A DNA stretch of 64,000 nt from Candidatus Gastranaerophilales bacterium (GTDB taxonomy: Bacteria; Cyanobacteriota; Vampirovibrionia; Gastranaerophilales; CAJFVJ01): NCBI GenBank assembly GCA_944323485.1, contig CALUSR010000004.1, forward strand, positions 1-64,000, given 5' to 3'. The stretch's first letter is position 1, and every line of letters begins with the position of its first letter. This document shows positions 1-64,000 of the stretch, piece by piece. The translations under genes and the position numbers were made by a program. The notes under the pieces were generated by a model. The model had not been told where the DNA came from, searched no databases, and worked only from the letters and a program-made list of their open reading frames with translations.

Positions 1-90
1 GGTCCTGGGTCAGTTGATGGTCCAGGATCTGTTGATGGACCTGGATTAGTTGATGGTCCTGGGTCAGTTGATGGTCCAGGATCTGTTGTC
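1..90 (-). repeat. 18-bp tandem repeat coding PGPSTD
   Basis: Five near-identical 18-base units encode Pro-Gly-Pro-Ser-Thr-Asp/Asn inside the truncated gene. The array touches the window edge, so its true copy number is unknown. Synonymous differences (GGTCCTGGG against GGTCCAGGA) alternate between units, which suggests that larger two-unit blocks were duplicated. Confidence 0.85.
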
Positions 91-971
91 GGTGCTGGTT
101 CTTCTGGAGAAGTATCAATTTCTCCAGGGAGATAAATTCTATCAGCGCCGCCGTCTTCTCTCAGCGGGTTATAATCTTCCGAGTAGAGGATAGCGTTATG
201 TCTGTCATCTTCTGTCGGATAAATTCTATTATCATTTACGGCTGTGCCTCTAACATTGTAGTGCTCACCTGCGTCTTCTATACCCTGACCTTCGCCGCCG
301 TAGATTTCCGGGTTGTAGTCCATGATAGCTTTTTCTATAGCTTCATATTCAGGGTCATCCATATTTACGCCATAGTAGTTTTCTATGATACGGGATAAGC
401 AGTCATTTGCGTTTTTATTTCCTTCGAGAGGTTCATCACCCCATTTTTGAACTTCAACATAGACATCATCAGGTCTGTTTGTATCTGTTTCATCTTTAAG
501 AATTCCTGGTTTTGAGTCATCATATTGGAGAATGACACCTTGTACATCTGCTGTATTTCCTGTGCCGTTTGTTGAATCAGCAGCTTGAGTACCGCTGATT
601 GCTGTTGATAAAGAAGCAAAGAATGATTTGAAACCATTGACTGCTCTTGAATCTATTTCTGTTCTATCTCCAAAGGTATCTTCCATGAAGTCAGTAATTT
701 CATCATCAGATAATTTGCCGTCATTATCTGTATCAACTTCTGTATCCATTCTATTCATGAAAGTGTTTATTTCTCCGGCATCAAATATTGAGTCATCACC
801 ACCGACTCCATTTGCGCCTTTTTCGAGCTGAAATTCGTCGAAAATAGATTCTTCGACAGAATTTTTTTCGATTTCAAGGTCATCTTTTGAGAGTTTTGTG
901 TCATCTTTGACATCTTTTTTCTTAATGAGATAATCCTTCCCATTGAGATTCAGGCTAAAATCTTCACCCAT
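1..971 (-). CDS. EF-hand protein with PGPSTD repeats (C-terminus outside window)
   Basis: The frame is open from an ATG at 971 to the window edge, so only about 323 N-terminal residues are visible. The start has AGGAG about nine bases upstream. There is no signal peptide. Residues 80-91 (DTDNDGKLSDDE) form a canonical 12-residue EF-hand calcium loop with acidic or oxygen ligands at positions 1, 3, 5, 9 and 12. A degenerate partner loop lies near residues 57-68. The middle is acidic, and a DRIYLPGE segment resembles the end of a LysM-type repeat. The visible end is a low-complexity run of TDPGPS units. The likely role is a calcium-binding surface or secreted protein, but export is not shown. 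Function is not recognised. Confidence 0.75.
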   Translation of the reverse strand, partial: MGEDFSLNLNGKDYLIKKKDVKDDTKLSKDDLEIEKNSVEESIFDEFQLEKGANGVGGDDSIFDAGEINTFMNRMDTEVDTDNDGKLSDDEITDFMEDTFGDRTEIDSRAVNGFKSFFASLSTAISGTQAADSTNGTGNTADVQGVILQYDDSKPGILKDETDTNRPDDVYVEVQKWGDEPLEGNKNANDCLSRIIENYYGVNMDDPEYEAIEKAIMDYNPEIYGGEGQGIEDAGEHYNVRGTAVNDNRIYPTEDDRHNAILYSEDYNPLREDGGADRIYLPGEIDTSPEEPAPTTDPGPSTDPGPSTNPGPSTDPGPSTDPG

Positions 972-1085
972 GTTCCTATACTCCTATCTAACTACTTTAG
1001 TAAAATAACGTACACTTATAGTTATTTTCTTTATCGGCAGAGTGAGTGGATAACTTTAGGAAAAAAGTGTAATTTGTAACATTAG

Positions 1086-1114
1086 TTAACAATATTTTTA
1101 GAATATGCTAGAAT
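1086..1114 (+). promoter_or_regulatory. Sigma-70-like promoter of the histidine kinase
   Basis: TTAACA at 1086-1091 and TAGAAT at 1109-1114 are separated by exactly 17 bases. A transcription start 6-8 bases after the -10 box would fall at about 1121, next to the ATG at 1122. No ribosome site lies between them, so the mRNA may be leaderless. Confidence 0.5.
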
Positions 1115-1121
1115 GTAGACT

Positions 1122-2138
1122 ATGGTTGATATATATAACTTTATTTTTGACAAAATATCAGATAGCGTTGTTGTCCTTGATAAGAGCGGAAATATTTTAT
1201 GTTCAAATAACGCATTTTCTGAGATGAGCGATGAGATGAAGGTTTTTGGTATTGATCTTGCCAAAGCCTTGTCAGAAAAGGATATTTTATTAAAAAATAA
1301 AATAGAGTTAAAAAACAGTAAGAATAAATCAGTTGAGATAAGTATTAATTCTTTTGAATATAAAGATAATATAGTTCTGATATTGAGAAATAATTCAAGT
1401 TTGAAAGATATAGACAGGACTCATATTGATTTTATCAGTACGGTGAGTCATGAGCTGAGAACTCCTCTAACAAGCATAAAGGGATTTGTTGATACACTAC
1501 TAAGCGCAGGTGATAAACTTGATAGAGACAGTCAGATAAGATTTCTCAAAATAATAAAATCTCAGGTTGAAAGATTAACCCGTCTTGTAGAGAATCTTTT
1601 GGCTGTATCAAAATTTGAGTCAGGCAAAAGTGAGAATGTTTACAAGGAGATTAATGTAAGGAAAGCCGTTCGGTCTGTTATAGAATCTCTTATGCCAAAG
1701 TATGAAAAATACAAATTTCACAATGATGTTGAGACATATTTTTCTGTGCTTGGTGATTCCGATAAGTTTATGCAGATTATGACAAATTTGATTGATAATG
1801 CCGCAAAATATTCAAAAGACGGCTCTGATGTTTGGATTAGAGCTTATTTTAATCCGGATAATCAGAATCTGATAGATATAGAAGTTAAAGATGAGGGAGT
1901 CGGGGTTCCTAAAGAGTTTTATGACAAAATATTTACACGTTTTTCAAGGATTGATAATCCTCTGACCAGAAGTGTTCAGGGAACTGGTCTCGGACTTTAT
2001 ATCACCAAGAGTCTTGTTGAGTCGATGAACGGTAAAATTTCCGTGCATGGCAACGGCAGCAAAGCAGGCTCTTCTTTTGTTGTGTCACTTCCTGCATTCA
2101 GTGCAGAAATATCAGCGGGAAGATTCTATCAGGAGTAG
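1122..2138 (+). CDS. Soluble PAS-type sensor histidine kinase
   Basis: This 338-residue kinase has no membrane segment, so it should sense a cytoplasmic signal. Residues 5-90 look like a PAS fold. The dimerisation/phosphoacceptor helix carries FISTVSHELRTP with the phosphorylated histidine at 110. The ATP-binding domain has the N box (NLIDNAAKY, from 222), G1 box (DEGVGVP, 257-263), F box (FTRFSR) and G2 box (GTGLGLY, 287-293), so it should be catalytically active. The following gene starts five bases after its stop and is the obvious candidate partner. The ATG at 1122 has no ribosome site in front of it, and a promoter-like pair ends eight bases upstream. Confidence 0.93.
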   Translation: MVDIYNFIFDKISDSVVVLDKSGNILCSNNAFSEMSDEMKVFGIDLAKALSEKDILLKNKIELKNSKNKSVEISINSFEYKDNIVLILRNNSSLKDIDRTHIDFISTVSHELRTPLTSIKGFVDTLLSAGDKLDRDSQIRFLKIIKSQVERLTRLVENLLAVSKFESGKSENVYKEINVRKAVRSVIESLMPKYEKYKFHNDVETYFSVLGDSDKFMQIMTNLIDNAAKYSKDGSDVWIRAYFNPDNQNLIDIEVKDEGVGVPKEFYDKIFTRFSRIDNPLTRSVQGTGLGLYITKSLVESMNGKISVHGNGSKAGSSFVVSLPAFSAEISAGRFYQE

Positions 2139-2143
2139 TTTTT

Positions 2144-3451
2144 ATGCAGATTTTAAGCACGCTTATTGTTGATGACAGGAAAGAGATGTCAGTGAAGTAT
2201 AAAAAACTTCTCTCAACATATTGCAGCTGCTATGTGAAAATTATGCCCTCTCAACCAAGCGAATTCTATGAGTATATTGAAAGGAATCGTCCAGATTTGA
2301 TATTTATCTCAGATAGCATTTCTTTTGAGCCTGAGAAGGTTTGCAAAAAAATCAGAGAGGTTATACTGAACTATCGTCCTATAATTGTTGTTCTATCAAA
2401 GTCTGAGGATATTCATGATAAGATAAGAGCTCTTGACTCGGGAGCTGATGATTTTTGGAGCGAGCCGATTGACAGCGAGGAGTTTTGTGCGCGGACGAAT
2501 GCGCATCTTCGCAGGTTGATAGAAGATAAGTCAAATCGTATAACAAAGCTTCCGACAACTGATGTGACAATAAAGGTTATTAACAGAAATATTTTATCAG
2601 ACGGGCAGTGGGCAGTTTTGCTGATAGATATTGATTATTTGGATGAATATGGACAGATTTACGGAAATATTGCAACGAATAAGATGCTTCAAACTTATGC
2701 GGCGATAATCAGGGCGTCTATAAATAAGGACGATTATCTCGGGCATCTTGACAGTACAAATTTTGTTGTTGTTACTTCAGCAATAAAGGCAGAAAAACTC
2801 TCATCCTTTATAAAGTATGCGTTTGATACTGTTGCAAATAAGTTTTATACAGAGAAAGATGTGAAAAGAGGCTATATTACTCTTGAGGGTGATGAGTCAA
2901 CAGGTCAGAGAATACCTATTGTTTCAACAAGTATAGGTGTTGTGACAAATAAATATAAAAATTATGACTCTTATCAGCAGGTGTTGAATGAACTCATATC
3001 AATTCATAAGCTTGCAAAGGCTCAGCCAGGGTCTTATTCTTTGATAAACAACCCTAATATTTCTGCAGAGAATGCGATAGATTTTTCTTTGAAAAATAAA
3101 ATTCTGATTATGGAAGAAGATGCTGCTCTTGCTTATTTGATATCGGTTACTTTGAATATGCAGGGGTATATTACGGAGGCAGTCGGGAGTTATGAGGTTG
3201 TTTTAGAGAAGATTGACTCTTTTTATCCTGATTTGTTAATTCTTGATTCAGGTGTTTTAGGCGAAGAACGCGGGTTTGAACTATGCAAAAAAATAAAATC
3301 CGATGATTCTTATGCGTTTTTGAAGATTATTATGTCAACGATTGTTCATGACAAACAAAAAGTATTGAAATCAGGTGCAGACCTTTATTTGCCCAAGCCT
3401 TACAATATCAGAGATTTGTTGAGCTGGGTTGATCGCTTTTTAAGGTATTAG
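2144..3451 (+). CDS. REC-GGDEF-like-REC response regulator
   Basis: The 435-residue protein has three domains. The first REC (1-125) keeps the acidic pair D10-D11 and a possible acceptor D57, but the usual KP pair is E107-P108, so it is probably not a normal phospho-switch. The middle domain (about 150-300) has the diguanylate cyclase fold (LLIDIDYLDEYGQ, near 159), but the GGDEF signature is replaced by DSTNF at 203-207, so it should not make c-di-GMP. The second REC (317-435) is intact: E324/E325/D326, acceptor D368, S398/T399 and K418. The AGGAG ribosome site overlaps the end of the kinase gene, indicating co-translation. Output is probably by protein interaction. The gene ends three bases from the convergent nitroreductase. 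Confidence 0.85.
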   Translation: MQILSTLIVDDRKEMSVKYKKLLSTYCSCYVKIMPSQPSEFYEYIERNRPDLIFISDSISFEPEKVCKKIREVILNYRPIIVVLSKSEDIHDKIRALDSGADDFWSEPIDSEEFCARTNAHLRRLIEDKSNRITKLPTTDVTIKVINRNILSDGQWAVLLIDIDYLDEYGQIYGNIATNKMLQTYAAIIRASINKDDYLGHLDSTNFVVVTSAIKAEKLSSFIKYAFDTVANKFYTEKDVKRGYITLEGDESTGQRIPIVSTSIGVVTNKYKNYDSYQQVLNELISIHKLAKAQPGSYSLINNPNISAENAIDFSLKNKILIMEEDAALAYLISVTLNMQGYITEAVGSYEVVLEKIDSFYPDLLILDSGVLGEERGFELCKKIKSDDSYAFLKIIMSTIVHDKQKVLKSGADLYLPKPYNIRDLLSWVDRFLRY

Positions 3452-3454
3452 GTA

Positions 3455-4120
3455 CTAAAAATTCTTGCAGCCGTAGTAATTGCAGGAAACAATATCCGAG
3501 TGAGAGTGTCTGTATTTGAGACAATCATTTTGTGTCTGTTTAGGGTAGCCTACTGCCAGCAGTGAGAGTATGAACATATCGTCAGGAAGAGAAAGTTCTT
3601 CCCTCACTACGGCATAAACTTCAGGTATTGATGAGGTTATTTCGTTTCCTATGCCGCCGATTATGCAGCAGCCGAGTTCCTGATTATATGCTTCGAGAAT
3701 CATAAATGCCGTTGCATAAGAAAGAGATTCAGCTGTTCTCAGCATAAGAGTTTCGTCATTTATGAGCTTTGGATTGAACGCCGGATTTGTCAGGAGTCTG
3801 TTCATTTTTTCTTCTGTCATATCAGGTCTGTTTTCGAGAATTTTTTTGTAATTATCATACTCCCAGGCTGCTTTATTTCCGCAGCAAACAATAACAACCG
3901 GTGCTTCATCAACATGAGGCTGGTTGTGAGATAGTTTTGCTAAGAGTTCTTTTTGTTGTTTATCTTTTACAACAATGAAATGCCAGGGTTGAACATTGAC
4001 CCAGGAAGGCGCAAGTCTTGCTGCTTCGATTATGTTATAGAGTTTTTCTTCTTCAACTTCCTGGGATAGAAAGTTTCTGCAGCTATATCTGTTTACGATT
4101 GCTTTTAGAGGAAATGGCAT
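3455..4120 (-). CDS. Nitroreductase family FMN oxidoreductase
   Basis: The 221-residue protein is a typical single-domain nitroreductase. The N-terminal RYSCRNF (11-17) matches the FMN-phosphate-binding RRSxRxF motif. LAPSWVNVQPWHFIVV (36-51) matches the conserved substrate/FMN pocket. A Gly-rich GCCIIGGIGNE segment and LSLLAVGYP complete the FMN site. These enzymes reduce quinones, nitro compounds or enones with NAD(P)H. The natural substrate cannot be read from the sequence. Only three bases separate its stop from the upstream convergent gene, and its start lies just after the stop of the TPR-like gene on the same strand. Confidence 0.88.
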   Translation of the reverse strand: MPFPLKAIVNRYSCRNFLSQEVEEEKLYNIIEAARLAPSWVNVQPWHFIVVKDKQQKELLAKLSHNQPHVDEAPVVIVCCGNKAAWEYDNYKKILENRPDMTEEKMNRLLTNPAFNPKLINDETLMLRTAESLSYATAFMILEAYNQELGCCIIGGIGNEITSSIPEVYAVVREELSLPDDMFILSLLAVGYPKQTQNDCLKYRHSHSDIVSCNYYGCKNF

Positions 4121-4123
4121 TTT

Positions 4124-4789
4124 TTATTTCTCCACATCTTCAAGGTAATTAAACTGAACTTTTTGTGTAAAACCAAGCATCTGCAGGCGGGTGTAAGCGT
4201 CAAACCCGAGTTTTGATTTCGGTTGGGATTGAACAACCAGAATAAAGTTTCGAGCAGCTTCTTCATATTTTTTGTTTTCCATAAGAGCCACCCCGTAGTA
4301 GAAGAGCGCTTTATCCCGAAGAAGAGCCGATTTGACAGCGAAAGCTCTTTCTATTTCCATTTGATACTGGGCATCGTTGATTCCCTTGAGGGTATCAAGC
4401 AGTAATATATGATATTCTGTTGAGTCAGTCAGCCATATTGTCAGAGGATGGAGAATTTGTTCAGCTTTTGCATAATTTTTTTCTTTTATTAGAGATACAG
4501 CCTGTTCGAGTTTTTCTTCAAGTTTGTTTATGCTCAGAGGTCCCGTTTGTTTTGGAGCAGCTGTAGTTTGTTGAGGCTTTTGAGTTTGCGGCTGCTGCTT
4601 TGTTTGTTGTGATTGAGAAGCAGGTTTATTTGTTTGGTTTTTTTGCGGTTGCTGCTGTTGTTGGGTCTGTTGTTCTTTATATCTTTTCAGAAGATTATCA
4701 GTGCTTGTCGGCACAGGCGGAGTCGCTCCGTAGGAAAGGAGATTTGCGTTAACAAGTGCAATCGCTAACAAGAATAAAAATTTTTTCAT
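4124..4789 (-). CDS. Secreted TPR-like protein with Gln-rich linker
   Basis: A signal peptide covers residues 1-22 (MKKFLFLLAIALV, ending near SYGA). Residues 38-82 are a low-complexity Gln/Pro/Thr/Lys linker. The rest (85-221) is helical with tetratricopeptide character: AVSLIKEKNYAKAEQIL and ALMENKKYEEAARNFI are recognisable helix pairs. It probably acts in the periplasm as a scaffold, as TPR proteins bind other proteins. It sits three bases upstream of the nitroreductase on the same strand. The exact role is unknown. Confidence 0.7.
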   Translation of the reverse strand: MKKFLFLLAIALVNANLLSYGATPPVPTSTDNLLKRYKEQQTQQQQQPQKNQTNKPASQSQQTKQQPQTQKPQQTTAAPKQTGPLSINKLEEKLEQAVSLIKEKNYAKAEQILHPLTIWLTDSTEYHILLLDTLKGINDAQYQMEIERAFAVKSALLRDKALFYYGVALMENKKYEEAARNFILVVQSQPKSKLGFDAYTRLQMLGFTQKVQFNYLEDVEK

Positions 4790-4851
4790 ACTGAACTCTT
4801 TCTATTTCCTCTATATTTATAAATTAAATCATAAATATGAGAATAAAGGAA

Positions 4852-6183
4852 TTAGTTTTGAGAAACAAAAATTGTCAAATCTGTTTTTCCGCACTGGTAG
4901 TCTTCAGGTGCGATAATGAACTGAGCTTTGTTAAGACCTTCAATATTTTGTTTTATTTTGTTAATTTCATTTTTGCTGATTTTTGAATGTCCGTATATTT
5001 GTGAATGAACGTTTTTGCTTATACCCGTGCATTTGACTTCATAACCCATATCTTCGAGAGTTGTTATGACTGTTTGTGCCTTCTCCTGCTGATTGAATGG
5101 ATAGACAACACCTACTGTCAGCTTTTGATTTTCTGCTCTTGTCATTTTTTCGTTATCTCTGTATATAAGAGTATCAACGACTTCCTGAGTTTTCTCAGGA
5201 TCCAAAATCCAGTAGCTTATATGCCCTCTTGTTGATGGTGCACCGGGAAGAGTTGCTATTTGTATGTCATTCAAATCTATTGTCCGTGCATATCCTGCGA
5301 TATTTGAGAGTTGATATAAAGACATATTTGTCTTTGTATTTTCTTTTAGAACTTGAAGGATATCAGGAATTTTTGTGATTATTTCAGGAGATTGGATTTT
5401 TTGAGCAACGCCTTTTAGAAACCATTGCTGTCTTCTCATTCTTCCTATATCCCCGAGGGCATCTTTTCTGAAACGCAGATATTGTTCAGCCTTGTTTGCG
5501 TCAAGAATCTGTTCTCCTTTTTGAAGATTCACATACAAACCACCTGATCTATCTGTGTAGTACATATCTTTTTCTACATAAACAGGAACGCCTCCGATGG
5601 CTGTAACAAGTTTTTTTACGCTGTCATAGTTGAATACGATGTAGTAGTCTATTTTTATGCCGAGAGTTTTTTCTATAGTTTTTATTGTCAGCTCAGGACC
5701 TCCATGGGCAAATGCAGAGTTGATTTTGTCAATACCGTGACCTTTTATGCTTACTTTACTGTCACGAGGTATAGAGAGCAGGTTAACATTTTTAGAACGC
5801 GGATTAATATTTATAACAACAAGTGTATCGCTTCTTACGCCAACAAAAGGGTCTGTCCCTGCACCGTTTGAGTCTGTACCGATAAGAAGAATATTTTTCT
5901 TGGCAGGTGCAAACGGCAGATTTGCCGTATAGTTGGTTGTTGTATCAGAAACTTTCATTACAACATTAGTTATTTTCATAATGACATCTGTTGCAACCGT
6001 GAAGAGAATAAACATGATAACTATACCTGAGGCGATACAGATAAGAATCCATTTTACAAGGTTTTTATCTTCACTGTCTTTTTCTTCCAGTTCTTCCTCA
6101 AGCAATTTTGATCCAAATTCTCTTTGGGCATTGATTGATTGTGGGGTAATATTGTTATTTTTATTCTCCTCGTCGAAATTCAT
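4852..6183 (-). CDS. LytR-CpsA-Psr (LCP) family envelope ligase
   Basis: Residues 1-42 are an acidic cytoplasmic tail and 43-66 a single membrane helix. The LCP catalytic domain spans about 97-250 (NILLIGTDSN, VRSDTLVV, LLSIPRDS), including the pyrophosphate-binding arginines R117 and R140 and the metal-binding aspartates D119 and D141. Residues about 350-440 form a LytR C-terminal domain. LCP enzymes transfer polyprenyl-linked glycopolymers onto cell-wall peptidoglycan outside the membrane. Cyanobacteria and their relatives encode such proteins although they are Gram-negative. The acceptor polymer here is unknown. Confidence 0.9.
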   Translation of the reverse strand: MNFDEENKNNNITPQSINAQREFGSKLLEEELEEKDSEDKNLVKWILICIASGIVIMFILFTVATDVIMKITNVVMKVSDTTTNYTANLPFAPAKKNILLIGTDSNGAGTDPFVGVRSDTLVVININPRSKNVNLLSIPRDSKVSIKGHGIDKINSAFAHGGPELTIKTIEKTLGIKIDYYIVFNYDSVKKLVTAIGGVPVYVEKDMYYTDRSGGLYVNLQKGEQILDANKAEQYLRFRKDALGDIGRMRRQQWFLKGVAQKIQSPEIITKIPDILQVLKENTKTNMSLYQLSNIAGYARTIDLNDIQIATLPGAPSTRGHISYWILDPEKTQEVVDTLIYRDNEKMTRAENQKLTVGVVYPFNQQEKAQTVITTLEDMGYEVKCTGISKNVHSQIYGHSKISKNEINKIKQNIEGLNKAQFIIAPEDYQCGKTDLTIFVSQN

Positions 6184-6263
6184 GCTCTCTTCTTATCCTA
6201 TTCTTAATTTAATAATCCTGATAATAAAAAGTTTATAACTTAATTTTGTCAGGTCAAGAGTAT

Positions 6264-7760
6264 TTATTCACGTACTTTTGCGAGTTCTACAACATTGCTT
6301 TTTTCTTCTTTTTTCGCAATGGTATTTTGTTTAAAACCATATGAGAAATAGACTATTATCCCCATCAACATCCATACAAAGAAGCTGATAACAACATGCA
6401 TATTCCCCTCGACTCCTTTATATATTATATAAAGAGAACATAGTATGCCCAAAGCAGGAACATATGGCACGAGCGGAACTTTGAAAGATCTCGGACGATT
6501 TGGATCTGTTTTTCTGAGGATAATAACTCCGAGAGAAACCATTGAGAAGGCTATCAATGTTCCTATATTTGCTATTTGTGCGGCACTTTTTACGCTCAGG
6601 AATAATGTTCCGAAAGCAACAAATGCACCTACGGCTATTGTTACAATATGAGGTGTTTTATGCCGTTCATGGATACTTCCGAGAATAGGCGGAAGCAGAT
6701 TATCCCTTGCCATCGATAACAAAATTCTTGAAACACCGAGTTGAAGAACAAGCAGAACGGATGTCAGCCCTGCAAGTGCTCCTGCTGCTATAAATCCGGC
6801 TATCCACCCCTGATTAACGTATCTAAGAGCTTCTGCGATAGGGGCACCAGGGTCAACTATATTCCATGGCATAATTCCTGTTAATACAGCAGCTACGGCT
6901 ACATATACGAGAGAACATATAAACAACGAACCGACAATGCCGATAGGTATATCCCGTTTTGGATTTTTTGTTTCTTCTGCCGCTGTTGATACTGCGTCAA
7001 AACCTACGTATGCAAGCAGTATAATGAATGTTCCCTGAAGAATACCTTTCATTCCTCCCGGAGCAAAAGGCACCCAATGTTCAGGTTTTACATAGAAAGC
7101 TCCAACGATTACGAACAGAGCGATGACGGCTATTTTTAGAAAAACCATTAATGCCGCTGTTTTTGCGCTTTCTTCTACTCCTTTATAAAGCAAATAAGTT
7201 ATTGCCGTGAGCAAAAGCAGCGCAGGAATATGTATGTCGAGATGAACATCTCCAAAAAGGTGGAATTCAAACATCCAATATTTGGGATTTTTGATTATAT
7301 CCGGAAGAAAATCAAATCCCTGCAGCAGATTGAACCAGTAATATGACCAGCTTTTTGCTACTGTTATGTTACCGATTGCGTATTCAAGAATCAAAAGCCA
7401 TCCCATAATCCATGCGGCAAATTCTCCCATAACAGAGTATGTGTAAGTATATCCGCTGCCCGCAACAGGTATCATTGCCGCAAATTCTGCATATGATAAA
7501 GCAGAGAATAAGCATACAAAACTGGCTATTATTATTGAGAGCATAAAACTCGGACCGGCATGGATATCGCCGTTTATGGCAATACCAGAGAGTGAGAATA
7601 TTCCTGTTCCGATAATAGCTCCGACTCCTAAAACGATGAGATCAAATGCGTTGAGGGTTTTCTTCAGTCCTGATTTTTTTGATTCTGATATTAATTCATC
7701 CGGTGATTTTTTCCTAAGCAACTTTTCAACTACATTTGATTTCAATAAATTTCTGCTCAA
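6264..7760 (-). CDS. APC family amino acid permease
   Basis: The 498-residue protein is largely hydrophobic, with about 12-14 membrane helices. GVGAIIGTGIFSLSG near residue 46 is the conserved unwound first helix that binds substrate in the amino acid-polyamine-organocation superfamily. FDAVSTAAEETKNPKRDIPIGI is the equally characteristic loop of helices 6-7. The closest subgroup is the cationic amino acid transporter (CAT/YfnA) type, so a basic or neutral amino acid is likely, but specificity is not determined. It is transcribed alone. Confidence 0.9.
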   Translation of the reverse strand: MSRNLLKSNVVEKLLRKKSPDELISESKKSGLKKTLNAFDLIVLGVGAIIGTGIFSLSGIAINGDIHAGPSFMLSIIIASFVCLFSALSYAEFAAMIPVAGSGYTYTYSVMGEFAAWIMGWLLILEYAIGNITVAKSWSYYWFNLLQGFDFLPDIIKNPKYWMFEFHLFGDVHLDIHIPALLLLTAITYLLYKGVEESAKTAALMVFLKIAVIALFVIVGAFYVKPEHWVPFAPGGMKGILQGTFIILLAYVGFDAVSTAAEETKNPKRDIPIGIVGSLFICSLVYVAVAAVLTGIMPWNIVDPGAPIAEALRYVNQGWIAGFIAAGALAGLTSVLLVLQLGVSRILLSMARDNLLPPILGSIHERHKTPHIVTIAVGAFVAFGTLFLSVKSAAQIANIGTLIAFSMVSLGVIILRKTDPNRPRSFKVPLVPYVPALGILCSLYIIYKGVEGNMHVVISFFVWMLMGIIVYFSYGFKQNTIAKKEEKSNVVELAKVRE

Positions 7761-7821
7761 AATATTCCCTCTCTGTATATAAAAAATTTTTTAACTCTAC
7801 AAATATAATTTCTTTGAATTT

Positions 7822-8850
7822 TCAAGTCAAGATTTGCTCTGTATTTGATATGACTATATCGGGAGTTATACTGTATAAACAAGCTTTTTCGGATTTACAT
7901 TTGTGTTTTAGCCCGCAGGGATAACATTTTAGCTTTGTAGTCAAACATACATCATGTTTGCCTCTTACGCCCCATTTTTTTGTATCCATTGGTCCATAAA
8001 TAGCTATTGTTGCTACATTTAGGGATGATGAAATATGTAAATTTCCTGAGTCATTTCCTATCATCAAATCCATTTTTTTTGTTAAGCAAGTACTTTCTTC
8101 TATTGAAAATTTTCCGCAGAAATTTACAGGTTCATGTTTCAGAGGTGTTTTTATGAGCGTTCTTATTTCTTCATATGTTTTCTCATCTGATTTAGCTCCG
8201 CAATAAAATACATAGCAATCTTTTTCATTAATCAGGTATTCTATAACTTTTGCAAAATATTCAAGAGGCCATTGTTTTTTCAGATTTCCGCTTGTTGCAT
8301 GAACCTGGACTTTTTTCTTGTTGTTATAAGGTGCGAGCAGATTGTCTATTTTTTCTTGAGCGACTTTGTTTGTCCAATTTTCAAGGTAGTTGTCTTCTGT
8401 TTTTATGCCGTCTGCTTCAAGAACATCAAGGAAGCAGTCAATTTCATGTTTATCTTTTTTATATTGCACTCTTTTTGTGAGCAAGAAGCTCCTGAATTCT
8501 GTGTCAAAACCTATTCTTTCTTTTATTCCGGAGAAAAAAATCAACAGTGCGCTTGATAAAGAGCGCTTGAGTATATAGGCTTTGTCATATTTTTTTTCTT
8601 TCAGATATTTGCACCATCCCCAAAAACCGATAGGTGTTGAATCATTTTTTTCATATCTGTGTTTTTTTGCGTTATCAAAATAAATAAGATTATTAATATA
8701 CGGACAATCTTTTAGGACATCTCCGGATACAGGGCTTACCAGTACGTCTATTTGGGCGTCAGGTTCTGCTTTTCTCAGGTTTCTGAGAAATGGAACGGTA
8801 AGGAGAGTATCTCCTATGAATCTGTATCTTACAACAAGTATTTTTTTCAT
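7822..8850 (-). CDS. Glycosyltransferase family 9 (heptosyltransferase-like)
   Basis: The 342-residue protein starts with KKILVVRYRFIGDTLLTVPFL, the N-terminal signature of ADP-heptose:LPS heptosyltransferases. The sugar-nucleotide site MIGNDSGNLHISSSL followed by IYGP lies near residue 265. A Cys-rich tail (CYPCGLKHKCKSEKACL) is common in this family. It should add a sugar, probably heptose, to the lipopolysaccharide inner core at the inner membrane. Its ATG directly abuts the stop of lpxK on the same strand, so core and lipid A assembly genes are co-transcribed. Whether it is the first or second heptosyltransferase cannot be told. Confidence 0.88.
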   Translation of the reverse strand: MKKILVVRYRFIGDTLLTVPFLRNLRKAEPDAQIDVLVSPVSGDVLKDCPYINNLIYFDNAKKHRYEKNDSTPIGFWGWCKYLKEKKYDKAYILKRSLSSALLIFFSGIKERIGFDTEFRSFLLTKRVQYKKDKHEIDCFLDVLEADGIKTEDNYLENWTNKVAQEKIDNLLAPYNNKKKVQVHATSGNLKKQWPLEYFAKVIEYLINEKDCYVFYCGAKSDEKTYEEIRTLIKTPLKHEPVNFCGKFSIEESTCLTKKMDLMIGNDSGNLHISSSLNVATIAIYGPMDTKKWGVRGKHDVCLTTKLKCYPCGLKHKCKSEKACLYSITPDIVISNTEQILT

Positions 8851-9957
8851 CTAAACATATCCGTTCATTTCTTCAAGCAGTACATCCATCTCTATATCAA
8901 CTCCGAGTTTGAGAACATAGAATGGAATTTCATCATCTATTGCATACAGGAATTGTTGAATTTTGACCGCATCTTTTTCTGTTGTGACGATAGCATCAGC
9001 ACCGCATTCTTTTGAATCTGCAAGGATTTTCATAAAATCATATTCCTGATACAGGTAGTGATCATCGAAAGTTTTTGTTTTTATCAGGTTATATCCGGAG
9101 TTTTCTATGTTATCAAAAAATGACTGAGGCTGTCCGATTCCCGAGAATGCAAATATTTTGCTGTTATATGGAAGAGGGTCTCCGTTCATAAGGTTGAATA
9201 TACCTAGCGGTTTCATGTTGCAGACAAATACTTGTTTATCATATTTTTCTGCAAGATATCTTGCGTAAGCTCTGCAATCCTTTACTTCCTGTTCATCATG
9301 AGGTTTTTTATTAACGACTACTATTTTATCAGCTCTCCTTATTTCACTCAGAGGTTCTCTCAGTGGACCGGCAGGCAGAACTTGATTATTTCCGAATTTA
9401 TTTACATAGTCGATAACCAGAATATCCAGATTTCTATGAAGCGGCAGGTGCTGATAACCGTCATCCAATATAAACACATCCACACCGAGATTTTTTTCGG
9501 CAAAGAGAGCTGATTTATATCTGTTCTTACCGGTGATAATTCTGCTGCCGTAAGTGTTTTTTGCCAGCCAGTACGGCTCGTCGCCTGCTTCCTGTGCATT
9601 ATAATAAATCTTTTCTCCATCAGCGATAACGTTTGTGTTTTTCTGACTGAGTGTTCCGCCGTAACCTCTTGATAAAATTGCCGTTCTAAAACCTTTTATT
9701 TGAAGAGTTTTTGCTATTTCAGCAGTAAGAGGTGTTTTTCCTGAACCGCCCGTTGTGAGGTTTCCAACGGAGATAACATATTCTGGAACGCTATGTGCTT
9801 TTTTTATACCAGTTTCATACATCAGGTATCTGAGAGTTACTGCAATGGTGTATGGTATGCTCATTAGCATCAAAAACAATTTGAGCATATTTTCCATCGG
9901 TGTCAAATCATGACTATAGTGAATTTTTTTTACGGTATCTTTTATGTTGTTCATCAT
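8851..9957 (-). CDS. lpxK: Tetraacyldisaccharide 4'-kinase
   Basis: LpxK phosphorylates the 4' position of the lipid A disaccharide at the inner face of the cytoplasmic membrane. The 368-residue protein has an N-terminal membrane helix (about 25-45), the P-loop SVGNLTTGGSGKTP (63-76) and the family motif DDGYQHLPLHRNLDIL. TTEKDAVK near the C-terminus is also conserved. Its start overlaps the mlaD stop by three bases within ATGA, and its stop abuts the downstream glycosyltransferase. Presence of lpxK is strong evidence for lipid A and an outer membrane. A second ATG one codon later could also serve as start. Confidence 0.95.
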   Translation of the reverse strand: MMNNIKDTVKKIHYSHDLTPMENMLKLFLMLMSIPYTIAVTLRYLMYETGIKKAHSVPEYVISVGNLTTGGSGKTPLTAEIAKTLQIKGFRTAILSRGYGGTLSQKNTNVIADGEKIYYNAQEAGDEPYWLAKNTYGSRIITGKNRYKSALFAEKNLGVDVFILDDGYQHLPLHRNLDILVIDYVNKFGNNQVLPAGPLREPLSEIRRADKIVVVNKKPHDEQEVKDCRAYARYLAEKYDKQVFVCNMKPLGIFNLMNGDPLPYNSKIFAFSGIGQPQSFFDNIENSGYNLIKTKTFDDHYLYQEYDFMKILADSKECGADAIVTTEKDAVKIQQFLYAIDDEIPFYVLKLGVDIEMDVLLEEMNGYV

Positions 9958-11303
9958 ATTAATAGTCTGAATAATAGAAATCTCTTGTTCAATTTATTTG
10001 AAAATTTTCTCAAATTAGCTGCCGTAGTCTGAGTATCTCTGATTGTTTTCTTTATACAAGCTTTATCTTCAGGAGTAAGCTCATTTACCATTTCAAGTGT
10101 TTTTGATAGATTTGCAAGAGAACTGTTCAAGTTATCTACTGTTTGTGAAACTTTTACTTTGAACTCTTCATCTTTTGTCATTGAGTTTACTGTTTGAGAT
10201 ATTTCTGACAGATTTTTTGATGTTTCGTTCAAGTTTTTGAGAGTTTCTTTTGTCTCTGGGTCAGCAAGAATTGAGTTTATTGAATCACTGGTTGTTTTGA
10301 GAGAATGAGATGTTTCCTTCAGTGATGTTTGAAGCTCTTCATCCTGTATAAGGTCATTCAGGTTATTTGTTAATTCCGTGACGTTTGCAGTCAGTTTAAC
10401 AGACATATTCAATATTTCATTAATATCTTTTCTTGATGATTCTATCAGCATATTTGCATTATCAAATGTTGCGTTGGCAGAACTTGAAACTTTTTGCAGA
10501 TTAACAAGGGTTTTTTGAAGGTCAGCTATTACTTCATCTGTCAGTAAGGTGTTGATTTTTGCGTTAATTGAGTTGAATGATTTCGCTGCTTCAAACTGTA
10601 CATCTATAAAGTCGCTTATTCTTATCGGTTCTACTACTGTATATTTGTTGTTCAAATTTGAAACATAAATTGATGAATCATTCTTTGCGATAATAATAAG
10701 ATTGCCGTTTTTGATTTCTGTTTGAAGCTCAAATGGGAGAACTACTCCGACTTTATCAATCATAAAATCGACTTTATAAGCATAAGGAGTTTGGAGTTCA
10801 AATTTTTCATATTCAGATAAACTCCTTACATCTATTGTATCAACATCTTTTACTTCACCGACTGTGATATATTCATCATTCCAGAATATTTGAACTTTTG
10901 AGCCTTTTTTCAAAGAGATAGTATCATTTTGTTTTGAAAAGTATACTGTTTTGATTTTTGGAGGAGTAATTTCAAGAAATTTTTCTCCGATTATACCTGA
11001 TTGCTGGATAGAGATTGTTGAAGCATAAGGTATTGTTACTGTCGGTTCGGTTATGACAAATTTTACTTTTATATAGCTGTCCGCTCCGTTTATAATCGGT
11101 GTTATTTCTTCAATTTGTCCGACTCTTAACCCCATAATTTGAACAGCCGCTCCTGCTCTCAGTCCTGAAACATCTTCAAAACTGACTTCTATTCTTTCTC
11201 CTTGGGAAACGGAACGTCCTTTTAACCAGTTGATTGTTCCTACAAGAATAAATAGAGCTATTATTGTGAGTAATCCGACTTTTATTGAAGAAGCTATTTT
11301 CAT
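9954..11303 (-). CDS. MlaD/MCE-domain lipid transport protein
   Basis: The 449-residue protein has one N-terminal membrane anchor (7-25) and an MCE domain (about 36-115: VSFEDVSGLRAGAAVQIMGLRVG, split here by residues 45-67). The rest is periplasmic, including a long heptad-rich region (240-445) with repeated LNETSKNLSEIS-like segments. MCE proteins form rings that bind phospholipids between inner and outer membranes. It is longer than enterobacterial MlaD (about 180) and closer in layout to cyanobacterial and plastid TGD2-type proteins, where the coiled coil may span the periplasm. It lies between mlaF and lpxK on the same strand and is translationally coupled to lpxK. Confidence 0.9.
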   Translation of the reverse strand: MKIASSIKVGLLTIIALFILVGTINWLKGRSVSQGERIEVSFEDVSGLRAGAAVQIMGLRVGQIEEITPIINGADSYIKVKFVITEPTVTIPYASTISIQQSGIIGEKFLEITPPKIKTVYFSKQNDTISLKKGSKVQIFWNDEYITVGEVKDVDTIDVRSLSEYEKFELQTPYAYKVDFMIDKVGVVLPFELQTEIKNGNLIIIAKNDSSIYVSNLNNKYTVVEPIRISDFIDVQFEAAKSFNSINAKINTLLTDEVIADLQKTLVNLQKVSSSANATFDNANMLIESSRKDINEILNMSVKLTANVTELTNNLNDLIQDEELQTSLKETSHSLKTTSDSINSILADPETKETLKNLNETSKNLSEISQTVNSMTKDEEFKVKVSQTVDNLNSSLANLSKTLEMVNELTPEDKACIKKTIRDTQTTAANLRKFSNKLNKRFLLFRLLI

Positions 11304-11383
11304 TATTATTTATAATCCTCTAATTTAAGTTTTATTTTACCCGAAATTTTAATAAAAACAAATAATGTTTTTATAGTGTTTTT

Positions 11384-12100
11384 TTATGCAGATGTAGTCA
11401 TAGGCCCCTCTTTGGTTGCATATACAAACTGATGGGTGTATGGTGTATCAGCTTTAAGCAGTTCTTGAGGAGTTCCTTCCCAGACAATTTTCCCTTGATA
11501 CAACATAATAACCCTATCAGCGGTTCTCGTTATAGTAGACATCTGGTGAGTGACGACGATTGAAGATGTTTTCAGTTCATTTTTGAGTCTTACAATATAA
11601 TCTTCGATAACCGTTGATGACACAGGGTCAAGACCTGCAGTCGGTTCATCATAGAGCATTATGCTCGGGCGAGTGATGATTGCCCTTGCAAAGCTGACAC
11701 GTTTTTGCATACCTCCTGATAATTCGCTCGGGTAGAGTTCTTCGATATTTTGCAACCCTACCATTCTCAGATTTTCTGCTACGATTTGTCTGAGTTGTGA
11801 TTCTTTATATTCTCTTTTGAGATCCGGTCTTTCATGATAAGCGAAGGCAACGTTTTCATAAATATTGAGAGAGTCAAACAGGGCAGAGTACTGAAATACC
11901 ATACCTATATCATCGTTGCTGAGTATAATATTTCCTGAGTCAGCGTCTGTCAATTTACTGATAATCCTGAGGACGGTACTTTTTCCCGTTCCGCTGAAAC
12001 CTATGATTGCAAGTGTTTCGCTGTCTGCTACAGTGAAGGAAACATTATCGAGGATAATTTTATCGTCATATTTTTTTGATACATTTTCGAATTTAATCAT
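11384..12100 (-). CDS. MlaF-type ABC transporter ATPase
   Basis: The ATG at 12100 (MIKFENVSKKY) is preferred because AAGGAT precedes it; a longer frame to 12181 would run into the mlaE gene. The 238-residue protein has Walker A (GFSGTGKST), Q loop (VFQYSALFDS), signature (LSGGMQKR) and Walker B (IMLYDEPTAGLDP) followed by the H loop (VVTHQM). The SGGMQKR signature and FQYSALFDS are typical of the MlaF/TGD3 subfamily. It powers phospholipid transport across the envelope with the neighbouring MlaE permease and MlaD ring. It starts ten bases after mlaE. Confidence 0.93.
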   Translation of the reverse strand: MIKFENVSKKYDDKIILDNVSFTVADSETLAIIGFSGTGKSTVLRIISKLTDADSGNIILSNDDIGMVFQYSALFDSLNIYENVAFAYHERPDLKREYKESQLRQIVAENLRMVGLQNIEELYPSELSGGMQKRVSFARAIITRPSIMLYDEPTAGLDPVSSTVIEDYIVRLKNELKTSSIVVTHQMSTITRTADRVIMLYQGKIVWEGTPQELLKADTPYTHQFVYATKEGPMTTSA

Positions 12101-12110
12101 TATGCTATCC

Positions 12111-12908
12111 TTAGTAGAAAAATAAGTATGATATGAAGAAATCAGCAATAACCACACTTGTAAACGACCATACAACGGCATTTGTGGTTGCTATACCTAC
12201 GTCTATTGCTCCTCCTGTCGTTTTATAACCTATTGAGGAGCTTATAAGCGCTATTAATCCTCCAAATACAGCTGATTTTAAATTCATTGCCCAAAGGTCT
12301 TTTTCAAACAGTCCGAGCCATACAGAGTCAAGAAATGATTGAAAAGACATATCAGTTGTAAGAATCACTGATATATAGCTGCTCAAAATCCCGATAAATG
12401 CTGAAACAAGGATTACTGACGGCATAATAACAAATCCTGCTATAACTTTTGGAGTAATGAGGTATGTGACGGGATTAATTTTCATTACTTTAATTGCGTC
12501 AACCTGAGATGTAACTTTCATTGTTGCTATCTCTGATGCCATAGATGAGCCTATCATTGAAATTACGGCAAAACTGCCCATAATCGGAGCCATCTCTCTT
12601 ATTGTAATTACGGTGATTAATGTCCCTATATAATCTTTTGCACCCTGTTCTACCATTTTTTCGGAGACTTGCAAAGATATAATCATTGTTGATAAACAGA
12701 CAATGATTATAACAAGCGGCAAAGAATCTATGCCGAATCTTGATGCCTGAGTGAGTATTTCTTTCGGGTTAACTTTGAATATATTTCTGATTACGAGATA
12801 AAAGTTTTCTCCTATTCCAGCGAGTGTTTCAAACAGCTCATATTGGGATTCTTTTATGATTTTGAATATTTTATATGTGAGAGTTTCTTTTATCCATTCT
12901 GTTTTCAT
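12111..12908 (-). CDS. MlaE-type ABC transporter permease
   Basis: The 265-residue integral membrane protein has about five helices. The central motif EIATMKVTSQVDAIKVMK is the conserved EQxDAL-like coupling region of MlaE/TGD1 permeases. GAKDYIGTLITVITIREMAPI is likewise typical. It is the membrane subunit of the lipid transporter formed with the next two genes (ATPase and MCE protein). It is the first gene of the apparent operon that runs on to lpxK and the heptosyltransferase. No MlaA, MlaB or MlaC is seen, as is usual for the cyanobacterial/plastid version. Confidence 0.93.
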   Translation of the reverse strand: MKTEWIKETLTYKIFKIIKESQYELFETLAGIGENFYLVIRNIFKVNPKEILTQASRFGIDSLPLVIIIVCLSTMIISLQVSEKMVEQGAKDYIGTLITVITIREMAPIMGSFAVISMIGSSMASEIATMKVTSQVDAIKVMKINPVTYLITPKVIAGFVIMPSVILVSAFIGILSSYISVILTTDMSFQSFLDSVWLGLFEKDLWAMNLKSAVFGGLIALISSSIGYKTTGGAIDVGIATTNAVVWSFTSVVIADFFISYLFFY

Positions 12909-13020
12909 AATGCATAATTATAAAAAAAAAATGTTATTATAACAACTTTTTATAAAAGTGTTATAAAACATAAAAATCTGGGTATAAGATTTTAGTGGCA
13001 ATAATTCCGAGGAGCACAGG

Positions 13021-13689
13021 TTGGACATGAACAAAAATATTAAAAATTACATTAAGGATTCTTTGTACAACAGACGTATCAGACGATGGGATAAACCGTC
13101 CGTAAATATTTTTATTATGCCGATGAATCTCGGAATAAGAGGTTTATCTAACTCAGAGAGCAAAAAACTTATCAAGAAAGCTGTTGATTCCTGGAATACC
13201 GCTTCGAAAGGGCGTGTAATTTTGAATATTACAGATGTTCAAAAAGATGCTGATGTCGTTGTCAGGTGGCGTCAGAATGTTTCACTTCTATGCGGGGTGT
13301 CTGATTGTGACAGTGTATCAAACGGCAGGCTTCGCTATATGACGATGACTTTGGGAATCGGAGCTGAGTTTTTGAGTACTCCGATAGACAAAAAAGAGTT
13401 ATACTCCGTTATTCTTCATGAATTCGGACATATTCTCGGGCTTGGTCATAGTGAAGACAAAGAGGATGTTATGAATCCTTTTTCATCTTCTGCTGAACCG
13501 ACAGAAAGAGATATGACCGTACTCAAAATATTGTATACATTCCCTGTCGGCATGAGTGAAGAGGATTTATTTCTCAGACTGGAAAATTATGTTCTGCCTT
13601 CATCAAGGAAAAAATCTCATGATATGATAAGCTTTTTGGATATTTTGGGAAAACATAATTTGTTGTCTGGTGCAGGTGTGCCTGTTTAA
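13021..13689 (+). CDS. Cytosolic metzincin-like zinc metalloprotease
   Basis: The 222-residue protein has HEFGHILGLGH at 133-143, the HExxHxxGxxH zinc site of metzincins, and a Met-turn DVMNPF at 149-154. The fold matches matrixin-type (M10) peptidases. There is no signal peptide or propeptide cysteine switch, so it appears to act inside the cell or be exported unconventionally. The TTG at 13021 sits six bases after GGAG; an ATG two codons later is the alternative. A strong hairpin terminator follows. The substrate is unknown. It is divergent from mlaE. Confidence 0.8.
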   Translation: MDMNKNIKNYIKDSLYNRRIRRWDKPSVNIFIMPMNLGIRGLSNSESKKLIKKAVDSWNTASKGRVILNITDVQKDADVVVRWRQNVSLLCGVSDCDSVSNGRLRYMTMTLGIGAEFLSTPIDKKELYSVILHEFGHILGLGHSEDKEDVMNPFSSSAEPTERDMTVLKILYTFPVGMSEEDLFLRLENYVLPSSRKKSHDMISFLDILGKHNLLSGAGVPV

Positions 13690-13705
13690 GGATATTTGAT
13701 AATAC

Positions 13706-13748
13706 AAAAAAGAGATACCTGAGTACATCAAACAGGTATCTCTTTTTT
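13706..13748. terminator. Bidirectional terminator
   Basis: A perfect 16-base inverted repeat (13706-13721 and 13733-13748, core GAGATACCTG) with an 11-base loop is flanked by A and T runs. It serves both the metalloprotease gene and the convergent Hsp20 gene. Confidence 0.9.
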
Positions 13749-13761
13749 AAGACTGGCAGTT

Positions 13762-14223
13762 CTAGTCTTTTATCTCAAGTTTTCTTGTTTCTTCTTCTTT
13801 TGTGCTTTTAGGAATATTTATTGTCAGTATTCCGTTTTTGTAGCATGCTTGAGCATTTTCTGTATCAACATCAGTAGGAAAAGAAATTGTTCTGAGAAAA
13901 TCACCATAGACAAATTCACTTCTGTAAAGATTTTCATTATCATGCTCTTTTTTATATTCTTTAGAGCCTTTCAGTGTAAGGTAGTCTTTTCCGAGTTCGA
14001 TATTGATATCTTCTTTGTTTAATCCTGGAAGCTGGGCTTTTATTTTGTAGGTGTTGTCAGCTTCTGACATTTCGATAGAAGGACGCCAGATTTGTTTGAT
14101 ATCAGAGGTCATTTTTTCTGACGGTCTGAAGTCTGAGAAGACACTTTCTATGAGGTTGTTCATCTCTTCCTGCAGTGTATGCATATAGTTATCTCTTTTT
14201 GTATGTTTGATGAGATTTACCAT
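13762..14223 (-). CDS. Hsp20 family small heat shock protein
   Basis: The 153-residue protein carries an alpha-crystallin domain (about 48-140). DIKQIWRPSIEMSEADNTYKI-type strand entry (split at 43-63), AQLPGLNKEDINIEL and the final GILTINIPK with the I-x-I anchor are all recognisable. It should form oligomers that hold unfolding proteins during stress. AGGAG stands seven bases before the ATG at 14223. It is a single gene ending at a strong terminator. No CIRCE-like operator was seen upstream. Confidence 0.93.
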   Translation of the reverse strand: MVNLIKHTKRDNYMHTLQEEMNNLIESVFSDFRPSEKMTSDIKQIWRPSIEMSEADNTYKIKAQLPGLNKEDINIELGKDYLTLKGSKEYKKEHDNENLYRSEFVYGDFLRTISFPTDVDTENAQACYKNGILTINIPKSTKEEETRKLEIKD

Positions 14224-14309
14224 TTATTATCTCCTGTATTAGTTTCCTATTACAGTTTAGATGTGTTGAGAGCGTTATTAAACCTACTTTGTTCCTATTT
14301 TTGTATAAT

Positions 14310-14342
14310 AAAAAAGTGTATCATTTTTTGATACACTTTTTT
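14310..14342. terminator. Bidirectional hairpin terminator
   Basis: A 14-base perfect inverted repeat (AAAAAAGTGTATCA and its complement) closes on a five-base T loop. It lies just downstream of the minus-strand 97-residue gene and works in both directions. Confidence 0.88.
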
Positions 14343-14378
14343 GTTTATATTTGGGGTTCGAAGTTTTTTTATGAAAAA

Positions 14379-14672
14379 TCAGTCTTCAAGAGATTTTTTC
14401 TTGAGGTTATGAACAACTGCATCAACAAGAAGATTGTATGATTTCATTTTTTGAATTTCAGGGGAAAATTCTTTGATAAGAGTTTGTTTTACCATTTCCT
14501 CGAGCATATCCGATTGTGTTTTTTGAGATTTATTCTCAGGCTCAGGACAAATCATATCAATGTATTTTGAATTGATTTTATAGTCCTGCATTTCTGAGAA
14601 TAATATCCACTTAAGTCTTGGACCCAGTTCTTTGATGTTGTTGATGAATTTGAATTTTTGCTGTTTCTTCAT
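14379..14672 (-). CDS. Hypothetical helical protein, 97 residues
   Basis: The protein is not recognised. It is basic at the N-terminus (MKKQQKFKF), charged and predicted mainly helical, with no signal peptide or membrane segment. A segment with CPEPE near residue 42 holds its only cysteine. AAGG lies just before the ATG. It is a monocistronic gene closed by the terminator at 14310-14342. A cytoplasmic regulatory or adaptor role is possible but not supported. Confidence 0.6.
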   Translation of the reverse strand: MKKQQKFKFINNIKELGPRLKWILFSEMQDYKINSKYIDMICPEPENKSQKTQSDMLEEMVKQTLIKEFSPEIQKMKSYNLLVDAVVHNLKKKSLED

Positions 14673-14799
14673 ATTACCTTAACCCCTGTTTATTATTGTT
14701 TTTAAAAATATATGGTAGTACATTTATTTGTTCACTATTATAAAATAAAATTTGTTTTGATAATTTCCTTCAAATACATTAATATTTACAAAAATTAAT

Positions 14800-15168
14800 T
14801 TATGCCTCTTCCTCTACAATATCAAGGTTTTTATATGTTATTATTGTGACTGTTGTTTCTTCATCCACTTTTTTATTATAGGTATCAGTGAGAAATTTGA
14901 CAATAGAGTCATTTGAGTGTAAATCGCCTTTTAGTCTGTATAAGTCTGATGTTGCGATGTTTTTGATTTTTGTTGTTTTTGTCTGGCATGCGATTTGTGC
15001 TTTTCTCAATATTTTATCCCCTGTTCTGATATCTACGATGTCATCCTGTTTGTAGTATTCGTTTTCATCGTAGAGAGTACCGAGTCTCAGGGCTATTTTT
15101 ATTTCATTTTTATTTTCTTTTAAAATCTCATCTGCATATTTTTCAGGCCAGTTTATTGCCTTTGACAT
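14800..15168 (-). CDS. Hypothetical protein, possibly ASCH/PUA-like
   Basis: The 122-residue protein starts at an ATG with AGGAG upstream. The run YYKQDDIVDIRTGDKILRKA (38-57), a polar strand followed by a Gly-containing turn, is reminiscent of ASCH/PUA-like RNA-binding beta barrels; this likeness is weak and is an inference. There is no signal peptide or membrane segment. It is transcribed in the same direction as the following activase pair but is separated from it by about 57 bases. Function unknown. Confidence 0.55.
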   Translation of the reverse strand: MSKAINWPEKYADEILKENKNEIKIALRLGTLYDENEYYKQDDIVDIRTGDKILRKAQIACQTKTTKIKNIATSDLYRLKGDLHSNDSIVKFLTDTYNKKVDEETTVTIITYKNLDIVEEEA

Positions 15169-15225
15169 ACCCTAAAATCTCCTGTGTTGACAATTACAGG
15201 TTTAATTATATCACTTTTTGCTTTT

Positions 15226-15963
15226 TTAAAAAAGACCCAATATAAGCATATTTCTGCCAAGAGGGTAAACTCTGCAATACTTTTCGAGGTGTTTAATGAA
15301 ACATTTGTTCAGGCATAATCCTCCTGAGAGGAAAATTTCTTTTTCTCTCGATGTGAAATTCCACATGTTATATGCAATTCCATGAATATATTTTGAGATA
15401 CTTATTTCTGGTGATACATCATTTGCTATATCATCCATAATTCTTTCCATTCCGAATACTCCGCAGGTGACGGAGTGTTTTTCTTCGACATCAGGAAGGG
15501 TGTCTGTGTTTATATTATAAAATTTACACAACATTTCGATAGTTGCTCCTGTTGCGCTTGCGCATGAACCGTTCCAATCGAGGTCTTGATATTTATTGTT
15601 TTTGAATTTTATCCACTTGGCATCTCTGCTTCCTATATCAAGAACGACCCTGTTTTCGCAGTTTCCGAAGTTTTTTTTCGCACCATAAGCAAGTGCAAGA
15701 ATTTCATTCAAATAGCCTGATTTGTCTTTGAGCATATTTTTGACCATATGTCCTGTTGCACCGTCTATTTTAATGTCAATGTTTTTTAGCAGTTTTGACG
15801 GGAACAGGTAGAGGCTTCCTGTTCTTGTTTTATTGTTTTTATCCTTGAATGCTTTGTTTTGTTCAATCAGATATTTTGAATCAAGGCATAGGGTTTGTTC
15901 TTCTGCATCAAGTTCGAGCAGTTTGCTCCAAGTTGTTCCGGCGTCAAGATAGTATTCTGTCAT
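15226..15963 (-). CDS. BadF/BcrA/HgdC-type activase-like ATPase
   Basis: The 245-residue protein has the ASKHA ATPase plan of 2-hydroxyacyl-CoA dehydratase activases. Phosphate-1 is LDAGTTWSKLLEL (6-18) and phosphate-2 VLDIGSRDAKWIKF (107-120). NGSCASATG (131-139) matches the family's N-x-x-CAAGTG loop. TCGVF (166-170) matches the Cys that holds the bridging [4Fe-4S] cluster, and LSGGLCLN is the adenosine motif. Activases inject an ATP-activated electron into a partner dehydratase or reductase. The next gene is five bases away and is the likely partner. It is slightly shorter than typical activases. Confidence 0.72.
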   Translation of the reverse strand: MTEYYLDAGTTWSKLLELDAEEQTLCLDSKYLIEQNKAFKDKNNKTRTGSLYLFPSKLLKNIDIKIDGATGHMVKNMLKDKSGYLNEILALAYGAKKNFGNCENRVVLDIGSRDAKWIKFKNNKYQDLDWNGSCASATGATIEMLCKFYNINTDTLPDVEEKHSVTCGVFGMERIMDDIANDVSPEISISKYIHGIAYNMWNFTSREKEIFLSGGLCLNKCFIKHLEKYCRVYPLGRNMLILGLF

Positions 15964-15967
15964 TGTT

Positions 15968-16693
15968 TTATCTCAGGTTTATGAATGCCTCTACTTTTGC
16001 AATGGCTGATCTGTTTGTTTTGTCATCAATGTCAATGTAAAGACCATTGTATTTATCGGCAAGGTATTTTGCCAATTGCATTTTACCGCAAAAAGTTTGA
16101 GAGAAAAAGACTGTCGGCACCTCTTTATCTATCTGCATTTCAAGCTCCAGATCGGCAGGTCTTTTTGCTTCAACACATCTCAACCATCCATAGATGTGGG
16201 TTGTATCAGGGAAAAGTTCCAAAATTCTGAAGTCATTCGGAGGCACTCCCCAGAAGCCTATGGTGGGTTTTGTTTCTGTCAGTTTTTTTGTAAAAGGTTT
16301 GTATATTCCTTCTGTTATTGCGTTTATTTTATCGGCAAGAGGGAGATTACTTTTTGAAATAGGAGTAGGATAAGATATATCAGGATATTTCTCATATTTT
16401 GTTTGTATAACATTAATCCCGTGTTCTTTCAAAATGACTGATGCGAACATTCCAGAGTTGCATTTTTCTTCTCCGACTGATGCGAGGGTGTATCTCAGAC
16501 GATCTTTCAAGTTTATTGAATTATTAATTATGTTTTTGATTATGACGCAGTAAGCTTCAGGGAGTATCCCCGCATCCGGCGCATTGTAGTCTACATCCAG
16601 GTCGATGATTTCGCAATCTTTGTTTCGTTCGATTATCTGCTGAAATATCTGAGGGTCGGGGTATCCGTAAAATCCTATTATATCTTTTTTCAT
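15968..16693 (-). CDS. Putative dehydratase-like partner of activase
   Basis: The ATG at 16693 is chosen because GGAG stands six bases before it; an upstream ATG at 16705 lacks a ribosome site. The 241-residue protein has two related segments, IGFYGYPDPQIFQ near the start and IGFWGVPPNDFR near residue 145, which hint at an internal duplication. These and the scattered cysteines (five) recall the D-component (HgdB) of 2-hydroxyacyl-CoA dehydratases, but it is shorter than that family (about 380) and the cluster ligands are not certain. The link rests mostly on the adjacent activase gene. Confidence 0.5.
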   Translation of the reverse strand: MKKDIIGFYGYPDPQIFQQIIERNKDCEIIDLDVDYNAPDAGILPEAYCVIIKNIINNSINLKDRLRYTLASVGEEKCNSGMFASVILKEHGINVIQTKYEKYPDISYPTPISKSNLPLADKINAITEGIYKPFTKKLTETKPTIGFWGVPPNDFRILELFPDTTHIYGWLRCVEAKRPADLELEMQIDKEVPTVFFSQTFCGKMQLAKYLADKYNGLYIDIDDKTNRSAIAKVEAFINLR

Positions 16694-16825
16694 TAACAGC
16701 TCCATTTCACAAAAAAATTATATAAATAATACGGTTATATATCAAATTCTATTTATTGATGGATGCAAAAGAATTTGTATTCTGATAATATAAATAAGAA
16801 ATTTTTCGAAAGAAAGAGATGAATC

Positions 16826-17590
16826 GTGTTTAAGAAATTTTTAATATATTTTTTGATTATATTTTTAGGGTGTTTTGTTTATACGGATGCTTACGGAGCA
16901 AAATCCTCAAAGATGAAAAGTCTTCCGGTTGAATACAATACTGATGACGGGATGATTATAAAAGGCAATTTGTTTATTCCGAAATCAAAAGAAAAAACAC
17001 CTGTTGTCATACTTTTGCATTCTCTCGGAGGAACTCAGAAAAACTGGGAAAAATTTCCTTATACTCTTGCTTCAAAAGGTTACGCAGTTCTTACTCTCGA
17101 TTTGAGAGGTCATGGACAGAGTATTTACAACAGAAAAATGCAACGGCGCTATTGGCAGAATTTTAATGCCGATATTTTTCGCAAATATCCGAAAGATATT
17201 ATCCTTGGCATTGATAATTTGAAAAACTACAAACAACTTGATTTATCAAGGGTTGCTATTATCGGTTCAGGAATCGGAGCAAATACGGCTGCGATTGCTG
17301 CGCCGATGAGAAAATATCAAATCAAAACTATTGTAATGATTTCTCCTACAGAAAAATTTTACGGTGACAGCATATTGTTGAAATTAGTTGACTATGGTGA
17401 CAGACCTGTTTTTGCAATAGCCGGCGAAAATGACAGGCTCTCCGTTGCTGCTGTTGATAAGATTTCAAAAATAGCACAGGGAGAATATAAAGAAATAGTT
17501 TATCCTCGTGGCGGCTCAGGGATTTTGCTTTATAAGAGTAAACCAGAGATAAAAACAGAAATTCTTAACTGGCTTGATGGAAGATTATAG
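16826..17590 (+). CDS. Exported alpha/beta hydrolase fold protein lacking catalytic Ser/His
   Basis: The GTG at 16826 follows an AAAGAGATGA ribosome site; the nearby ATG at 16819 stops at once. Residues 1-24 are a signal peptide. The hydrolase core is clear: VVILLHSLGG (60-69, oxyanion loop), LDLRGHGQS (91-99) and an elbow IIGSGIGAN (145-153). At the elbow, the nucleophile position of GxSxG is Gly149. The acid D203 (AGENDRLS) is present. The histidine position appears to be Ser231 (PRGGSGILL). It may be a non-catalytic binding protein. It overlaps or closely precedes the PHP gene. Confidence 0.8.
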   Translation: MFKKFLIYFLIIFLGCFVYTDAYGAKSSKMKSLPVEYNTDDGMIIKGNLFIPKSKEKTPVVILLHSLGGTQKNWEKFPYTLASKGYAVLTLDLRGHGQSIYNRKMQRRYWQNFNADIFRKYPKDIILGIDNLKNYKQLDLSRVAIIGSGIGANTAAIAAPMRKYQIKTIVMISPTEKFYGDSILLKLVDYGDRPVFAIAGENDRLSVAAVDKISKIAQGEYKEIVYPRGGSGILLYKSKPEIKTEILNWLDGRL

Positions 17591-17594
17591 ATTT

Positions 17595-18245
17595 ATGAAA
17601 AACTTTTTAGAGAATATTTCCGAGGATGAGTTTTTTTCAAAAGTAAATTTGCATCTGCACTCATGTGCTTCTGATGGTATGCTGAGTCCGAAAGAAATTG
17701 TTGCTCAGGCGAAGGCGAACGGTTTGAGAATGATATCAATTACTGACCATAACACAATGATGGCATATGATGAAATAGACCCGGAAGATAAAGATATCAA
17801 GATTGTTAAAGGTATTGAATTTGATTGTTGGGACGGGTATGTTTTTATGCATATTCTCGGATATGATGTTGATTTTGAGTGTGAAGAGCTCAAAAAACTC
17901 TATGCTCATCATAAGTGTTCGACAGAATATGACATCATACGTATTTTTCCGAAAAGAAGTGCCAAAAGAGTTATTCAGGCAATTAAAAAAGCAGGAGGTA
18001 TAGCGGTTGTCGCTCATCCATGTTGTATGTGGTCATTGAATATGGATAATACAATAAAACGTCTTGTATCATATGGTCTTGACGGGATAGAAGTGTATTA
18101 TCCTTACAGACGCCACAGACGAATTATTAAATTCTACGGATGCAGTGATATTAAAAAACTGGCTGAAAAGTACAGTTTGCTGAAAACAGGCGGGACTGAT
18201 TTTCATAAAGATGATTTATCTCATGATACTTTCAATTTTGTCTGA
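17595..18245 (+). CDS. PHP domain phosphoesterase
   Basis: The first metal motif NLHLHSCASDGMLSPKEI, the second motif ISITDHNTM, the mid HPCCMW region and the final GGTDFHKDD are those of stand-alone PHP phosphoesterases (RNase AM/3'-5' nucleoside bisphosphate type). It should hydrolyse a phosphate ester with two or three metal ions in the cytoplasm. The ATG at 17595 is preferred with GGAAG about 11 bases before; in-frame TTG 17574 and ATG 17577 would overlap the hydrolase gene and have no ribosome site. Its last 14 bases overlap the convergent thiE-like gene. Confidence 0.85.
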   Translation: MKNFLENISEDEFFSKVNLHLHSCASDGMLSPKEIVAQAKANGLRMISITDHNTMMAYDEIDPEDKDIKIVKGIEFDCWDGYVFMHILGYDVDFECEELKKLYAHHKCSTEYDIIRIFPKRSAKRVIQAIKKAGGIAVVAHPCCMWSLNMDNTIKRLVSYGLDGIEVYYPYRRHRRIIKFYGCSDIKKLAEKYSLLKTGGTDFHKDDLSHDTFNFV

Positions 18246-18816
18246 GTTTCTGAAGAATATCAGGATTGGTTTTCAGGATATTTTCATTTAGTGCAAAGCG
18301 TTTTATGCCCTGTTTTATCAAAAGATTAAGATTCGCTATGTTATCAGGTTCTAAAAAATACGGTATTTTTAGTTCTGATGTTTTATCAATCATGTTGTCA
18401 GAGAGTGTTATATAGTCAGCATTTTCTTTTATGGCTTCTGAAAGTTGTGAAAGATTTTTGACAGATATTCCGACTATTTTGTTATTTCCAAGAATTTCCA
18501 AGGCTGTATGAACACACAGGTCTTCTTCTTCAAGATGTACTCCGTCAGCCTCAAGAGCATAAGCTATATCAGCTCTTCCGTTTATGAAAAACAGGGCGTC
18601 AAACAGGGATGTCAGTTCTCTGAGTTTTCTTCCTATTTCTACAATTCTTTTTGGTGAAGAGATTTTATCTTTCAGCTGAACTATTTGCACTCCGTTGTTC
18701 AAAGCTGAGGCAACTGCGTTTAGAAAATCGTTGTCATTTTTCACTTTATCTGAAGATATTGTCAGATAAAGATTTTTATTTTTGAGAATAAGTTGTTTTA
18801 GTTTGTTGTTGTGCAT
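18232..18816 (-). CDS. ThiE-like thiamine phosphate synthase
   Basis: The barrel shows NGVQIVQLKDK (family VQLREK), FINGRADIAYALEADGVHLEEEDL-like strands (family INDRxDLAxAxxADGVHLGQxDL) and KIVGISVKNLSQL. The canonical GQxD is EEED and the GPIFPT phosphate loop is missing or strongly changed (ADYITLSDN). So it may not be a true thiamine phosphate synthase and could instead be a TenI-like regulator or a diverged enzyme. The ATG at 18816 is used; an upstream TTG at 18861 extends the frame by 15 residues. No ribosome site decides between them. It overlaps the PHP gene tail to tail. Confidence 0.7.
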   Translation of the reverse strand: MHNNKLKQLILKNKNLYLTISSDKVKNDNDFLNAVASALNNGVQIVQLKDKISSPKRIVEIGRKLRELTSLFDALFFINGRADIAYALEADGVHLEEEDLCVHTALEILGNNKIVGISVKNLSQLSEAIKENADYITLSDNMIDKTSELKIPYFLEPDNIANLNLLIKQGIKRFALNENILKTNPDILQKLRQN

Positions 18817-18901
18817 TTTGTTTTTTGAAAAATCATTTATACCTGAGTGATTATATAACAAAGATGCTTACTGATAAATTACTTTGGGCTTATTTTTTTG
18901 A

Positions 18902-19549
18902 ATGAAGCTTAAAAATTTTGTGAATATTATGAAAAATCCGAGAGAATATTTTCAAAAAAATAAGTACAAAAATTCTGATACCTCTGATTTGGTTATAAAT
19001 GCACAAAGCGGAGATAATCTTGCTATGGATGAGCTAATTAGGAGATATGAGAGTTATATATATATGCGCTTATATCAACTTGACCCGCAGAATGAAAACA
19101 TCAAAGACCTTATGCAGGATGTAATGCTCAGGGTTGCCCGTTCTCTGAAAAGTTTGAAAAATCCGAAGCGTTTTCAGAGCTGGTTGAGTCAGATTATAAC
19201 AAATATATTCTTTGATGAGCTGAGGAAAAAAAGACGAAAGATGAATACCGTTTCTATTGATTCTTTTTTTTCCGAAGAGGAAGAAAATTCAAAAAACGAA
19301 AAGGAGTTAGAATGTCCTAAAGATTCTCCTGATAAATGCAGCGAAGCTTCAGAGATGAAACGTATAATCAGACGTGCCATATCGGAACTTGAAGAACCAT
19401 ACAGGGCGGCAATTGTTTTGAGAGAGCTGCAAGGATTTTCTTATGATGAAATAGCAAACGCAACAGGTGCGTCTGTGGGCACCGTAAAATCACGGATAGC
19501 CCGTGCAAGACAAAAATTGCAAACAAAACTCAAGGATTATTTACAATAA
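18902..19549 (+). CDS. ECF-type sigma-70 family RNA polymerase sigma factor
   Basis: The 215-residue protein has region 2 (about 36-105: ELIRRYESYIYMRLYQL, DLMQDVMLRVARSL, RFQSWLSQIITNIFFDELRK) and region 4 (about 158-205: ELEEPYRAAIVLRELQGFSY, then EIANATGASVGTVKSRIARAR). The linker of about 35 acidic residues is longer than usual. There is no region 1 or 3, so it belongs to the ECF group. A soluble zinc-finger protein follows ten bases later and is its likely anti-sigma factor. Its target promoters are unknown; the repeated GCAA-N17-TTTTTATA element in this window is one candidate. Confidence 0.92.
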   Translation: MKLKNFVNIMKNPREYFQKNKYKNSDTSDLVINAQSGDNLAMDELIRRYESYIYMRLYQLDPQNENIKDLMQDVMLRVARSLKSLKNPKRFQSWLSQIITNIFFDELRKKRRKMNTVSIDSFFSEEEENSKNEKELECPKDSPDKCSEASEMKRIIRRAISELEEPYRAAIVLRELQGFSYDEIANATGASVGTVKSRIARARQKLQTKLKDYLQ

Positions 19550-19559
19550 GGAGATAGTG

Positions 19560-19757
19560 ATGAATACAGAATGCGAATATATACAGAGCAGAATGCATGA
19601 GTATTTTGATGACGAGCTTGACTATGAAATGAGTTTGAGGATAAAGAAACACCTCGAACACTGCAGCGAGTGCAGAGAAATTTATGAAAAAATTTCAAAA
19701 CTGAGTAATTTGATAAAACAATCGTTCAACTCTTCATCAGAGTCCATCAGTTTGTAA
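19560..19757 (+). CDS. Zinc-finger (ZAS-type) anti-sigma factor, soluble
   Basis: The ATG at 19560 has an excellent AAGGAG nine bases upstream, so the longer frame from 19503 is not used. The 65-residue protein holds the HxxxCxxC zinc motif (HLEHCSEC) after an amphipathic helix (MHEYFDDELDYEMS), the layout of the zinc anti-sigma domain. There is no membrane segment, so it is a cytoplasmic form. Such proteins trap their cognate ECF sigma and may sense redox through the Cys ligands. It is co-transcribed with the sigma gene. Confidence 0.85.
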   Translation: MNTECEYIQSRMHEYFDDELDYEMSLRIKKHLEHCSECREIYEKISKLSNLIKQSFNSSSESISL

Positions 19758-19759
19758 AG

Positions 19760-19788
19760 AAAATAAAAACTGCCGTTTTTTCCGGCAG
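19760..19788 (-). terminator. Minus-strand terminator (46-residue gene)
   Basis: CTGCCG (19770-19775) pairs with CGGCAG (19783-19788). Read on the minus strand the stem is followed by TTTTTATTTT, a proper Rho-independent signal. It ends the transcript of the small gene at 19843-19983. Confidence 0.75.
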
Positions 19789-19842
19789 ATCAAAATGTAA
19801 TGGATTATGGTTAATCGACGATATTTGATGTTTTAGGTTGGA

Positions 19843-19983
19843 TTAGTTTTTATCGTCTTCAGGAGATTTTTTATGCTTGCTGTGTTTGCAAATATGTTTT
19901 ATGCTCATATTTTTTGATGAGAGCAAAAGAGCTTCATATTTTTTTATGTACTCATCGATTTCTTTAATAAAAGAGCAGGTCAT
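19843..19983 (-). CDS. Small basic His/Cys protein, 46 residues
   Basis: This short frame has AAAGGA seven bases before its ATG, a sigma-70-like promoter with a palindrome upstream, and a hairpin terminator downstream. Together these make it a credible gene. The protein begins MTCSFIKEIDEYIKKYEALL, and its C-terminal half is rich in His, Lys and Cys (HICKHSKHKK). The His/Cys content could bind metal. It matches no family I know. The palindrome between promoter and start suggests control by a dedicated repressor or autoregulation. Confidence 0.6.
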   Translation of the reverse strand: MTCSFIKEIDEYIKKYEALLLSSKNMSIKHICKHSKHKKSPEDDKN

Positions 19984-19998
19984 TCTTTTATCCTTTAT

Positions 19999-20056
19999 GT
20001 TAGTTCGGGCTAACAATTTATATAATAAATGTAAGGCATAACTAACATTTTGTCAA
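19999..20056 (-). promoter_or_regulatory. Promoter with 16-bp palindromic operator
   Basis: On the minus strand TTGACA (20051-20056) and TACATT (20028-20033) are 17 bases apart. Downstream lies GTTAGCCCGAACTAAC (19999-20014), with perfect 5-base arms, and a further GTTAG half-site lies between -35 and -10 at about 20043. The arrangement looks like a repressor-controlled promoter for the 46-residue gene. The regulator is not identifiable here. Confidence 0.55.
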
Positions 20057-20092
20057 GAGTTTTTTTAAGGAATGAGAAAATCTGTTATAATC

Positions 20093-21058
20093 TTATGAAA
20101 AGTCGATTAGGACTTTCAGGACTCCTTTTTGTTTTGCATATTCAAAAGCATCCAGCGCATCATCAGCTTTGAAGATTTTTGAAACCATTGATTTTATGCC
20201 CATTTTATTTTTTGAAAGATAGTTGATTGCCGGTTTGAACTGACCGCAGCGGGAACCTAAAACTGTTATTTCATCGATTACTACAGGTGCAAGATTCAGC
20301 GGTTTATCGGCAGCAACTGTGCTTTTCAGAACAAGAACGCCTCTCGGTTTTGTTAGAGCAAGCGCTGTTTCAAATCCGTTTACAGATCCTGTTGCTTCTA
20401 TTACAACATCGTATTCTTTTTCTATTTTGAAGTCTTTAAACAGGACAGTGTCTACATTTTCTTTTTCGGCTATAGCGAGTTTATCGCTGTGTTTTCCGAC
20501 CATTGTAAGAAAACATGGGATTTTTGAAAGAGCAAATGCGATTGAGAGTCCAAGTTTGCCGTCGCCCAATATGACAACTCTATCCATCGGTTTGATATGA
20601 AGCTGCTCAAGAATTTCAAGTGCTGCAGCAAAAGGTTCCACCAGCACTATTTCTTCATCGCTCAGGTTATCCGGGACAACAAAAAGAGTTTCTACAGGCA
20701 TGTTGATGTAGTCAGCCATACAGCCGTCTTTTCTCCAGATACCGATGGTTTTTCTGTTCGGACAATGTCTTTGCAGTCCTTTTGCACACCATTCACAGTT
20801 ATTGCATCCTGCGCTTATTTCCCCGACGACTCTTTTTCCGATAAGAGATTTATCGTCAGAGTTTACATCCTCTACTACGCCGACAAATTCATGTCCGAGA
20901 ATGCCGTTAAATCCCATATATCCCTTGATAAGCTCCATATCGGTATTACATATTCCGGCATATTTTATTCTTACCATTGCTTCATTCGGAGCAAGGGTCG
21001 GTTTTTCGTAGTTTTTATTCAATTTGAGTTCGTTATCTCTGAATTCGACAGCTCTCAT
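20093..21058 (-). CDS. Zinc-dependent MDR alcohol dehydrogenase
   Basis: The 321-residue protein is a medium-chain dehydrogenase. Catalytic zinc ligands are Cys37 (AGICNTD) and His56-Glu57 (GHEF). The structural zinc lobe has Cys85, 88, 91 and 99 (CNNCEWCAKGLQRHC). The Rossmann fingerprint is VVILGDGKLGLSIAFAL. It should oxidise or reduce an alcohol or polyol with NAD(P). The substrate is unknown; threonine/sorbitol dehydrogenase-like branches are closest. It lies 13 bases after ubiE on the same strand, so the two may be co-transcribed. Confidence 0.9.
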   Translation of the reverse strand: MRAVEFRDNELKLNKNYEKPTLAPNEAMVRIKYAGICNTDMELIKGYMGFNGILGHEFVGVVEDVNSDDKSLIGKRVVGEISAGCNNCEWCAKGLQRHCPNRKTIGIWRKDGCMADYINMPVETLFVVPDNLSDEEIVLVEPFAAALEILEQLHIKPMDRVVILGDGKLGLSIAFALSKIPCFLTMVGKHSDKLAIAEKENVDTVLFKDFKIEKEYDVVIEATGSVNGFETALALTKPRGVLVLKSTVAADKPLNLAPVVIDEITVLGSRCGQFKPAINYLSKNKMGIKSMVSKIFKADDALDAFEYAKQKGVLKVLIDFS

Positions 21059-21071
21059 ATTTTACTCCTTT

Positions 21072-21749
21072 TCATTTTTTCATAATCTGTGAGGATATTA
21101 CACCAAACAAAAAATCATGTCTTCTCTCAAATTTAAAACCGTAGTTTTCAAAAGTTTTTATGAGTTCATCAGGAGATTTGAACGTTTTTTTTGATTCAAG
21201 CAGATAATCATAGGGTATTGAGTTTTTGTAGAATATTTTTACCAGAGGAGGAACTATGAAGTCAAAAATTTTGTCCGCAAAATTTGAACTTTTTCCAAAA
21301 TCAAGGTGCATAAAAATTCCGTCTTTTTTCAGAACTCTATAGATTTCCTTGAGGGCTGAGTTCTGATTTTCGATGTTTCTTAATCCGAAGGATATAGTGC
21401 AAACATCAAATGAATCATTATCAAAAGGAAGAGATATGCAGTCAGCTTGCAAGAATTTTATGTCATAGTTTTTGCTTTTATTTTTAGCAATTGATATCAT
21501 CTCATGAGAGAAATCTATGGCGGTGATATCTGATGATGGGAATTCTTTTTTAAGATAAAGTGCTATATCTCCTGTTCCCGTACATAAGTCGAGAATCTTT
21601 GAGTTTTCATTCAGCTTTAGTTTTTTGACAGCGAGTTTTTTAATTTTTTTATGCATCCCGAGTGATATGAGATTATTGTTGAAGTCATATCTCTCTGCGA
21701 TAGTATCAAACATTTTTTGTATAAGATGAGGTGATTTAGAAAAGTTCAT
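21072..21749 (-). CDS. ubiE: Demethylmenaquinone/ubiquinone C-methyltransferase
   Basis: The 225-residue protein has the UbiE/MenG signatures: MFDTIAERYDFNNNLISLGM at the start, SAM motif I ILDLCTGTGDIALYL and SFGLRNIENQNSALKEIYRV. It methylates the quinone ring in menaquinone (or plastoquinone-like) synthesis at the membrane. No other quinone genes are in the window. In an anaerobe it implies a small quinone-based electron chain or a diverged methyltransferase. The menG name would be equally valid. Confidence 0.88.
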   Translation of the reverse strand: MNFSKSPHLIQKMFDTIAERYDFNNNLISLGMHKKIKKLAVKKLKLNENSKILDLCTGTGDIALYLKKEFPSSDITAIDFSHEMISIAKNKSKNYDIKFLQADCISLPFDNDSFDVCTISFGLRNIENQNSALKEIYRVLKKDGIFMHLDFGKSSNFADKIFDFIVPPLVKIFYKNSIPYDYLLESKKTFKSPDELIKTFENYGFKFERRHDFLFGVISSQIMKK

Positions 21750-21790
21750 AGATCGTTCTCAAAATTATGCTGTTATGAAATAATTATACC

Positions 21791-22136
21791 AGAGAAAGCA
21801 GCTGAACGGTCGCGGGCAGAGATGCCTGAGGAAAGTCCGGGCACTAGAGGGCAGACCGCCGGATAACGTCCGGTGCAGGTGACTGTGAGGACAGTGCCAC
21901 AGAAATGATGACCGCCGATGGAGCGTTAGCTTACAGGTAAGGGTGCAACGGTGGTGTAAGAGACCACCGGCGATATCGAGAGGTATCGGCCAGGTAAACC
22001 CCGGTTTAGTGCAAGGTTGAATGAAAAAATAAGGTGACCCGCCGTTTTTCGAAAAACCGCTAGAGACAGCCGGCAACGGCTGTTCGAGATAGATGACCGT
22101 TTAAAACAGAACCCGGCTTACCGGCGGCTTTCTCTT
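21791..22136 (+). ncRNA. rnpB: RNase P RNA, bacterial class A
   Basis: The hallmark GAGGAAAGTCCGGGC lies at 21829-21843, and the 3' conserved ACAGAACCCGGCTTA at 22107-22121. The ends pair as P1: AGAGAAAGC (21791-21799) with GCTTTCTCT (22127-22135), followed by a T run that acts as terminator. The length (about 346) is normal for class A. It is the catalytic RNA that matures tRNA 5' ends. It lies in opposite orientation to ubiE; a reading frame on the other strand here is an artefact. Confidence 0.95.
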
Positions 22137-22296
22137 TTTTATAAAAAGCTTTTTCTCATTTAGAGGAATGATGTATATTATTAGTCGCTTTGAGTGGAAC
22201 GAAAAGTCTTTAAGTCCTAAAATCTGTATAGGCTGTCAAAAAAAATTCTTCATAGATATAGATATATAAGAACTTATTTTATGAAAGGGCTTATAT

Positions 22297-22635
22297 ATGA
22301 ATATTAATCCTGTAAGTAATGTTTCTTTCAAAGGAAGGCTTCCTATTGATAAGGTTATGGAGAAGCCGTTTTTTGAACTTACTCCTGATGAAATGGCAAG
22401 AGGGATATCAAAAGCAGCGAGAGAACATCTTCAAAGTACAACACGAATATCAGGAGATGAACTCGTAAGAAAATTGAATGAAGAATATTTATTCACAAAA
22501 AAGACGCCTTTTCATATAGGCGCATTTTTCCTTGATAATACTTCTAAAGGTTTGATGTTTGTTACTCCCGAGTATAGAGGAAAAACTTTCCGGGAAGTAA
22601 TAGATTCGGCTTTAGAGAAACTATCAAAAAAATAA
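22297..22635 (+). CDS. Small lineage-specific protein with NVSFKG motif
   Basis: The 112-residue protein begins MNINPVSNVSFKGRLP. AAAGGG stands eight bases before the ATG. The rest is a compact alpha/beta-looking domain (TPDEMARGISKAAREHL, then GKTFREVIDSALEKLSKK). No signal peptide or membrane segment is seen. An SF(K/R)G motif close to the N-terminus also occurs in the partial gene at 63797. It matches no family I can name. GGAACGAAAAG upstream (about 22196) is weakly ECF-promoter-like. Confidence 0.7.
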   Translation: MNINPVSNVSFKGRLPIDKVMEKPFFELTPDEMARGISKAAREHLQSTTRISGDELVRKLNEEYLFTKKTPFHIGAFFLDNTSKGLMFVTPEYRGKTFREVIDSALEKLSKK

Positions 22636-22636
22636 G

Positions 22637-22897
22637 TTAGTCTTCTATAATAAATTCCTGGTCTCTTGCTGCTTCTTCTATAAGTTTGTATGTCATATAA
22701 GCACCGAGAGCTACAGCTTTCGGGTCAAGTGATGTTTTGTTAGCAGCTTCGATGATTGCTGTATTTATTTCAGGGTTTTCATCTTTGATGTAGTGAATCA
22801 TGGATTTTCTCCAGGTGTTCACGTCTTTGAATATAATGTCGAAAATTTTTCCTGAAACTTCTTCTGAAATTAGCGGTAACAATGTTCTGCTCTCCAT
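22637..22897 (-). CDS. Hypothetical helical protein, 86 residues
   Basis: The protein is acidic and wholly helical in appearance, with no cysteine, signal peptide or membrane segment. It begins MESRTLLPLISEEVSGKIFD and ends EEAARDQEFIIED. Its stop is one base from the stop of the convergent FKG-motif gene. No family is recognised. An adaptor or regulatory role in the cytoplasm is possible. Confidence 0.6.
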   Translation of the reverse strand: MESRTLLPLISEEVSGKIFDIIFKDVNTWRKSMIHYIKDENPEINTAIIEAANKTSLDPKAVALGAYMTYKLIEEAARDQEFIIED

Positions 22898-22958
22898 ATT
22901 TGAATGATATAAATAATTATATATCAGATATTATATATTATATAATATTTTTTGCAAA

Positions 22959-22993
22959 AAAAATCGACCCTATAAACTACAGGGTCGGTTTTT
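22959..22993. terminator. Bidirectional hairpin terminator
   Basis: A 13-base arm (22959-22971, core TCGACCCT) pairs with 22981-22993 with one G-T pair and a nine-base loop. It is followed by T runs on both strands and lies just past the stop of the minus-strand hpf gene. Confidence 0.88.
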
Positions 22994-23009
22994 GTATATT
23001 AGAAAATAT

Positions 23010-23384
23010 TTATTCAACGACAGCTTCTTCAGCGTTAGCAGCTTCCTCTTGAGAAGAAGTTCTGATTGAATCATTTTTGGTTTTGCCTTTGAGTTGTTTT
23101 TCTTTGTGTTTTTTGACCTGTCTGTTGAGTTTATCAGCAACGAGGTCTATACTTGCATACATAGACTCTGCTTCTTCAGACACGCAAACAGTTGCGCCTG
23201 CGAGTTTGCAGGTAACTTCAGTAATATGATTTTCTGATACACTCGGGTTTTTGATTACTCCGAGAGTAACTTCTATTTCAATAATCTGGTCATAGTGGTT
23301 TGCTATTCTCCCGATTTTTTCTTCTACATAGTCTTTGATAGCTTGAGTAATAGTGATATTACGCCCATTAATTTTTAGTCTCAT
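23010..23384 (-). CDS. hpf: Ribosome hibernation-promoting factor (HPF/YfiA)
   Basis: The 124-residue protein has the S30AE fold: RLKINGRNITITQAIKDYVEEK, then a beta-rich middle with VTCKLAGATVCVSEEAESMYASID-type strands and KLNRQVKKHKEK. It binds the 30S decoding centre and keeps resting ribosomes inactive. The residues after about 100 are a disordered Ala/Glu tail, and the long-HPF dimerisation domain is absent. It therefore resembles short HPF/YfiA rather than the long form common in Cyanobacteria. It is monocistronic, with a strong terminator. Confidence 0.92.
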   Translation of the reverse strand: MRLKINGRNITITQAIKDYVEEKIGRIANHYDQIIEIEVTLGVIKNPSVSENHITEVTCKLAGATVCVSEEAESMYASIDLVADKLNRQVKKHKEKQLKGKTKNDSIRTSSQEEAANAEEAVVE

Positions 23385-23600
23385 ATGAGCATCCTCCGTG
23401 AAATATTACAACTTTTTGATTATAACTTATATTTTACCCTTTTTAAAGCTCTTTTTAACAAAAAACACAAAAAAATTAAAAAAAATTATTCAATCGAAGT
23501 AACTTATGGTAAGATTATTTTCTGATAAATAAGTTATTTTTTAGATGTATGGATTAGTTTATCTGACGACATTAGTGAAAGTTTATGAGGTAAAAGAAGT

Positions 23601-24857
23601 ATGGCAGATGTTAAAGCACTTTACTCTGATTATGTAAAAACTCTTGAAACATATATTATGTTCAGGATTGCTCAAGAAACGACAAGACTGACTCCGGAGT
23701 TGACAAAGAAAGGCAGAGCTCCGATTAAGCTGAGTATGGGAGCACCTGCTCAAAGACCGCCTGAGTTTGTAATTAATGCTCTGACAAAGGCAATGGAAAC
23801 AGACAGTATGCACACTTATTCTTCAACAAAGGGTGAGATGTTTTTCCTCGAAGCGGTTGCAGAAAGAATGAAAAAACGTTTTGGAGTCGATATTGACCCG
23901 AAAACAGAGGTCTTTTCTTTAATCGGTTCAAAAGAAGGTCTTGCTAATATGTTCAGAACAATAGTCAATCCTACTTTGAACGAAAAAGAACAGGATATAA
24001 TAATGATTCCTGACCCTGGGTATGCTTCATATAAAGAACAGATAAAGGTAATAGGAGGATATGCTTATTCAATACCTCTGACAAGAGAAAACAACTATAT
24101 GCCTGATATGGAAGAAGTTCTTGCTCAACTTGAAAAAGACGGATTTTCAAAGGATAAAGTCAAAGCTGTAGTTGTTAACTATCCGAACAATCCTCTTGGA
24201 GCTACTGCTACTTTGGATTATCTAAAAAGTGTTGTTGAATTTTGTTTGAAACATAACTATCTGCTGGTCAGTGATGTTGCTTATGCTGATATGTTCTTTG
24301 GAGGAGAAGAAGCTCCACATAGTATTTTTGAAGTGGAAGGGGCAAAAGATATTGCTATAGAATTTCACAGCTTCAGCAAACCTTATGCTATGACAGGCTG
24401 GAGAGTCGGCTGGGCTTGCGGTAATGCTGATGCCGTTTCTATTTTGGGCAAGTTGAAGTCAACGGTTGATACAGGTGTATTCAAAGCTATACAGAAAGCA
24501 TCAGCCGAAATTCTTGTTTCAAAAGAAGGCGATGAATATATTGAAAAGAGCAACAAGAACTATGAAATCAAACAAAAAATTATTACTGACGGATTCAGAG
24601 AGCTTGGATGGGATATTGACTCTATGAATATACCGAAAGCTACATTCTATCTGTGGCTTCCTATCCCGAAAAAATACAAAACATCAGTAGAGTTCTGTCA
24701 GGATATACTTGAAAAATCAGGTATTGTTCTTGTCCCTGGGTCAGGATTCGGACGTTACGGGGAAGGTTTTTTCAGACTGTCTTTTGTTGCATCTGATGAC
24801 AATTTGAGAGAGGTTATCAAAAGAATGAAAGAAGACGGCTTCTATTTTGATAAGTAG
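23601..24857 (+). CDS. dapL: PLP aminotransferase, LL-diaminopimelate aminotransferase type
   Basis: The 418-residue fold-type I aminotransferase has MGAPAQRPPEFV near residue 46, VVNYPNNPLGA (191-201), Asp225/Tyr228 (SDVAYAD) and the PLP lysine K260 in HSFSKPYAMTGWRVG. The overall pattern matches the DapL/ALD1 group, which converts tetrahydrodipicolinate straight to LL-diaminopimelate for lysine and peptidoglycan. DapL is typical of Cyanobacteria and their relatives. Related aspartate/alanine aminotransferases cannot be fully excluded. It is a single gene with its own terminator. Confidence 0.75.
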   Translation: MADVKALYSDYVKTLETYIMFRIAQETTRLTPELTKKGRAPIKLSMGAPAQRPPEFVINALTKAMETDSMHTYSSTKGEMFFLEAVAERMKKRFGVDIDPKTEVFSLIGSKEGLANMFRTIVNPTLNEKEQDIIMIPDPGYASYKEQIKVIGGYAYSIPLTRENNYMPDMEEVLAQLEKDGFSKDKVKAVVVNYPNNPLGATATLDYLKSVVEFCLKHNYLLVSDVAYADMFFGGEEAPHSIFEVEGAKDIAIEFHSFSKPYAMTGWRVGWACGNADAVSILGKLKSTVDTGVFKAIQKASAEILVSKEGDEYIEKSNKNYEIKQKIITDGFRELGWDIDSMNIPKATFYLWLPIPKKYKTSVEFCQDILEKSGIVLVPGSGFGRYGEGFFRLSFVASDDNLREVIKRMKEDGFYFDK

Positions 24858-24870
24858 TATATTTTAAAGA

Positions 24871-24905
24871 AAGCAAAAGCCCCCTTTTTTAGGGGGCTTT
24901 TGCTT
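24871..24905 (+). terminator. Terminator of aminotransferase gene
   Basis: A 15-base perfect stem (24871-24885 with 24891-24905, core AAAGCCCCCT) closes on five T and is followed by T-rich sequence. It lies just past the stop at 24857. Confidence 0.9.
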
Positions 24906-24997
24906 TTATTATAAATAGCTGATTGGTATTAACTTAGAGGGTATAGTGAGAAAGTTTTAGTGGTGTTTAAATATAGTTGCCGAAATAGAGGAGTTTT

Positions 24998-25714
24998 ATG
25001 CACACTATGGTTAAATTATTATTATCTGTTGTGATGATGTTGGTTATTCAATTTTCTGTTGTTTCTTCAGCATATTCTTATTCAACGGAAGAGATGGCGA
25101 CGATAGATGTTTATGAAAAAATAACACCTTCTGTTGTTGTTATTGATGCAGATATAGAGGATGGAGTTTCAAGCGGAACAGGAGTTATTATTGACAAATC
25201 AGGGATAATTCTCACAAGTTCACATGTTATAGAGGATACAAAGGATATAAATATTACTCTTTATAATAATGAGAAGTACAAAGCCAGATTACTGGCCGTT
25301 ATGGGTGAGAATAATGATCTTGCTCTTTTGAAGATTGAACCTAAAAAGTCTTTGCAAACAATAAAACTTGGTGATTCAAAAAGAGTAAAAGTAGGACAAA
25401 AAGTTCTTGCTATAGGCAACCCTTTCGGTTTTAGCGGAACGCTGACAACAGGTATAATCAGCAGAATAGACTATGAACGCAATAAAATTCAAACCGATGC
25501 AGCGATAAATCCTGGCAGCTCAGGAGGTCCTCTTGTTAATATGGATGGAGAGGTTATCGGGATTAATCAGTCAATTTATAACCCCGACAACAATAAATCA
25601 AACATAGGAATAGGCTTTGCTGTTCCAGTGAATGCAGCAAAGCGCTTGATTTCCGAATATCAGACAACGAAAAAATTTGCAATACAGGATAAAAAGACAC
25701 TCTCAAAAAAATAA
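24998..25714 (+). CDS. HtrA/Deg-like periplasmic serine protease without PDZ
   Basis: Residues 1-28 are a signal peptide. The trypsin-like domain has the full triad: His76 (TSSHVIED), Asp107 (ENNDLALL) and Ser175 (NPGSSGGPLVN). The family-typical AIGNPFGFSGTLTTGIIS (138-155) is present. After the protease domain there is only a short Lys-rich tail, so the PDZ domains that gate usual DegP/HhoA proteins are missing. It is likely a periplasmic quality-control protease. The gene is monocistronic, followed by a palindromic hairpin. Confidence 0.92.
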   Translation: MHTMVKLLLSVVMMLVIQFSVVSSAYSYSTEEMATIDVYEKITPSVVVIDADIEDGVSSGTGVIIDKSGIILTSSHVIEDTKDINITLYNNEKYKARLLAVMGENNDLALLKIEPKKSLQTIKLGDSKRVKVGQKVLAIGNPFGFSGTLTTGIISRIDYERNKIQTDAAINPGSSGGPLVNMDGEVIGINQSIYNPDNNKSNIGIGFAVPVNAAKRLISEYQTTKKFAIQDKKTLSKK

Positions 25715-25725
25715 TATATCATCAG

Positions 25726-25763
25726 CTTAAAGACCGATTTTACAGTATAAATCGGCCTTTAAG
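25726..25763. terminator. Palindromic hairpin between convergent genes
   Basis: CTTAAAGACCGATTT (25726-25740) pairs with 25749-25763 with one mismatch and an eight-base loop. It sits between the protease gene and the 48-residue minus-strand gene, so it probably ends both transcripts, although the T tracts are weak. Confidence 0.6.
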
Positions 25764-25766
25764 CAT

Positions 25767-25913
25767 TTAACCGTTAAAAGCCGATATAATATTTGTTTGA
25801 GATGTCATATCCATATTGCTTTGATTGATTGTATTTATTGCTCCGCAGAACATCATGATAACCATGCCAATCCAGCATAACAATAAACACTTTTTAATAG
25901 TTTGTTTTGACAT
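25767..25913 (-). CDS. Small single-span membrane protein, 48 residues
   Basis: The frame from ATG 25913 has GGAG about ten bases upstream and a GAGG adjacent to the start. It begins MSKQTIKKC followed by one hydrophobic helix (about 10-25: LLLCWIGMVIMMFCGA) and a polar Asn/Gln-rich tail. It starts 60 bases after the stop of the 56-residue gene on the same strand, so both are probably one transcript. Family unknown. Confidence 0.55.
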   Translation of the reverse strand: MSKQTIKKCLLLCWIGMVIMMFCGAINTINQSNMDMTSQTNIISAFNG

Positions 25914-25973
25914 ACCTCATTCACTCCAAAGTCTTAGCCGTTCATTCTATCTTTCTTGTTTTTTTATTTTTTA

Positions 25974-26144
25974 TTAAGCTGCGAGGCTTAATGTACCTCC
26001 AAGGTTGTTTGCTACTTGTCCAGCTGTTTCAGGTGCTTGTTGATGATGTGCTACTTGTCCAGCTGTTTCTACTGCTTGCTGTTCTTTTGGTGGGATTTCA
26101 CTGTTTGCGCCAAAAGAAATACCGAAAATTGCTGAATTACCCAT
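25974..26144 (-). CDS. Small protein with ETAGQVA repeat, 56 residues
   Basis: AAAGGAG eight bases before the ATG is one of the best ribosome sites in the window. The protein begins MGNSAIFGISFGANSEIPP and holds a tandem repeat, AVETAGQVAHHQQ and APETAGQVANN. It ends with a hydrophobic LGGTLSLAA. No export signal is seen. It may be highly expressed. A variant of the shared GAAA/GCAA-N17-TTTTTAT element lies 61 bases upstream of the start. Function unknown. Confidence 0.65.
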   Translation of the reverse strand: MGNSAIFGISFGANSEIPPKEQQAVETAGQVAHHQQAPETAGQVANNLGGTLSLAA

Positions 26145-26204
26145 AATAGAAATCTCCTTTAATACTCTTAATACCTATTCACTTATTTAAAACGCTTATA
26201 TTAT

Positions 26205-26233
26205 AATAAAAACAATTTGTTCTTTTAATTTTC
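26205..26233 (-). promoter_or_regulatory. GAAA-N17-TTTTTATT element (weaker copy)
   Basis: On the minus strand GAAA (26230-26233) is followed after exactly 17 bases ending in TTG by TTTTTATT (26205-26212). It fits the element shared by several lineage-specific genes except for one base in the upstream box. Confidence 0.4.
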
Positions 26234-26376
26234 ACAAAAAAACTTTATTGTTACATTTTTTAATATTTTGTGATAAATTTGTTGTTGACGATTTTTTATA
26301 GTAATATACAAGAGATAAAATTAATAAAAACTTGTGTTGTGTATATATTAATCTTGAAGAATGGAGAGGACAGAAA

Positions 26377-26832
26377 TTGATACTATCACCTCAGGTTGCT
26401 CTTCCCGATAACAAAAAGGAATTGCATGGAACATATTTAGGAAGACATATTCTAGCAGAATTTTTTGACTGCGATTCGAACATTATTAACAGTGTTGATT
26501 TGGTTGAAAAACATATGACTGATGCTGCAATAAAATGCGGTGCAACAGTTGTCCAGAAGTGTTTTCATATGTTCAGTCCGCATGGTGTAAGCGGAGTTGT
26601 TATTATCTCCGAGTCGCATCTGGCTATTCATACATGGCCCGAGTTAGGGTATGCAGCGGTAGATTTGTTTACCTGTGGAGAATCTTGCGACCCGAAAGTT
26701 GCTTATGATTATCTGAAAAAAGTATTTTCATCAAAGAAGGGTTCTTTCTCTATTTTGAAGAGAGGAATTCTTTCGAAAGATATGCTCAAGGTTGATGAGA
26801 AGCCTTTCGAACTGAAAGAACAGATTTCATAG
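26377..26832 (+). CDS. speD: S-adenosylmethionine decarboxylase proenzyme
   Basis: SpeD decarboxylates S-adenosylmethionine to supply the aminopropyl group for spermidine. The 151-residue protein has the self-cleavage site ISESHLAIHTWPE; cleavage before Ser80 makes the pyruvoyl group. Cys100 (DLFTCG) and LHGTYLGRHILAEF are also family-typical. The start is taken as TTG 26377, with AGAGG seven bases upstream; the frame extends to 26332 but without a ribosome site. speE follows 21 bases later. This is the class 1B bacterial form. Confidence 0.92.
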   Translation: MILSPQVALPDNKKELHGTYLGRHILAEFFDCDSNIINSVDLVEKHMTDAAIKCGATVVQKCFHMFSPHGVSGVVIISESHLAIHTWPELGYAAVDLFTCGESCDPKVAYDYLKKVFSSKKGSFSILKRGILSKDMLKVDEKPFELKEQIS

Positions 26833-26853
26833 TATCAGCAGAGGATTACGTGG

Positions 26854-27708
26854 ATGGGTGTGATGGATTTAAAATACACCGAGCTCAATGAGCTTGGGTT
26901 CGGGGTTACTATGGAAACACAAAATGTTCTCTATAGTGCCAAGACGGAATATCAAACAATTGATATATTGGAAACACAGGGGTTAGGAAAAGTTCTGTTG
27001 CTTGATGGTCTTGTTATGACAACAGAGAGGGATGAATTTTTCTACCATGAGATGATTTCTCATATTCCTATGAATTCTCATCCTAATCCTGAAAGAGTTC
27101 TTGTTATCGGCGGCGGAGACGGCGGTACTGTCAGAGAGGTACTGAAACATGATACAGTAAAAGAAGTTGTTCTCTGCGAGATAGATGGAATGGTTATAGA
27201 TGCCTGCAAGAAGTATCTTCCATCAATAGCCGGTATGCTTGATGATGAGAGAGTTGATATTCAGGTAAGAGATGGTATTGAATATATATCTCAACAGGAA
27301 GATGCTTTTGATATAATTTTGATTGACTCAACAGATCCTATGGGACCTGGAGAGGGATTGTTTACTGAAGAATTTTATTCAAATGTAAACAAAGCTCTCA
27401 AAGAAGGCGGGATTATGTGTGCACAGTCAGAGTCACCTTTTGTTCAACAACGACAGATGAAAATGGCTTATCCTCTTTTGAGAAAGGCATTTCCTAAGGT
27501 GAATACATTCCTTGGTCCTATTCCGACATACCCTGGAGGATACTGGAGCTGGGCTTTCTGTTCGAATACTGTTGAGCCATTGAGTTTTATTGCAGAAGAC
27601 AGGGTTCAAAAGATTGCAAAACAGGCTAAGTTGTATAATCTTGATATTCACAAAGCTGCTTTTGCTCTGCCTAACTTTGTAAAAAAACTTGTAGGTCAAG
27701 ATGTTTAG
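26854..27708 (+). CDS. speE: Spermidine synthase
   Basis: The 284-residue protein transfers the aminopropyl group from decarboxylated SAM to putrescine. The nucleotide site is LVIGGGDGGTVREVLKH (84-99). The catalytic region has DIILIDSTDPMGPGEGLF, in which the Asp residues contact putrescine, and GGYWSWAFCS is typical near the C-terminus. AGAGGA seven bases before ATG 26854 supports this start over the internal ATG 26863. Its stop overlaps the agmatinase start by eight bases, so the two are translationally coupled. Confidence 0.95.
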   Translation: MGVMDLKYTELNELGFGVTMETQNVLYSAKTEYQTIDILETQGLGKVLLLDGLVMTTERDEFFYHEMISHIPMNSHPNPERVLVIGGGDGGTVREVLKHDTVKEVVLCEIDGMVIDACKKYLPSIAGMLDDERVDIQVRDGIEYISQQEDAFDIILIDSTDPMGPGEGLFTEEFYSNVNKALKEGGIMCAQSESPFVQQRQMKMAYPLLRKAFPKVNTFLGPIPTYPGGYWSWAFCSNTVEPLSFIAEDRVQKIAKQAKLYNLDIHKAAFALPNFVKKLVGQDV

Positions 27709-28555
27709 GACTCCGTTTATTTCAAAAAACTGGATGGCGTCTGATGAAACTCCGAATAATTCAGAGTGGATTATGATTGGTGTTCCATTTGACGGGACAT
27801 GTTCTTTTCGTCCGGGGACGAGATTTGCACCGGAGCAAATCAGAGTTGCATCAAGGGGAATAGAAACTTATTCGCCTTATTTTAACAAAGATTTGGATGA
27901 TATATCTTTTTATGATGCAGGAGAGCTTGATTTGCCTTTTGGCAACACTCAGAGAGTTCTTGATATGGTATATGACGTAACGAGAGAAGTTCTTGTTGCA
28001 GGGAAAAAATATTTTGGTATAGGCGGCGAGCATCTTGTATCTTATCCGGCTATAAAAGCTTATTATGAAAAGTATCCTGATTTGTATGTTGTTCACTTTG
28101 ATGCTCATACTGATTTGAGAGATGAATATTTGGGAGAGGCTCTCTCACACTCTACAGTTATAAAGAAAGTTGCCGATTTAATCGGATTTGATAACCTTTC
28201 GCAAGTAGGGATAAGGTCAGGAGAGTCTTATGAATTTGAGCTTATGAAAAAACATAATACTCTTGTGAAATCAGCGGAAGACTTTAGAGATATTCTCTCC
28301 GGTATAAAAGGCAGACCGGTTTTTATAACACTTGATTTGGATGTCCTTGACCCTTCGGTCCTTCCGGGAACAGGTACTCCTGAGGTGGGCGGATTTTCAT
28401 TCTCGGAGTTGATGAGTTATTTCAAAGTTCTGGCTGATTCAAATATTGTCGGGATGGATATGTTAGAGCTATCTCCGTTTTTGGATACAAGTGCAAATTC
28501 AACGGTTGCAGCTGCTAAAGTTGCCCGTGAGATGCTTTGTGTTGCCTCGAGATAA
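27701..28555 (+). CDS. speB: Agmatinase (arginase family)
   Basis: The 284-residue ureohydrolase carries the manganese motifs GGEHLVSYP (His111), FDAHTDLR (Asp134, His136, Asp138) and ITLDLDVLDPSVLPGTGTPE. Agmatinase converts agmatine to putrescine and urea. With speD and speE upstream it completes a route from agmatine to spermidine. Its position makes agmatine the likely substrate rather than arginine. The arginine decarboxylase that would make agmatine is not in the window. It overlaps speE by eight bases. Confidence 0.93.
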   Translation: MFRTPFISKNWMASDETPNNSEWIMIGVPFDGTCSFRPGTRFAPEQIRVASRGIETYSPYFNKDLDDISFYDAGELDLPFGNTQRVLDMVYDVTREVLVAGKKYFGIGGEHLVSYPAIKAYYEKYPDLYVVHFDAHTDLRDEYLGEALSHSTVIKKVADLIGFDNLSQVGIRSGESYEFELMKKHNTLVKSAEDFRDILSGIKGRPVFITLDLDVLDPSVLPGTGTPEVGGFSFSELMSYFKVLADSNIVGMDMLELSPFLDTSANSTVAAAKVAREMLCVASR

Positions 28556-28594
28556 ATTTTTCGTAACTTAAATATATATTTTTTGTTAAAGCTA

Positions 28595-28624
28595 GCAATT
28601 TTTTTTGGTGTTTATGTTTTTATT
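28595..28624 (+). promoter_or_regulatory. GCAA-N18-TTTTTATT element
   Basis: GCAA (28595-28598) is followed after 18 bases, ending in ATG, by TTTTTATT at 28617. It lies 40 bases before the ATG of the M16 peptidase gene. It matches the shared element apart from one extra spacer base. Confidence 0.4.
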
Positions 28625-28656
28625 TAAAATATAAACGTTTTTTTCCGGGAATAGTT

Positions 28657-31572
28657 ATGGTCGTAGATAATAGCTTTTTATATAATAACAAAACAGGTTT
28701 TCAACCGGCTTTTGTTCAAAATCAACAGCCTGCTCAGAATAATACTGCAGGATATTATTATAATTACGGGTATCCGCCTTATTTTGTTCAAAATCAGCAA
28801 TATACTCAAAATTCAGGCGGTTTGACTCCATATGATGTTACATCTTCTCTTCGTGCAAATACAATGAACTCATCTCAACCTGTTCCATATAGACAGGTTG
28901 CGACATTCAAAATTCCGTATAATCATAATGAAGCCAAGTTGTATCAACTTGCAAACGGTCAAAAAGTTATTATAATGCCAAAGAAGGGTCCTACAACCAT
29001 AAATACTTATGTCAAAGTCGGCTCGATGAATGAGGCTGATAATAAACGAGGCATAAGCCATTTTATAGAACATAATTTGTTTAACGGTTCATCGAAGCTG
29101 CAACCGGGTGAATTTGTCAGAAGGGTTAATGAAATCGGCGGTCGCTACAACGCAAGCACAGGATTTGCAACTACAAACTACTATATTCAATCGGTTATTC
29201 AAAAACCTGAAGACCTTGATAATATGTTGAATATTCATTCTGATATGCTGCTGAATCCGACTTTTTCTCAGGAGATGATTGAAAAGGAAAGAGGTCCTGT
29301 TGAATCGGAAATTCAGATGCTTGAGGATGATCCGAGTGCAGAGATTAACAGTATTATTTTGAAAAATCTGTTTCAGATTGACAGTTCAAGTATGGATTTA
29401 ATCGGCGGCAGTGTCAAAAATATTCAAAATATAACAAGAGACGATGTTGTTGATTATTATAATCTGTATTACACTCCAGATAACATGACAACTGTTCTTG
29501 TCGGAGATGTAAATCCTGATGAAGCTGTTGCTAAAATAGCAAAAGTGTTTAATTCATACAAACAGTCAAATCAGGCTTTAAAACATACGGAAGAACTCAA
29601 GCCGATAGACCATCCTGTCAGAGTTGACAGGACGAGTCATATGATTGATTCTTCTCTTGTAAATATGGCATTTGCAGGACCAAAAAATAATGATATAAAA
29701 GGGACTTATGCAACCCATCTTCTGATTGAAGCATTGGTCGGGAATGATGATGCCCGTTTGAGCAAACTTCTGACTCCTCTGAATACTGAGGCATCGGTTA
29801 ATATGGAGGTTGTAAGTTCTGATTATAATGCACCGACTTCTATGATGATAAGTGCAAACTTTGATCCTGATAAAACAGAAGAAGGACTGAAGGCGATATA
29901 TCAGGGAATTTATTCTATGCAGACTGTACCAATGTCAGAGCAGGAACTGAATATTGTCAAAAATAATTTCAAATATTCATTGAAAAATATCGCAGAAGAC
30001 TCTATGTCCATCACTCGTCTTATTGGCGGAAATATTACAAACTCAAACAGTATGGCTTTTTGTGATTTAGATAAGATTATCGACAGTATTACCCCTCAGG
30101 ATATAATGAATGCGGCTCGTTCTTATCTTGATTTGAACAGAGTATCAATAGGCGTTCTTCATCCTGAAAACAGCAGCAATTCCAAACAGCCTCAGGCAGC
30201 ATCTAAAACAAATCCTTCGGTTAACTTTTCAGGAGGAGTAGATTTTAATTTCGGAGAGAATATCTCATCAAGTGTTGAAGAGTTTAATTTGCCTAATAAT
30301 ATTAAAGCTTTTTATAACACAAATAATGAAACATCTCTTGCTGCATTTGATTTGAATTATCGTCATGATAATTTTGTTAATTCAAATCCGGCAGCTCCGA
30401 TGGTTTTATCCGGAATGCTCTCTGAAGGCTCTGCTCTGCGTCCGAAATCAGAGTTGTATTCAATTGCTAATTTGAATAATATAAAATTTGATTTTGGAGC
30501 TGCTCAGAGAGGTATTACCGCTATTGTCAATACAGAACCGGAAAAAGTAGCACTTGCAGCTGACCTTATCAATGAAATTCTTATGTATCCTGCATTTACG
30601 GAAGAAAATTTACAGAAGGTAAAGAATCAAATCAAGATGAATTATGCAAGTTCCTTGAAGAGTCCTTATGATAAAGTTCTTGAAGAATTGTATTCAGATG
30701 ATGATCCAAGAAGCAACAATATACGTAAGGTTATGGATAACATAGATGCTCTGACTCTTGATGATGTCAAAAAGTTCTATGCTGAATTAATGACAGGCAC
30801 AAAAGCCAGTGCGACCATCAGTGCTCCATCATCAGTAAAAAATATTGCACTGAATAAATTATTACAGATGCCGGCAGCTTCAGCACTTTATTCATATAAG
30901 CCGATAGATCCTCCAAAACCTCTTTCAAATACAAAAGTTTTGATAGAGGCAGAAGAAAAAAATCAGGCTCATATTACTCAGACTTTTCATATTAATGAAA
31001 CTGGCAATGTAAAAGATATTGCAGCACTTAATCTTATGAATTTGATTTTGGGAGGCAGTAGCAGTTCCCGCTTGTTCAATGATTTGAGAGAAACACAAAA
31101 GCTTGCTTATGCCGTTTCATCATCTTATGATTCAGCACCGAATGACGGTTTATTATCTCTTGATATTCTCAGTACTACTCAGGATAAAACAAACGGAACA
31201 AGCAGTTATGAAAACTTGCAAAAATCGCTTGACGGTTTCAAAAAACATCTTGATATGTTGAGAACAACGCCTGTTTCTGAACAGGAACTTGAAAATGCTA
31301 AAATGACCTATCTGAACAGGCTTTCAGCAGGTTTGGAAACGAATGCCGGTAAGGCTGATGCTCTTTCAGGTTCTGTTGCTACATATTATGGCAAGGATTA
31401 TCTTGATAAATTAATCGAAGCGGTTCATGAGATAGAACCTGAAGATATTCAAGCAATTGCAAACAAATATCTTTCGCAGCCGTCCGTAATATCTATTATT
31501 GCAAGTCAGAAAACGCTTGATGCGAATAAGGATTATCTTGCATCACTTGGTGAAGTTAAAGAGATTCAATAA
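28657..31572 (+). CDS. Two-half M16 zinc peptidase
   Basis: The 971-residue protein carries two M16 halves. The first has the inverted zinc motif HFIEH (135-139) and the distal glutamate Glu216 exactly 76 residues later, so it is active-like. The second half (from about 550) lacks the motif and is the structural half. Residues 1-75 are Asn/Gln/Tyr-rich with a repeated FVQNQQ and no signal peptide. The linker near residue 525 carries SVNFSGG, like the SFKG motif of other local proteins. It probably degrades peptides. It overlaps the convergent helicase gene by seven bases. Confidence 0.88.
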   Translation: MVVDNSFLYNNKTGFQPAFVQNQQPAQNNTAGYYYNYGYPPYFVQNQQYTQNSGGLTPYDVTSSLRANTMNSSQPVPYRQVATFKIPYNHNEAKLYQLANGQKVIIMPKKGPTTINTYVKVGSMNEADNKRGISHFIEHNLFNGSSKLQPGEFVRRVNEIGGRYNASTGFATTNYYIQSVIQKPEDLDNMLNIHSDMLLNPTFSQEMIEKERGPVESEIQMLEDDPSAEINSIILKNLFQIDSSSMDLIGGSVKNIQNITRDDVVDYYNLYYTPDNMTTVLVGDVNPDEAVAKIAKVFNSYKQSNQALKHTEELKPIDHPVRVDRTSHMIDSSLVNMAFAGPKNNDIKGTYATHLLIEALVGNDDARLSKLLTPLNTEASVNMEVVSSDYNAPTSMMISANFDPDKTEEGLKAIYQGIYSMQTVPMSEQELNIVKNNFKYSLKNIAEDSMSITRLIGGNITNSNSMAFCDLDKIIDSITPQDIMNAARSYLDLNRVSIGVLHPENSSNSKQPQAASKTNPSVNFSGGVDFNFGENISSSVEEFNLPNNIKAFYNTNNETSLAAFDLNYRHDNFVNSNPAAPMVLSGMLSEGSALRPKSELYSIANLNNIKFDFGAAQRGITAIVNTEPEKVALAADLINEILMYPAFTEENLQKVKNQIKMNYASSLKSPYDKVLEELYSDDDPRSNNIRKVMDNIDALTLDDVKKFYAELMTGTKASATISAPSSVKNIALNKLLQMPAASALYSYKPIDPPKPLSNTKVLIEAEEKNQAHITQTFHINETGNVKDIAALNLMNLILGGSSSSRLFNDLRETQKLAYAVSSSYDSAPNDGLLSLDILSTTQDKTNGTSSYENLQKSLDGFKKHLDMLRTTPVSEQELENAKMTYLNRLSAGLETNAGKADALSGSVATYYGKDYLDKLIEAVHEIEPEDIQAIANKYLSQPSVISIIASQKTLDANKDYLASLGEVKEIQ

Positions 31573-34500
31573 TCGAGTGATAATATTTCTTTCAAATCAT
31601 CATAAGTAAGAGATTTTCCTATATCTCTATCTGCTGATATGACAGAGTCGACGAGATTTCGTTTTCGTTCTTTCAGCTTTTGGATTTTTTCTTCTACGGT
31701 GCCTTTTGTAATAATTCTATAGACAAAGACTTTCTTTGTCTGCCCGATACGATAAGCTCTGTCTGTTGCCTGATCTTCGACAGCCGGGTTCCACCAAGGG
31801 TCATAGTGAATGACATAATCAGCACCCGTTAAGTTCAATCCGGTGCCGCCTGCTTTCAAGCTTATAAGGAATATTGGTATAGACGGCGTTGAGTTGAATC
31901 TTTCAACGGCTTCTTTTCTGTCTTTTGTCTGACCTGTGAGGTATTCATGACGTATGCCTTTCTCTTGCAGCCAGTTTCTCATAATATCGAGCATTTCAAC
32001 AAACTGACTGAAGATGAGAACTTTATGTCCTTCTTCAATGATTTCTTCAAGCATGGATTTGAGTTTTTCAAATTTACCTGATTCGTTAATACCTCTGATA
32101 TTATCTTTATCAAACAGACGGGGGTGGCAGCATATTTGTCGCAGACGCAGCAGAGCCGCAAATATTGAGAGTTTGTTCTTTTCAAAACCTCCGTTTGCTG
32201 CTTTATTGAAGATTTCCTGTTTTGTGCTGTCAAGAACTTCAAGATAAAACTCTCTCTGCTCAGGAGTCATCTCGCAGTATGCAATGTTTTCTACCTTATC
32301 AGGCAGGTCTTTTGCTACATCCCTCTTCATTCTTCTCAGTATGAACGGATAAATTTGTTTTTTTAGTCTTGATTCAACGGTTTTATCTCCTTTTTCCGTA
32401 ATAGGAACACCAAAGCGGTAGTTGAATTCGTTTATGTCATACAAAAAGTCCGGCATCAGAAAATCGAATATAGACCACAGTTCAGACAGTCTGTTTTCAA
32501 TTGGTGTTCCTGAAAGAGCAAATTTATGCTGTCCGTTTAGCATTTTTGTCGCTTGAGCTGTCTGCGAGTCGGCATTTTTTATATTTTGAGCTTCATCGAG
32601 AATAATAAATCTGAACTCATGTTTTTTCAAAAGTTCTATATCTCGCCTGATTATTGCATAAGATGTGATGACAATATCTGATGATTTTATGTTTTTATAT
32701 AAGCTGCTTCTTGTTGAACCTGTCAAATTTAGTGTTTTCAGCTCCGGAGTAAACTTCTTGATTTCGTTCTCCCAGTTGAATACGACTGTAGTAGGACAAA
32801 TGACAAGGGCAGGTTTCTTCTGTTTATTTTCCTCTTTTGCTTTTTGTATCATAGCGAGCGCCTGAAGAGTTTTTCCAAGACCCATATCATCGGCAAGGAT
32901 TCCGTTCAATCCGTAAGAATACAGGAACCACAGCCAGTTTAGACCTTTTATTTGATATTCTCTAAGGTCTGCATGCAAACCTTTTGGAAGTTCTATTTGC
33001 TCCATTGTATTGAATGTGCTGATTTGTCCCCAGAATTTTTCAAAAGTTTTGCTCATTGAGAAGACAACACCGAGTTCTTCAAGCTCTGATATAATACCCG
33101 CTCTGAAGGTTTTTATGTGATATTTTTTATCTTCCGTTTGGATTGCATCAAAGGCGCTCAGCGCTTTACCTATCATAAATAATGTTTGAGTCGGAACTTC
33201 TACATATCCTTTTCTGTTTATATAAAGATATTTTCTTCCCTGGCTCATATAATCATATAACAGTTCCATATCCACTCTGTTTCGGCCTATTTTGGCTCCG
33301 AGTTCGATATGGAAACTATCCGAGTTTTTGTCAAAATCAACTTTGGCTGTGAGATAAAGAGGCTTTTCACTTAGCTGTAAGAAATCCAGATCTTGCTCTG
33401 ATTCAAAGAACCATTCACGGGTTGCTCTTGGCATGTAGTAGTTGAAAAAGTCTATTGCTTCATCTTCATCAAGATACAGGTTATTTGTTTGCATAGGTAT
33501 AAACTTGCAGTCTACAAGCATTTCATAGGCTCTTTTTTCGAGTTTAAGATTTCTTTTTATCCAGTAAATCAAATCTTCTTTAGGATACTTTACCGTTACA
33601 TAAGGCGTTTTTTGTGTGAGTTTGCTGTATGGAACGAGTATTCCGTCGTAGTCAAAATCGAGAGAAGCTTTCAGTTTTCCTTCATTATCCCAGGTAAGTT
33701 TTACGACATTCTTCGGGAGGTGCTGAGAGAGGGTGAGCTTTTCCAGTGTTTCCGATATTTCAACATCCATAAGCTTTTTCAACTTTGGCAGTTCTTCATA
33801 AACAAACTTTCCTCCGTCAGCATCTCTTATATCGGTAAAAGTCGATTTTGTCAGATAATGAGGCAAAATAGCCACAGCAACATTTGTCGGGAAAACAAGA
33901 TTTTTGTACTGACCGTATTTGATTGTTCTTGAAAAATATTTAACCTCTTCAAAGGGTAAAACTTCTTCAGAATTTGGCGTATGCCAGTGCAGTGATAGCA
34001 AGACATTCCCTACGGCTGATACATTCACTGCAAGAACAAGCTTCCACTCATCATCAGAGAAAATAAGTCTTTTTTGTGATTCATAATCAATTACCTCCTC
34101 AAGGTGTTTCATATATTTGAGGAAGGTTTCAAACTTTTGAACGGGAATATCATACCACTGATATTTTTTCGAAGGCTTCAGCTGTTTGTACAATTCTTGA
34201 ACAAAGGCAAGTTCGACTCTTTGTATATCATTCAGCTCAAAAGACGGGTCAGCTTTTTGAGCAGCAATGAATGCTTTGAGAAGTCCTTCTATATCATCGA
34301 TAACTTTTTGAGTTTTTCTTTCGATTATTTGAATGCTGATAAACTTCGGTCTTTTATCAGGGTTGAGTACAAATTTGAATGCTGATTTGTAATTTTCAAT
34401 CGGAGGAGGGTTTTCGGCAGGGTATTCAAAAGTTTTTCCTGTTTCTTCCGTTATGTATTCATCGTAGTAGTGTCTTTTGACAGATTCAAGCCCGACAGCA

Positions 34501-34733
34501 ACAGCATGCTTGCACCATTCTTCTTCAAGCGGGCAGTCACATTTTGCGTGTATGCCCTCCTCATCAAAAGTTAGCTCTATGTTGTAGAAATCTTGAAAAT
34601 TGCCTTTTACTTTCGCTTTGACAATATTTTTTTCTCGACAAATATCAAGCAATTGAGATTCTTTGAAATAATTATACCCTCGTCTCCAACTGCCTGCGGA
34701 AGCTCTTTCCTTAATATATTTGAAATTCAGCAT
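31566..34733 (-). CDS. SWIM zinc finger SNF2 family helicase/ATPase
   Basis: The 1055-residue protein begins with a SWIM zinc finger (CDC at 65-67, then CKH at 74-76). A long middle region precedes the SNF2 motor: Walker A ILADDMGLGKTLQAL near residue 615, DEAQ near 712, and a helicase C domain with KVLIFSQFVEML and ATDRAYRIGQTKKV. These ATPases translocate on double-stranded DNA to remodel protein-DNA complexes; bacterial SWIM-SNF2 proteins (HepA-like) are linked to transcription or repair. The ATG at 34733 is taken; a TTG at 34748 is possible. It is convergent with and overlaps the M16 gene. Confidence 0.92.
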   Translation of the reverse strand: MLNFKYIKERASAGSWRRGYNYFKESQLLDICREKNIVKAKVKGNFQDFYNIELTFDEEGIHAKCDCPLEEEWCKHAVAVGLESVKRHYYDEYITEETGKTFEYPAENPPPIENYKSAFKFVLNPDKRPKFISIQIIERKTQKVIDDIEGLLKAFIAAQKADPSFELNDIQRVELAFVQELYKQLKPSKKYQWYDIPVQKFETFLKYMKHLEEVIDYESQKRLIFSDDEWKLVLAVNVSAVGNVLLSLHWHTPNSEEVLPFEEVKYFSRTIKYGQYKNLVFPTNVAVAILPHYLTKSTFTDIRDADGGKFVYEELPKLKKLMDVEISETLEKLTLSQHLPKNVVKLTWDNEGKLKASLDFDYDGILVPYSKLTQKTPYVTVKYPKEDLIYWIKRNLKLEKRAYEMLVDCKFIPMQTNNLYLDEDEAIDFFNYYMPRATREWFFESEQDLDFLQLSEKPLYLTAKVDFDKNSDSFHIELGAKIGRNRVDMELLYDYMSQGRKYLYINRKGYVEVPTQTLFMIGKALSAFDAIQTEDKKYHIKTFRAGIISELEELGVVFSMSKTFEKFWGQISTFNTMEQIELPKGLHADLREYQIKGLNWLWFLYSYGLNGILADDMGLGKTLQALAMIQKAKEENKQKKPALVICPTTVVFNWENEIKKFTPELKTLNLTGSTRSSLYKNIKSSDIVITSYAIIRRDIELLKKHEFRFIILDEAQNIKNADSQTAQATKMLNGQHKFALSGTPIENRLSELWSIFDFLMPDFLYDINEFNYRFGVPITEKGDKTVESRLKKQIYPFILRRMKRDVAKDLPDKVENIAYCEMTPEQREFYLEVLDSTKQEIFNKAANGGFEKNKLSIFAALLRLRQICCHPRLFDKDNIRGINESGKFEKLKSMLEEIIEEGHKVLIFSQFVEMLDIMRNWLQEKGIRHEYLTGQTKDRKEAVERFNSTPSIPIFLISLKAGGTGLNLTGADYVIHYDPWWNPAVEDQATDRAYRIGQTKKVFVYRIITKGTVEEKIQKLKERKRNLVDSVISADRDIGKSLTYDDLKEILSLDY

Positions 34734-34840
34734 AACTATAATAAACAAACTCCGCTAGTTGCTTTTCTTCTATATGCCATAGGCTGATTTTATTCTAGAG
34801 ATAGTATACTATAAACACTCTTAAATAATCAAAGTTTTTC

Positions 34841-35332
34841 TTAAAAAGAAACACTCTTTAGCGGGTCAAAGTTGTTATCCTTATCTTTGACGACGATATA
34901 TGATTTATCGAATTTCCACTCAGTGTTTTCTTTTATGCCTGTTGCATACAGCCTTACGTTTTCGTTGTATTTGCTGCGGAAAATCATATGCGCTTTGTTT
35001 TGATTCATTGTAACTTTTTCAAAAACAAGTTCATAGTCAGGTATTAAGAGAGGTTTGACAAGTTTTTTATAAGACATATTCATGACTTTTTTATCAACAT
35101 TTGGAGGAAGAGTCATACTCAAAACGTTTCTTGAACCGTATTCTTGAGTTACTTTATCATATTTTTCGTAGTTGTTTGCTGCAAAAATTTTCTTGTAATA
35201 CTCGACATACTTCGAAACGACAACATCCTGTTCGCTTGCAAAACAAGAAAAACACCCGAATATTATATTAAATAAAAGTAGTAGACATACAAAATTTATT
35301 CTGCTAAAAAAGAATTTTTTAAATTTATTCAT
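34841..35332 (-). CDS. Exported hypothetical protein, 163 residues
   Basis: Residues 1-33 form a long signal peptide ending CFASEQ, so the mature protein should be periplasmic or surface-exposed. The mature part has mixed strands with ELVFEKVTMNQNKAHMIFRS and EWKFDKSYIVVKD, which looks like a small NTF2/SnoaL- or DUF-type fold, but this is only an impression. Two cysteines near the cleavage point could form a lipobox-like site, but there is no clean L-x-G-C. Function unknown. Confidence 0.65.
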   Translation of the reverse strand: MNKFKKFFFSRINFVCLLLLFNIIFGCFSCFASEQDVVVSKYVEYYKKIFAANNYEKYDKVTQEYGSRNVLSMTLPPNVDKKVMNMSYKKLVKPLLIPDYELVFEKVTMNQNKAHMIFRSKYNENVRLYATGIKENTEWKFDKSYIVVKDKDNNFDPLKSVSF

Positions 35333-35578
35333 ATAACTATCCTTAAAAAATAAAATATCTCTTCACTAAAAATTATATTATTGCTTAACCGAAAATTCAA
35401 ATAATTTAAGGTTATTAACAATATTTATTTCAAGAGTCTTTTCAAATTTGATTTCATAGAGAATTGTCCTCGAAGATAAGCATTTCCGGTAATGATTATT
35501 TGATAGAAAAAACATAATAATCAGTTAAAACAAATATTTCATATTAACGGAATGTATAACAAAAAATAAGATAGATAA

Positions 35579-35618
35579 CCGGAATTTTCTTCCGGGAATT
35601 TCTTACGTAAGAGGAGGT
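35579..35618 (+). promoter_or_regulatory. Leader hairpins and strong ribosome site of SLH gene
   Basis: CCGGAA (35579-35584) pairs with TTCCGG (35590-35595). The palindrome CTTACGTAAG (35602-35611) follows directly, then AGGAGGT at 35612-35618 before the ATG at 35623. The rest of the 290-base gap holds AT-rich sequence with no other gene seen. The hairpins may stabilise an abundant mRNA. Confidence 0.5.
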
Positions 35619-35622
35619 ACAT

Positions 35623-37800
35623 ATGAAATTTAGAAAGTTAACTTTAGCGGCAGTGATTGTTTCTATGGGATTAATTACTGCCGGAACTCAAGTCGGAGGC
35701 GCAGCAGAAGCTGATTTAAGCATGTTCTCGGCACCGAGTTCTTCTCAAGCTTTCGAAAACGGTTTTAGAGAAGTTGCCAAAAAATCAGAGTTGCCTGTTG
35801 TAACAGGCGGTGCTTGTCCGCTTCAAACTGCAAATCCTTGTCCTGCGGTTCCTGTTTGTCCTGCTGCACCATGTGATTGTGATCCTTGTGACCCTTGCGA
35901 TCCTTGTCCTGCAGCACCATGCGATTGTGATCCTTGTGATCCTTGCGACCCGTGTGATTCATGCGAAACAGGACCTGCTTGTCCTATCTTAGACCCTTGT
36001 CCCGAAAAATCAAAACCGACATGCGGAGTTTGTCCAAACAGCGCTTGCGGAGAATTGGAAAAGGGCATACAGGCTTATGCTTATCCTGCTTCAATTTTTA
36101 GTGCGGGATCTACTTCATTGTCCGCTGCAACTCCAAATTGGATGAGATTAAGCGGAAATGACGGTATTCAAGTTTCAAGAAACGGCTGTAATTTATCTCA
36201 AATGCCTGTTATTTCTGCCGGTAACTGCGGATGTGATTTCGGTGTTCCCATGACAGGTGCCGCTGCTCCTTGCGGATGTGATACCATTATGCCAATAACA
36301 GGTGCTGCTGCTTCGCTGCCTTGTTATAATGACCCTTGTGCAGCAGGGAGTGATATTAATGGGGTAGGCGTTTCTCGTAATCCTTTGAATTATGACGGTG
36401 CTCAGTGCCCTATGACAATCAAAACTCAGTCAAGCAAAGAAGTTTTGAAAAAATATTATGAACCGATTACTGTTCCATCAAATGTGACAGGTGCTGCTGC
36501 TCCGATGATGGATGTTTTTCCTGATGTTCCCGATAATTTCTGGGCAAGCTGCGATATTAACAAGCTGACTGCCAAGAGTGTTATCGCAGGTTATCCTGAT
36601 AGAACATTCAAACCTAATGTCCCCGTATCAAGAGCAGAATTTGCAAGCTTGATTGCCCACGGGTTCAATCTCCAGGCAGATACATCATGTGAAAGAAGTA
36701 TGTTTTCTGATGTTCCTGCTTATAACTGGGCTAATGATTCTATCATAAAATCTGTTGAAAACGGTTATATGGCAGGATATCCGAATAATAAATTCTTCCC
36801 GAGAAAACCTGTATCAAGAGCAGAAGCAATGACTACCATATCAAAAGCATTCAATTGTCCTATGAGTGAGTGTGATGCTGATGAAATCCTCAAAGGATAT
36901 AAAGATGGATGTGAAGTACAGGATTGGGCTAAAGTTGGTGTAGCTAAGGCTCTTAAACAAGGTGTCCTTGAAGACAGTCCTCATCCTGATATGATTGCGC
37001 CACAGAAAAACGCATCAAGAGCTGATGTTGCGGCAATGATTGCTCAGTCAAGAATTGCTCTTGGTATTGACCCTGCAGAAACAACCGCATGTGATTGCGA
37101 ACCGACAGGTCAGGCTGCAATGGTTCAAAAAGAACAGGTGGTTACCGTTCCGACAATATGCATAAAAGTTGATGACCAGCTGAGTGCTAAAAATAACCGA
37201 GTTGGTGATAGATTTGTTGCTAAAACACTTGAACCTGTTACTATTAACGGCGTAAACTATCCTTGCAATTCAAAAGTACACGGAAGAGTTGTCGAAGTAA
37301 TCAGACCAAGCGGAAAATGCCAGGGTGCAATGAAAATTGCTCTCTTGGATATACAAAACGGAAAGTGCAAAACAGAGCTGCCAAGACAAATTTTGAGTGC
37401 GGAAGTTCAACAGCAAAAAACACCTAATATTGTTGCAAGATTATTTGAGGCTCCGTTCTCATTTACCGGACAGGTGTTAGGTACTGTAGGAAGAACTTTG
37501 GGCGGTGCTCTTATTGCAACAGGTAATGCTGCCGAGCAGGTTGTCGGCTCAACAGGTATTGCCGGCGGTGAAATACTCCAAGGTAAATTCGGTGCTTCGG
37601 CAAGAAGCGTCGGTGAAGCGGCTACTGCTTTGGTTATGGCTCCTATAGACGTAACAAGAACTGCTGTCAGCGGTGCAGCCGGTATCTTTAACATTACAAG
37701 TGATGAAGTTGCATATCTCGTAAATCCGAAAGGTATGAAGATAGCAAGCATCAACCCGAATGAAAAAGTTACCATTTCTTTTGGATGCCAAGGCAAATAA
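35623..37800 (+). CDS. S-layer homology domain protein with Cys-rich region
   Basis: The 725-residue precursor has a signal peptide (1-28). A Cys/Pro/Asp-rich region (about 65-150) is built on CPAAPCDCDPCDPCDP repeats. Three SLH domains span about 295-470 (FPDVPDNFWA, FSDVPAYNWA, with AGYPDRTFKPN and GYPNNKFFP). A C-terminal domain from about 510 begins TICIKVDDQLSAKNNRVGD and ends in a Gly/Ala-rich tail. SLH domains bind peptidoglycan-linked polymer, and in cyanobacterial-type envelopes they tether outer membrane proteins. The Cys repeats could be heavily disulfide-linked. No porin barrel is evident. Probably a major envelope protein. Confidence 0.85.
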   Translation: MKFRKLTLAAVIVSMGLITAGTQVGGAAEADLSMFSAPSSSQAFENGFREVAKKSELPVVTGGACPLQTANPCPAVPVCPAAPCDCDPCDPCDPCPAAPCDCDPCDPCDPCDSCETGPACPILDPCPEKSKPTCGVCPNSACGELEKGIQAYAYPASIFSAGSTSLSAATPNWMRLSGNDGIQVSRNGCNLSQMPVISAGNCGCDFGVPMTGAAAPCGCDTIMPITGAAASLPCYNDPCAAGSDINGVGVSRNPLNYDGAQCPMTIKTQSSKEVLKKYYEPITVPSNVTGAAAPMMDVFPDVPDNFWASCDINKLTAKSVIAGYPDRTFKPNVPVSRAEFASLIAHGFNLQADTSCERSMFSDVPAYNWANDSIIKSVENGYMAGYPNNKFFPRKPVSRAEAMTTISKAFNCPMSECDADEILKGYKDGCEVQDWAKVGVAKALKQGVLEDSPHPDMIAPQKNASRADVAAMIAQSRIALGIDPAETTACDCEPTGQAAMVQKEQVVTVPTICIKVDDQLSAKNNRVGDRFVAKTLEPVTINGVNYPCNSKVHGRVVEVIRPSGKCQGAMKIALLDIQNGKCKTELPRQILSAEVQQQKTPNIVARLFEAPFSFTGQVLGTVGRTLGGALIATGNAAEQVVGSTGIAGGEILQGKFGASARSVGEAATALVMAPIDVTRTAVSGAAGIFNITSDEVAYLVNPKGMKIASINPNEKVTISFGCQGK
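35857..35955 (+). repeat. 48-bp repeat coding Cys-Asp-Pro units
   Basis: Two 48-base units starting at 35857 and 35905 encode CPAAPCDCDPCDPCDP, followed by a shorter partial unit. Synonymous substitutions separate them. Confidence 0.75.
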
Positions 37801-37822
37801 CAAAAGTTTTCATAAACTTTTG

Positions 37823-37853
37823 GAGGACAAAGATTTATCTTTGTCCTCTTTTG
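37823..37853 (+). terminator. Terminator of SLH gene
   Basis: GAGGACAAAGAT (37823-37834) pairs perfectly with 37837-37848 and is followed by TTTTGT. The remainder of the gap to 38096 is AT-rich and holds only the promoter-like element at 38017-38045. Confidence 0.85.
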
Positions 37854-38016
37854 TAATATTTCTTCATATTTTATAAAAATATAGATATAAAATATATATA
37901 TTTTTTCTTTTTTATATGTATATTTTTTCTTTATTTTTTCAATATTTAAAAATGAAAAATCCTGAAAAGCCTTGTGTTCAAGTGTTTTGCTGTATCTGGC
38001 TTTTTAAAAAGAATAC

Positions 38017-38045
38017 GCAATTTTCTTGTAGTTTTTGTTTTTATA
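38017..38045 (+). promoter_or_regulatory. GCAA-N17-TTTTTATA element
   Basis: GCAA (38017-38020), 17 bases ending in TTG, then TTTTTATA (38038-38045), 52 bases before the ATG at 38097. It is the plus-strand copy of the element shared with the genes near 44, 56.5 and 57.3 kb. Confidence 0.5.
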
Positions 38046-38096
38046 AATATATAGGGTAGATGAAAATTCAAAAGGATATGCTGGAGGTTATAGGTT

Positions 38097-38543
38097 ATGT
38101 ATGCAATGTTAACGACTAGAAAGTTGATGATTATCAGTCAAATTTCTGACTTGCAGTTTCAAATCACTCAACTTTATCAAAATCAAATGGATTTGACTTC
38201 TCTCGGCGGTGTAATCGGTGATGGTACTGTGACTCAACAAGAGTTTGCAAATTCAGGACAGAAGACAAAATACGGTGTAAACCAAATCTTGATGGAAGCT
38301 GATTCTGCATCTCAAACATCCGGGTATACATTTGTTCAGATGTCAACAGATGGTATGGGGTCTATGGTTTTTGATGAAACTTATTTGACTAATATTCAAG
38401 CCCAGATAAGCAATTCTGAAAAACAAATAGAGATGAAAAGAGAACAGCTTGAAACAAAATTGGCAGCATTACAACAGGAACTGCAGGCTGTTGAACAAGG
38501 TGAAGAACAGGGTATTAAACAATCAGTTCCAAGGTATGCATAA
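38097..38543 (+). CDS. Coiled-coil small protein, paralogue of 56.5/57.3 kb genes
   Basis: The 148-residue protein begins YAMLTTRKLMIISQISDLQF and ends in NSEKQIEMKREQLETKLAAL-type coiled coil followed by GEEQGIKQSVPRYA. Both ends match the two minus-strand paralogues (56110-56505 and 56870-57265), while the middle (about 45-100) differs. No signal peptide or membrane segment is seen. Two amphipathic helices around a variable middle suggest a protein that self-assembles or binds a partner. It has its own element and terminator. Undescribed family as far as I can tell. Confidence 0.75.
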   Translation: MYAMLTTRKLMIISQISDLQFQITQLYQNQMDLTSLGGVIGDGTVTQQEFANSGQKTKYGVNQILMEADSASQTSGYTFVQMSTDGMGSMVFDETYLTNIQAQISNSEKQIEMKREQLETKLAALQQELQAVEQGEEQGIKQSVPRYA

Positions 38544-38618
38544 TTTCAAGCATTAAATAATATAACTAGGTAAAAATATCCTCTAGATAATATCCTCTGA
38601 ATTAATAACCCTCTTTTT

Positions 38619-38640
38619 AGACCCTGAATCGGGTCTTTTT
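38619..38640 (+). terminator. Terminator of coiled-coil gene
   Basis: AGACCC (38619-38624) pairs with GGGTCT (38631-38636) and is followed by a T run. Confidence 0.75.
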
Positions 38641-38651
38641 ATTTGGAAAAT

Positions 38652-38683
38652 AAAAACCGGAACAATTTGCTGTTCCGGTTTTT
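38652..38683 (-). terminator. Terminator of flavodiiron operon (bidirectional)
   Basis: A 13-base perfect stem (AAAAACCGGAACA and its complement) with a six-base loop lies 18 bases past the stop of the flavodiiron gene on the minus strand. Confidence 0.88.
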
Positions 38684-38700
38684 TGTTTCATAATATCAAC

Positions 38701-39876
38701 TTATAATGATTTATGTTTTTCAGCTATTTTCTCTGCCAGTTCATCGACTTTGATAAAGTCATCATTTGTTGGTTTACCTTTGATTATGACAGAATTCAAT
38801 TTTTCGACTTTCAGGTTGCCCAATATTTCAGCCAGTTTATTTTCCATATTTCCTCCCCATCCGTAAGAACCGACGACAGAGAAGTATTTTGCTTTAGGTC
38901 GAAGAGCATTGATGAGGTATGCTCCGTTTATGGCTGAAGGGTGAGGTCCTGCAAGAACCATAGAAGTTCCTACTACAATGGTTGCTGCATCAACGAGTTC
39001 CATTGCAAGCTCACCGACATCTGATTTTACAAGGTCAAAGAGTTTAACCTCAACGCCTTTTTCTTCAAGCGATTGTTTTAGGTAGTCAACCAAGAGTTCA
39101 GTGCTTCCATACATAGATACATAAGGAATAACAACCAAATTTTTTGGAGTATCTGATGTCCACTCTTCGTAAGTATCAAGAATGAAGTCAGGGTTTGAAT
39201 AGTAAGGTCCATGGCTTGGAAGCAGATATTTTACGTTCAAATCTCTGATTTTTTTGACGTATTTTGCGCAGAAAGTTCTGAAAGGCATCATAATTTCTGC
39301 GTAATAACGCTTTGCTGCTTCTGTCAGTTCTTTATCTCCGCTTTTGTCTATATTCTTTTCGCTTGTCGGATAGTGTGCTCCTAAAAAGTCAGTTGTAAAC
39401 AAGGCTTTATCTTCAATAACATAAGTAAACATTGTATCAGGCCAGTGAACCCATGGAGATATCAGAAATTGCAGAGTAACATTGCCTAAAGATAGTGTTT
39501 CCTGGTCAGTTATTACTTTGAATTTTGATTCATCAACATGGAGCATTTCCATGATAAACTCTTTACATTTTGCATTTGTCACGACGGTTGCAGCAGGATA
39601 GAGTTCGAGAATTTCGTTCAAAGAACCGGAGTGATCCTGCTCGCCATGGTTGCAGATTATATAATCTATTTTGTTTATTCCTGCTTCTTTTAGCTTATTA
39701 ATTAATTCTTCTGCTTTTTCAGGATAAACTGTATCGATTAATGCTGTTTTTTCGCTTCCTTTGACAAGATAAGAGTTATAAGTAGTACCGCATGGCAGCG
39801 GAACAAGCTGGTCAAACAATCTTCTGTCATGATGTTCGACACCGCAGTAAAATATATTATCAGTAATCTTTTTCAT
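38701..39876 (-). CDS. Flavodiiron protein (FprA-type)
   Basis: The 391-residue protein joins a metallo-beta-lactamase-like diiron domain (1-245) to a flavodoxin domain (from about 250, VIPYVSMYGSTELLVDYL). The diiron ligands include His77, Glu79, Asp81 and His82 (NHGEQDH), the hallmark that distinguishes this group from zinc hydrolases. These enzymes reduce oxygen or nitric oxide to water or N2O using electrons from rubredoxin, protecting anaerobes. Its ATG shares one base with the TAA of the rubredoxin-ending gene, so translation is coupled and the electron donor is encoded directly before it. Confidence 0.93.
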   Translation of the reverse strand: MKKITDNIFYCGVEHHDRRLFDQLVPLPCGTTYNSYLVKGSEKTALIDTVYPEKAEELINKLKEAGINKIDYIICNHGEQDHSGSLNEILELYPAATVVTNAKCKEFIMEMLHVDESKFKVITDQETLSLGNVTLQFLISPWVHWPDTMFTYVIEDKALFTTDFLGAHYPTSEKNIDKSGDKELTEAAKRYYAEIMMPFRTFCAKYVKKIRDLNVKYLLPSHGPYYSNPDFILDTYEEWTSDTPKNLVVIPYVSMYGSTELLVDYLKQSLEEKGVEVKLFDLVKSDVGELAMELVDAATIVVGTSMVLAGPHPSAINGAYLINALRPKAKYFSVVGSYGWGGNMENKLAEILGNLKVEKLNSVIIKGKPTNDDFIKVDELAEKIAEKHKSL

Positions 39877-40037
39877 TATTCCTCGACTTCAAATTGATCT
39901 TTACCTACACCGCAGAGAGGACATACCCAATCTTCAGGGATATCTTCAAACGCTGTACCGGGGGCTATTCCGTTATCAGGGTCGCCTACAGCAGGGTCAT
40001 ATACGTAGTTGCATACTGTACAAACATATTTTTTCAT
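39876..40037 (-). CDS. Possible internal start: free rubredoxin
   Basis: Inside the fusion gene an in-frame ATG at 40037 has GAAGGAG eight bases upstream, a perfect ribosome site. It would give a complete 53-residue rubredoxin with the iron ligands Cys6, Cys9, Cys39 and Cys42 (YVCTVCNY and WVCPLCG). This is the exact start expected of a stand-alone rubredoxin. The same DNA codes Lys-Glu-Glu-Gly-Glu-Lys in the linker of the fusion, so the site could also be the remnant of a former separate gene. Confidence 0.5.
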
Positions 40038-40688
40038 AAGTTTTTCTCCTTCTTCTTTTGTTGTATCAGGTTGAGATTTTGTTTTTATTGTATCATTCTC
40101 TTGAATTTTTGTATTGTTTAACCCATTAGACCATATAGTTGCTGTTTTTGCCACTCTTATTCCAAGTAATTCCGCTGTCTGCATATCACACTCAGGCGGT
40201 TCTTTTTCGCAAGAGGCACTGAATTCAGACATGGACATAACTCCTAAGAAGCTTCCGAGTCTGTTAATTTCTTTTTTTGAAGGGTCTTTTGAGAGGTTGC
40301 CAGGGATTATTGCCGGGTTAACCCATATCATTCCATGTTGCGCTGCAAATACCGTAAGCTGTAGCATTGTATTAAACTTATCTCCGCTGGGCCATCCCGA
40401 GTTGACAAAACCTGCGGCAAGTTTGTTTGACCATTCCTGTTTGAGCCATATTTTTGATGTGTCATCCATAAATTGTTTAAACGGAGCGGAGACAGACCCC
40501 ATGTAGGTCGGGCTTCCAAAAATAAGAGCGGCAGACTCGCTGATAAAATCCATATTTTCTTTTACATGTTCGACATCAATAAGTTTTGCCTCGATACCGT
40601 TTATCGATAAGCATCCGTTTAAAACAGCCGTTGCAAGTCTTTTTGTATGTCCCCTTCCGCTGTGGTAAATTATGGCTATTTTGGTCAT
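39876..40688 (-). CDS. Flavodoxin-rubredoxin fusion
   Basis: The 270-residue protein has an N-terminal flavodoxin-like domain of the NAD(P)H:quinone oxidoreductase (WrbA/FldP-like) type (1-185): [18 protein letters not shown] is the FMN phosphate loop and [19 protein letters not shown] the FMN ring loop. A linker (about 190-216) leads to a C-terminal rubredoxin. The fusion should carry electrons to the flavodiiron protein. An inverted repeat lies in front of the gene. An internal ATG may also make free rubredoxin (see 39876-40037). Confidence 0.9.
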
Positions 40689-40719
40689 CTTTTTGCCCTC
40701 ACCTACCTATTTATACACA

Positions 40720-40750
40720 TACAGTTATATTATGAAATTATATAACTGTA
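40720..40750 (-). promoter_or_regulatory. 31-bp inverted repeat before flavodoxin operon
   Basis: TACAGTTATAT (40720-40730) and ATATAACTGTA (40740-40750) are perfect 11-base arms around nine bases. The repeat lies about 32 bases upstream of the fusion gene start, where an operator would overlap its promoter. Control by an oxygen-, NO- or peroxide-sensing regulator is plausible but not shown. Confidence 0.6.
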
Positions 40751-40956
40751 TATATTTTTATATTTATTTTTTTAAGTTTTTTTTAATTTTTTAGTAATGT
40801 TAAGAAATATAAAAATGGTTATATTTAGTTATATCAAGGATTTTGGACGATTTTTGAGGATTTCTATGTATTTTTAATTAAAGTTTTTCTGAAAATGTGA
40901 CGATAGAAAATTCATAAGGAAAAAACAGTCGGTCGTTTTTTAAGAGGTTTAGTAAA

Positions 40957-41109
40957 ATGTTCAAAAGCAAAATTCCATCATCAAACGTTTCAGATGGCGT
41001 AAGATTTATACTCAGAGGTGCAAAAAAAAGACGTTCAATGGCCTATGCCAATGTAAAAATGTTGCAGAGCGAGATGGGGATGACTCCGCGCCTTGTGGCG
41101 GTCAAATAA
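40957..41109 (+). CDS. Small basic protein, 50 residues
   Basis: The ATG at 40957 has AAGAGG nine bases upstream. The product MFKSKIPSSN... is strongly basic in the middle (RGAKKRRS) and contains GMTPRLVAV at the end. It has no membrane segment. The basic centre could bind nucleic acid or ribosomal RNA, but there is no known family match. Evidence is limited to the start signal and clean frame. Confidence 0.5.
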   Translation: MFKSKIPSSNVSDGVRFILRGAKKRRSMAYANVKMLQSEMGMTPRLVAVK

Positions 41110-41146
41110 CGCTCTATGGAGATTGTAGAGGTCTGATTTATATTTT

Positions 41147-41554
41147 TTATTCGGCTCCGTTCAAATAGGAGCTTTTTTCTTGTTTAGTTTTTTTATTTTT
41201 TTTATCTGCAGGTTTGTTATTTTTAATTATTACGAGAACTTCGTCCTCTTCAGCCATTTTAAGCTTATTTCTTGCAATAGATTCAATTCCTTCAAGAGTA
41301 TTGAATTGTTTTATTTCTGATTTGAGTTTTTCGTTTCTTTCCGTTTGTTCCGAGTGAATTTCTTCGAGCTGAGAGAGCTGTTCGCTGTAAGTAAAATATT
41401 TTTTTACATTAAGATACAGACTTCTTGAAACGATGATGATACCTATGAGAAGGATAATTGTGGCAAAGGAGTAATACGCTTTTTTTTCGTATCTCCTGAT
41501 TCTATCCTGTTTTCTCTTTTCTGTTTTTATGGGGTCTGTGTTCAATTTTTTCAT
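41147..41554 (-). CDS. Septum formation initiator (DivIC/FtsB-like) protein
   Basis: The 135-residue protein has a basic cytoplasmic N-terminus, one membrane helix (about 28-47: AYYSFATIILLIGIIIVS) and a periplasmic leucine-zipper coiled coil (SLYLNVKKYFTYSEQLSQLE onward), followed by GIESIARNKLKMAEEDEVLV, the conserved FtsB/DivIC end. It should bridge FtsL and FtsQ/DivIB in the divisome. The tail after residue 110 is Lys-rich. It is a single gene. Confidence 0.82.
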   Translation of the reverse strand: MKKLNTDPIKTEKRKQDRIRRYEKKAYYSFATIILLIGIIIVSRSLYLNVKKYFTYSEQLSQLEEIHSEQTERNEKLKSEIKQFNTLEGIESIARNKLKMAEEDEVLVIIKNNKPADKKNKKTKQEKSSYLNGAE

Positions 41555-41724
41555 GGTTTTTGCAGTTTATTATCAAAAATAAAATTAAAGGTTGAAAAAT
41601 TTATGCTTAACGGGTTATAGTAAACATATTAAAAATATAACATGATGTTTTGCTAAATAAAATCTTTTTATGCTATTTATTATTGTTGATATTTCTGTAT
41701 ATCATCAGAAAAGAGGAAGAACGG

Positions 41725-41901
41725 ATGAAAAAAACACCGAACAATATAATAGAATATATCATTATCTTATTGCTTATATCAGGTATTTCTATTGCAATAT
41801 TGCAATTTTTCGGAGAGAAAATAAGCCAGAATAATCAAAAAGAATTCAATACAAACAGACCTCAGCAGGAATTATTCCAGAATAAGACTGAGTTTGAGTA
41901 A
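41725..41901 (+). CDS. Small single-span membrane protein, 58 residues
   Basis: The ATG at 41725 has AGAGGAAGAACGG just upstream; the longer frame from TTG 41650 has no ribosome site. The product has one strong hydrophobic helix (about 9-26: IEYIIILLLISGISIAILQF) and a polar Asn/Gln-rich tail. It lies 19 bases before the pyrophosphorylase gene and may be co-transcribed. It resembles small pilin-like or envelope accessory peptides only in layout. Function unknown. Confidence 0.55.
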   Translation: MKKTPNNIIEYIIILLLISGISIAILQFFGEKISQNNQKEFNTNRPQQELFQNKTEFE

Positions 41902-41919
41902 AAAAATGGGGAATATATT

Positions 41920-42927
41920 GTGATAAACAAAGCAATGATAATGGCTGCAGGAGTCGGCTCTAGGTTGGATCCTCTCACAAAAAATGTTCCAAAGCCGTTG
42001 ATACCTATTGCAAACAAGCCGCTTATGGATTTTATTATGGAAGAACTTGAAGAATGCGGCATCAAAGAAGTTATAGCAAATACATATTGTCTTGCTGAGC
42101 AGATTCAGAAAAGATACACTGAGAATAATCCTACAGGTATAAAATTTCAATATATACAGGAAGAAACTCTTTCAGGTACTGCAGGCGGCGTGAAAAAATG
42201 CGAATTTTTCTTTAAGGATGAAGAAAATTTTCTTGTGATGAGCGGTGATGGGCTTACTGATATTAACTTTGAAGAACTGTTTGAAGCTCATGAAAGCAGC
42301 GGAGCTGTTGCCACCATGGCTTTGACCTATGTTCCGAAGAGCAAGACCTGCAATTTTGGTGTCGTTGTCGTTGACGGAGACGGTTTTGTGAGCGAGTTTC
42401 AGGAAAAACCGCCTGTTGAAGAGGCAAAGAGCAATTTAATAAATACCGGAATTTATGTTTTCAGGTCTGATATTTTCAGATTGATACCGCAGGGATGTTT
42501 TTATGATTTTGCAAAGAATGTATTTCCCTCCATGCTTGAAAAAAATATTCCCATCAATACCTATGTTATAGACGGATACTGGAGTGATATCGGGACAATT
42601 TCGCAGTATCGTCAGTCATCTATTGACATTTTGAACTCACATGTCAATATAGGGGTCAGTGTTGAAGATGAGCATCTTATCGGAGAGGGAAGCGTTCTTG
42701 CTGATGATGTCAAACTTCTTGGAGGTAATATTATCGGAAGGGGCTGCAAAGTCGGGAAGAATGTGACTTTGAACAACTGCATTCTCTGGGATGGCTCGGT
42801 GATAGAAGATGGTGTTCATCTCAAGGGAGTGATTGTGATGAACGGTGTTGTCAAAAAAGGAACAACTGCCGTTGATACTGTTTTGTATACGGCAGTTGAT
42901 GATAATAAGAAACTTATGAGTTGTTGA
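41920..42927 (+). CDS. Sugar-nucleotide pyrophosphorylase
   Basis: The 335-residue protein starts at GTG 41920 with GGGGA eight bases upstream. MIMAAGVGSRLDPLTKNVPK is the nucleotidyltransferase signature (G-x-G-x-R-L-x-P-L-T) and SGDGLTD the metal-binding Asp site. The C-terminal 90 residues form a left-handed beta-helix with hexapeptide-like turns (IIGRGCKVGKNVTL). The layout is that of mannose-1-phosphate guanylyltransferase/glucose-1-phosphate nucleotidyltransferase proteins, which supply activated sugar for envelope polysaccharide. Exact sugar and nucleotide are undetermined. Confidence 0.88.
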   Translation: MINKAMIMAAGVGSRLDPLTKNVPKPLIPIANKPLMDFIMEELEECGIKEVIANTYCLAEQIQKRYTENNPTGIKFQYIQEETLSGTAGGVKKCEFFFKDEENFLVMSGDGLTDINFEELFEAHESSGAVATMALTYVPKSKTCNFGVVVVDGDGFVSEFQEKPPVEEAKSNLINTGIYVFRSDIFRLIPQGCFYDFAKNVFPSMLEKNIPINTYVIDGYWSDIGTISQYRQSSIDILNSHVNIGVSVEDEHLIGEGSVLADDVKLLGGNIIGRGCKVGKNVTLNNCILWDGSVIEDGVHLKGVIVMNGVVKKGTTAVDTVLYTAVDDNKKLMSC

Positions 42928-42935
42928 GATTATTG

Positions 42936-42974
42936 CAACAAAAAAGCCACCGTTTTAAGGTGGCTTTTTTGTTG
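42936..42974. terminator. Bidirectional terminator
   Basis: A 16-base perfect stem (42936-42951 with 42959-42974, core AAAAAAGCCACC) separates the pyrophosphorylase gene from the convergent repeat-protein gene. Confidence 0.92.
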
Positions 42975-42984
42975 TATTTTGTAT

Positions 42985-44028
42985 TTATCTTGCTGAATCA
43001 TGTATGTATTGCATTTGGTCTTCCAGATCCATTTCTGCCAGTGTTTGTTGAACTTTTACTCTGTCTTCAATACCATCTAGTTGAGTTTCCAAGTTTTTAA
43101 GAATATTTTCTTGTTGATCTGCTGTTAAATCATCAATATTTCTGATATTTTTCATTGTATTTTCTCTGTATTGCAGATTTTGTTTAAGTGCATCAGGTGC
43201 ATTATCAGGGAGATTCTTTTTAATATTATCTATTCGTGTTTGAATAGCACTTTCTCTGTCAGTTAGTTCTCTTACTGCTTTTTCTCCATTTTCTGTAGCT
43301 GCTTTTTTAGCTGTATTTGCGACAGTGGGTATTTTAGCAGTCTGTTCAATACCATCTAACTGTTTTTCCAAATTGCTAAGAATAGATTCTCTTTGCTCAT
43401 CAGTCAAATCATCAATATTTCTGATATTTTTCATTGTATTTTCTCTGTATTGCAGATTTTGCTTAAGTCCATCAGAAGCATCATCAGGGAGATTCTTTTT
43501 AATATTATCTATTCGTGTTTGAATAGCACTTTCTCTGTCAGTTAGTTCTCTTACTGCTTTTTCTCCATTTTCTGTAGCTGCTTTTTGAGCTGTTTCTCTA
43601 ACATCAGGTTTCTTCGCAATATCAATGATGTCATCAGAGAACCATCTTTTCTTGCCTGTTCTTGTTGCTGCTTCTGTTAGAGCTTCACCTACTGCGTCAG
43701 TGCCTTTTTTGGCATTTGTTCCTTTGATGAGAGCTTTGCCTTTTTCAAGCAGATTTAGATTTTTTGCCGCATCATCAGCATTCTTGCCGAATAATTTCCC
43801 GATTTGTTTGAAGGTATTTTTCAACCCTCCGTTTTTAAAGGTAATAATACCTCCGAGGATGACCGCTCCAGCAAGAAGGACTGTTCCCATTCCTACTCCG
43901 CCCTTTTTCTCAGAAGTCGTTGTAGTTGTTGTATTTGTTGTTGTGGTTGTTGTCCCCGGTGTTTGCATGTAAGAAGGAATATACATGCCTGATTGTGAAT
44001 AATTTGAATAACCATTTACTGATGTCAT
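42985..44028 (-). CDS. Membrane protein with 93-residue tandem duplication
   Basis: The 347-residue protein has a Thr-rich N-terminus (25-38, a run of threonines), one membrane helix (46-64: GMGTVLLAGAVILGGIITF) and a helical remainder. Residues 149-241 are followed at 242-334 by an almost identical copy starting KAATENGEKAV and containing ENTMKNIRNIDDLT. No signal peptide is seen, so the orientation is unclear. The duplication is nearly identical in DNA and so is recent. The GCAA-N17-TTTTTATA element lies 51 bases upstream. Undescribed as far as I can tell. Confidence 0.75.
   Translation of the reverse strand: MTSVNGYSNYSQSGMYIPSYMQTPGTTTTTTNTTTTTTSEKKGGVGMGTVLLAGAVILGGIITFKNGGLKNTFKQIGKLFGKNADDAAKNLNLLEKGKALIKGTNAKKGTDAVGEALTEAATRTGKKRWFSDDIIDIAKKPDVRETAQKAATENGEKAVRELTDRESAIQTRIDNIKKNLPDDASDGLKQNLQYRENTMKNIRNIDDLTDEQRESILSNLEKQLDGIEQTAKIPTVANTAKKAATENGEKAVRELTDRESAIQTRIDNIKKNLPDNAPDALKQNLQYRENTMKNIRNIDDLTADQQENILKNLETQLDGIEDRVKVQQTLAEMDLEDQMQYIHDSAR
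43040..43600 (-). repeat. 279-bp tandem duplication
   Basis: The anchor CATCAATATTTCTGATATTT begins at 43131 and again at 43410, giving a period of 279 bases (93 codons). Stretches of more than 50 bases are identical between copies. The limits given are approximate. Confidence 0.85.
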
Positions 44029-44078
44029 AACTTTTCCCCTATAAAAATAATAATAGTAACTCTATAACCCTATATTTG

Positions 44079-44107
44079 TATAAAAACAATTTGATAGAGA
44101 TGATTGC
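44079..44107 (-). promoter_or_regulatory. GCAA-N17-TTTTTATA element
   Basis: On the minus strand GCAA (44104-44107), 17 bases ending in TTG, then TTTTTATA (44079-44086). It lies 51 bases upstream of the ATG of the 347-residue protein gene, the same distance as at 38 kb. Confidence 0.5.
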
Positions 44108-44174
44108 CTAAAAAGTATATAAAATTTATAAAAGCCTTATGAATAGGGGATTTATGAGTTTAATATTTTGTAAT

Positions 44175-44210
44175 AAAAAAGCAAGCTTATTTAAATAAGC
44201 TTGCTTTTTT
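44175..44210. terminator. 36-bp perfect palindromic terminator
   Basis: The sequence is an uninterrupted palindrome of 36 bases (core GCAAGCTTATTTAAAT) ending in T runs. It ends the minus-strand small membrane gene at 44231. Confidence 0.9.
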
Positions 44211-44230
44211 GAGTTTTTATCAAAAGTTAA

Positions 44231-44530
44231 TTATGCTTTTTTGTTGTGAATATGTTTTGCTATTGCAGCTGCTGCTATACCAACGATAGCAACCCCTGCA
44301 GCAATCAATGCATTTCTTTTTGTAAGAATTTTATTTCCTTTCACGTTTTCTAAAAATTGAGAAACTTTAGATTTTGAAGCTTTTGTTTGGCTAAACGTAT
44401 CCTTTGGCAATCCCATATCATCAAGTACTTTTGATTCTATATCACGGATGGTCTTTGTTCTTGCTTCATTGCTCATAACATTTAAGCCTTGAGGAACTTT
44501 AACCGGAAAATTGATTTTTAAATCAGACAT
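44231..44530 (-). CDS. Small C-tail-anchored protein, NVMS family member 1
   Basis: The ATG at 44530 has a perfect GGAGG ribosome site; an upstream ATG at 44542 does not. The 99-residue protein begins MSDLKINFPVKVPQGLNVMS and has MGLPKDTFS in the middle. Its only hydrophobic stretch is near the end (about 74-92: ALIAAGVAIVGIAAAAIAKH) followed by HNKKA, so it may be tail-anchored. It shares this layout with the gene at 44630-44938 (NVMS, MGLP, AK-H/Y-I-H/Y-N). Family unknown. Confidence 0.7.
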   Translation of the reverse strand: MSDLKINFPVKVPQGLNVMSNEARTKTIRDIESKVLDDMGLPKDTFSQTKASKSKVSQFLENVKGNKILTKRNALIAAGVAIVGIAAAAIAKHIHNKKA

Positions 44531-44629
44531 TTTTACCTCCACTTATATTTCTTTCATTTGATGTATATTTAAAAAACGAACATAAAAAAAATTGTTATAT
44601 TTTTTTCAGATATTAATATTTTTTTATAT

Positions 44630-44938
44630 TTAGGATAGCGTGTTGTCTGATTGTTGGCAAGTATTATATATGTATTTTGCCAGAATTGCCGCAGTAACCC
44701 CAAGAAAAAAGATTTTTCCAAATTTGAATATATTATTTTTTGTAAGAAGGTTTTTAGAAACCGGTATTGCTGATTCTGCTTCCGGTAAATTTTTTGGAGA
44801 TAGAAGGTCTCCAGGCAATCCCATACTTTTGAGAGCTTTTTCGCCTTTTTTATAAGCCATTTGTCTTAAGGTTTCTTTGCTCATGACATTGATAGGTTTA
44901 TCAATACGCAGGGGCATCCTGATTGATAAATTTGACAT
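44630..44938 (-). CDS. Small C-tail-anchored protein, NVMS family member 2
   Basis: The ATG at 44938 has AAGGA nine bases upstream and is preferred over 44947 and 44971. The 102-residue protein begins MSNLSIRMPLRIDKPINVMS and has SMGLPGDLLSP. A hydrophobic helix (about 74-91: FGKIFFLGVTAAILAKYIY) lies near the C-terminus. It is a diverged paralogue of the neighbouring gene, about 100 bases away, and both are on the same strand. TTAGCAACT upstream (about 45008) resembles the upstream box of the shared element. Confidence 0.68.
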   Translation of the reverse strand: MSNLSIRMPLRIDKPINVMSKETLRQMAYKKGEKALKSMGLPGDLLSPKNLPEAESAIPVSKNLLTKNNIFKFGKIFFLGVTAAILAKYIYNTCQQSDNTLS

Positions 44939-45058
44939 ATTAAGCATTCCTTGTTCTGACTTCACACACATTTTTATTTTTAATATATTAAATACAAAAA
45001 TAAATAGAGTTGCTAAATTTTTTATATATATTAAATATTTGATACAAACAGCATTATT

Positions 45059-46021
45059 TTAACCGTAGAGATGGCATTTTACGCAGTGGTTGTTTTCAAG
45101 AAGTTTTGTGTGAGGAGAAACGGAACGACATTTGTCAAAAGCCATGGGGCATCTTGTGTGGAATTTGCAGCCGTCAGGCAGGTTGTGCGGACTTGGCAGG
45201 TCGCCTTTCAAAATAATTTTTTTTGAGCCGGATTTATTTATATGAGGTGCTGAGTCGAGCAATATTCTGGTATACGGGTGTTTCGGATGATAGCAGATTT
45301 CATCTGAAGAGGCAGTTTCAACAATTTCTCCGAGGTACATGACAGCTATTCTGTCGCTTATGTAGTTAACAACGCTCAGGTCGTGAGAGATAAAAAGATA
45401 GGTAAGTTTGAGTTCTTTTTTCAGATCCTGCAGAAGATTCAATATTTGTGCCTGAACGCTGACATCAAGCGCGCTAACGGGTTCATCAGCAATGATAAAT
45501 TCAGGGCGAAGAGCAAGAGCTCTTGCGATACCTATTCTTTGTCTTTGACCGCCTGAAAATTCATGAGGATATCTTGAGAGAAAGTTTTTTGATAATCCTG
45601 TGATGTCCAAGAGTGTTGAGAGTTCGTTTTTTATTTCATTTTTAGATAAATTGGTATTTATAATAAAAGGTTCTTTCAGAATTTCTTCTACGGTCATTTT
45701 GGGGTTAAGGCTTGAGTATGGGTTCTGGAAGATTATTTGAACTTTTTTGCGAAGATTTTTGATATCTTTTTTTGTTGCTGTTGTTGTGTTTGTGCCATCG
45801 ATAATTATTTCGCCTGATGTAGGTTTTTCGAGTCCTATCAGACATTTGCCGACAGTTGATTTTCCACAGCCTGATTCTCCTACAAGGGAGAGTGTTTCTC
45901 CTTTTTGTATAGAGAAAGATATATTATTAACAGCATAGACCGTTTCTGTTTTTGCTTTGAACAGACCTTTTGATGCATTGAAATGTTTTATCAGATTTTT
46001 TACGATTACCAGTTCTTTCAT
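45059..46021 (-). CDS. Oligopeptide/dipeptide ABC transporter ATPase (OppF/DppF type)
   Basis: The 320-residue ATPase has Walker A GESGCGKST, the FSGGQRQRIGIARAL signature, Walker B (EFIIADEPVSALD) and ISHDLSVV. The C-terminal oligo_HPY extension has a Cys-rich tail (CKFHTRCPMAFDKC, then CVKCH), which in this family binds an iron-sulfur cluster. It should energise peptide import, but no permease, binding protein or second ATPase is in the window, so the rest of the transporter is encoded elsewhere. It lies eight bases after murQ; possible import of cell-wall peptides is an inference. Confidence 0.9.
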   Translation of the reverse strand: MKELVIVKNLIKHFNASKGLFKAKTETVYAVNNISFSIQKGETLSLVGESGCGKSTVGKCLIGLEKPTSGEIIIDGTNTTTATKKDIKNLRKKVQIIFQNPYSSLNPKMTVEEILKEPFIINTNLSKNEIKNELSTLLDITGLSKNFLSRYPHEFSGGQRQRIGIARALALRPEFIIADEPVSALDVSVQAQILNLLQDLKKELKLTYLFISHDLSVVNYISDRIAVMYLGEIVETASSDEICYHPKHPYTRILLDSAPHINKSGSKKIILKGDLPSPHNLPDGCKFHTRCPMAFDKCRSVSPHTKLLENNHCVKCHLYG

Positions 46022-46029
46022 AATTAGAA

Positions 46030-46935
46030 TTATATCTTATTTTTGTTGTCCAGGTAATTAAATACCTTTCTTAATACCCCGTTGAATTCATTTAAAAGTT
46101 TATCAGCATCATCAAATGAGAGGTTATATTTCAGGTTTAGAATTGCATGTTTTACTTTATAACCGTTGATATTAAGTGCCATTTGAGCATTTTCTTCAGA
46201 TACTTTTGCTATCTCGCTTACTATAGAGACAGCTCTTTTTTTCAGTTTTATGTTTGTTGGTTTTACGTCAATCATAAGGTTCTCGTATACTTTTCCGATT
46301 TTTATCATAGATGCTGTTGTGAGCATATTGAGAATTAATTTTTGAGCTGTGCCTGCTTTCATCCTTGTTGAACCTGTTATCGCCTCTTCTCCCGTTTGTG
46401 CGCATATAAAACAGTCAGAATATTCTTTCATCAGGGCGTCTTTGTTTGAAGAGATTGATATGGTTTTGATATGGTTGTTTTGAGCAAGTTTCAGGATTGT
46501 CAGGAGGTATTTTGCATTACCGCTTGCAGAGATAGCGCATATTGTATCACATTGTGATGGATTTGCTTTTTGAAAATCTTTTTCTGCCAGTTCTTCAGAG
46601 TCTTCGGCTCCTTCTATTGCGTATCTTAATGCTTTATCTCCGCCAGCTATAAATCCTTGAACCATAAGCGGCGAAACACCGAATGTCGGCGGGCATTCTG
46701 ACGCATCAAGAACGCCAAGTCTTCCGCTTGTTCCTGCGCCGAAGTAGAACAGCTTTCCTCCTGAATTAAAGTTCGTTACGATTATGTCTACAGCTTTTTC
46801 TATGTTTTGAAGACATTTTCCTACCGCCTCCACTGCAAGTTCGTCTTCTTTATGAATCAGTTCTAATATTTTTGATGTATTTTCAATATCTATATTTTTT
46901 GTATTTTTATTTCTTTTTTCTGTGAGTATGTTCAT
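46030..46935 (-). CDS. murQ: N-acetylmuramic acid 6-phosphate etherase
   Basis: The 301-residue protein has the SIS fold: FYFGAGTSGRLGVLDASECPP-type loop, ISASGNAKYLLTIL and ITGSTRMKAGTAQKLILNML. It cleaves the lactyl ether of MurNAc-6-phosphate to GlcNAc-6-phosphate, a step of peptidoglycan recycling or muramic acid catabolism. It shares a strand with the OppF-type ATPase eight bases downstream. The neighbouring recycling genes (anmK, nagA) are not seen here. Confidence 0.95.
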   Translation of the reverse strand: MNILTEKRNKNTKNIDIENTSKILELIHKEDELAVEAVGKCLQNIEKAVDIIVTNFNSGGKLFYFGAGTSGRLGVLDASECPPTFGVSPLMVQGFIAGGDKALRYAIEGAEDSEELAEKDFQKANPSQCDTICAISASGNAKYLLTILKLAQNNHIKTISISSNKDALMKEYSDCFICAQTGEEAITGSTRMKAGTAQKLILNMLTTASMIKIGKVYENLMIDVKPTNIKLKKRAVSIVSEIAKVSEENAQMALNINGYKVKHAILNLKYNLSFDDADKLLNEFNGVLRKVFNYLDNKNKI

Positions 46936-47066
46936 AATTATTTGCTTCTCCGGGTACTTATTAATAATAGTATAATAAAAAACGGCTTAATTTGACTAAG
47001 AATATTTATTAGAGTAAAATTTTAAAAATAGAAGAGACTTATATATTATATATAGTAATTGATATT

Positions 47067-47747
47067 ATGATAGATGATTTAAGAAAAATAAAATCATTTT
47101 TTGAAGAAGGTCAGAGGGTTTCATTATTCAGAAATTATATGAATGATGAGAAACAGTATGAAACAAGTGTTATTGCTTGTGATAATGAAAAAGTTTTTTT
47201 GTCGTTGATATATGATTCTGACGGGGATGTTTTGCCGATAGAAGATGGTGGTGCAGTCGGTCTTTTATTGATAAACAAATCAGGTATATGGGGCGCTGAG
47301 GTGCCTGTTCTTGGAGTTTTTGAGGGGACGGAAAATGACGGAATTCTTGTATCTCTTCCTGAAGTTTTGAATAAAGTTCAAAGAAGGGAGTATGTCCGTC
47401 TTGATTTTGCATTCCCTCTGGAGTTTCAGATAATTTATAGAAATGCTGTGTTTAAGAAATTTAAGCTTAAATGCTACAACATGTCTGCAAACGGTATTGC
47501 AGTGATGACTGTTTCTAATATAGAAATAAGCGAGAAATATGAATACAAGGTTGTTTTTGAATATAAGGGTATTAAGGTTGATAATCATGTAAAACCTATT
47601 TATATTCATGAGGTTAATCTTGAAAATTCGGCTCCTTTTTATGTTATGGGGTGCAAATTCCTTGATTTGTCGATTGCGAATACCGATAAAATTTATGCTA
47701 TGATAAATGCAGAGTTGGTAAAAGCAAGAAAAAAAGGTGTTATGTAA
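47067..47747 (+). CDS. PilZ domain c-di-GMP receptor (YcgR-like)
   Basis: The 226-residue protein has an N-terminal YcgR-like beta domain (1-100) and a C-terminal PilZ domain. The c-di-GMP signature is complete: RREYVR with Arg107 and Arg111, and NMSANG (138-143). In YcgR-type proteins ligand binding alters a partner such as the flagellar motor or a synthase. No flagellar or cellulose gene is in the window. It lies directly upstream of folP, three bases apart. This is odd company and probably just operon sharing. Confidence 0.85.
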   Translation: MIDDLRKIKSFFEEGQRVSLFRNYMNDEKQYETSVIACDNEKVFLSLIYDSDGDVLPIEDGGAVGLLLINKSGIWGAEVPVLGVFEGTENDGILVSLPEVLNKVQRREYVRLDFAFPLEFQIIYRNAVFKKFKLKCYNMSANGIAVMTVSNIEISEKYEYKVVFEYKGIKVDNHVKPIYIHEVNLENSAPFYVMGCKFLDLSIANTDKIYAMINAELVKARKKGVM

Positions 47748-47749
47748 TT

Positions 47750-48934
47750 TTGAATGTTTTGATACGTCAGATAGACAGCCGATTTTCAAAAGAAGAAATG
47801 ACTCGTATCGGTTTTGATTGTGCGTATATTGATGCTGCGTCGAAAAAGTATGATTATCGTTTATTCAAGATTTTTGGTTTAGCTCCTCATCAGGCAACGA
47901 TTATAAAACAGACTGCATTATCTTTGGGAAGTGATGCCGCTGTTCATCGGGATGTTTTGATGTGCAAAATTGACTCTTCTGATGTTTTATTGGGGGGGAG
48001 TGTTGCTCAGATTATTTCTATATGCGATAAGCTGAAAAAGCAGCCGTTTTCTTTAGCAAAAATAGCTTTTGAACTGGAAGCGCAAATCTTTCCTACATTG
48101 ACTCCGATGAAGATTCGAAACAGACTGTTTGATTTTGAGAAAAAGACATTTCTTATGGGAATATTGAATGTTACTCCTGATTCTTTTTCTGACGGCGGTA
48201 AGTATTTTGAGAAAGATACAGCTTTATTGCATGCAAAAGAGTTGATAGTAAACAGTGATATTGTTGATATAGGGGCTGAGTCAACCCGCCCCGGTGCTGA
48301 GCCGATTGATTGTGAAGAAGAAATGAGACGTCTTATTCCCATAGTTGAGGGTATAAGACAAATTGATGACAGTATCCCTATCAGCATTGATACCAGGAAT
48401 GCAAAAACGGCAAGAGCTGCACTTGAGGCAGGTGCTGATATGATAAATGATATTTCTGGATTGTCTTATGATTCATCTATGGCTGATGTCATAAGGGATT
48501 ATGGTGTTCCTGTTGTGCTGATGCATTCTGAAAATGCAATAAATATGCAGACACAACATGAGTATAAAAGAGGGGTCGTTGATGATGTATTTTTTGAGTT
48601 GGAGAAGAAGATAAATTTTGCAAGCTCATGTGGTATTGATAGAAAAAATATAATTCTTGATGTTGGTATTGGTTTTGATAAGACTTATGAAGAAAATTTG
48701 GAACTGATTCGAAGAATGGATGAATTTTTTTCACTTGGATGTCCTTTGCTTGCCGGGGTTTCTCGAAAATCAGTTATAAAAAAAATTGCCGGAGAGGATA
48801 TTTCTTCCCGTGATGAAGCTACCCTCGCCGTGAGTGCCTATTTGGCATCGAAGAAGATTAATATTCTAAGAGTTCATAATGTAAGTATTCATCGCAAATC
48901 AATAGAGCTAATTGATGAATTAGTCAGGAGGTAA
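47750..48934 (+). CDS. folP: Dihydropteroate synthase with N-terminal extension
   Basis: The catalytic TIM barrel begins at about 135 with MGILNVTPDSFSDGG and continues with DIGAESTRPGAEPI and SIDTRNAKTARAAL. It condenses p-aminobenzoate with the pterin diphosphate for folate. About 130 extra N-terminal residues (IRQIDSRFSKEEM, then LSLGSDAAVHRDV) form a separate domain seen in several anaerobes and archaea, of uncertain role. The start is TTG 47750, three bases after the PilZ stop; AAGGTG lies about 11 bases before. An alternative start inside the extension is possible. Confidence 0.88.
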   Translation: MNVLIRQIDSRFSKEEMTRIGFDCAYIDAASKKYDYRLFKIFGLAPHQATIIKQTALSLGSDAAVHRDVLMCKIDSSDVLLGGSVAQIISICDKLKKQPFSLAKIAFELEAQIFPTLTPMKIRNRLFDFEKKTFLMGILNVTPDSFSDGGKYFEKDTALLHAKELIVNSDIVDIGAESTRPGAEPIDCEEEMRRLIPIVEGIRQIDDSIPISIDTRNAKTARAALEAGADMINDISGLSYDSSMADVIRDYGVPVVLMHSENAINMQTQHEYKRGVVDDVFFELEKKINFASSCGIDRKNIILDVGIGFDKTYEENLELIRRMDEFFSLGCPLLAGVSRKSVIKKIAGEDISSRDEATLAVSAYLASKKINILRVHNVSIHRKSIELIDELVRR

Positions 48935-49011
48935 GCCCTCTTATAGGATGGTGTACTTTGTATAGGCTGATAAAATAGGATAACTTGTTTGAAAACAAGG
49001 CAGGAGGAGTT

Positions 49012-49323
49012 ATGTCTATACAGAATTTGAGAAATAAATATAAGGAACATCCTTGTTTTAAGCCGCTTATTGATTATTGTGAGGAGAAGAACATATCTTT
49101 TGAAATAATGAAAGAGGCTGTTGTAAAAGATACTTACACGATAAAGAAAACATATTATATGAAAGTCGATGATATTATTATCACGTCTTATGTTGATATG
49201 TATTCCTGGAATGATTTAATTCTGATGATGGCAAAAGCTTATACTTATTTGGGACTAGAAATACCAAAGAGTCTTGATGCGCTTTTGTACTTTTTCAATG
49301 ACAAAAAATATTTCAATTCATAG
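49012..49323 (+). CDS. Hypothetical protein, 103 residues
   Basis: The ATG at 49012 has AGGAGGAG directly upstream, so the longer frame from 48985 is not used. The protein is rich in Lys, Tyr and Ile, with no signal peptide or membrane segment (MSIQNLRNKYKEHPCFKPLI at the start). The family is not recognised. It follows folP by 77 bases and could share its transcript. Its last 11 bases overlap the convergent bioY gene. Confidence 0.65.
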   Translation: MSIQNLRNKYKEHPCFKPLIDYCEEKNISFEIMKEAVVKDTYTIKKTYYMKVDDIIITSYVDMYSWNDLILMMAKAYTYLGLEIPKSLDALLYFFNDKKYFNS

Positions 49324-49993
49324 CCAGCCAGAGAACACCTCGAACAGGGCGTGCGATTGAGATTGCTATTATGCTGATTGCTATGTCATAGATGAACTGT
49401 ATTCCTGTGAATAACCAGATGTATCCGAGAATTGATGATGCCAGTTCTTTGTGTATAAACAATGCTAACATCAGAAATAAGATGCCGATTATATGTATAG
49501 TCAGGACACCGATAACTGAAGATAAGAAAATTGACAGTGTAGAAACATTATGTTCAAGATTTTTTCCGACGATATAAGCACCGAATATAAAGCCGATAAT
49601 ATATCCGAATGATGGATTTGTAATGTAATCAAAGCCTCCGCCCATTGAAAAAACGGGATATCCTAACAAGGCTATAAGAATATAGAGTATTACCGCAAAA
49701 GTGCCATGCCTCGGTCCTAGCAGAGCTCCGATAAAAAGAGCAACAGGCACTTGAGGAAGATAGTTGAAACTGAGGGCAAATTGTTTGAGAGAAAATCCGC
49801 TGTTAAAGAAGTTTATCGGGTCAGTAATCAACTTTTCCGGGATTGTGACTATGCCAGGCAAGAGCTGTATAAAAGAAGACGATATGAGCATACAGGTACA
49901 GCAGATGGCAACAACAAGTGTCCCCAAATTGAATTTGGGATAGTGGTCATGAAAATCTGCGTAGCTTAGATAACCTTTTTTCTTCTTCCTCAT
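49313..49993 (-). CDS. BioY family biotin transporter S component
   Basis: The 226-residue integral membrane protein has about six helices. GALLGPRHGTFAVILYILIA and GGGFDYITNPSFGYIIGF match the BioY signatures, including the GG...Y...P...GY substrate loop. It imports biotin as the S component of an ECF transporter or alone. No energising EcfA or EcfT gene is in the window. The first 25 residues are extra and hydrophilic (KKKKGYLSYADFHDHYPKFN). AAAGGAT stands before the ATG. Confidence 0.88.
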   Translation of the reverse strand: MRKKKKGYLSYADFHDHYPKFNLGTLVVAICCTCMLISSSFIQLLPGIVTIPEKLITDPINFFNSGFSLKQFALSFNYLPQVPVALFIGALLGPRHGTFAVILYILIALLGYPVFSMGGGFDYITNPSFGYIIGFIFGAYIVGKNLEHNVSTLSIFLSSVIGVLTIHIIGILFLMLALFIHKELASSILGYIWLFTGIQFIYDIAISIIAISIARPVRGVLWLAMN

Positions 49994-50012
49994 TTTATTT
50001 GTTATCCTTTGA

Positions 50013-50318
50013 TTATTTTATTTTTTCGCATTTACCTTCAAGCGCATCGATTATTGCTTTTCTAGGGCTTACCGAATAGTCGCATCTTGCAGAGCGGCTT
50101 GAACTTTCATCATAGACGCTGACTATACAGCTCCCTGCCGGATAAACACATCTGTATTCAGCATCAGGAACTTTGTTTTTTGTATTTTGAGGCGGTTTAT
50201 CTTGAGTTATTTTTACTGCTGGTTTTATAACGGTATTTGTAAGGTCTTCTGCTATTGCAAGATTCATTGTTGCTGTCAAAATGACAGAAAATATAAGAAA
50301 TTTTTTCAAATTATTCAA
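50013..50318 (-). CDS. Exported hypothetical protein with Cys residues
   Basis: Residues 1-23 are a signal peptide (FLIFSVILTATMNLAIA), so the mature protein of about 78 residues is periplasmic. It has four cysteines (RCVYPAGSC, RCDYS, GKCEK) that could form two disulfides. ISPRKAIIDAL-like end is helical. No family is recognised. It is on the same strand as bioY and rimI. Confidence 0.6.
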   Translation of the reverse strand: MNNLKKFLIFSVILTATMNLAIAEDLTNTVIKPAVKITQDKPPQNTKNKVPDAEYRCVYPAGSCIVSVYDESSSRSARCDYSVSPRKAIIDALEGKCEKIK

Positions 50319-50335
50319 TTTTATTCTCCCCGATT

Positions 50336-50878
50336 TTATAAGTTTATTGTTATATCAAGTTTTTCTTGCAGATTATTTTTCATCTCAGTGTATTTTGTCT
50401 TGAATTTTTCGCTCCAAATACTCTCTGTCCACATAATCAGTGCATCTTCCTGTGTGTCCTGATAGTATTTTTTTCTCAGCCCGAGGCTTTGAAATCCGTA
50501 TTTTTTATACAATTCCTGAGCTACAATATTTGATATGCGCACTTCAAGAGTGAACCATTTTATGTCTTTTTGATACCCGGTATCTATCATTTGCTGAAGA
50601 AGCAGTTCTCCGAGGTGATTGCCTCTGTACGTATCTTTTACGGCTATTGTTGTTATATGAGCTTCTTCAAGAATTGCCCAAAAACCGCAGTAGCCTAACA
50701 ATTCTTCTTTTTCATCGTTTGTCTTTACTACAAAGTAGTTACCGAGAGAATTTTCTATTTCTGCTTCAAAACCTGATTCTGACCAGTGAAAAGACCCGTA
50801 AGCTTTTCGTTCTATTTCCATAATAGAACTTATGTCTTTTTTTCTCATTTTGTTGATTTTTATTTTCAGCTTCTCCAT
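50336..50878 (-). CDS. rimI: GNAT acetyltransferase, RimI-like
   Basis: The 180-residue protein is a GNAT fold with acetyl-CoA loop RGNHLGELLLQQMI and the typical RimI opening IMEIERKAYGSFHW. The QELYKKYGF helix and VRISNIVAQELY match the ribosomal-protein-alanine N-acetyltransferase family, whose known target is the N-terminus of ribosomal protein S18. The tail of about 30 residues after the domain is longer than usual. The substrate is inferred from the family. Confidence 0.85.
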   Translation of the reverse strand: MEKLKIKINKMRKKDISSIMEIERKAYGSFHWSESGFEAEIENSLGNYFVVKTNDEKEELLGYCGFWAILEEAHITTIAVKDTYRGNHLGELLLQQMIDTGYQKDIKWFTLEVRISNIVAQELYKKYGFQSLGLRKKYYQDTQEDALIMWTESIWSEKFKTKYTEMKNNLQEKLDITINL

Positions 50879-51022
50879 ACTTAGAATTATAATAAATACA
50901 GCTTTCTCAAATCAAGAAATAAGAATAACTTAACAATTATTTCTTGTTAAAAACTTAAAGTTCTTTTCTTATGATTTGAGATAATGTAAAATTGGTTGAT
51001 TAGCTAGCAGGTATAGTTGAAC

Positions 51023-51925
51023 ATGAATCAGGAATCAAAAGATAAACAATTTGCGGCATTTGTTTCGATTTTATCAAATACTTTTTTGATTTTGATGAAG
51101 CTTGTTGCCGGTGTTATATCTGGCAGCATAAGTATTATTTCTGAAGCAATCCACTCCATGAGTGATTTGCTTGCATCTTTTCTTGCATTTTTTTCTGTCA
51201 GACAGGCTTCTATTCCGGCAGACAGCGACCATCAATACGGGCATGGGAAGTTTGAGGATTTTTCGGGATTTTTTGAGGGGCTTTTGATTTTTGCTGCAGC
51301 TGTATTTATTGTTTATGAATCAGTAGAGAAGATTGTCTCCAGGAATTTCCATTCTATAGAGCCAACGATAGGAATCGTTGTCATGGGTGTATCTTTTCTT
51401 GTAAATCTTATTATCAGTGCATATATTATGAAAATAGGGGAAAAAAGTGACTCTATTGCTCTTGTTGCCGATGCAGAACATTTGAGAACAGATGTCTTGA
51501 CTTCAGGCGGTGTTATGCTCGGGTTAGTGTTGATAAAATTTACAGGTTTCAACATATTAGACCCTATCATTGCAATACTGGTTTCTTTAATGATTTTCAG
51601 GACATCGATATCTTTATGCAGGAATGCAGGCGCAAATTTGCTTGATTCTTCAATAAAAAAAGAGGACATCGAAGCAATCAAAGATGTTGTTTCAGAATAT
51701 ATTCCCGATAGAATATGCGAGTTAAAAAACATAAAGACAAGAAAGGCTGGCAAAATGAAGCTGATAGATTTGACACTTTCAGTTCCTTCTGATTTAACGA
51801 TAAAGAGCGGTCATGACATCTGCGATGAGATAGAAGAACATATAGGAAACAGGATTAGGAATGTTTCTGTTTTTATCCATCTTGAACCATATGAGGCAAA
51901 AGTTGTTAATTCTTCAGTTGATTAA
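51023..51925 (+). CDS. Cation diffusion facilitator (divalent metal efflux)
   Basis: The 300-residue protein has six membrane helices. Helix 2 ISIISEAIHSMSDLLASF and helix 5 LVADAEHLRTDVLTSG carry the metal-site Asp and His residues (SD and EH/TD pairs). HQYGHGKFEDFS is the family loop signature. The C-terminal 85 residues form the cytoplasmic metallochaperone-like domain. It exports divalent cations such as zinc, iron or manganese by proton exchange. The ATG at 51023 is taken; a TTG two codons earlier is possible. It is convergent with the RSH gene. Confidence 0.9.
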   Translation: MNQESKDKQFAAFVSILSNTFLILMKLVAGVISGSISIISEAIHSMSDLLASFLAFFSVRQASIPADSDHQYGHGKFEDFSGFFEGLLIFAAAVFIVYESVEKIVSRNFHSIEPTIGIVVMGVSFLVNLIISAYIMKIGEKSDSIALVADAEHLRTDVLTSGGVMLGLVLIKFTGFNILDPIIAILVSLMIFRTSISLCRNAGANLLDSSIKKEDIEAIKDVVSEYIPDRICELKNIKTRKAGKMKLIDLTLSVPSDLTIKSGHDICDEIEEHIGNRIRNVSVFIHLEPYEAKVVNSSVD

Positions 51926-51930
51926 GTTCT

Positions 51931-54165
51931 TTATGTAGTTTTCTTTTTTGTCTGTTGTTTTGATACTTTTTTATTTTTATTTATTTTTATATTTGTTTTG
52001 TGTCCCATCTGAGCGATGCTTCTGATTCTTTTTACAGATAAAACGTCAGGAAGCCCGAGAAGTGCAGTGATTATTTTATTCAGACTGTCTATATCAGTGA
52101 TTTCTATTCCAAGTTCAATTACTGCAAATTTCTTTTCGTTTGATTTTGTATTTGCTCTGGTAATATTTGCATTATTATCGGCTATTTTTCCTACGATGCT
52201 CTGCAGAAGACCTATTCTGTCGTTAGCTTCTATTCTGAGGTTAACTTCATATTTTTTATCCGGGTTTGTGTTTGCCCAGCTTATTTTCATCAATCTTTCA
52301 GGGTCTACTCCATCAAGACACTGGCAGTCAATTCTATGAACGCTGACTCCTCTGCTTCTAGTGATTACTCCAATGATAGGTTCCCCTGGGATAGGCATGC
52401 AGCATTTTGAGATGTTATATAACAAGCCTTCAAGCCCAATGATAGTATCGCCTTTTTTGTCTGATTTTTTTGCAGAGGTTTTGATTATGCTGCCGTCTTC
52501 AGATTCTGCTTTTTTGAATTTGTTTATTATGCTGATTATTTTATTGATTGTTGTTTCGCCATAACCAAGCCCTGCAAAGAGGTCTTCTTCCGTTTGATAA
52601 TTCAGCAGTTTTGCTATTTCAAGGAATTTTCCGTTTTTATTGTATTCATCAAAGACAGCTTTAGTAAGCTCTTGTTCAAGCGAGGCTCTTCCAGCCATTG
52701 TATGTTGTTCTTTTTGATTTTTTCTGAACCAGTGTTTTATTTTTGATTTTGCCTGATTTGTGGCGACAATATTCAGCCAGTCGAGGCGGGGATTCGGGTG
52801 TTTTGATGTAAGTATTTCGACAATATCCCCGTTGTTGAGTTTTGTATCGAGTGTAACTATTCTGCCGTTAACTAAAGCCCCCGTTGTTCTGTGCCCGACT
52901 TCCGTGTGGACACGATAGGCAAAGTCAATTGGTGTTGCCCCGCTAACAAGGTCATAGACATCGCCTTTTGGCGAGAAAACAAAAACCTGATCTGAGAATA
53001 TGTCTATTTTTACCATATCGACATATTCTTTTGCGTTTGTAACATCTTGTTCAAGCTCAACGAGTTTGCGCAGCCATGCAAATTTTTTATCCATGGCACT
53101 TGAGGCGGTAGTTGATACTCCTGATTCTTTATATTTCCAGTGTGCTGCGATACCGTATTCAGCCTCTTCATGCATTTCGTAGGTTCTTATTTGAACTTCC
53201 ATCGGTTTCCCTCTCGGGCCGACTACTGATGTATGCAATGAGCGGTATAGGTTATTTTTTGGCATTGCTATATAATCTTTGAAGCGCCCCGGGATTGGTT
53301 TGAATTGGGAGTGAATTAATCCAAGAACTTCGTAGCATTCTTTTTCAGTATCAACCATCACTCTGACGGCTGTTATGTCATAGAGGTCATGATATGATTT
53401 TTGGAGTTTTTCCATTTTACGGTAGATGCTGTAATAATGTTTTGAACGACCTGTAATTGATGCTTTTATTTTTGCATTTTTCAGAGCAATTTGAATTTTT
53501 TCTATGAGAGTTTCAACCATCAACTCACGTTCTGCTTTGCTTTGAGCAACGAGGCGAGCTATTTCGTAATATTTTTCGGGGTTAATATAGCGAAGACAGA
53601 GGTCCTCAAGTTCTGCCTTGATTTTTCCGATTCCAAGTCTATTTGCCAGCGGAGCGAAGATTTCTAGAGTTTCAACGGCAATTTTTTTCTGCTTTTCAGG
53701 CGTCATATAGTTGAGGGTTCTCATATTATGCAGCCTGTCAGCGAGTTTGAGGAGGATTACCCTGATATCCTGAGCCATGGCGATGAACATTCTTCTGAAG
53801 TTTTCGGATTGCTGTTCTTCTTTTGATTTGAATTGTATTTTGCTCAGTTTTGTAACCCCGTTGACGAGTTTCAGAACTTCTTCGCCGAATTTGTCTTTTA
53901 TTTCTTCAGGTTTTGTATCGGTATCTTCGAGAACATCATGCAAAAGTGCCGCACACAGAGTCGGGGTATCTGCCTGCAGGTCAGCTAATATCCTTGCAAC
54001 TTCTATAGGATGTATTATGTACGGTTCTTCGCTTACTCGGTATTGTCCTGCGTGGTGTTTTGAGGCTGTTTCATATGCCTCTTTGATTTTTTCTATATCT
54101 TCAGGTTTTCGTTGTTGAGATAGAAGTTTTTCTTCAAGTTTTTCGTATAATAATTTTTCGTTCAT
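51931..54165 (-). CDS. Bifunctional (p)ppGpp synthetase/hydrolase (RSH)
   Basis: The 744-residue protein has the full RelA/SpoT plan. The HD hydrolase (about 35-200) has His52 and His76-Asp77 with LLHDVLEDT, so it is active-like. The synthetase follows (YHDLYDITAVRVMV and RFKDYIAMPKNNLYRSLHT), then the TGS domain (IDIFSDQVFVFSPKG) and a C-terminal ACT domain (EANDRIGLLQSIVGKIADNN). It makes and breaks the stringent-response alarmone. It is probably the main alarmone enzyme of this organism, as in other single-RSH bacteria. The stop is five bases from the CDF gene's stop. Confidence 0.95.
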   Translation of the reverse strand: MNEKLLYEKLEEKLLSQQRKPEDIEKIKEAYETASKHHAGQYRVSEEPYIIHPIEVARILADLQADTPTLCAALLHDVLEDTDTKPEEIKDKFGEEVLKLVNGVTKLSKIQFKSKEEQQSENFRRMFIAMAQDIRVILLKLADRLHNMRTLNYMTPEKQKKIAVETLEIFAPLANRLGIGKIKAELEDLCLRYINPEKYYEIARLVAQSKAERELMVETLIEKIQIALKNAKIKASITGRSKHYYSIYRKMEKLQKSYHDLYDITAVRVMVDTEKECYEVLGLIHSQFKPIPGRFKDYIAMPKNNLYRSLHTSVVGPRGKPMEVQIRTYEMHEEAEYGIAAHWKYKESGVSTTASSAMDKKFAWLRKLVELEQDVTNAKEYVDMVKIDIFSDQVFVFSPKGDVYDLVSGATPIDFAYRVHTEVGHRTTGALVNGRIVTLDTKLNNGDIVEILTSKHPNPRLDWLNIVATNQAKSKIKHWFRKNQKEQHTMAGRASLEQELTKAVFDEYNKNGKFLEIAKLLNYQTEEDLFAGLGYGETTINKIISIINKFKKAESEDGSIIKTSAKKSDKKGDTIIGLEGLLYNISKCCMPIPGEPIIGVITRSRGVSVHRIDCQCLDGVDPERLMKISWANTNPDKKYEVNLRIEANDRIGLLQSIVGKIADNNANITRANTKSNEKKFAVIELGIEITDIDSLNKIITALLGLPDVLSVKRIRSIAQMGHKTNIKINKNKKVSKQQTKKKTT

Positions 54166-54245
54166 TATTTTTATTATCTGTATATTTCAAGTATTATTTT
54201 AATTATATAACTCTTTTTTCAAACTGTTAATATGGTTTCATTAAT

Positions 54246-54548
54246 ATGATTGATATAAAAACTACAGATGATGGAATAATTTTTTGCATAAAGGTGAGTC
54301 CCGGGTCCTCAAGAAGTGCTTTTTCTTCTGTTGAGGACGGCGTTTTGAAGATAAAACTCAATTCTCCGCCTGTTGATGGGCGTGCGAATGCGGAGTGTAT
54401 AAATCTTTTGTCAAAAACTTTTCGTGTTGCAAAGTCCTGCATAGTTATATTATCAGGAGATAAGAGCAAGCAGAAGAGAATAAAAATATCAGGAGATGCA
54501 AAAGTTTTATTATCAAAACTGGAAGAGATTGCTAGTTCACTCGAGTAA
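54246..54548 (+). CDS. DUF167 (YggU) family protein
   Basis: The 100-residue protein has the family pattern: FCIKVSPGSSRSAFSS, LKIKLNSPPVDGRANAECI, then a C-terminal CIVILSGDKSKQKRIKI. DUF167 proteins are small conserved alpha/beta proteins of uncertain role. It begins before a short run of same-strand genes that ends in lgt. The ATG at 54246 has no strong ribosome site. Confidence 0.9.
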   Translation: MIDIKTTDDGIIFCIKVSPGSSRSAFSSVEDGVLKIKLNSPPVDGRANAECINLLSKTFRVAKSCIVILSGDKSKQKRIKISGDAKVLLSKLEEIASSLE

Positions 54549-54595
54549 TGTATTTTGATAAAATAATTTTTATATTTTAATTTATGAGGATTTTG

Positions 54596-55228
54596 ATGAT
54601 GTTTAAGAAAATTTCTTTTTTGTCTTTGTGTTTTCTGTGCATAATTTTTTTGACAGGATGCATGTCAAAGGTTGATATAAACACACTGAATGAGAAAGCA
54701 GCAGGTTATATGCAGAATGGTGAGTATGATAAGGCGATAGAACGTCTCAATTCCATAAATGATCTGGATCCGAGATATCCTTCAACTTATTATAATTTAG
54801 GGATAGCGTATTATAAAAAAGGTGAATATATAAAGTCTTTGGAAAATCTGCAGAAGGCGATTTCAATTGATAAGAATTTGAAAGATGCTTATTATTCATC
54901 AGCTGTTGTATATGAAGAGATTGGGGCTGCTATTCAATCTTCAGAAGGTGGAGAAGATGATAACGCTGAGAAAAATGAAAAAACGGAAGAACTCAGATGT
55001 TATAAGAATTTTTTATCAGAAAACAAACCCGCTGCAGCAGCCTTGGACGGAGATAAGAAATCAGAGACCGCTGTATGTTATGGTTATGCAATTTCAAATT
55101 ATGAAAAATATATATCTTTGAGCAAAGATGAGAAAGAAAATTCAAAAATAAAAGACCAGATTGCGTTTTTGAAAGAAGAAATAAAAAAAGTTAACTCTGA
55201 TGAATCAGAAGATGAAGGAGAAGATTAG
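54596..55228 (+). CDS. TPR lipoprotein
   Basis: The start is taken at ATG 54596, which has GAGG six bases upstream; ATG 54584 lacks a site. The lipobox FLTGC ends at Cys22, so the protein should be lipid-modified by Lgt, encoded next. Residues about 35-110 are tetratricopeptide repeats (AGYMQNGEYDKAIERL, YNLGIAYYKKGEYIKSL, LKDAYYSSAVVYEE). An acidic tail follows. It probably scaffolds envelope proteins. It lies directly before lgt. Confidence 0.8.
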   Translation: MMFKKISFLSLCFLCIIFLTGCMSKVDINTLNEKAAGYMQNGEYDKAIERLNSINDLDPRYPSTYYNLGIAYYKKGEYIKSLENLQKAISIDKNLKDAYYSSAVVYEEIGAAIQSSEGGEDDNAEKNEKTEELRCYKNFLSENKPAAAALDGDKKSETAVCYGYAISNYEKYISLSKDEKENSKIKDQIAFLKEEIKKVNSDESEDEGED

Positions 55229-56017
55229 ATGTTTCAATCTCCCTCTGATGTTTTATTTAGTTTTTGGGGGATAAATATTTATTATTACGGATTATTCATT
55301 GCACTTGCTATAGTTGCAGGATTTTTTGTTTCTTTTTTTGTGATGAAAAAATATTATCCTTCTTTGGAAAAAGACACTCTCTATGAGCTTATGCTGTGGA
55401 TAATCCCATTTGGAATAGTCGGGGCACGGGCGTATTATGTTTTGTTGTGTTTAGACTACTATATGAAGAATCCGTTTGAAGTTTTTATGATACAGAACGG
55501 AGGATTGTCTATACATGGAGCTGTATTTGGAGGGATATTAGGCGGTTATATCTTTTTGAAAAAGCATAATCTGTCTTTTTTGAAGTATGCTGATATTGTA
55601 TCTTTCGGTTTGCCTGTTGCTCAGGCAATAGGCAGGATAGGAAATTTTTTCAACTCTGAAGCTTATGGCAAGCCTACTGATTTACCGTGGGGTGTTTTTA
55701 TTCCGGTTGAAAAGAGGCGGTTTGAGTACATTGATTATGATACATATCATCCTACTTTTTTGTATGAGGGAATAGGGGATGTTGTTATATTTTTGATTCT
55801 GTTTTTTATTATGAGAAAACTGTTTGATGGAAGAGATGGGGGGATATTTTTTTCTTATTTAATATTGTATTCGGCTCTAAGATTGGTGATAGAGTCTATT
55901 AGAATAGATAGTGTTTTAAATATATCAGGAGTTCCTGCCGCTTCAGTCATAAGTATTCTTATAATAGGCATTTCTGCTGGCTTTTTGTATTATACAAACA
56001 GAAAAAGAGAATGCTAG
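55229..56017 (+). CDS. lgt: Prolipoprotein diacylglyceryl transferase
   Basis: Lgt attaches diacylglycerol to the lipobox cysteine in the cytoplasmic membrane. The 262-residue protein has about seven helices. IHGA (95-98) and GRIGNFFNSEAYG (135-147) are the family signatures, with the conserved Arg136, Asn139 and Glu144. GAAGGAG stands nine bases before the ATG, which directly follows the stop of the lipoprotein gene. The stop codon lies in the loop of its terminator. Confidence 0.95.
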   Translation: MFQSPSDVLFSFWGINIYYYGLFIALAIVAGFFVSFFVMKKYYPSLEKDTLYELMLWIIPFGIVGARAYYVLLCLDYYMKNPFEVFMIQNGGLSIHGAVFGGILGGYIFLKKHNLSFLKYADIVSFGLPVAQAIGRIGNFFNSEAYGKPTDLPWGVFIPVEKRRFEYIDYDTYHPTFLYEGIGDVVIFLILFFIMRKLFDGRDGGIFFSYLILYSALRLVIESIRIDSVLNISGVPAASVISILIIGISAGFLYYTNRKREC

Positions 56018-56036
56018 ATAGCATTCTCTTTTTTGT
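56002..56036 (+). terminator. Terminator overlapping lgt stop
   Basis: AAAAAGAGAATGC (56002-56014) pairs with 56021-56033; the lgt stop TAG occupies the first half of the loop. A T run follows. Confidence 0.9.
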
Positions 56037-56109
56037 ATATTTAGAGATATTATGGTCACATTTTGCAATATTTTGAATTAGTAAGCAGTTATTTTAAGAT
56101 TACTGCTTA

Positions 56110-56505
56110 TTAAGCGTATTTAGGTGTGGCGTTTTTGATGCCCTGTTCTTCACCTTTTTCAACGGCTTCTAATTCGGTTTGTTTTGCTTGTAATTGTGTT
56201 TGAAGACGTTTTGATTCCATCTCAATTTGTTTTTCTGCGTTGCTTATTCTTTTTAATGTTCCGTTAGGATCTTGCAGTGAATTTACATTAGCATTTGGTG
56301 AGGCATTTGCAATGGCCTGATCAAGAGCTGCCTGGTCAAACTGTCCAGTTGTAAAGTTGTAATAAGATTGAGCCTGTGCAGTGTAAGCACTGCTCAGCTG
56401 TGATAAATCCTGTTGTTTCATAGTTAATTCTGTTAAACGATACTGAAGATCATTGATCTGGTTGACGAGCATGATCTTTCTTGAACAAAACATTGCGTAG
56501 CCCAT
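56110..56505 (-). CDS. Coiled-coil small protein, paralogue A
   Basis: The 131-residue protein begins MGYAMFCSRKIMLVNQINDL and ends with an AEKQIEMESKRLQTQLQAKQ coiled coil and KGEEQGIKNATPKYA. AAGGAG is seven bases before the ATG. It is about 80% identical to paralogue B (56870-57265) by eye and shares its ends with the plus-strand gene at 38097. No export signal, membrane segment or catalytic motif is seen. The two copies vary mainly in the middle (Phe/Met after GQ, then the ANASPN region). The family is undescribed as far as I know. Confidence 0.8.
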   Translation of the reverse strand: MGYAMFCSRKIMLVNQINDLQYRLTELTMKQQDLSQLSSAYTAQAQSYYNFTTGQFDQAALDQAIANASPNANVNSLQDPNGTLKRISNAEKQIEMESKRLQTQLQAKQTELEAVEKGEEQGIKNATPKYA

Positions 56506-56589
56506 AATGTAACTCCTTTTCTCTAATTAATTTGTGGTTAAAAATGTGTGACTTAGAAATGTGGTTTGATATTTTTTATCTCTTGTATA

Positions 56590-56618
56590 TATAAAAACAA
56601 TATACTTTTTAAAGTTGC
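56590..56618 (-). promoter_or_regulatory. GCAA-N17-TTTTTATA element
   Basis: On the minus strand GCAA (56615-56618), 17 bases ending in TTG, TTTTTATA (56590-56597), followed by TATACAAGAG. It is 85 bases upstream of paralogue A's ATG. Confidence 0.5.
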
Positions 56619-56644
56619 TAAAAATGTTTGCCATAAAAACGAAA

Positions 56645-56683
56645 AATCGCCAAACCTCTTGTGTAACAAGATATTTGGCGATT
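56645..56683 (-). terminator. Terminator of paralogue B (homologous copy 1)
   Basis: AATCGCCAAA (56645-56654) pairs with TTTGGCGATT (56674-56683), with an inner CTTGT/ACAAG stem. On the minus strand TTTTTC follows. The conserved ACATTTCTTAA (plus strand, 56687-56697) flanks it, as at 57457. Confidence 0.7.
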
Positions 56684-56699
56684 GTCACATTTCTTAACA

Positions 56700-56862
56700 T
56701 TTTAATCAAGTACGGAAGTTAAACATCTGAGCACATTGAAATAACAGTGATTCAGATACCTGCAGCCGGTTTGCAACTCTCTGAATTGGTCGTTGCTAAC
56801 CAACCGGTATTAACCATAAGTGTTGTGTACGTTCGGTTATAAACCTGAAATATTATACGTTA
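56700..56862 (-). ncRNA. Candidate structured RNA or 3' UTR
   Basis: This stretch lies between paralogue B and its terminator and is clearly less AT-rich than neighbouring gaps. On the minus strand a TATAAT (about 56854-56859) starts it. ACCGGTT can pair with AACCGGC, TTGGT with ACCAA, and ATCTGA with TCAGAT. No frame longer than about 21 codons exists on the minus strand. It matches no RNA family I can name. It may simply be a structured untranslated tail. Confidence 0.3.
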
Positions 56863-56869
56863 TTTCTTA

Positions 56870-57265
56870 CTAAGCGTACTTAGGTGTAGCGTTTTTGATG
56901 CCCTGTTCTTTGCCTTGAGAAATAGCTTCTAATTCGGTTTGCTTAGCTTGAAGTTGAGTTTGGAGTCGTTTTGATTCCATCTCGATTTGTTTTTCAGCAT
57001 TGCTTATTTGCTGCAGTGTACCGTTTGGATCCTGTAGAGAATTTACATTTGTTCCCGGAGCTGCATTGTTGATTGCTTCATCAAGTGCATCCTGATCCAT
57101 CTGACCGGTTGTAAAGTTGTAATACTGTTGAGCTTGTGTAGTGTAAGCACTGCTCATTTGTGATAAATCCTGTTGTTTCATCGTCAATTCGGTCAATCTA
57201 TACTGCAAGTCATTAATCTGGCTTACGAGCATAATTTCCCTGGAACTAAACATTGCGTATCCCAT
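56870..57265 (-). CDS. Coiled-coil small protein, paralogue B
   Basis: The 131-residue protein begins MGYAMFSSREIMLVSQINDL and ends GKEQGIKNATPKYA. It is a close copy of paralogue A with differences such as QQYYNFTTGQMDQDALDEAI in the middle. AAAAGGAG precedes the ATG and the 5' leader is conserved between the two (AATTAGRGAAAAGGAGTTAC). The proximal copy of the shared element lies 74 bases upstream and a distal one about 276 bases upstream. Heptad-like C-terminal helices suggest oligomers. Confidence 0.8.
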   Translation of the reverse strand: MGYAMFSSREIMLVSQINDLQYRLTELTMKQQDLSQMSSAYTTQAQQYYNFTTGQMDQDALDEAINNAAPGTNVNSLQDPNGTLQQISNAEKQIEMESKRLQTQLQAKQTELEAISQGKEQGIKNATPKYA

Positions 57266-57338
57266 AGTGTAACTCCTTTTCCCTAATTAAAATGTGGTAA
57301 ATGTGATAAGTGAGATTTAAATTTACTCCTCTTGTATA

Positions 57339-57367
57339 TATAAAAACTTTTTATTTTAGAAAAGTGC
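57339..57367 (-). promoter_or_regulatory. GCAC-N17-TTTTTATA element (proximal)
   Basis: On the minus strand GCAC (57364-57367), 17 bases ending in AAG, TTTTTATA (57339-57346), followed by TATACAAGAG. One upstream-box base differs from GCAA. Confidence 0.5.
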
Positions 57368-57406
57368 TAATTTTATATCTCTGTTATATATCATTTATAA
57401 TGCAAA

Positions 57407-57442
57407 AATGCCAAAACCCTTATAAATAAGGTATTTGGCATT
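57407..57442 (-). terminator. Terminator, homologous copy 2
   Basis: AATGCCAAA (57407-57415) pairs with TTTGGCATT (57434-57442), with inner CCTTAT/ATAAGG. On the minus strand TTTTTG follows. It resembles the hairpin at 56645-56683 with compensating base changes in the stem, and the flanking ACATTTCTTAA recurs at 57457-57467. Confidence 0.7.
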
Positions 57443-57535
57443 ATAAAATTGTTGTAACATTTCTTAATAATAGCATCTATATTAAGAACTTTTTATTTGA
57501 TTAAATTTATGGGGAGGATTTTTTATTTTCTTTAT
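57443..57535 (-). ncRNA. Candidate small RNA from CDS-less unit
   Basis: The interval between the distal element (57541-57569) and terminator copy 2 has no coding frame on the minus strand. The predicted transcript would be about 125 nt including the terminator. It carries CCTCCCC near its 5' end (57511-57517 on the plus strand reads GGGGAGG), which could pair with purine-rich ribosome sites. It may be an sRNA, or the remains of a deleted third paralogue. The remaining gap from 57570 to 57765 is AT-rich with nothing recognised. Confidence 0.3.
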
Positions 57536-57540
57536 GTATA

Positions 57541-57569
57541 TATAAAAACGATATACTTAAAATAATTGC
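57541..57569 (-). promoter_or_regulatory. GCAA-N17-TTTTTATA element (distal)
   Basis: On the minus strand GCAA (57566-57569), 17 bases ending in TCG, TTTTTATA (57541-57548), followed by TATACATAAAG. It is not followed by a coding sequence before the terminator at 57407-57442. Confidence 0.45.
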
Positions 57570-57765
57570 TAGTATATATTTTTATTTATTGAATATATAT
57601 TGAATAAATTTGCATTAGGCTTTATTTTACTGCATTTATGGCAAAAATGAAATGTAAATATTTCGTAATAATATATATTAAATTATATATTATTACATAT
57701 AATCTAATCTGCTTTTTGTTTCTTATTTTTGAAATCTTTTAAAGATATAACGTTTGAAAAAATCT

Positions 57766-58041
57766 TCAAAAAAAAACATCGAACTCATCAGCAAAATAGG
57801 TTTGCGCTATTACTGCTTCTTCGTATGATTGACCTTGTTCAAGTGCTTTTTCAAATACTATATCGGATTTTATGATTAATGAAGGGCTTTTTTCAAAGCG
57901 TGCAAGATCAGATATAACATTATTCTCCATATTTGAAAAATATGAATTATTCTGCTGGAGATTTATATCTGTTATATTTTTAATCAATTTATTTTCAGCG
58001 TTGAGTGAGCTTATTGATTTTGAAGTTCTACCGCCCGACAT
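57766..58041 (-). CDS. Hypothetical protein, 91 residues
   Basis: The ATG at 58041 has AAGAGGGC eight bases upstream. The protein begins MSGGRTSKSISSLNAENKLI and ends AQTYFADEFDVFF. It is polar and helical, with a C-terminal segment (EKALEQGQSYEEAVIAQTYF) that looks like an interaction motif. No signal peptide or cysteine. No family is recognised. It lies on the same strand as the paralogue pair but has no copy of the shared element. Confidence 0.6.
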   Translation of the reverse strand: MSGGRTSKSISSLNAENKLIKNITDINLQQNNSYFSNMENNVISDLARFEKSPSLIIKSDIVFEKALEQGQSYEEAVIAQTYFADEFDVFF

Positions 58042-58266
58042 TATAAACTGCCCTCTTCTTAATTTTTCAATTTTTGTCGTAAATGCTTTAAAACGTGTTA
58101 TAGAAAAAATTTGATAGTATATTTAAAGTATATAACATAAAATTGGTTTTTTATGTATATGTATTTTTCTCTTAATCCTTGTTAAAATGCCTCTTTTCGG
58201 AATTTTATAAGGATAAAAATTTGTTTTTACATAACTTAATATTTTATCTGAGTATATATCAAATAT

Positions 58267-58980
58267 TTATTTGATAAGGTTTATCATATCTCTTACAGCT
58301 CTATCAAGACCGACAAATACTGCTTTTGAGATTATACTATGACCGATGTTCAGTTCATTCATGTTGTCTATAGCTGCTACGGGTTTTACGTTGAGGTAGT
58401 TCAAACCGTGTCCTGCGTTGACTTTCAATCCCATTTTTTCTGCCAGTTGTGCTGCTTCTATGAGTTTATTGAGTTCTTTTTCTTCATCCGGGGTGTTGAA
58501 TTTTTCTGCATATTGTCCTGTATGAAGTTCGATAAACTGGGCTCCTGCTTTAGCACTTGCTTCTATCTGGGTTGAATCGGGGTCTATAAACATGCTGGCT
58601 ATAATCCCTTTATCGTTGAGTGTTTTTGTGAATTTTGTCATATATTCTATATTTGAGGCAACATCAAGTCCTCCTTCGGTTGTTATTTCCTGTCTTTTTT
58701 CAGGTACAAGCGTGCAGCTGTAGGGGAGTATCTCAAGTGCTATTTTTTGTATTTCTTCCGTTGCCGCCATCTCAAGGTTGAGTCGTGATTTCAAAATTTG
58801 TTTGAGTATTCTGACATCTCTGTCTTGAATATGTCTGCGGTCTTCTCTCAGATGGACAGTGATTGCTTCTGCTCCTGAAAGTTCTGCGATACAGGCTGCT
58901 GTTATCGGATCAGGGTCGTTGCCGCCTCTTGCCTGTCTGATTGTTGCTACATGATCTATATTCAGTCCCAGTGATGCCAT
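58267..58980 (-). CDS. pdxJ: Pyridoxine 5'-phosphate synthase
   Basis: PdxJ condenses 1-deoxyxylulose-5-phosphate with aminoacetone phosphate in the DXP-dependent vitamin B6 route. The 237-residue barrel shows [20 protein letters not shown] at the start, [17 protein letters not shown], the catalytic glutamate region [11 protein letters not shown], and [12 protein letters not shown] near the end. Length and motifs are complete. It is typical of Gram-negative bacteria and Cyanobacteria. It is a single gene. Confidence 0.96.
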
Positions 58981-59042
58981 TTTTCTTTCCTCATAAAACT
59001 TTTATGAAAACATTTATAATTTTATCAGGAATAAATTTGTTT

Positions 59043-60404
59043 TTAAACTTTTTCTTTAAGAAGCTGGGCTGCTGTTAGGGTGATATCTATAGATGTGGAG
59101 AACGGAGGAGCGTAGGGCAGATCAGTTTTGAGATAATCATCGAGAGTCAAACCATGGCTTATAGCTGTTGCTATGGCGTTTATTCTTTGGGTTACATTTC
59201 CTTCTCCGACTATTTGAGCACCAAGGATTCTGTTGCTGTTTTTTGCGGCAACCAGTTTCATTGTAATTTTTTTTGCATCAGGCATATATCCGGACATATC
59301 TATATCAGAGATTACTATACTTTTGTAGTTTATATTATTTTTTGCAGCCTCTTCTTCTCCAAGTCCTGCTATTGCCGCTTTGAAGTCATAGAATTTTGTA
59401 ATAGCGGAGCCTATTACTCCTTTGAAGGGATATCTGTTTTCAAATAAGTTTTGAGCTACTATTCTCCCTTCTTTGTTTGCCGTTGTTCCAAGAGGTATAA
59501 ATACCGGTTTCTGGGTTACAAGGTGTGTTTTTTCCGTACAGTCGCCTGCTGCAAAGATGTCTTTTATGCTTGTCTGCATATATTCGTTAACTTTGATTGC
59601 TCCGCTCGGACCTAGTTTCAGGTTTATACTCTGTGCCAGTTTTGATTCAGGTTCAACACCTATTGCAATAACTACCATATCAACATCTACTATATGCCCG
59701 CTTTTCATTTCTATTTGTTTTACATTTCCAGAGTTATCAGGGATAAATCTTTTTATATGGGCATTTATGTAAGTCTGGATATTAGGTATTTTTTCTGTAT
59801 AGTCAAGCAATAAATCGCTCATATCATCATCAAGATGGTTCATTATATGTGAGTCTTTTTCTATAATTTTTGTATTTAGCCCTTGATAAGTGAACGCTTC
59901 TGCCAGTTCAAGCCCAACATAACCAATGCCTACGATTGCTGCTGTTTTGGCTTTTTGCATTGCATTTTTGATATTTATGGAGTCCTGAAGAGTTCTTATT
60001 TGAAATATGTTATTGTAGTTTATCCCTTCTATATTCGGAGTGATTGATTTTGCGCCTGTTGCGATGAGCAGTTTTGTATAAGGATATTCAATTATTTTTT
60101 GTGTCTGTAAATTTTTTGCAAAGATAGTTTTTTTTGCAGGGTTTATATCAAGAATTTCATGATGGGTAAAAACATTTATTCCTGATTTTCTGAATTCTTC
60201 GGGTGTGCGTACAAGGAGTTCCTCGAGAGTTTTAATTTCTCCTTTTATATAATAGGGCATTCCGCAGGCTGAGTAAGATGTGTATTTTTCTTTTGTGAAC
60301 ATTGAAATATTCAACCCCGGGTAATCTCTTTTTGCTTTTGCTGCAGCCTTTGCACCTGCTGCGCTTGCTCCTATTATGACCAGGTGTTCGTTTTCGTAGC
60401 TCAT
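59043..60404 (-). CDS. CoA-disulfide reductase/NADH oxidase family flavoprotein
   Basis: The 453-residue flavoprotein has the FAD motif VIIGASAAGAKAAAKAK (9-25) and the redox cysteine Cys47 in SACGMPYYIKGE, the pattern of single-Cys disulfide reductases (CoADR, Npx, Nox). A second dinucleotide motif is AIVGIGYVGLELAEAF, and IFAAGDCTE the FAD ribityl site. It probably reduces CoA disulfide, peroxide or oxygen with NAD(P)H, which suits an anaerobe that also has a flavodiiron protein. The acceptor cannot be told. No rhodanese domain is attached. Confidence 0.88.
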   Translation of the reverse strand: MSYENEHLVIIGASAAGAKAAAKAKRDYPGLNISMFTKEKYTSYSACGMPYYIKGEIKTLEELLVRTPEEFRKSGINVFTHHEILDINPAKKTIFAKNLQTQKIIEYPYTKLLIATGAKSITPNIEGINYNNIFQIRTLQDSINIKNAMQKAKTAAIVGIGYVGLELAEAFTYQGLNTKIIEKDSHIMNHLDDDMSDLLLDYTEKIPNIQTYINAHIKRFIPDNSGNVKQIEMKSGHIVDVDMVVIAIGVEPESKLAQSINLKLGPSGAIKVNEYMQTSIKDIFAAGDCTEKTHLVTQKPVFIPLGTTANKEGRIVAQNLFENRYPFKGVIGSAITKFYDFKAAIAGLGEEEAAKNNINYKSIVISDIDMSGYMPDAKKITMKLVAAKNSNRILGAQIVGEGNVTQRINAIATAISHGLTLDDYLKTDLPYAPPFSTSIDITLTAAQLLKEKV

Positions 60405-60477
60405 TTTATTATCCTTATTCGAAAATAATTTTTAATTATTATAAATAAGGTCTATGAGCTTTTAATCCCTAAAAAGT

Positions 60478-62250
60478 TTAATTATTTCTCAAAAAATATC
60501 CTGCAAGCTGTTTATGAGGAATTACATGGACAATCGGACGTCCATGAGGACAGGTTTTCGGGTGTTTTGTCGTCAGCCATTGCGATATCAAATCGCTCAT
60601 TTGTTTATGAGTAAGCGGTTCATTTGCTTTGATTGCACTATGGCAAGCTGTTGATATGAGAATTTCGTTTCCAGCTTTTTCGAATGAAGAGTGAAGTGCT
60701 TTCAGAATATCCTGCAAAAGTGATTGCTGGTCTTTGTTTGAAAGCATCTGAGGTATTTTTTTGAACATAACCTCTTTATCGCTGATGATATGTATTTGAT
60801 ATCCGTATTTTTCCAGTAATTTTTGATTTTGTTCTATTAAACTTACATCCTGAGGTTCGAGTTCGATTATATCGGCTAATAAAAGTATTTGAGATGAGCA
60901 ATCTTTTGTTTCGAGAAGTTTTTCATAGAGATATCTCTCATGAGCTATATGCTGGTCGATTATCTGCAGAGAATTATCCATCTCGATGAGAATATATGTG
61001 TTTGCATATTGCCCGATTATTCTGAAAGGCTTTTGCGTTTCTTCGTTTTTTTCTTCAAATGCGGCAATTTCAATTTTTGAAACAGGCTCTTCATATGTCG
61101 GGAGAGTTTCTTTGATTTTGCTGAAATTTATGAAACTCGGCTGGAAGCTTGTGTCTGTTTTTGGGGTATAGACTCTTGGGGCTGAAGAAAACAGTTCTGT
61201 TTCTTTCGGAACTTCTTCAAAAACACTGATTTCTTCAGCTTCTGTCTGCTGAACTTTCGGTAGTTCAGTCAGAGCTTCTTTGAGAGCAGAGTAGACGAAG
61301 TTGAAAATCTGATTCGGGTTGATGTATCTGACTTCTCTTTTTGCAGGATGGACGTTTATGTCTACCTGATCAAGAGGAATTGATAAATATACCGCACTGA
61401 ACGGGTATTTTCCCCGAGGTATCATTTCTTCATAAGCTGTTGTAATTGCTTTCTGCATAATCGGGCATTTTACCGTTCTGTTGTTCAAGAATGTATAAAC
61501 AGCACGCTTATTTGATCTGACAAATTCAGGACTGCTTGTGTAGCCGATAACTTTAAGCCCTGATAGTTCGTCTGTTTTTTCTATTTTATTCAGCTCAGAC
61601 ATAAGGTCGGGTGAGTATATTTCGCTCAGAGTTGTTGATATATCTCCGCTGCCTGTTGTTTTGAGAGAAGTATGTCCGTTGTTCTCCAGAGTAAAAGCCA
61701 CTGAAGGATTTGCAAGAGCAAGATTTTGCATCAGCTCCAGTATGAGAGAATATTCTGTTCTTGATGTTTTGAGAAATTTCAGACGGGCAGGGGTGTTGTA
61801 GAAGAGGTCTTTTACTTCCATGATTGTTCCGGTTGCACATCCTATAGGAGATGTTTTTACATCAGAGTCAGCACATTCTACTTTTGTTCCTGTTTCATCA
61901 TCTGCAGTTTTTGTTATACAGGTGAGCTTTGCTATTGATATAATGCTTGCGAGGGCTTCTCCTCTGAAACCGAGAGTTGATATTTCAAAAAGATCTTTTT
62001 CCGTTTCTATCTTGCTTGTTGCATGTCTCAAAAATGCAAGAGTGATATCTTCTTTGATAATTCCTGAGCCGTTATCTGCGACTCTTATATCTCGGCAGTC
62101 ATTTGAAATTTTAATTTCTATTTTTTTTGAGCCTGCATCAATTGAGTTTTCGACGAGTTCCTTTACAACTGATGATGGTCTTTCTATTACTTCACCTGCT
62201 GCTATTTTATTTGATAGGTTTTTATCTAAGAGTTTTATGCGTTTTGTCAT
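60478..62250 (-). CDS. mutL: DNA mismatch repair protein MutL
   Basis: The 590-residue protein has the GHKL ATPase (KIAAGEVIERPSSVVKELVE, ENSIDAG with the catalytic Glu, DNGSGI, RGEALASI). The C-terminal domain has the endonuclease motif DQHIAHERYLYE near 432 and the metal-binding CPHGRP near 570. It is therefore a nicking MutL as in bacteria without MutH. MutS is not in the window. It starts two bases after the stop of hydG, so the two share a transcript. Confidence 0.96.
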   Translation of the reverse strand: MTKRIKLLDKNLSNKIAAGEVIERPSSVVKELVENSIDAGSKKIEIKISNDCRDIRVADNGSGIIKEDITLAFLRHATSKIETEKDLFEISTLGFRGEALASIISIAKLTCITKTADDETGTKVECADSDVKTSPIGCATGTIMEVKDLFYNTPARLKFLKTSRTEYSLILELMQNLALANPSVAFTLENNGHTSLKTTGSGDISTTLSEIYSPDLMSELNKIEKTDELSGLKVIGYTSSPEFVRSNKRAVYTFLNNRTVKCPIMQKAITTAYEEMIPRGKYPFSAVYLSIPLDQVDINVHPAKREVRYINPNQIFNFVYSALKEALTELPKVQQTEAEEISVFEEVPKETELFSSAPRVYTPKTDTSFQPSFINFSKIKETLPTYEEPVSKIEIAAFEEKNEETQKPFRIIGQYANTYILIEMDNSLQIIDQHIAHERYLYEKLLETKDCSSQILLLADIIELEPQDVSLIEQNQKLLEKYGYQIHIISDKEVMFKKIPQMLSNKDQQSLLQDILKALHSSFEKAGNEILISTACHSAIKANEPLTHKQMSDLISQWLTTKHPKTCPHGRPIVHVIPHKQLAGYFLRNN

Positions 62251-62252
62251 GT

Positions 62253-63632
62253 TTAGATGTAGATATCCCTTTCTCCTGACGCTATTTTAGATAGCTTTTC
62301 TCTTACATTCTTTTGTATATTTGCATCTTCTATTTCCGATACACGCTGTTCGATGAGTTTTATACCTGCTTCTCTGACGTTTGTTGGAGCGTAGTCATCA
62401 AGAAATTCTCTAAAGGTAAGAAGAGCATTTGAGTTGCAGAATCTTTTGATTAGTCCGGGTTTTGCTAAATCCATAAAGTCTTTGCCTACTCTGCCTTTTC
62501 TGTAGCAGGCTGTACAAAAACTCGGGGTATAACCATGTTCTATCAACTCCATAATTACCTCAGAGACACTTCTGTGGTCTGCCATCTCAAACTGTTCTGT
62601 GCAGTCTTTATAAACTTTATAGCCGCCAGGATTGACTTTTGACTCGGCGCTTATTTGAGATATTCCCAGTTCTAGCAGCTCTCTTCTCAGCTGAGGAGTT
62701 TCTCTTGTTGATAGAATCATTCCTGTATAAGGAACTGATAATCTCAAGACTGCTACCAGTTTTTTAAAGTCTTTATCGGTCATCGCAGCCGGTGGATTAT
62801 CTGAGAAAGCGACACCTTCAGCGTGCTCTATTCTCGGCACTGATATGGTATGCGGACCGCAGCCGTATTTTTTGTCAAGGTGAGCGGCATGCATCAGTGT
62901 TGCTAGTGTTTCATATTTGTAATCGGCAAGTCCGAAGAGAGGCCCTATTCCTACATCGCTGATACCTGCATCCATAGCTCTGTCCATAGCTTCAAGACGC
63001 CATTCGTAGTTTGATTTTTTTCCAGCAGGGTGTGCTTGTATGTAAGTCGGTTTGTGGTATGTTTCCTGAAAGAGCTGATAAGTTCCGATACCAAAAGTGT
63101 TCAGACGTCTGAAATCTTCTACGCTGAGAGGTGCTATGTTGATGTTAATACGTCTTATTTCTCCTTTGAACGCTTTTTCATGATAAATTCTGTCCATAAT
63201 TTCCTGAATATAGTCAAGACCTGCAAGTTTGTAGTCTTCACCAGTCAGGAGGACTATTCTTTTATGTCCGAGTTTCATTATGGCTTTTGCTTCTTCAACA
63301 ACTTCTTCAGGAGTGAGGTGGACTCTTTTTGTTACTTTGTTATCACGTCTGAATGCGCAGTAAACGCAATTATTTGAACAGTAGTTGCTTGCATACAACG
63401 GTGCAAACAGGACGATTCTTTTTCCATAAATCAGCTCTTTGAGTTCTTTTGCTGCTTTAAAAATTTTGTCTAAAAGGATGTCATCTTCGACATTCAATAA
63501 TTTTGCCGATTCTTCCAATGAAATCCCTTTCATATGAAGAGCCTTATCGAGAATTTCTTCAACTTCGCCAGATTTTGGCTTTTTATCCATTAACTCTTGT
63601 ATAAGACTGTCGTCGATGATTTGTTCCGCCAT
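62253..63632 (-). CDS. hydG: [FeFe]-hydrogenase maturase HydG
   Basis: HydG is a radical SAM tyrosine lyase that makes the CO and cyanide ligands of the hydrogenase H-cluster. The 459-residue protein has the SAM cluster ligands Cys85, Cys89 and Cys92 (CSNNCVYC). A second cluster motif (CTAC with FC about 22 residues later, around 370-400) with RKGRVGKDFMDLAKPG is the HydG-specific end that ThiH lacks. HydE, HydF and the hydrogenase are not in the window. It implies hydrogen metabolism. mutL follows two bases later. Confidence 0.94.
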   Translation of the reverse strand: MAEQIIDDSLIQELMDKKPKSGEVEEILDKALHMKGISLEESAKLLNVEDDILLDKIFKAAKELKELIYGKRIVLFAPLYASNYCSNNCVYCAFRRDNKVTKRVHLTPEEVVEEAKAIMKLGHKRIVLLTGEDYKLAGLDYIQEIMDRIYHEKAFKGEIRRININIAPLSVEDFRRLNTFGIGTYQLFQETYHKPTYIQAHPAGKKSNYEWRLEAMDRAMDAGISDVGIGPLFGLADYKYETLATLMHAAHLDKKYGCGPHTISVPRIEHAEGVAFSDNPPAAMTDKDFKKLVAVLRLSVPYTGMILSTRETPQLRRELLELGISQISAESKVNPGGYKVYKDCTEQFEMADHRSVSEVIMELIEHGYTPSFCTACYRKGRVGKDFMDLAKPGLIKRFCNSNALLTFREFLDDYAPTNVREAGIKLIEQRVSEIEDANIQKNVREKLSKIASGERDIYI

Positions 63633-63796
63633 AATTCCGTCCCCCTTTGGTATATGAATTTATTCAAATATCTGATATAATTATAGAGCTAAAATTAAAA
63701 AGATTAAATAAAACAAAGAAAATATTAAGATTTTAAGATTTATAGCAAGTTTATTTTTTTACAAACTTTATTCAGCGTGAAAGGAAGGGATGAGCT

Positions 63797-64000
63797 ATGA
63801 TGATAGATGCAATAAATCCTTTGATGTCTTTTAGAGGAAAGTACAGGGTTGAAGTTCCTGAAAATAAGGATGACAAGTCGGATTTGATATCTCTCTCAAA
63901 AGACGCTGATGATTACGGGCTTATTATGGAAGGAATAGGGCTCGGTAACAGTTTTGTTGAAGTTGATATGCCGGATGAAGAAGACGAATCTTTTGAAACA
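63797..64000 (+). CDS. Lineage-specific protein with SFRG motif (3' end outside window)
   Basis: The frame is open from ATG 63797 to the window edge (68 residues seen). AAGGAAGGG lies just upstream; ATG 63800 is an alternative start. It begins MMIDAINPLMSFRGKYRVEV, an N-terminal SF(K/R)G motif like that of the gene at 22297, and continues with an acidic region (PDEEDESFE). No signal peptide is visible. A GCAA at 63745 is followed by T-rich sequence that only loosely fits the shared element. Confidence 0.6.
   Translation, partial: MMIDAINPLMSFRGKYRVEVPENKDDKSDLISLSKDADDYGLIMEGIGLGNSFVEVDMPDEEDESFET

Follow-up and report, generated by a model that had tools for sequence, protein, structure and literature searches.

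Small RNAs whose C-rich, single-stranded motifs pair with Shine-Dalgarno regions are known from Gram-positive bacteria, RsaE/RoxS and LhrC being examples. LhrC is the subject of a published study (PMC4132741). In cyanobacteria, Yfr1 is nearly universal, its ACUCCUCACAC being flanked by two stem-loops (PMC2190773). Yfr1 and Yfr10 have in common a CU-rich motif that is ultraconserved and single-stranded, and otherwise differ in structure and expression (PMC6778093); target binding by both requires the UCCU of this motif (PMC2190773, PMC6778093). The sigma28-dependent sRNAs of E. coli are reported to be derived from UTRs (PMC10578931). A literature search for small RNAs of Gastranaerophilales, an order of largely uncultured gut bacteria, yielded no paper.

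The window analysed here, i.e., the whole stretch of 64,000 nucleotides, belongs to a genome of Candidatus Adamsella (Gastranaerophilales); the closest relative compared was Candidatus Adamsella avium, a member of the same genus. On the minus strand, the locus consists of a pdxJ-like gene, an ORF of 91 amino acids, a unit without coding sequence, paralogue B and paralogue A, in this order. An initial annotation had described the unit as a promoter element (57541-57569) and a terminator (57407-57442) without a gene, and had suggested either a decayed third paralogue or an sRNA. Both elements were found, the promoter being slightly longer. The features of the region are:

57533-57573, minus: promoter of the unit, AGCAATTATTTTAAGTATATCGTTTTTATATATACA (49 bits, top matrix match within the window)
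57404-57530, minus: putative non-coding transcript, about 125 nt, without ORF (91.5% identity in Ca. Adamsella avium; fold z = -2.9)
57511-57518, minus: UCCUCCCC, anti-Shine-Dalgarno-like seed, predicted to be single-stranded (identical in the relative)
57461-57488, minus: hairpin 1, with 9 bp or more in its stem (stem identical, loop different between the two species)
57404-57442, minus: predicted intrinsic terminator of the unit, hairpin at 57407-57442 and U-run at 57404-57406 (from fold and homology to the terminator of B)
57331-57371, minus: promoter of paralogue B, of the unit's class (matrix score)
56870-57265, minus: paralogue B, uncharacterised protein of 131 aa, without Pfam match above the cut-off (ORF, protein search)
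56690-56869, minus: structured, highly conserved 3'UTR of B (99.4% identity to the relative)
56640-56697, minus: TTAAGAAATGT and terminator 3' of paralogue B, homologous to those of the unit (0 of 2000 shuffles)
56582-56622, minus: promoter of paralogue A, of the unit's class (matrix score)
56110-56505, minus: paralogue A, 131 aa (ORF, protein search)

The unit is probably, with slightly better than even chances, a trans-acting small RNA of this genus with an exposed anti-Shine-Dalgarno seed. Promoter, terminator, absence of a coding sequence and predicted accessibility of the seed are read from the sequence and its conservation; transcription, exact ends, pairing in trans, targets and repression are what we infer. 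RNA polymerase would initiate at the strong promoter, with the 5' end predicted about 7 nt past a -10-like box, and a transcript of about 125 nt would terminate at the intrinsic terminator. In its unstructured 5' part, UCCUCCCC would stay single-stranded, 5' of two hairpins, and could pair in trans with G-rich ribosome-binding sites of the GGGGAGGA type in selected mRNAs, the translation of which would thereby be lowered. The sRNA half of the earlier suggestion gains support, because the arrangement and the seed are kept in the sister species, the promoter is strong, its class drives other transcripts without coding sequence, and the seed recurs in an sRNA found throughout the order (see below).

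The coding part is indeed missing: the longest internal frame starting with ATG has 11 codons, and its ATG is absent in Ca. Adamsella avium, which likewise possesses no coding sequence at this spot. The promoter, the stretch without coding sequence, the seed and both hairpins are kept there. Identities between the two species amounted to 85% (with gaps) at 57570-57765 and 97% in the promoter core, and to 100% both in the spacer up to the promoter of B and in the leader of B; the B proteins are 98% identical. There was 1 change within the 35 bp of the promoter core and none in the next 26 nt (57535-57510), which include UCCUCCCC. The region 57505-57569 showed 2 changes in 65 bp, with P ~0.04 when compared with the flank rate of 9.7% and P = 0.14 at the genome-wide rate. 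Changes at positions which are paired in both species (1 of 43) versus elsewhere (10 of 90; Fisher P = 0.10) are only suggestive of a lower rate in the stems. This evidence from conservation is weak, since only two genomes, about 92% identical overall, carry the unit. The body of the unit was not found outside the genus, other matches consisting of the promoter alone or of scattered AT-rich pieces. Four matches to the terminator arm (query 106-130) proved on inspection to be located beside tRNA genes, or to be coding-like or otherwise unrelated; for two further matches of promoter plus CCUCC elsewhere in the order, inspection revealed no apparent sRNA-like context. Rfam gave nothing at the gathering threshold for the unit, with chance-level matches below.

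The RNA 57400-57535 was predicted to fold with -24.3 kcal/mol (z = -2.9). The segment CCUCCCC, which had been pointed out near the 5' end of the RNA, was located there, and UCCUCCCC lies 17 nt past the promoter core; this 8-mer is unchanged in Ca. Adamsella avium, with which the comparison within the genus was made, and is 98% unpaired in the predictions for both species. Its occurrence by chance in a stretch of 128 nt would be expected with a probability of ~8e-4 at its genome-wide rate. A search for the complement, GGGGAGGA, in both Adamsella genomes showed a mild excess of exact sites over the reversed control (27 vs 18 in the host genome, 29 vs 14 in the relative), the majority being inside genes. 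A candidate target in both species is a gene starting with GUG and containing GGGGGAGGAG (predicted duplex -17.7 kcal/mol); judging by the N-terminus, we presume a resemblance to ribonucleotide reductase. Control of neighbouring genes, as had been considered, is unsupported for A and B, which look like poor targets: the duplexes predicted with their leaders are weak (-9.3 and -9.1 kcal/mol, respectively, vs about -18 kcal/mol for the best sites).

It appears fairly unlikely that the unit is a non-functional relic, transcribed or not, whose promoter and terminator remained from duplication or loss of a gene, either a decayed third paralogue or an ancestral upstream gene. Such an origin would agree with a body which is confined to one genus and diverges for the most part at about the genomic rate, and with the homology between the terminators of the unit and of B (56645-56683), which is real as had been proposed: none of 2000 dinucleotide shuffles reached the local score of 42 (maximum 31), one C-G pair is exchanged for U-A and one C-G pair is inserted, and TTAAGAAATGT is present next to both (57467 and 56697, minus strand) and nowhere else in the window. 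However, the DNA from the terminator of the unit to the start codon of B aligns continuously with that from the terminator of B to the start codon of A, most strongly in the terminator, the promoter and the region of the ribosome site, and weakly in between. One tandem duplication of a block consisting of terminator, promoter and coding sequence therefore accounts for the homology without a third paralogue; as judged from the alignment, such a single duplication may be the origin, its weak middle part leaving room for other histories. A terminator homologous to that of B, as a third paralogue should have, is thus present and equally explained by the block duplication. A coding remnant of A or B was not detected at 57407-57569: a protein search with B as query gave no match in this interval, its matches being A, B and a third copy (C, at 38100-38540). 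An A/B-type leader is also lacking: the 5' part of the unit compared with the leader of A or B scored no higher than shuffles, while the score between the leaders of B and A was reached by 0 of 1000 shuffles. Without coding remnant and A/B-type leader, and with the state lacking a coding sequence being common to both species, a decayed third paralogue of A and B is needless, and this half of the earlier suggestion is given up. Against a relic of any kind speak the same common state and missing remnant, and the promoter and 5' segment, which change somewhat less than the flank. It is further disfavoured because neither the A nor the B promoter comes as close to the consensus as that of the unit, which is unlike the outcome of decay.

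Quite improbable is a cis-acting leader, in which read-through past the terminator into B would occur and the hairpins would act as an attenuator adjusting B. The unit and B have the same direction, the terminator is separated by 37 bp from the core of the B promoter, and the order is identical in both species, but a complete B promoter of the unit's class is located downstream of the terminator; in addition, the predicted minimum-energy and centroid structures both contain the terminator, and an antiterminator is not evident. A role as an RNA sponge or in protein binding, with UCCUCCCC not being an mRNA-pairing seed, might fit a small and mostly single-stranded RNA, yet is very improbable, since UCCUCCCC is the segment in common with the order-wide sRNA and complementary to ribosome-binding sites, and no protein partner is known.

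Downstream of B, the 3'UTR (99.4% identity to the relative, vs 97.5% for the coding sequence of B) is structured when taken together with the terminator (z = -3.2), and its loop AUUCAGA could pair with UCUGAAU as a predicted pseudoknot. A search with this 3'UTR RNA gave no match outside the genus.

The promoter class is defined by AGCAATT-N14-GTTTTTATATATACA, and the unit possesses both blocks at the fixed spacing. When the 221 bp of the unit were used as query, matches in other families covered chiefly the promoter part; around these matches, AGCAATT and GTTTTTATATATACA occurred at constant spacing, mostly 11-150 nt upstream of an ORF. The element as a specific feature of A and B was ruled out, the class being spread across the order, where it usually drives short proteins. 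A scoring matrix was trained solely on sites from other families (18 sites in the version used on shuffled windows). It ranked, within the window, the unit (49 bits) before A (41), B (35), site 44087 (25) and paralogue C (24), with the next site at 11 bits and shuffled windows at 15.6 or less; the top rank of the unit is partly circular, since the training sites were found via similarity to its element, and this circularity is smaller for A, B, 44087 and C. Site 44087 (minus strand) is positioned upstream of an ORF of 347 aa starting with MTSVNGYSNYSQSGMY, and paralogue C is a third intact copy at 38013-38543 (plus strand). In the host genome, promoters of this class are also present upstream of a multicopy RNA which ends in a terminator and has no coding sequence ahead of it; this RNA exists in three near-identical and two divergent copies with the common 5' end TAGAGAGGAAAACAA:

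G000 C1:34241, C3:288851 and C6:8824, plus: copies L007, L008 and L013
G000 C3:297381 and C5:43663, minus: copies L009 and L020

A further case from family f5 (L030, region G012:C167:656-734) combines the same promoter class with about 90 nt, a terminator and no ORF. Together with the multicopy RNA it makes a promoter and terminator without a gene a recurring theme.

Besides the unit, two intergenic UCCUCCCC sites which are conserved in both species have terminators directly downstream, and both are preceded by TAAAG-N-GCCGATAA (sigma28-like). A pattern search for this arrangement was positive in 16 of 192 genomes of the order, with 0 control matches; most of the loci represent one conserved RNA, while L178-L180 appear unrelated. 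The covariance model R1, built from 13 sequences of this RNA, matched 189 of the 192 genomes and all 45 of 45 genera, usually once per genome; in a draw of 244 genomes of the phylum, it matched members of the order and nothing else. The representative in the host genome lies outside the window:

G000:C6:92050-92124, minus: order-wide sRNA, about 73 nt, with terminator, often with sigma28-like promoter (L182, L151)

All of the 50 loci read out contained the core ACCUCCUCCCCAAGUCU(A/G)GU, with UCCUCCCC inside the invariant ACCUCCUCCCCAAGUCU; a strict GCCGATA-type box was present in 14 of 50, and looser variants in many more. The 5' hairpin covaries (41 two-sided changed cells; score 0.270 vs 0.106 shuffled, on an alignment fitted to the model). 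Since Rfam searches with the tested loci gave nothing at the gathering threshold, this sRNA is apparently uncatalogued. The unit was absent from the R1 matches up to E = 10; it has the seed in common with the order-wide sRNA, not the family; it also has, as that sRNA does, UCCUCCCC in a segment predicted to be unpaired upstream of a terminator. Through this seed, the unit might act on overlapping targets as a second input under different control. A second sigma28-like C-rich RNA (L138, L167; G000:C2 ~425060-425141, minus strand) consists of AAAACCUCCUCCCCUUUAAGUCUU and a terminator, is without 5' hairpin and is conserved in the sister species. Inspection of two more conserved UCCUCCCC sites (L128/L137, L144/L162) showed no clear terminator-ended unit.

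A near-universal sRNA and a second, dissimilar sRNA with the motif alone, under different control, would correspond to Yfr1 and Yfr10. The motifs differ, as Yfr1 has ACUCCUCACAC, the order-wide sRNA (A)CCUCCUCCCC and the unit UCCUCCCC, and the seed of the unit is predicted in a free 5' part rather than between two hairpins. The Yfr1 motif is absent from the sequence of the unit, and an Rfam match to it was not found; the resemblance would be one of design, and homology with Yfr RNAs is not claimed. RsaE/RoxS and LhrC have a similar C-rich motif, with different promoters and hosts, their sequence relation to the unit being compared via Rfam only. The sigma28-dependent sRNAs of E. coli resemble the order-wide sRNA in its frequent TAAAG-N-GCCGATAA promoter and not the unit, which has another promoter class, and they differ in being UTR-derived.

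As a kind, the unit is ordinary; the order-wide sRNA family is what it led to. Tentatively, Gastranaerophilales could possess a C-rich sRNA system of two levels, comparable to Yfr1/Yfr10: an order-wide sRNA and lineage-specific sRNAs with the same seed, such as the unit, which would use an order-wide promoter class otherwise serving small uncharacterised proteins. We regard this whole reading as possible, with the balance of probability somewhat against it. If the sRNA interpretation of the unit is right, it is a concrete candidate for which a seed is predicted and targets can be tested, and it draws attention to an order-wide sRNA with much stronger support and to a promoter class common to several families, both of which could be tested in existing gut metatranscriptomes.
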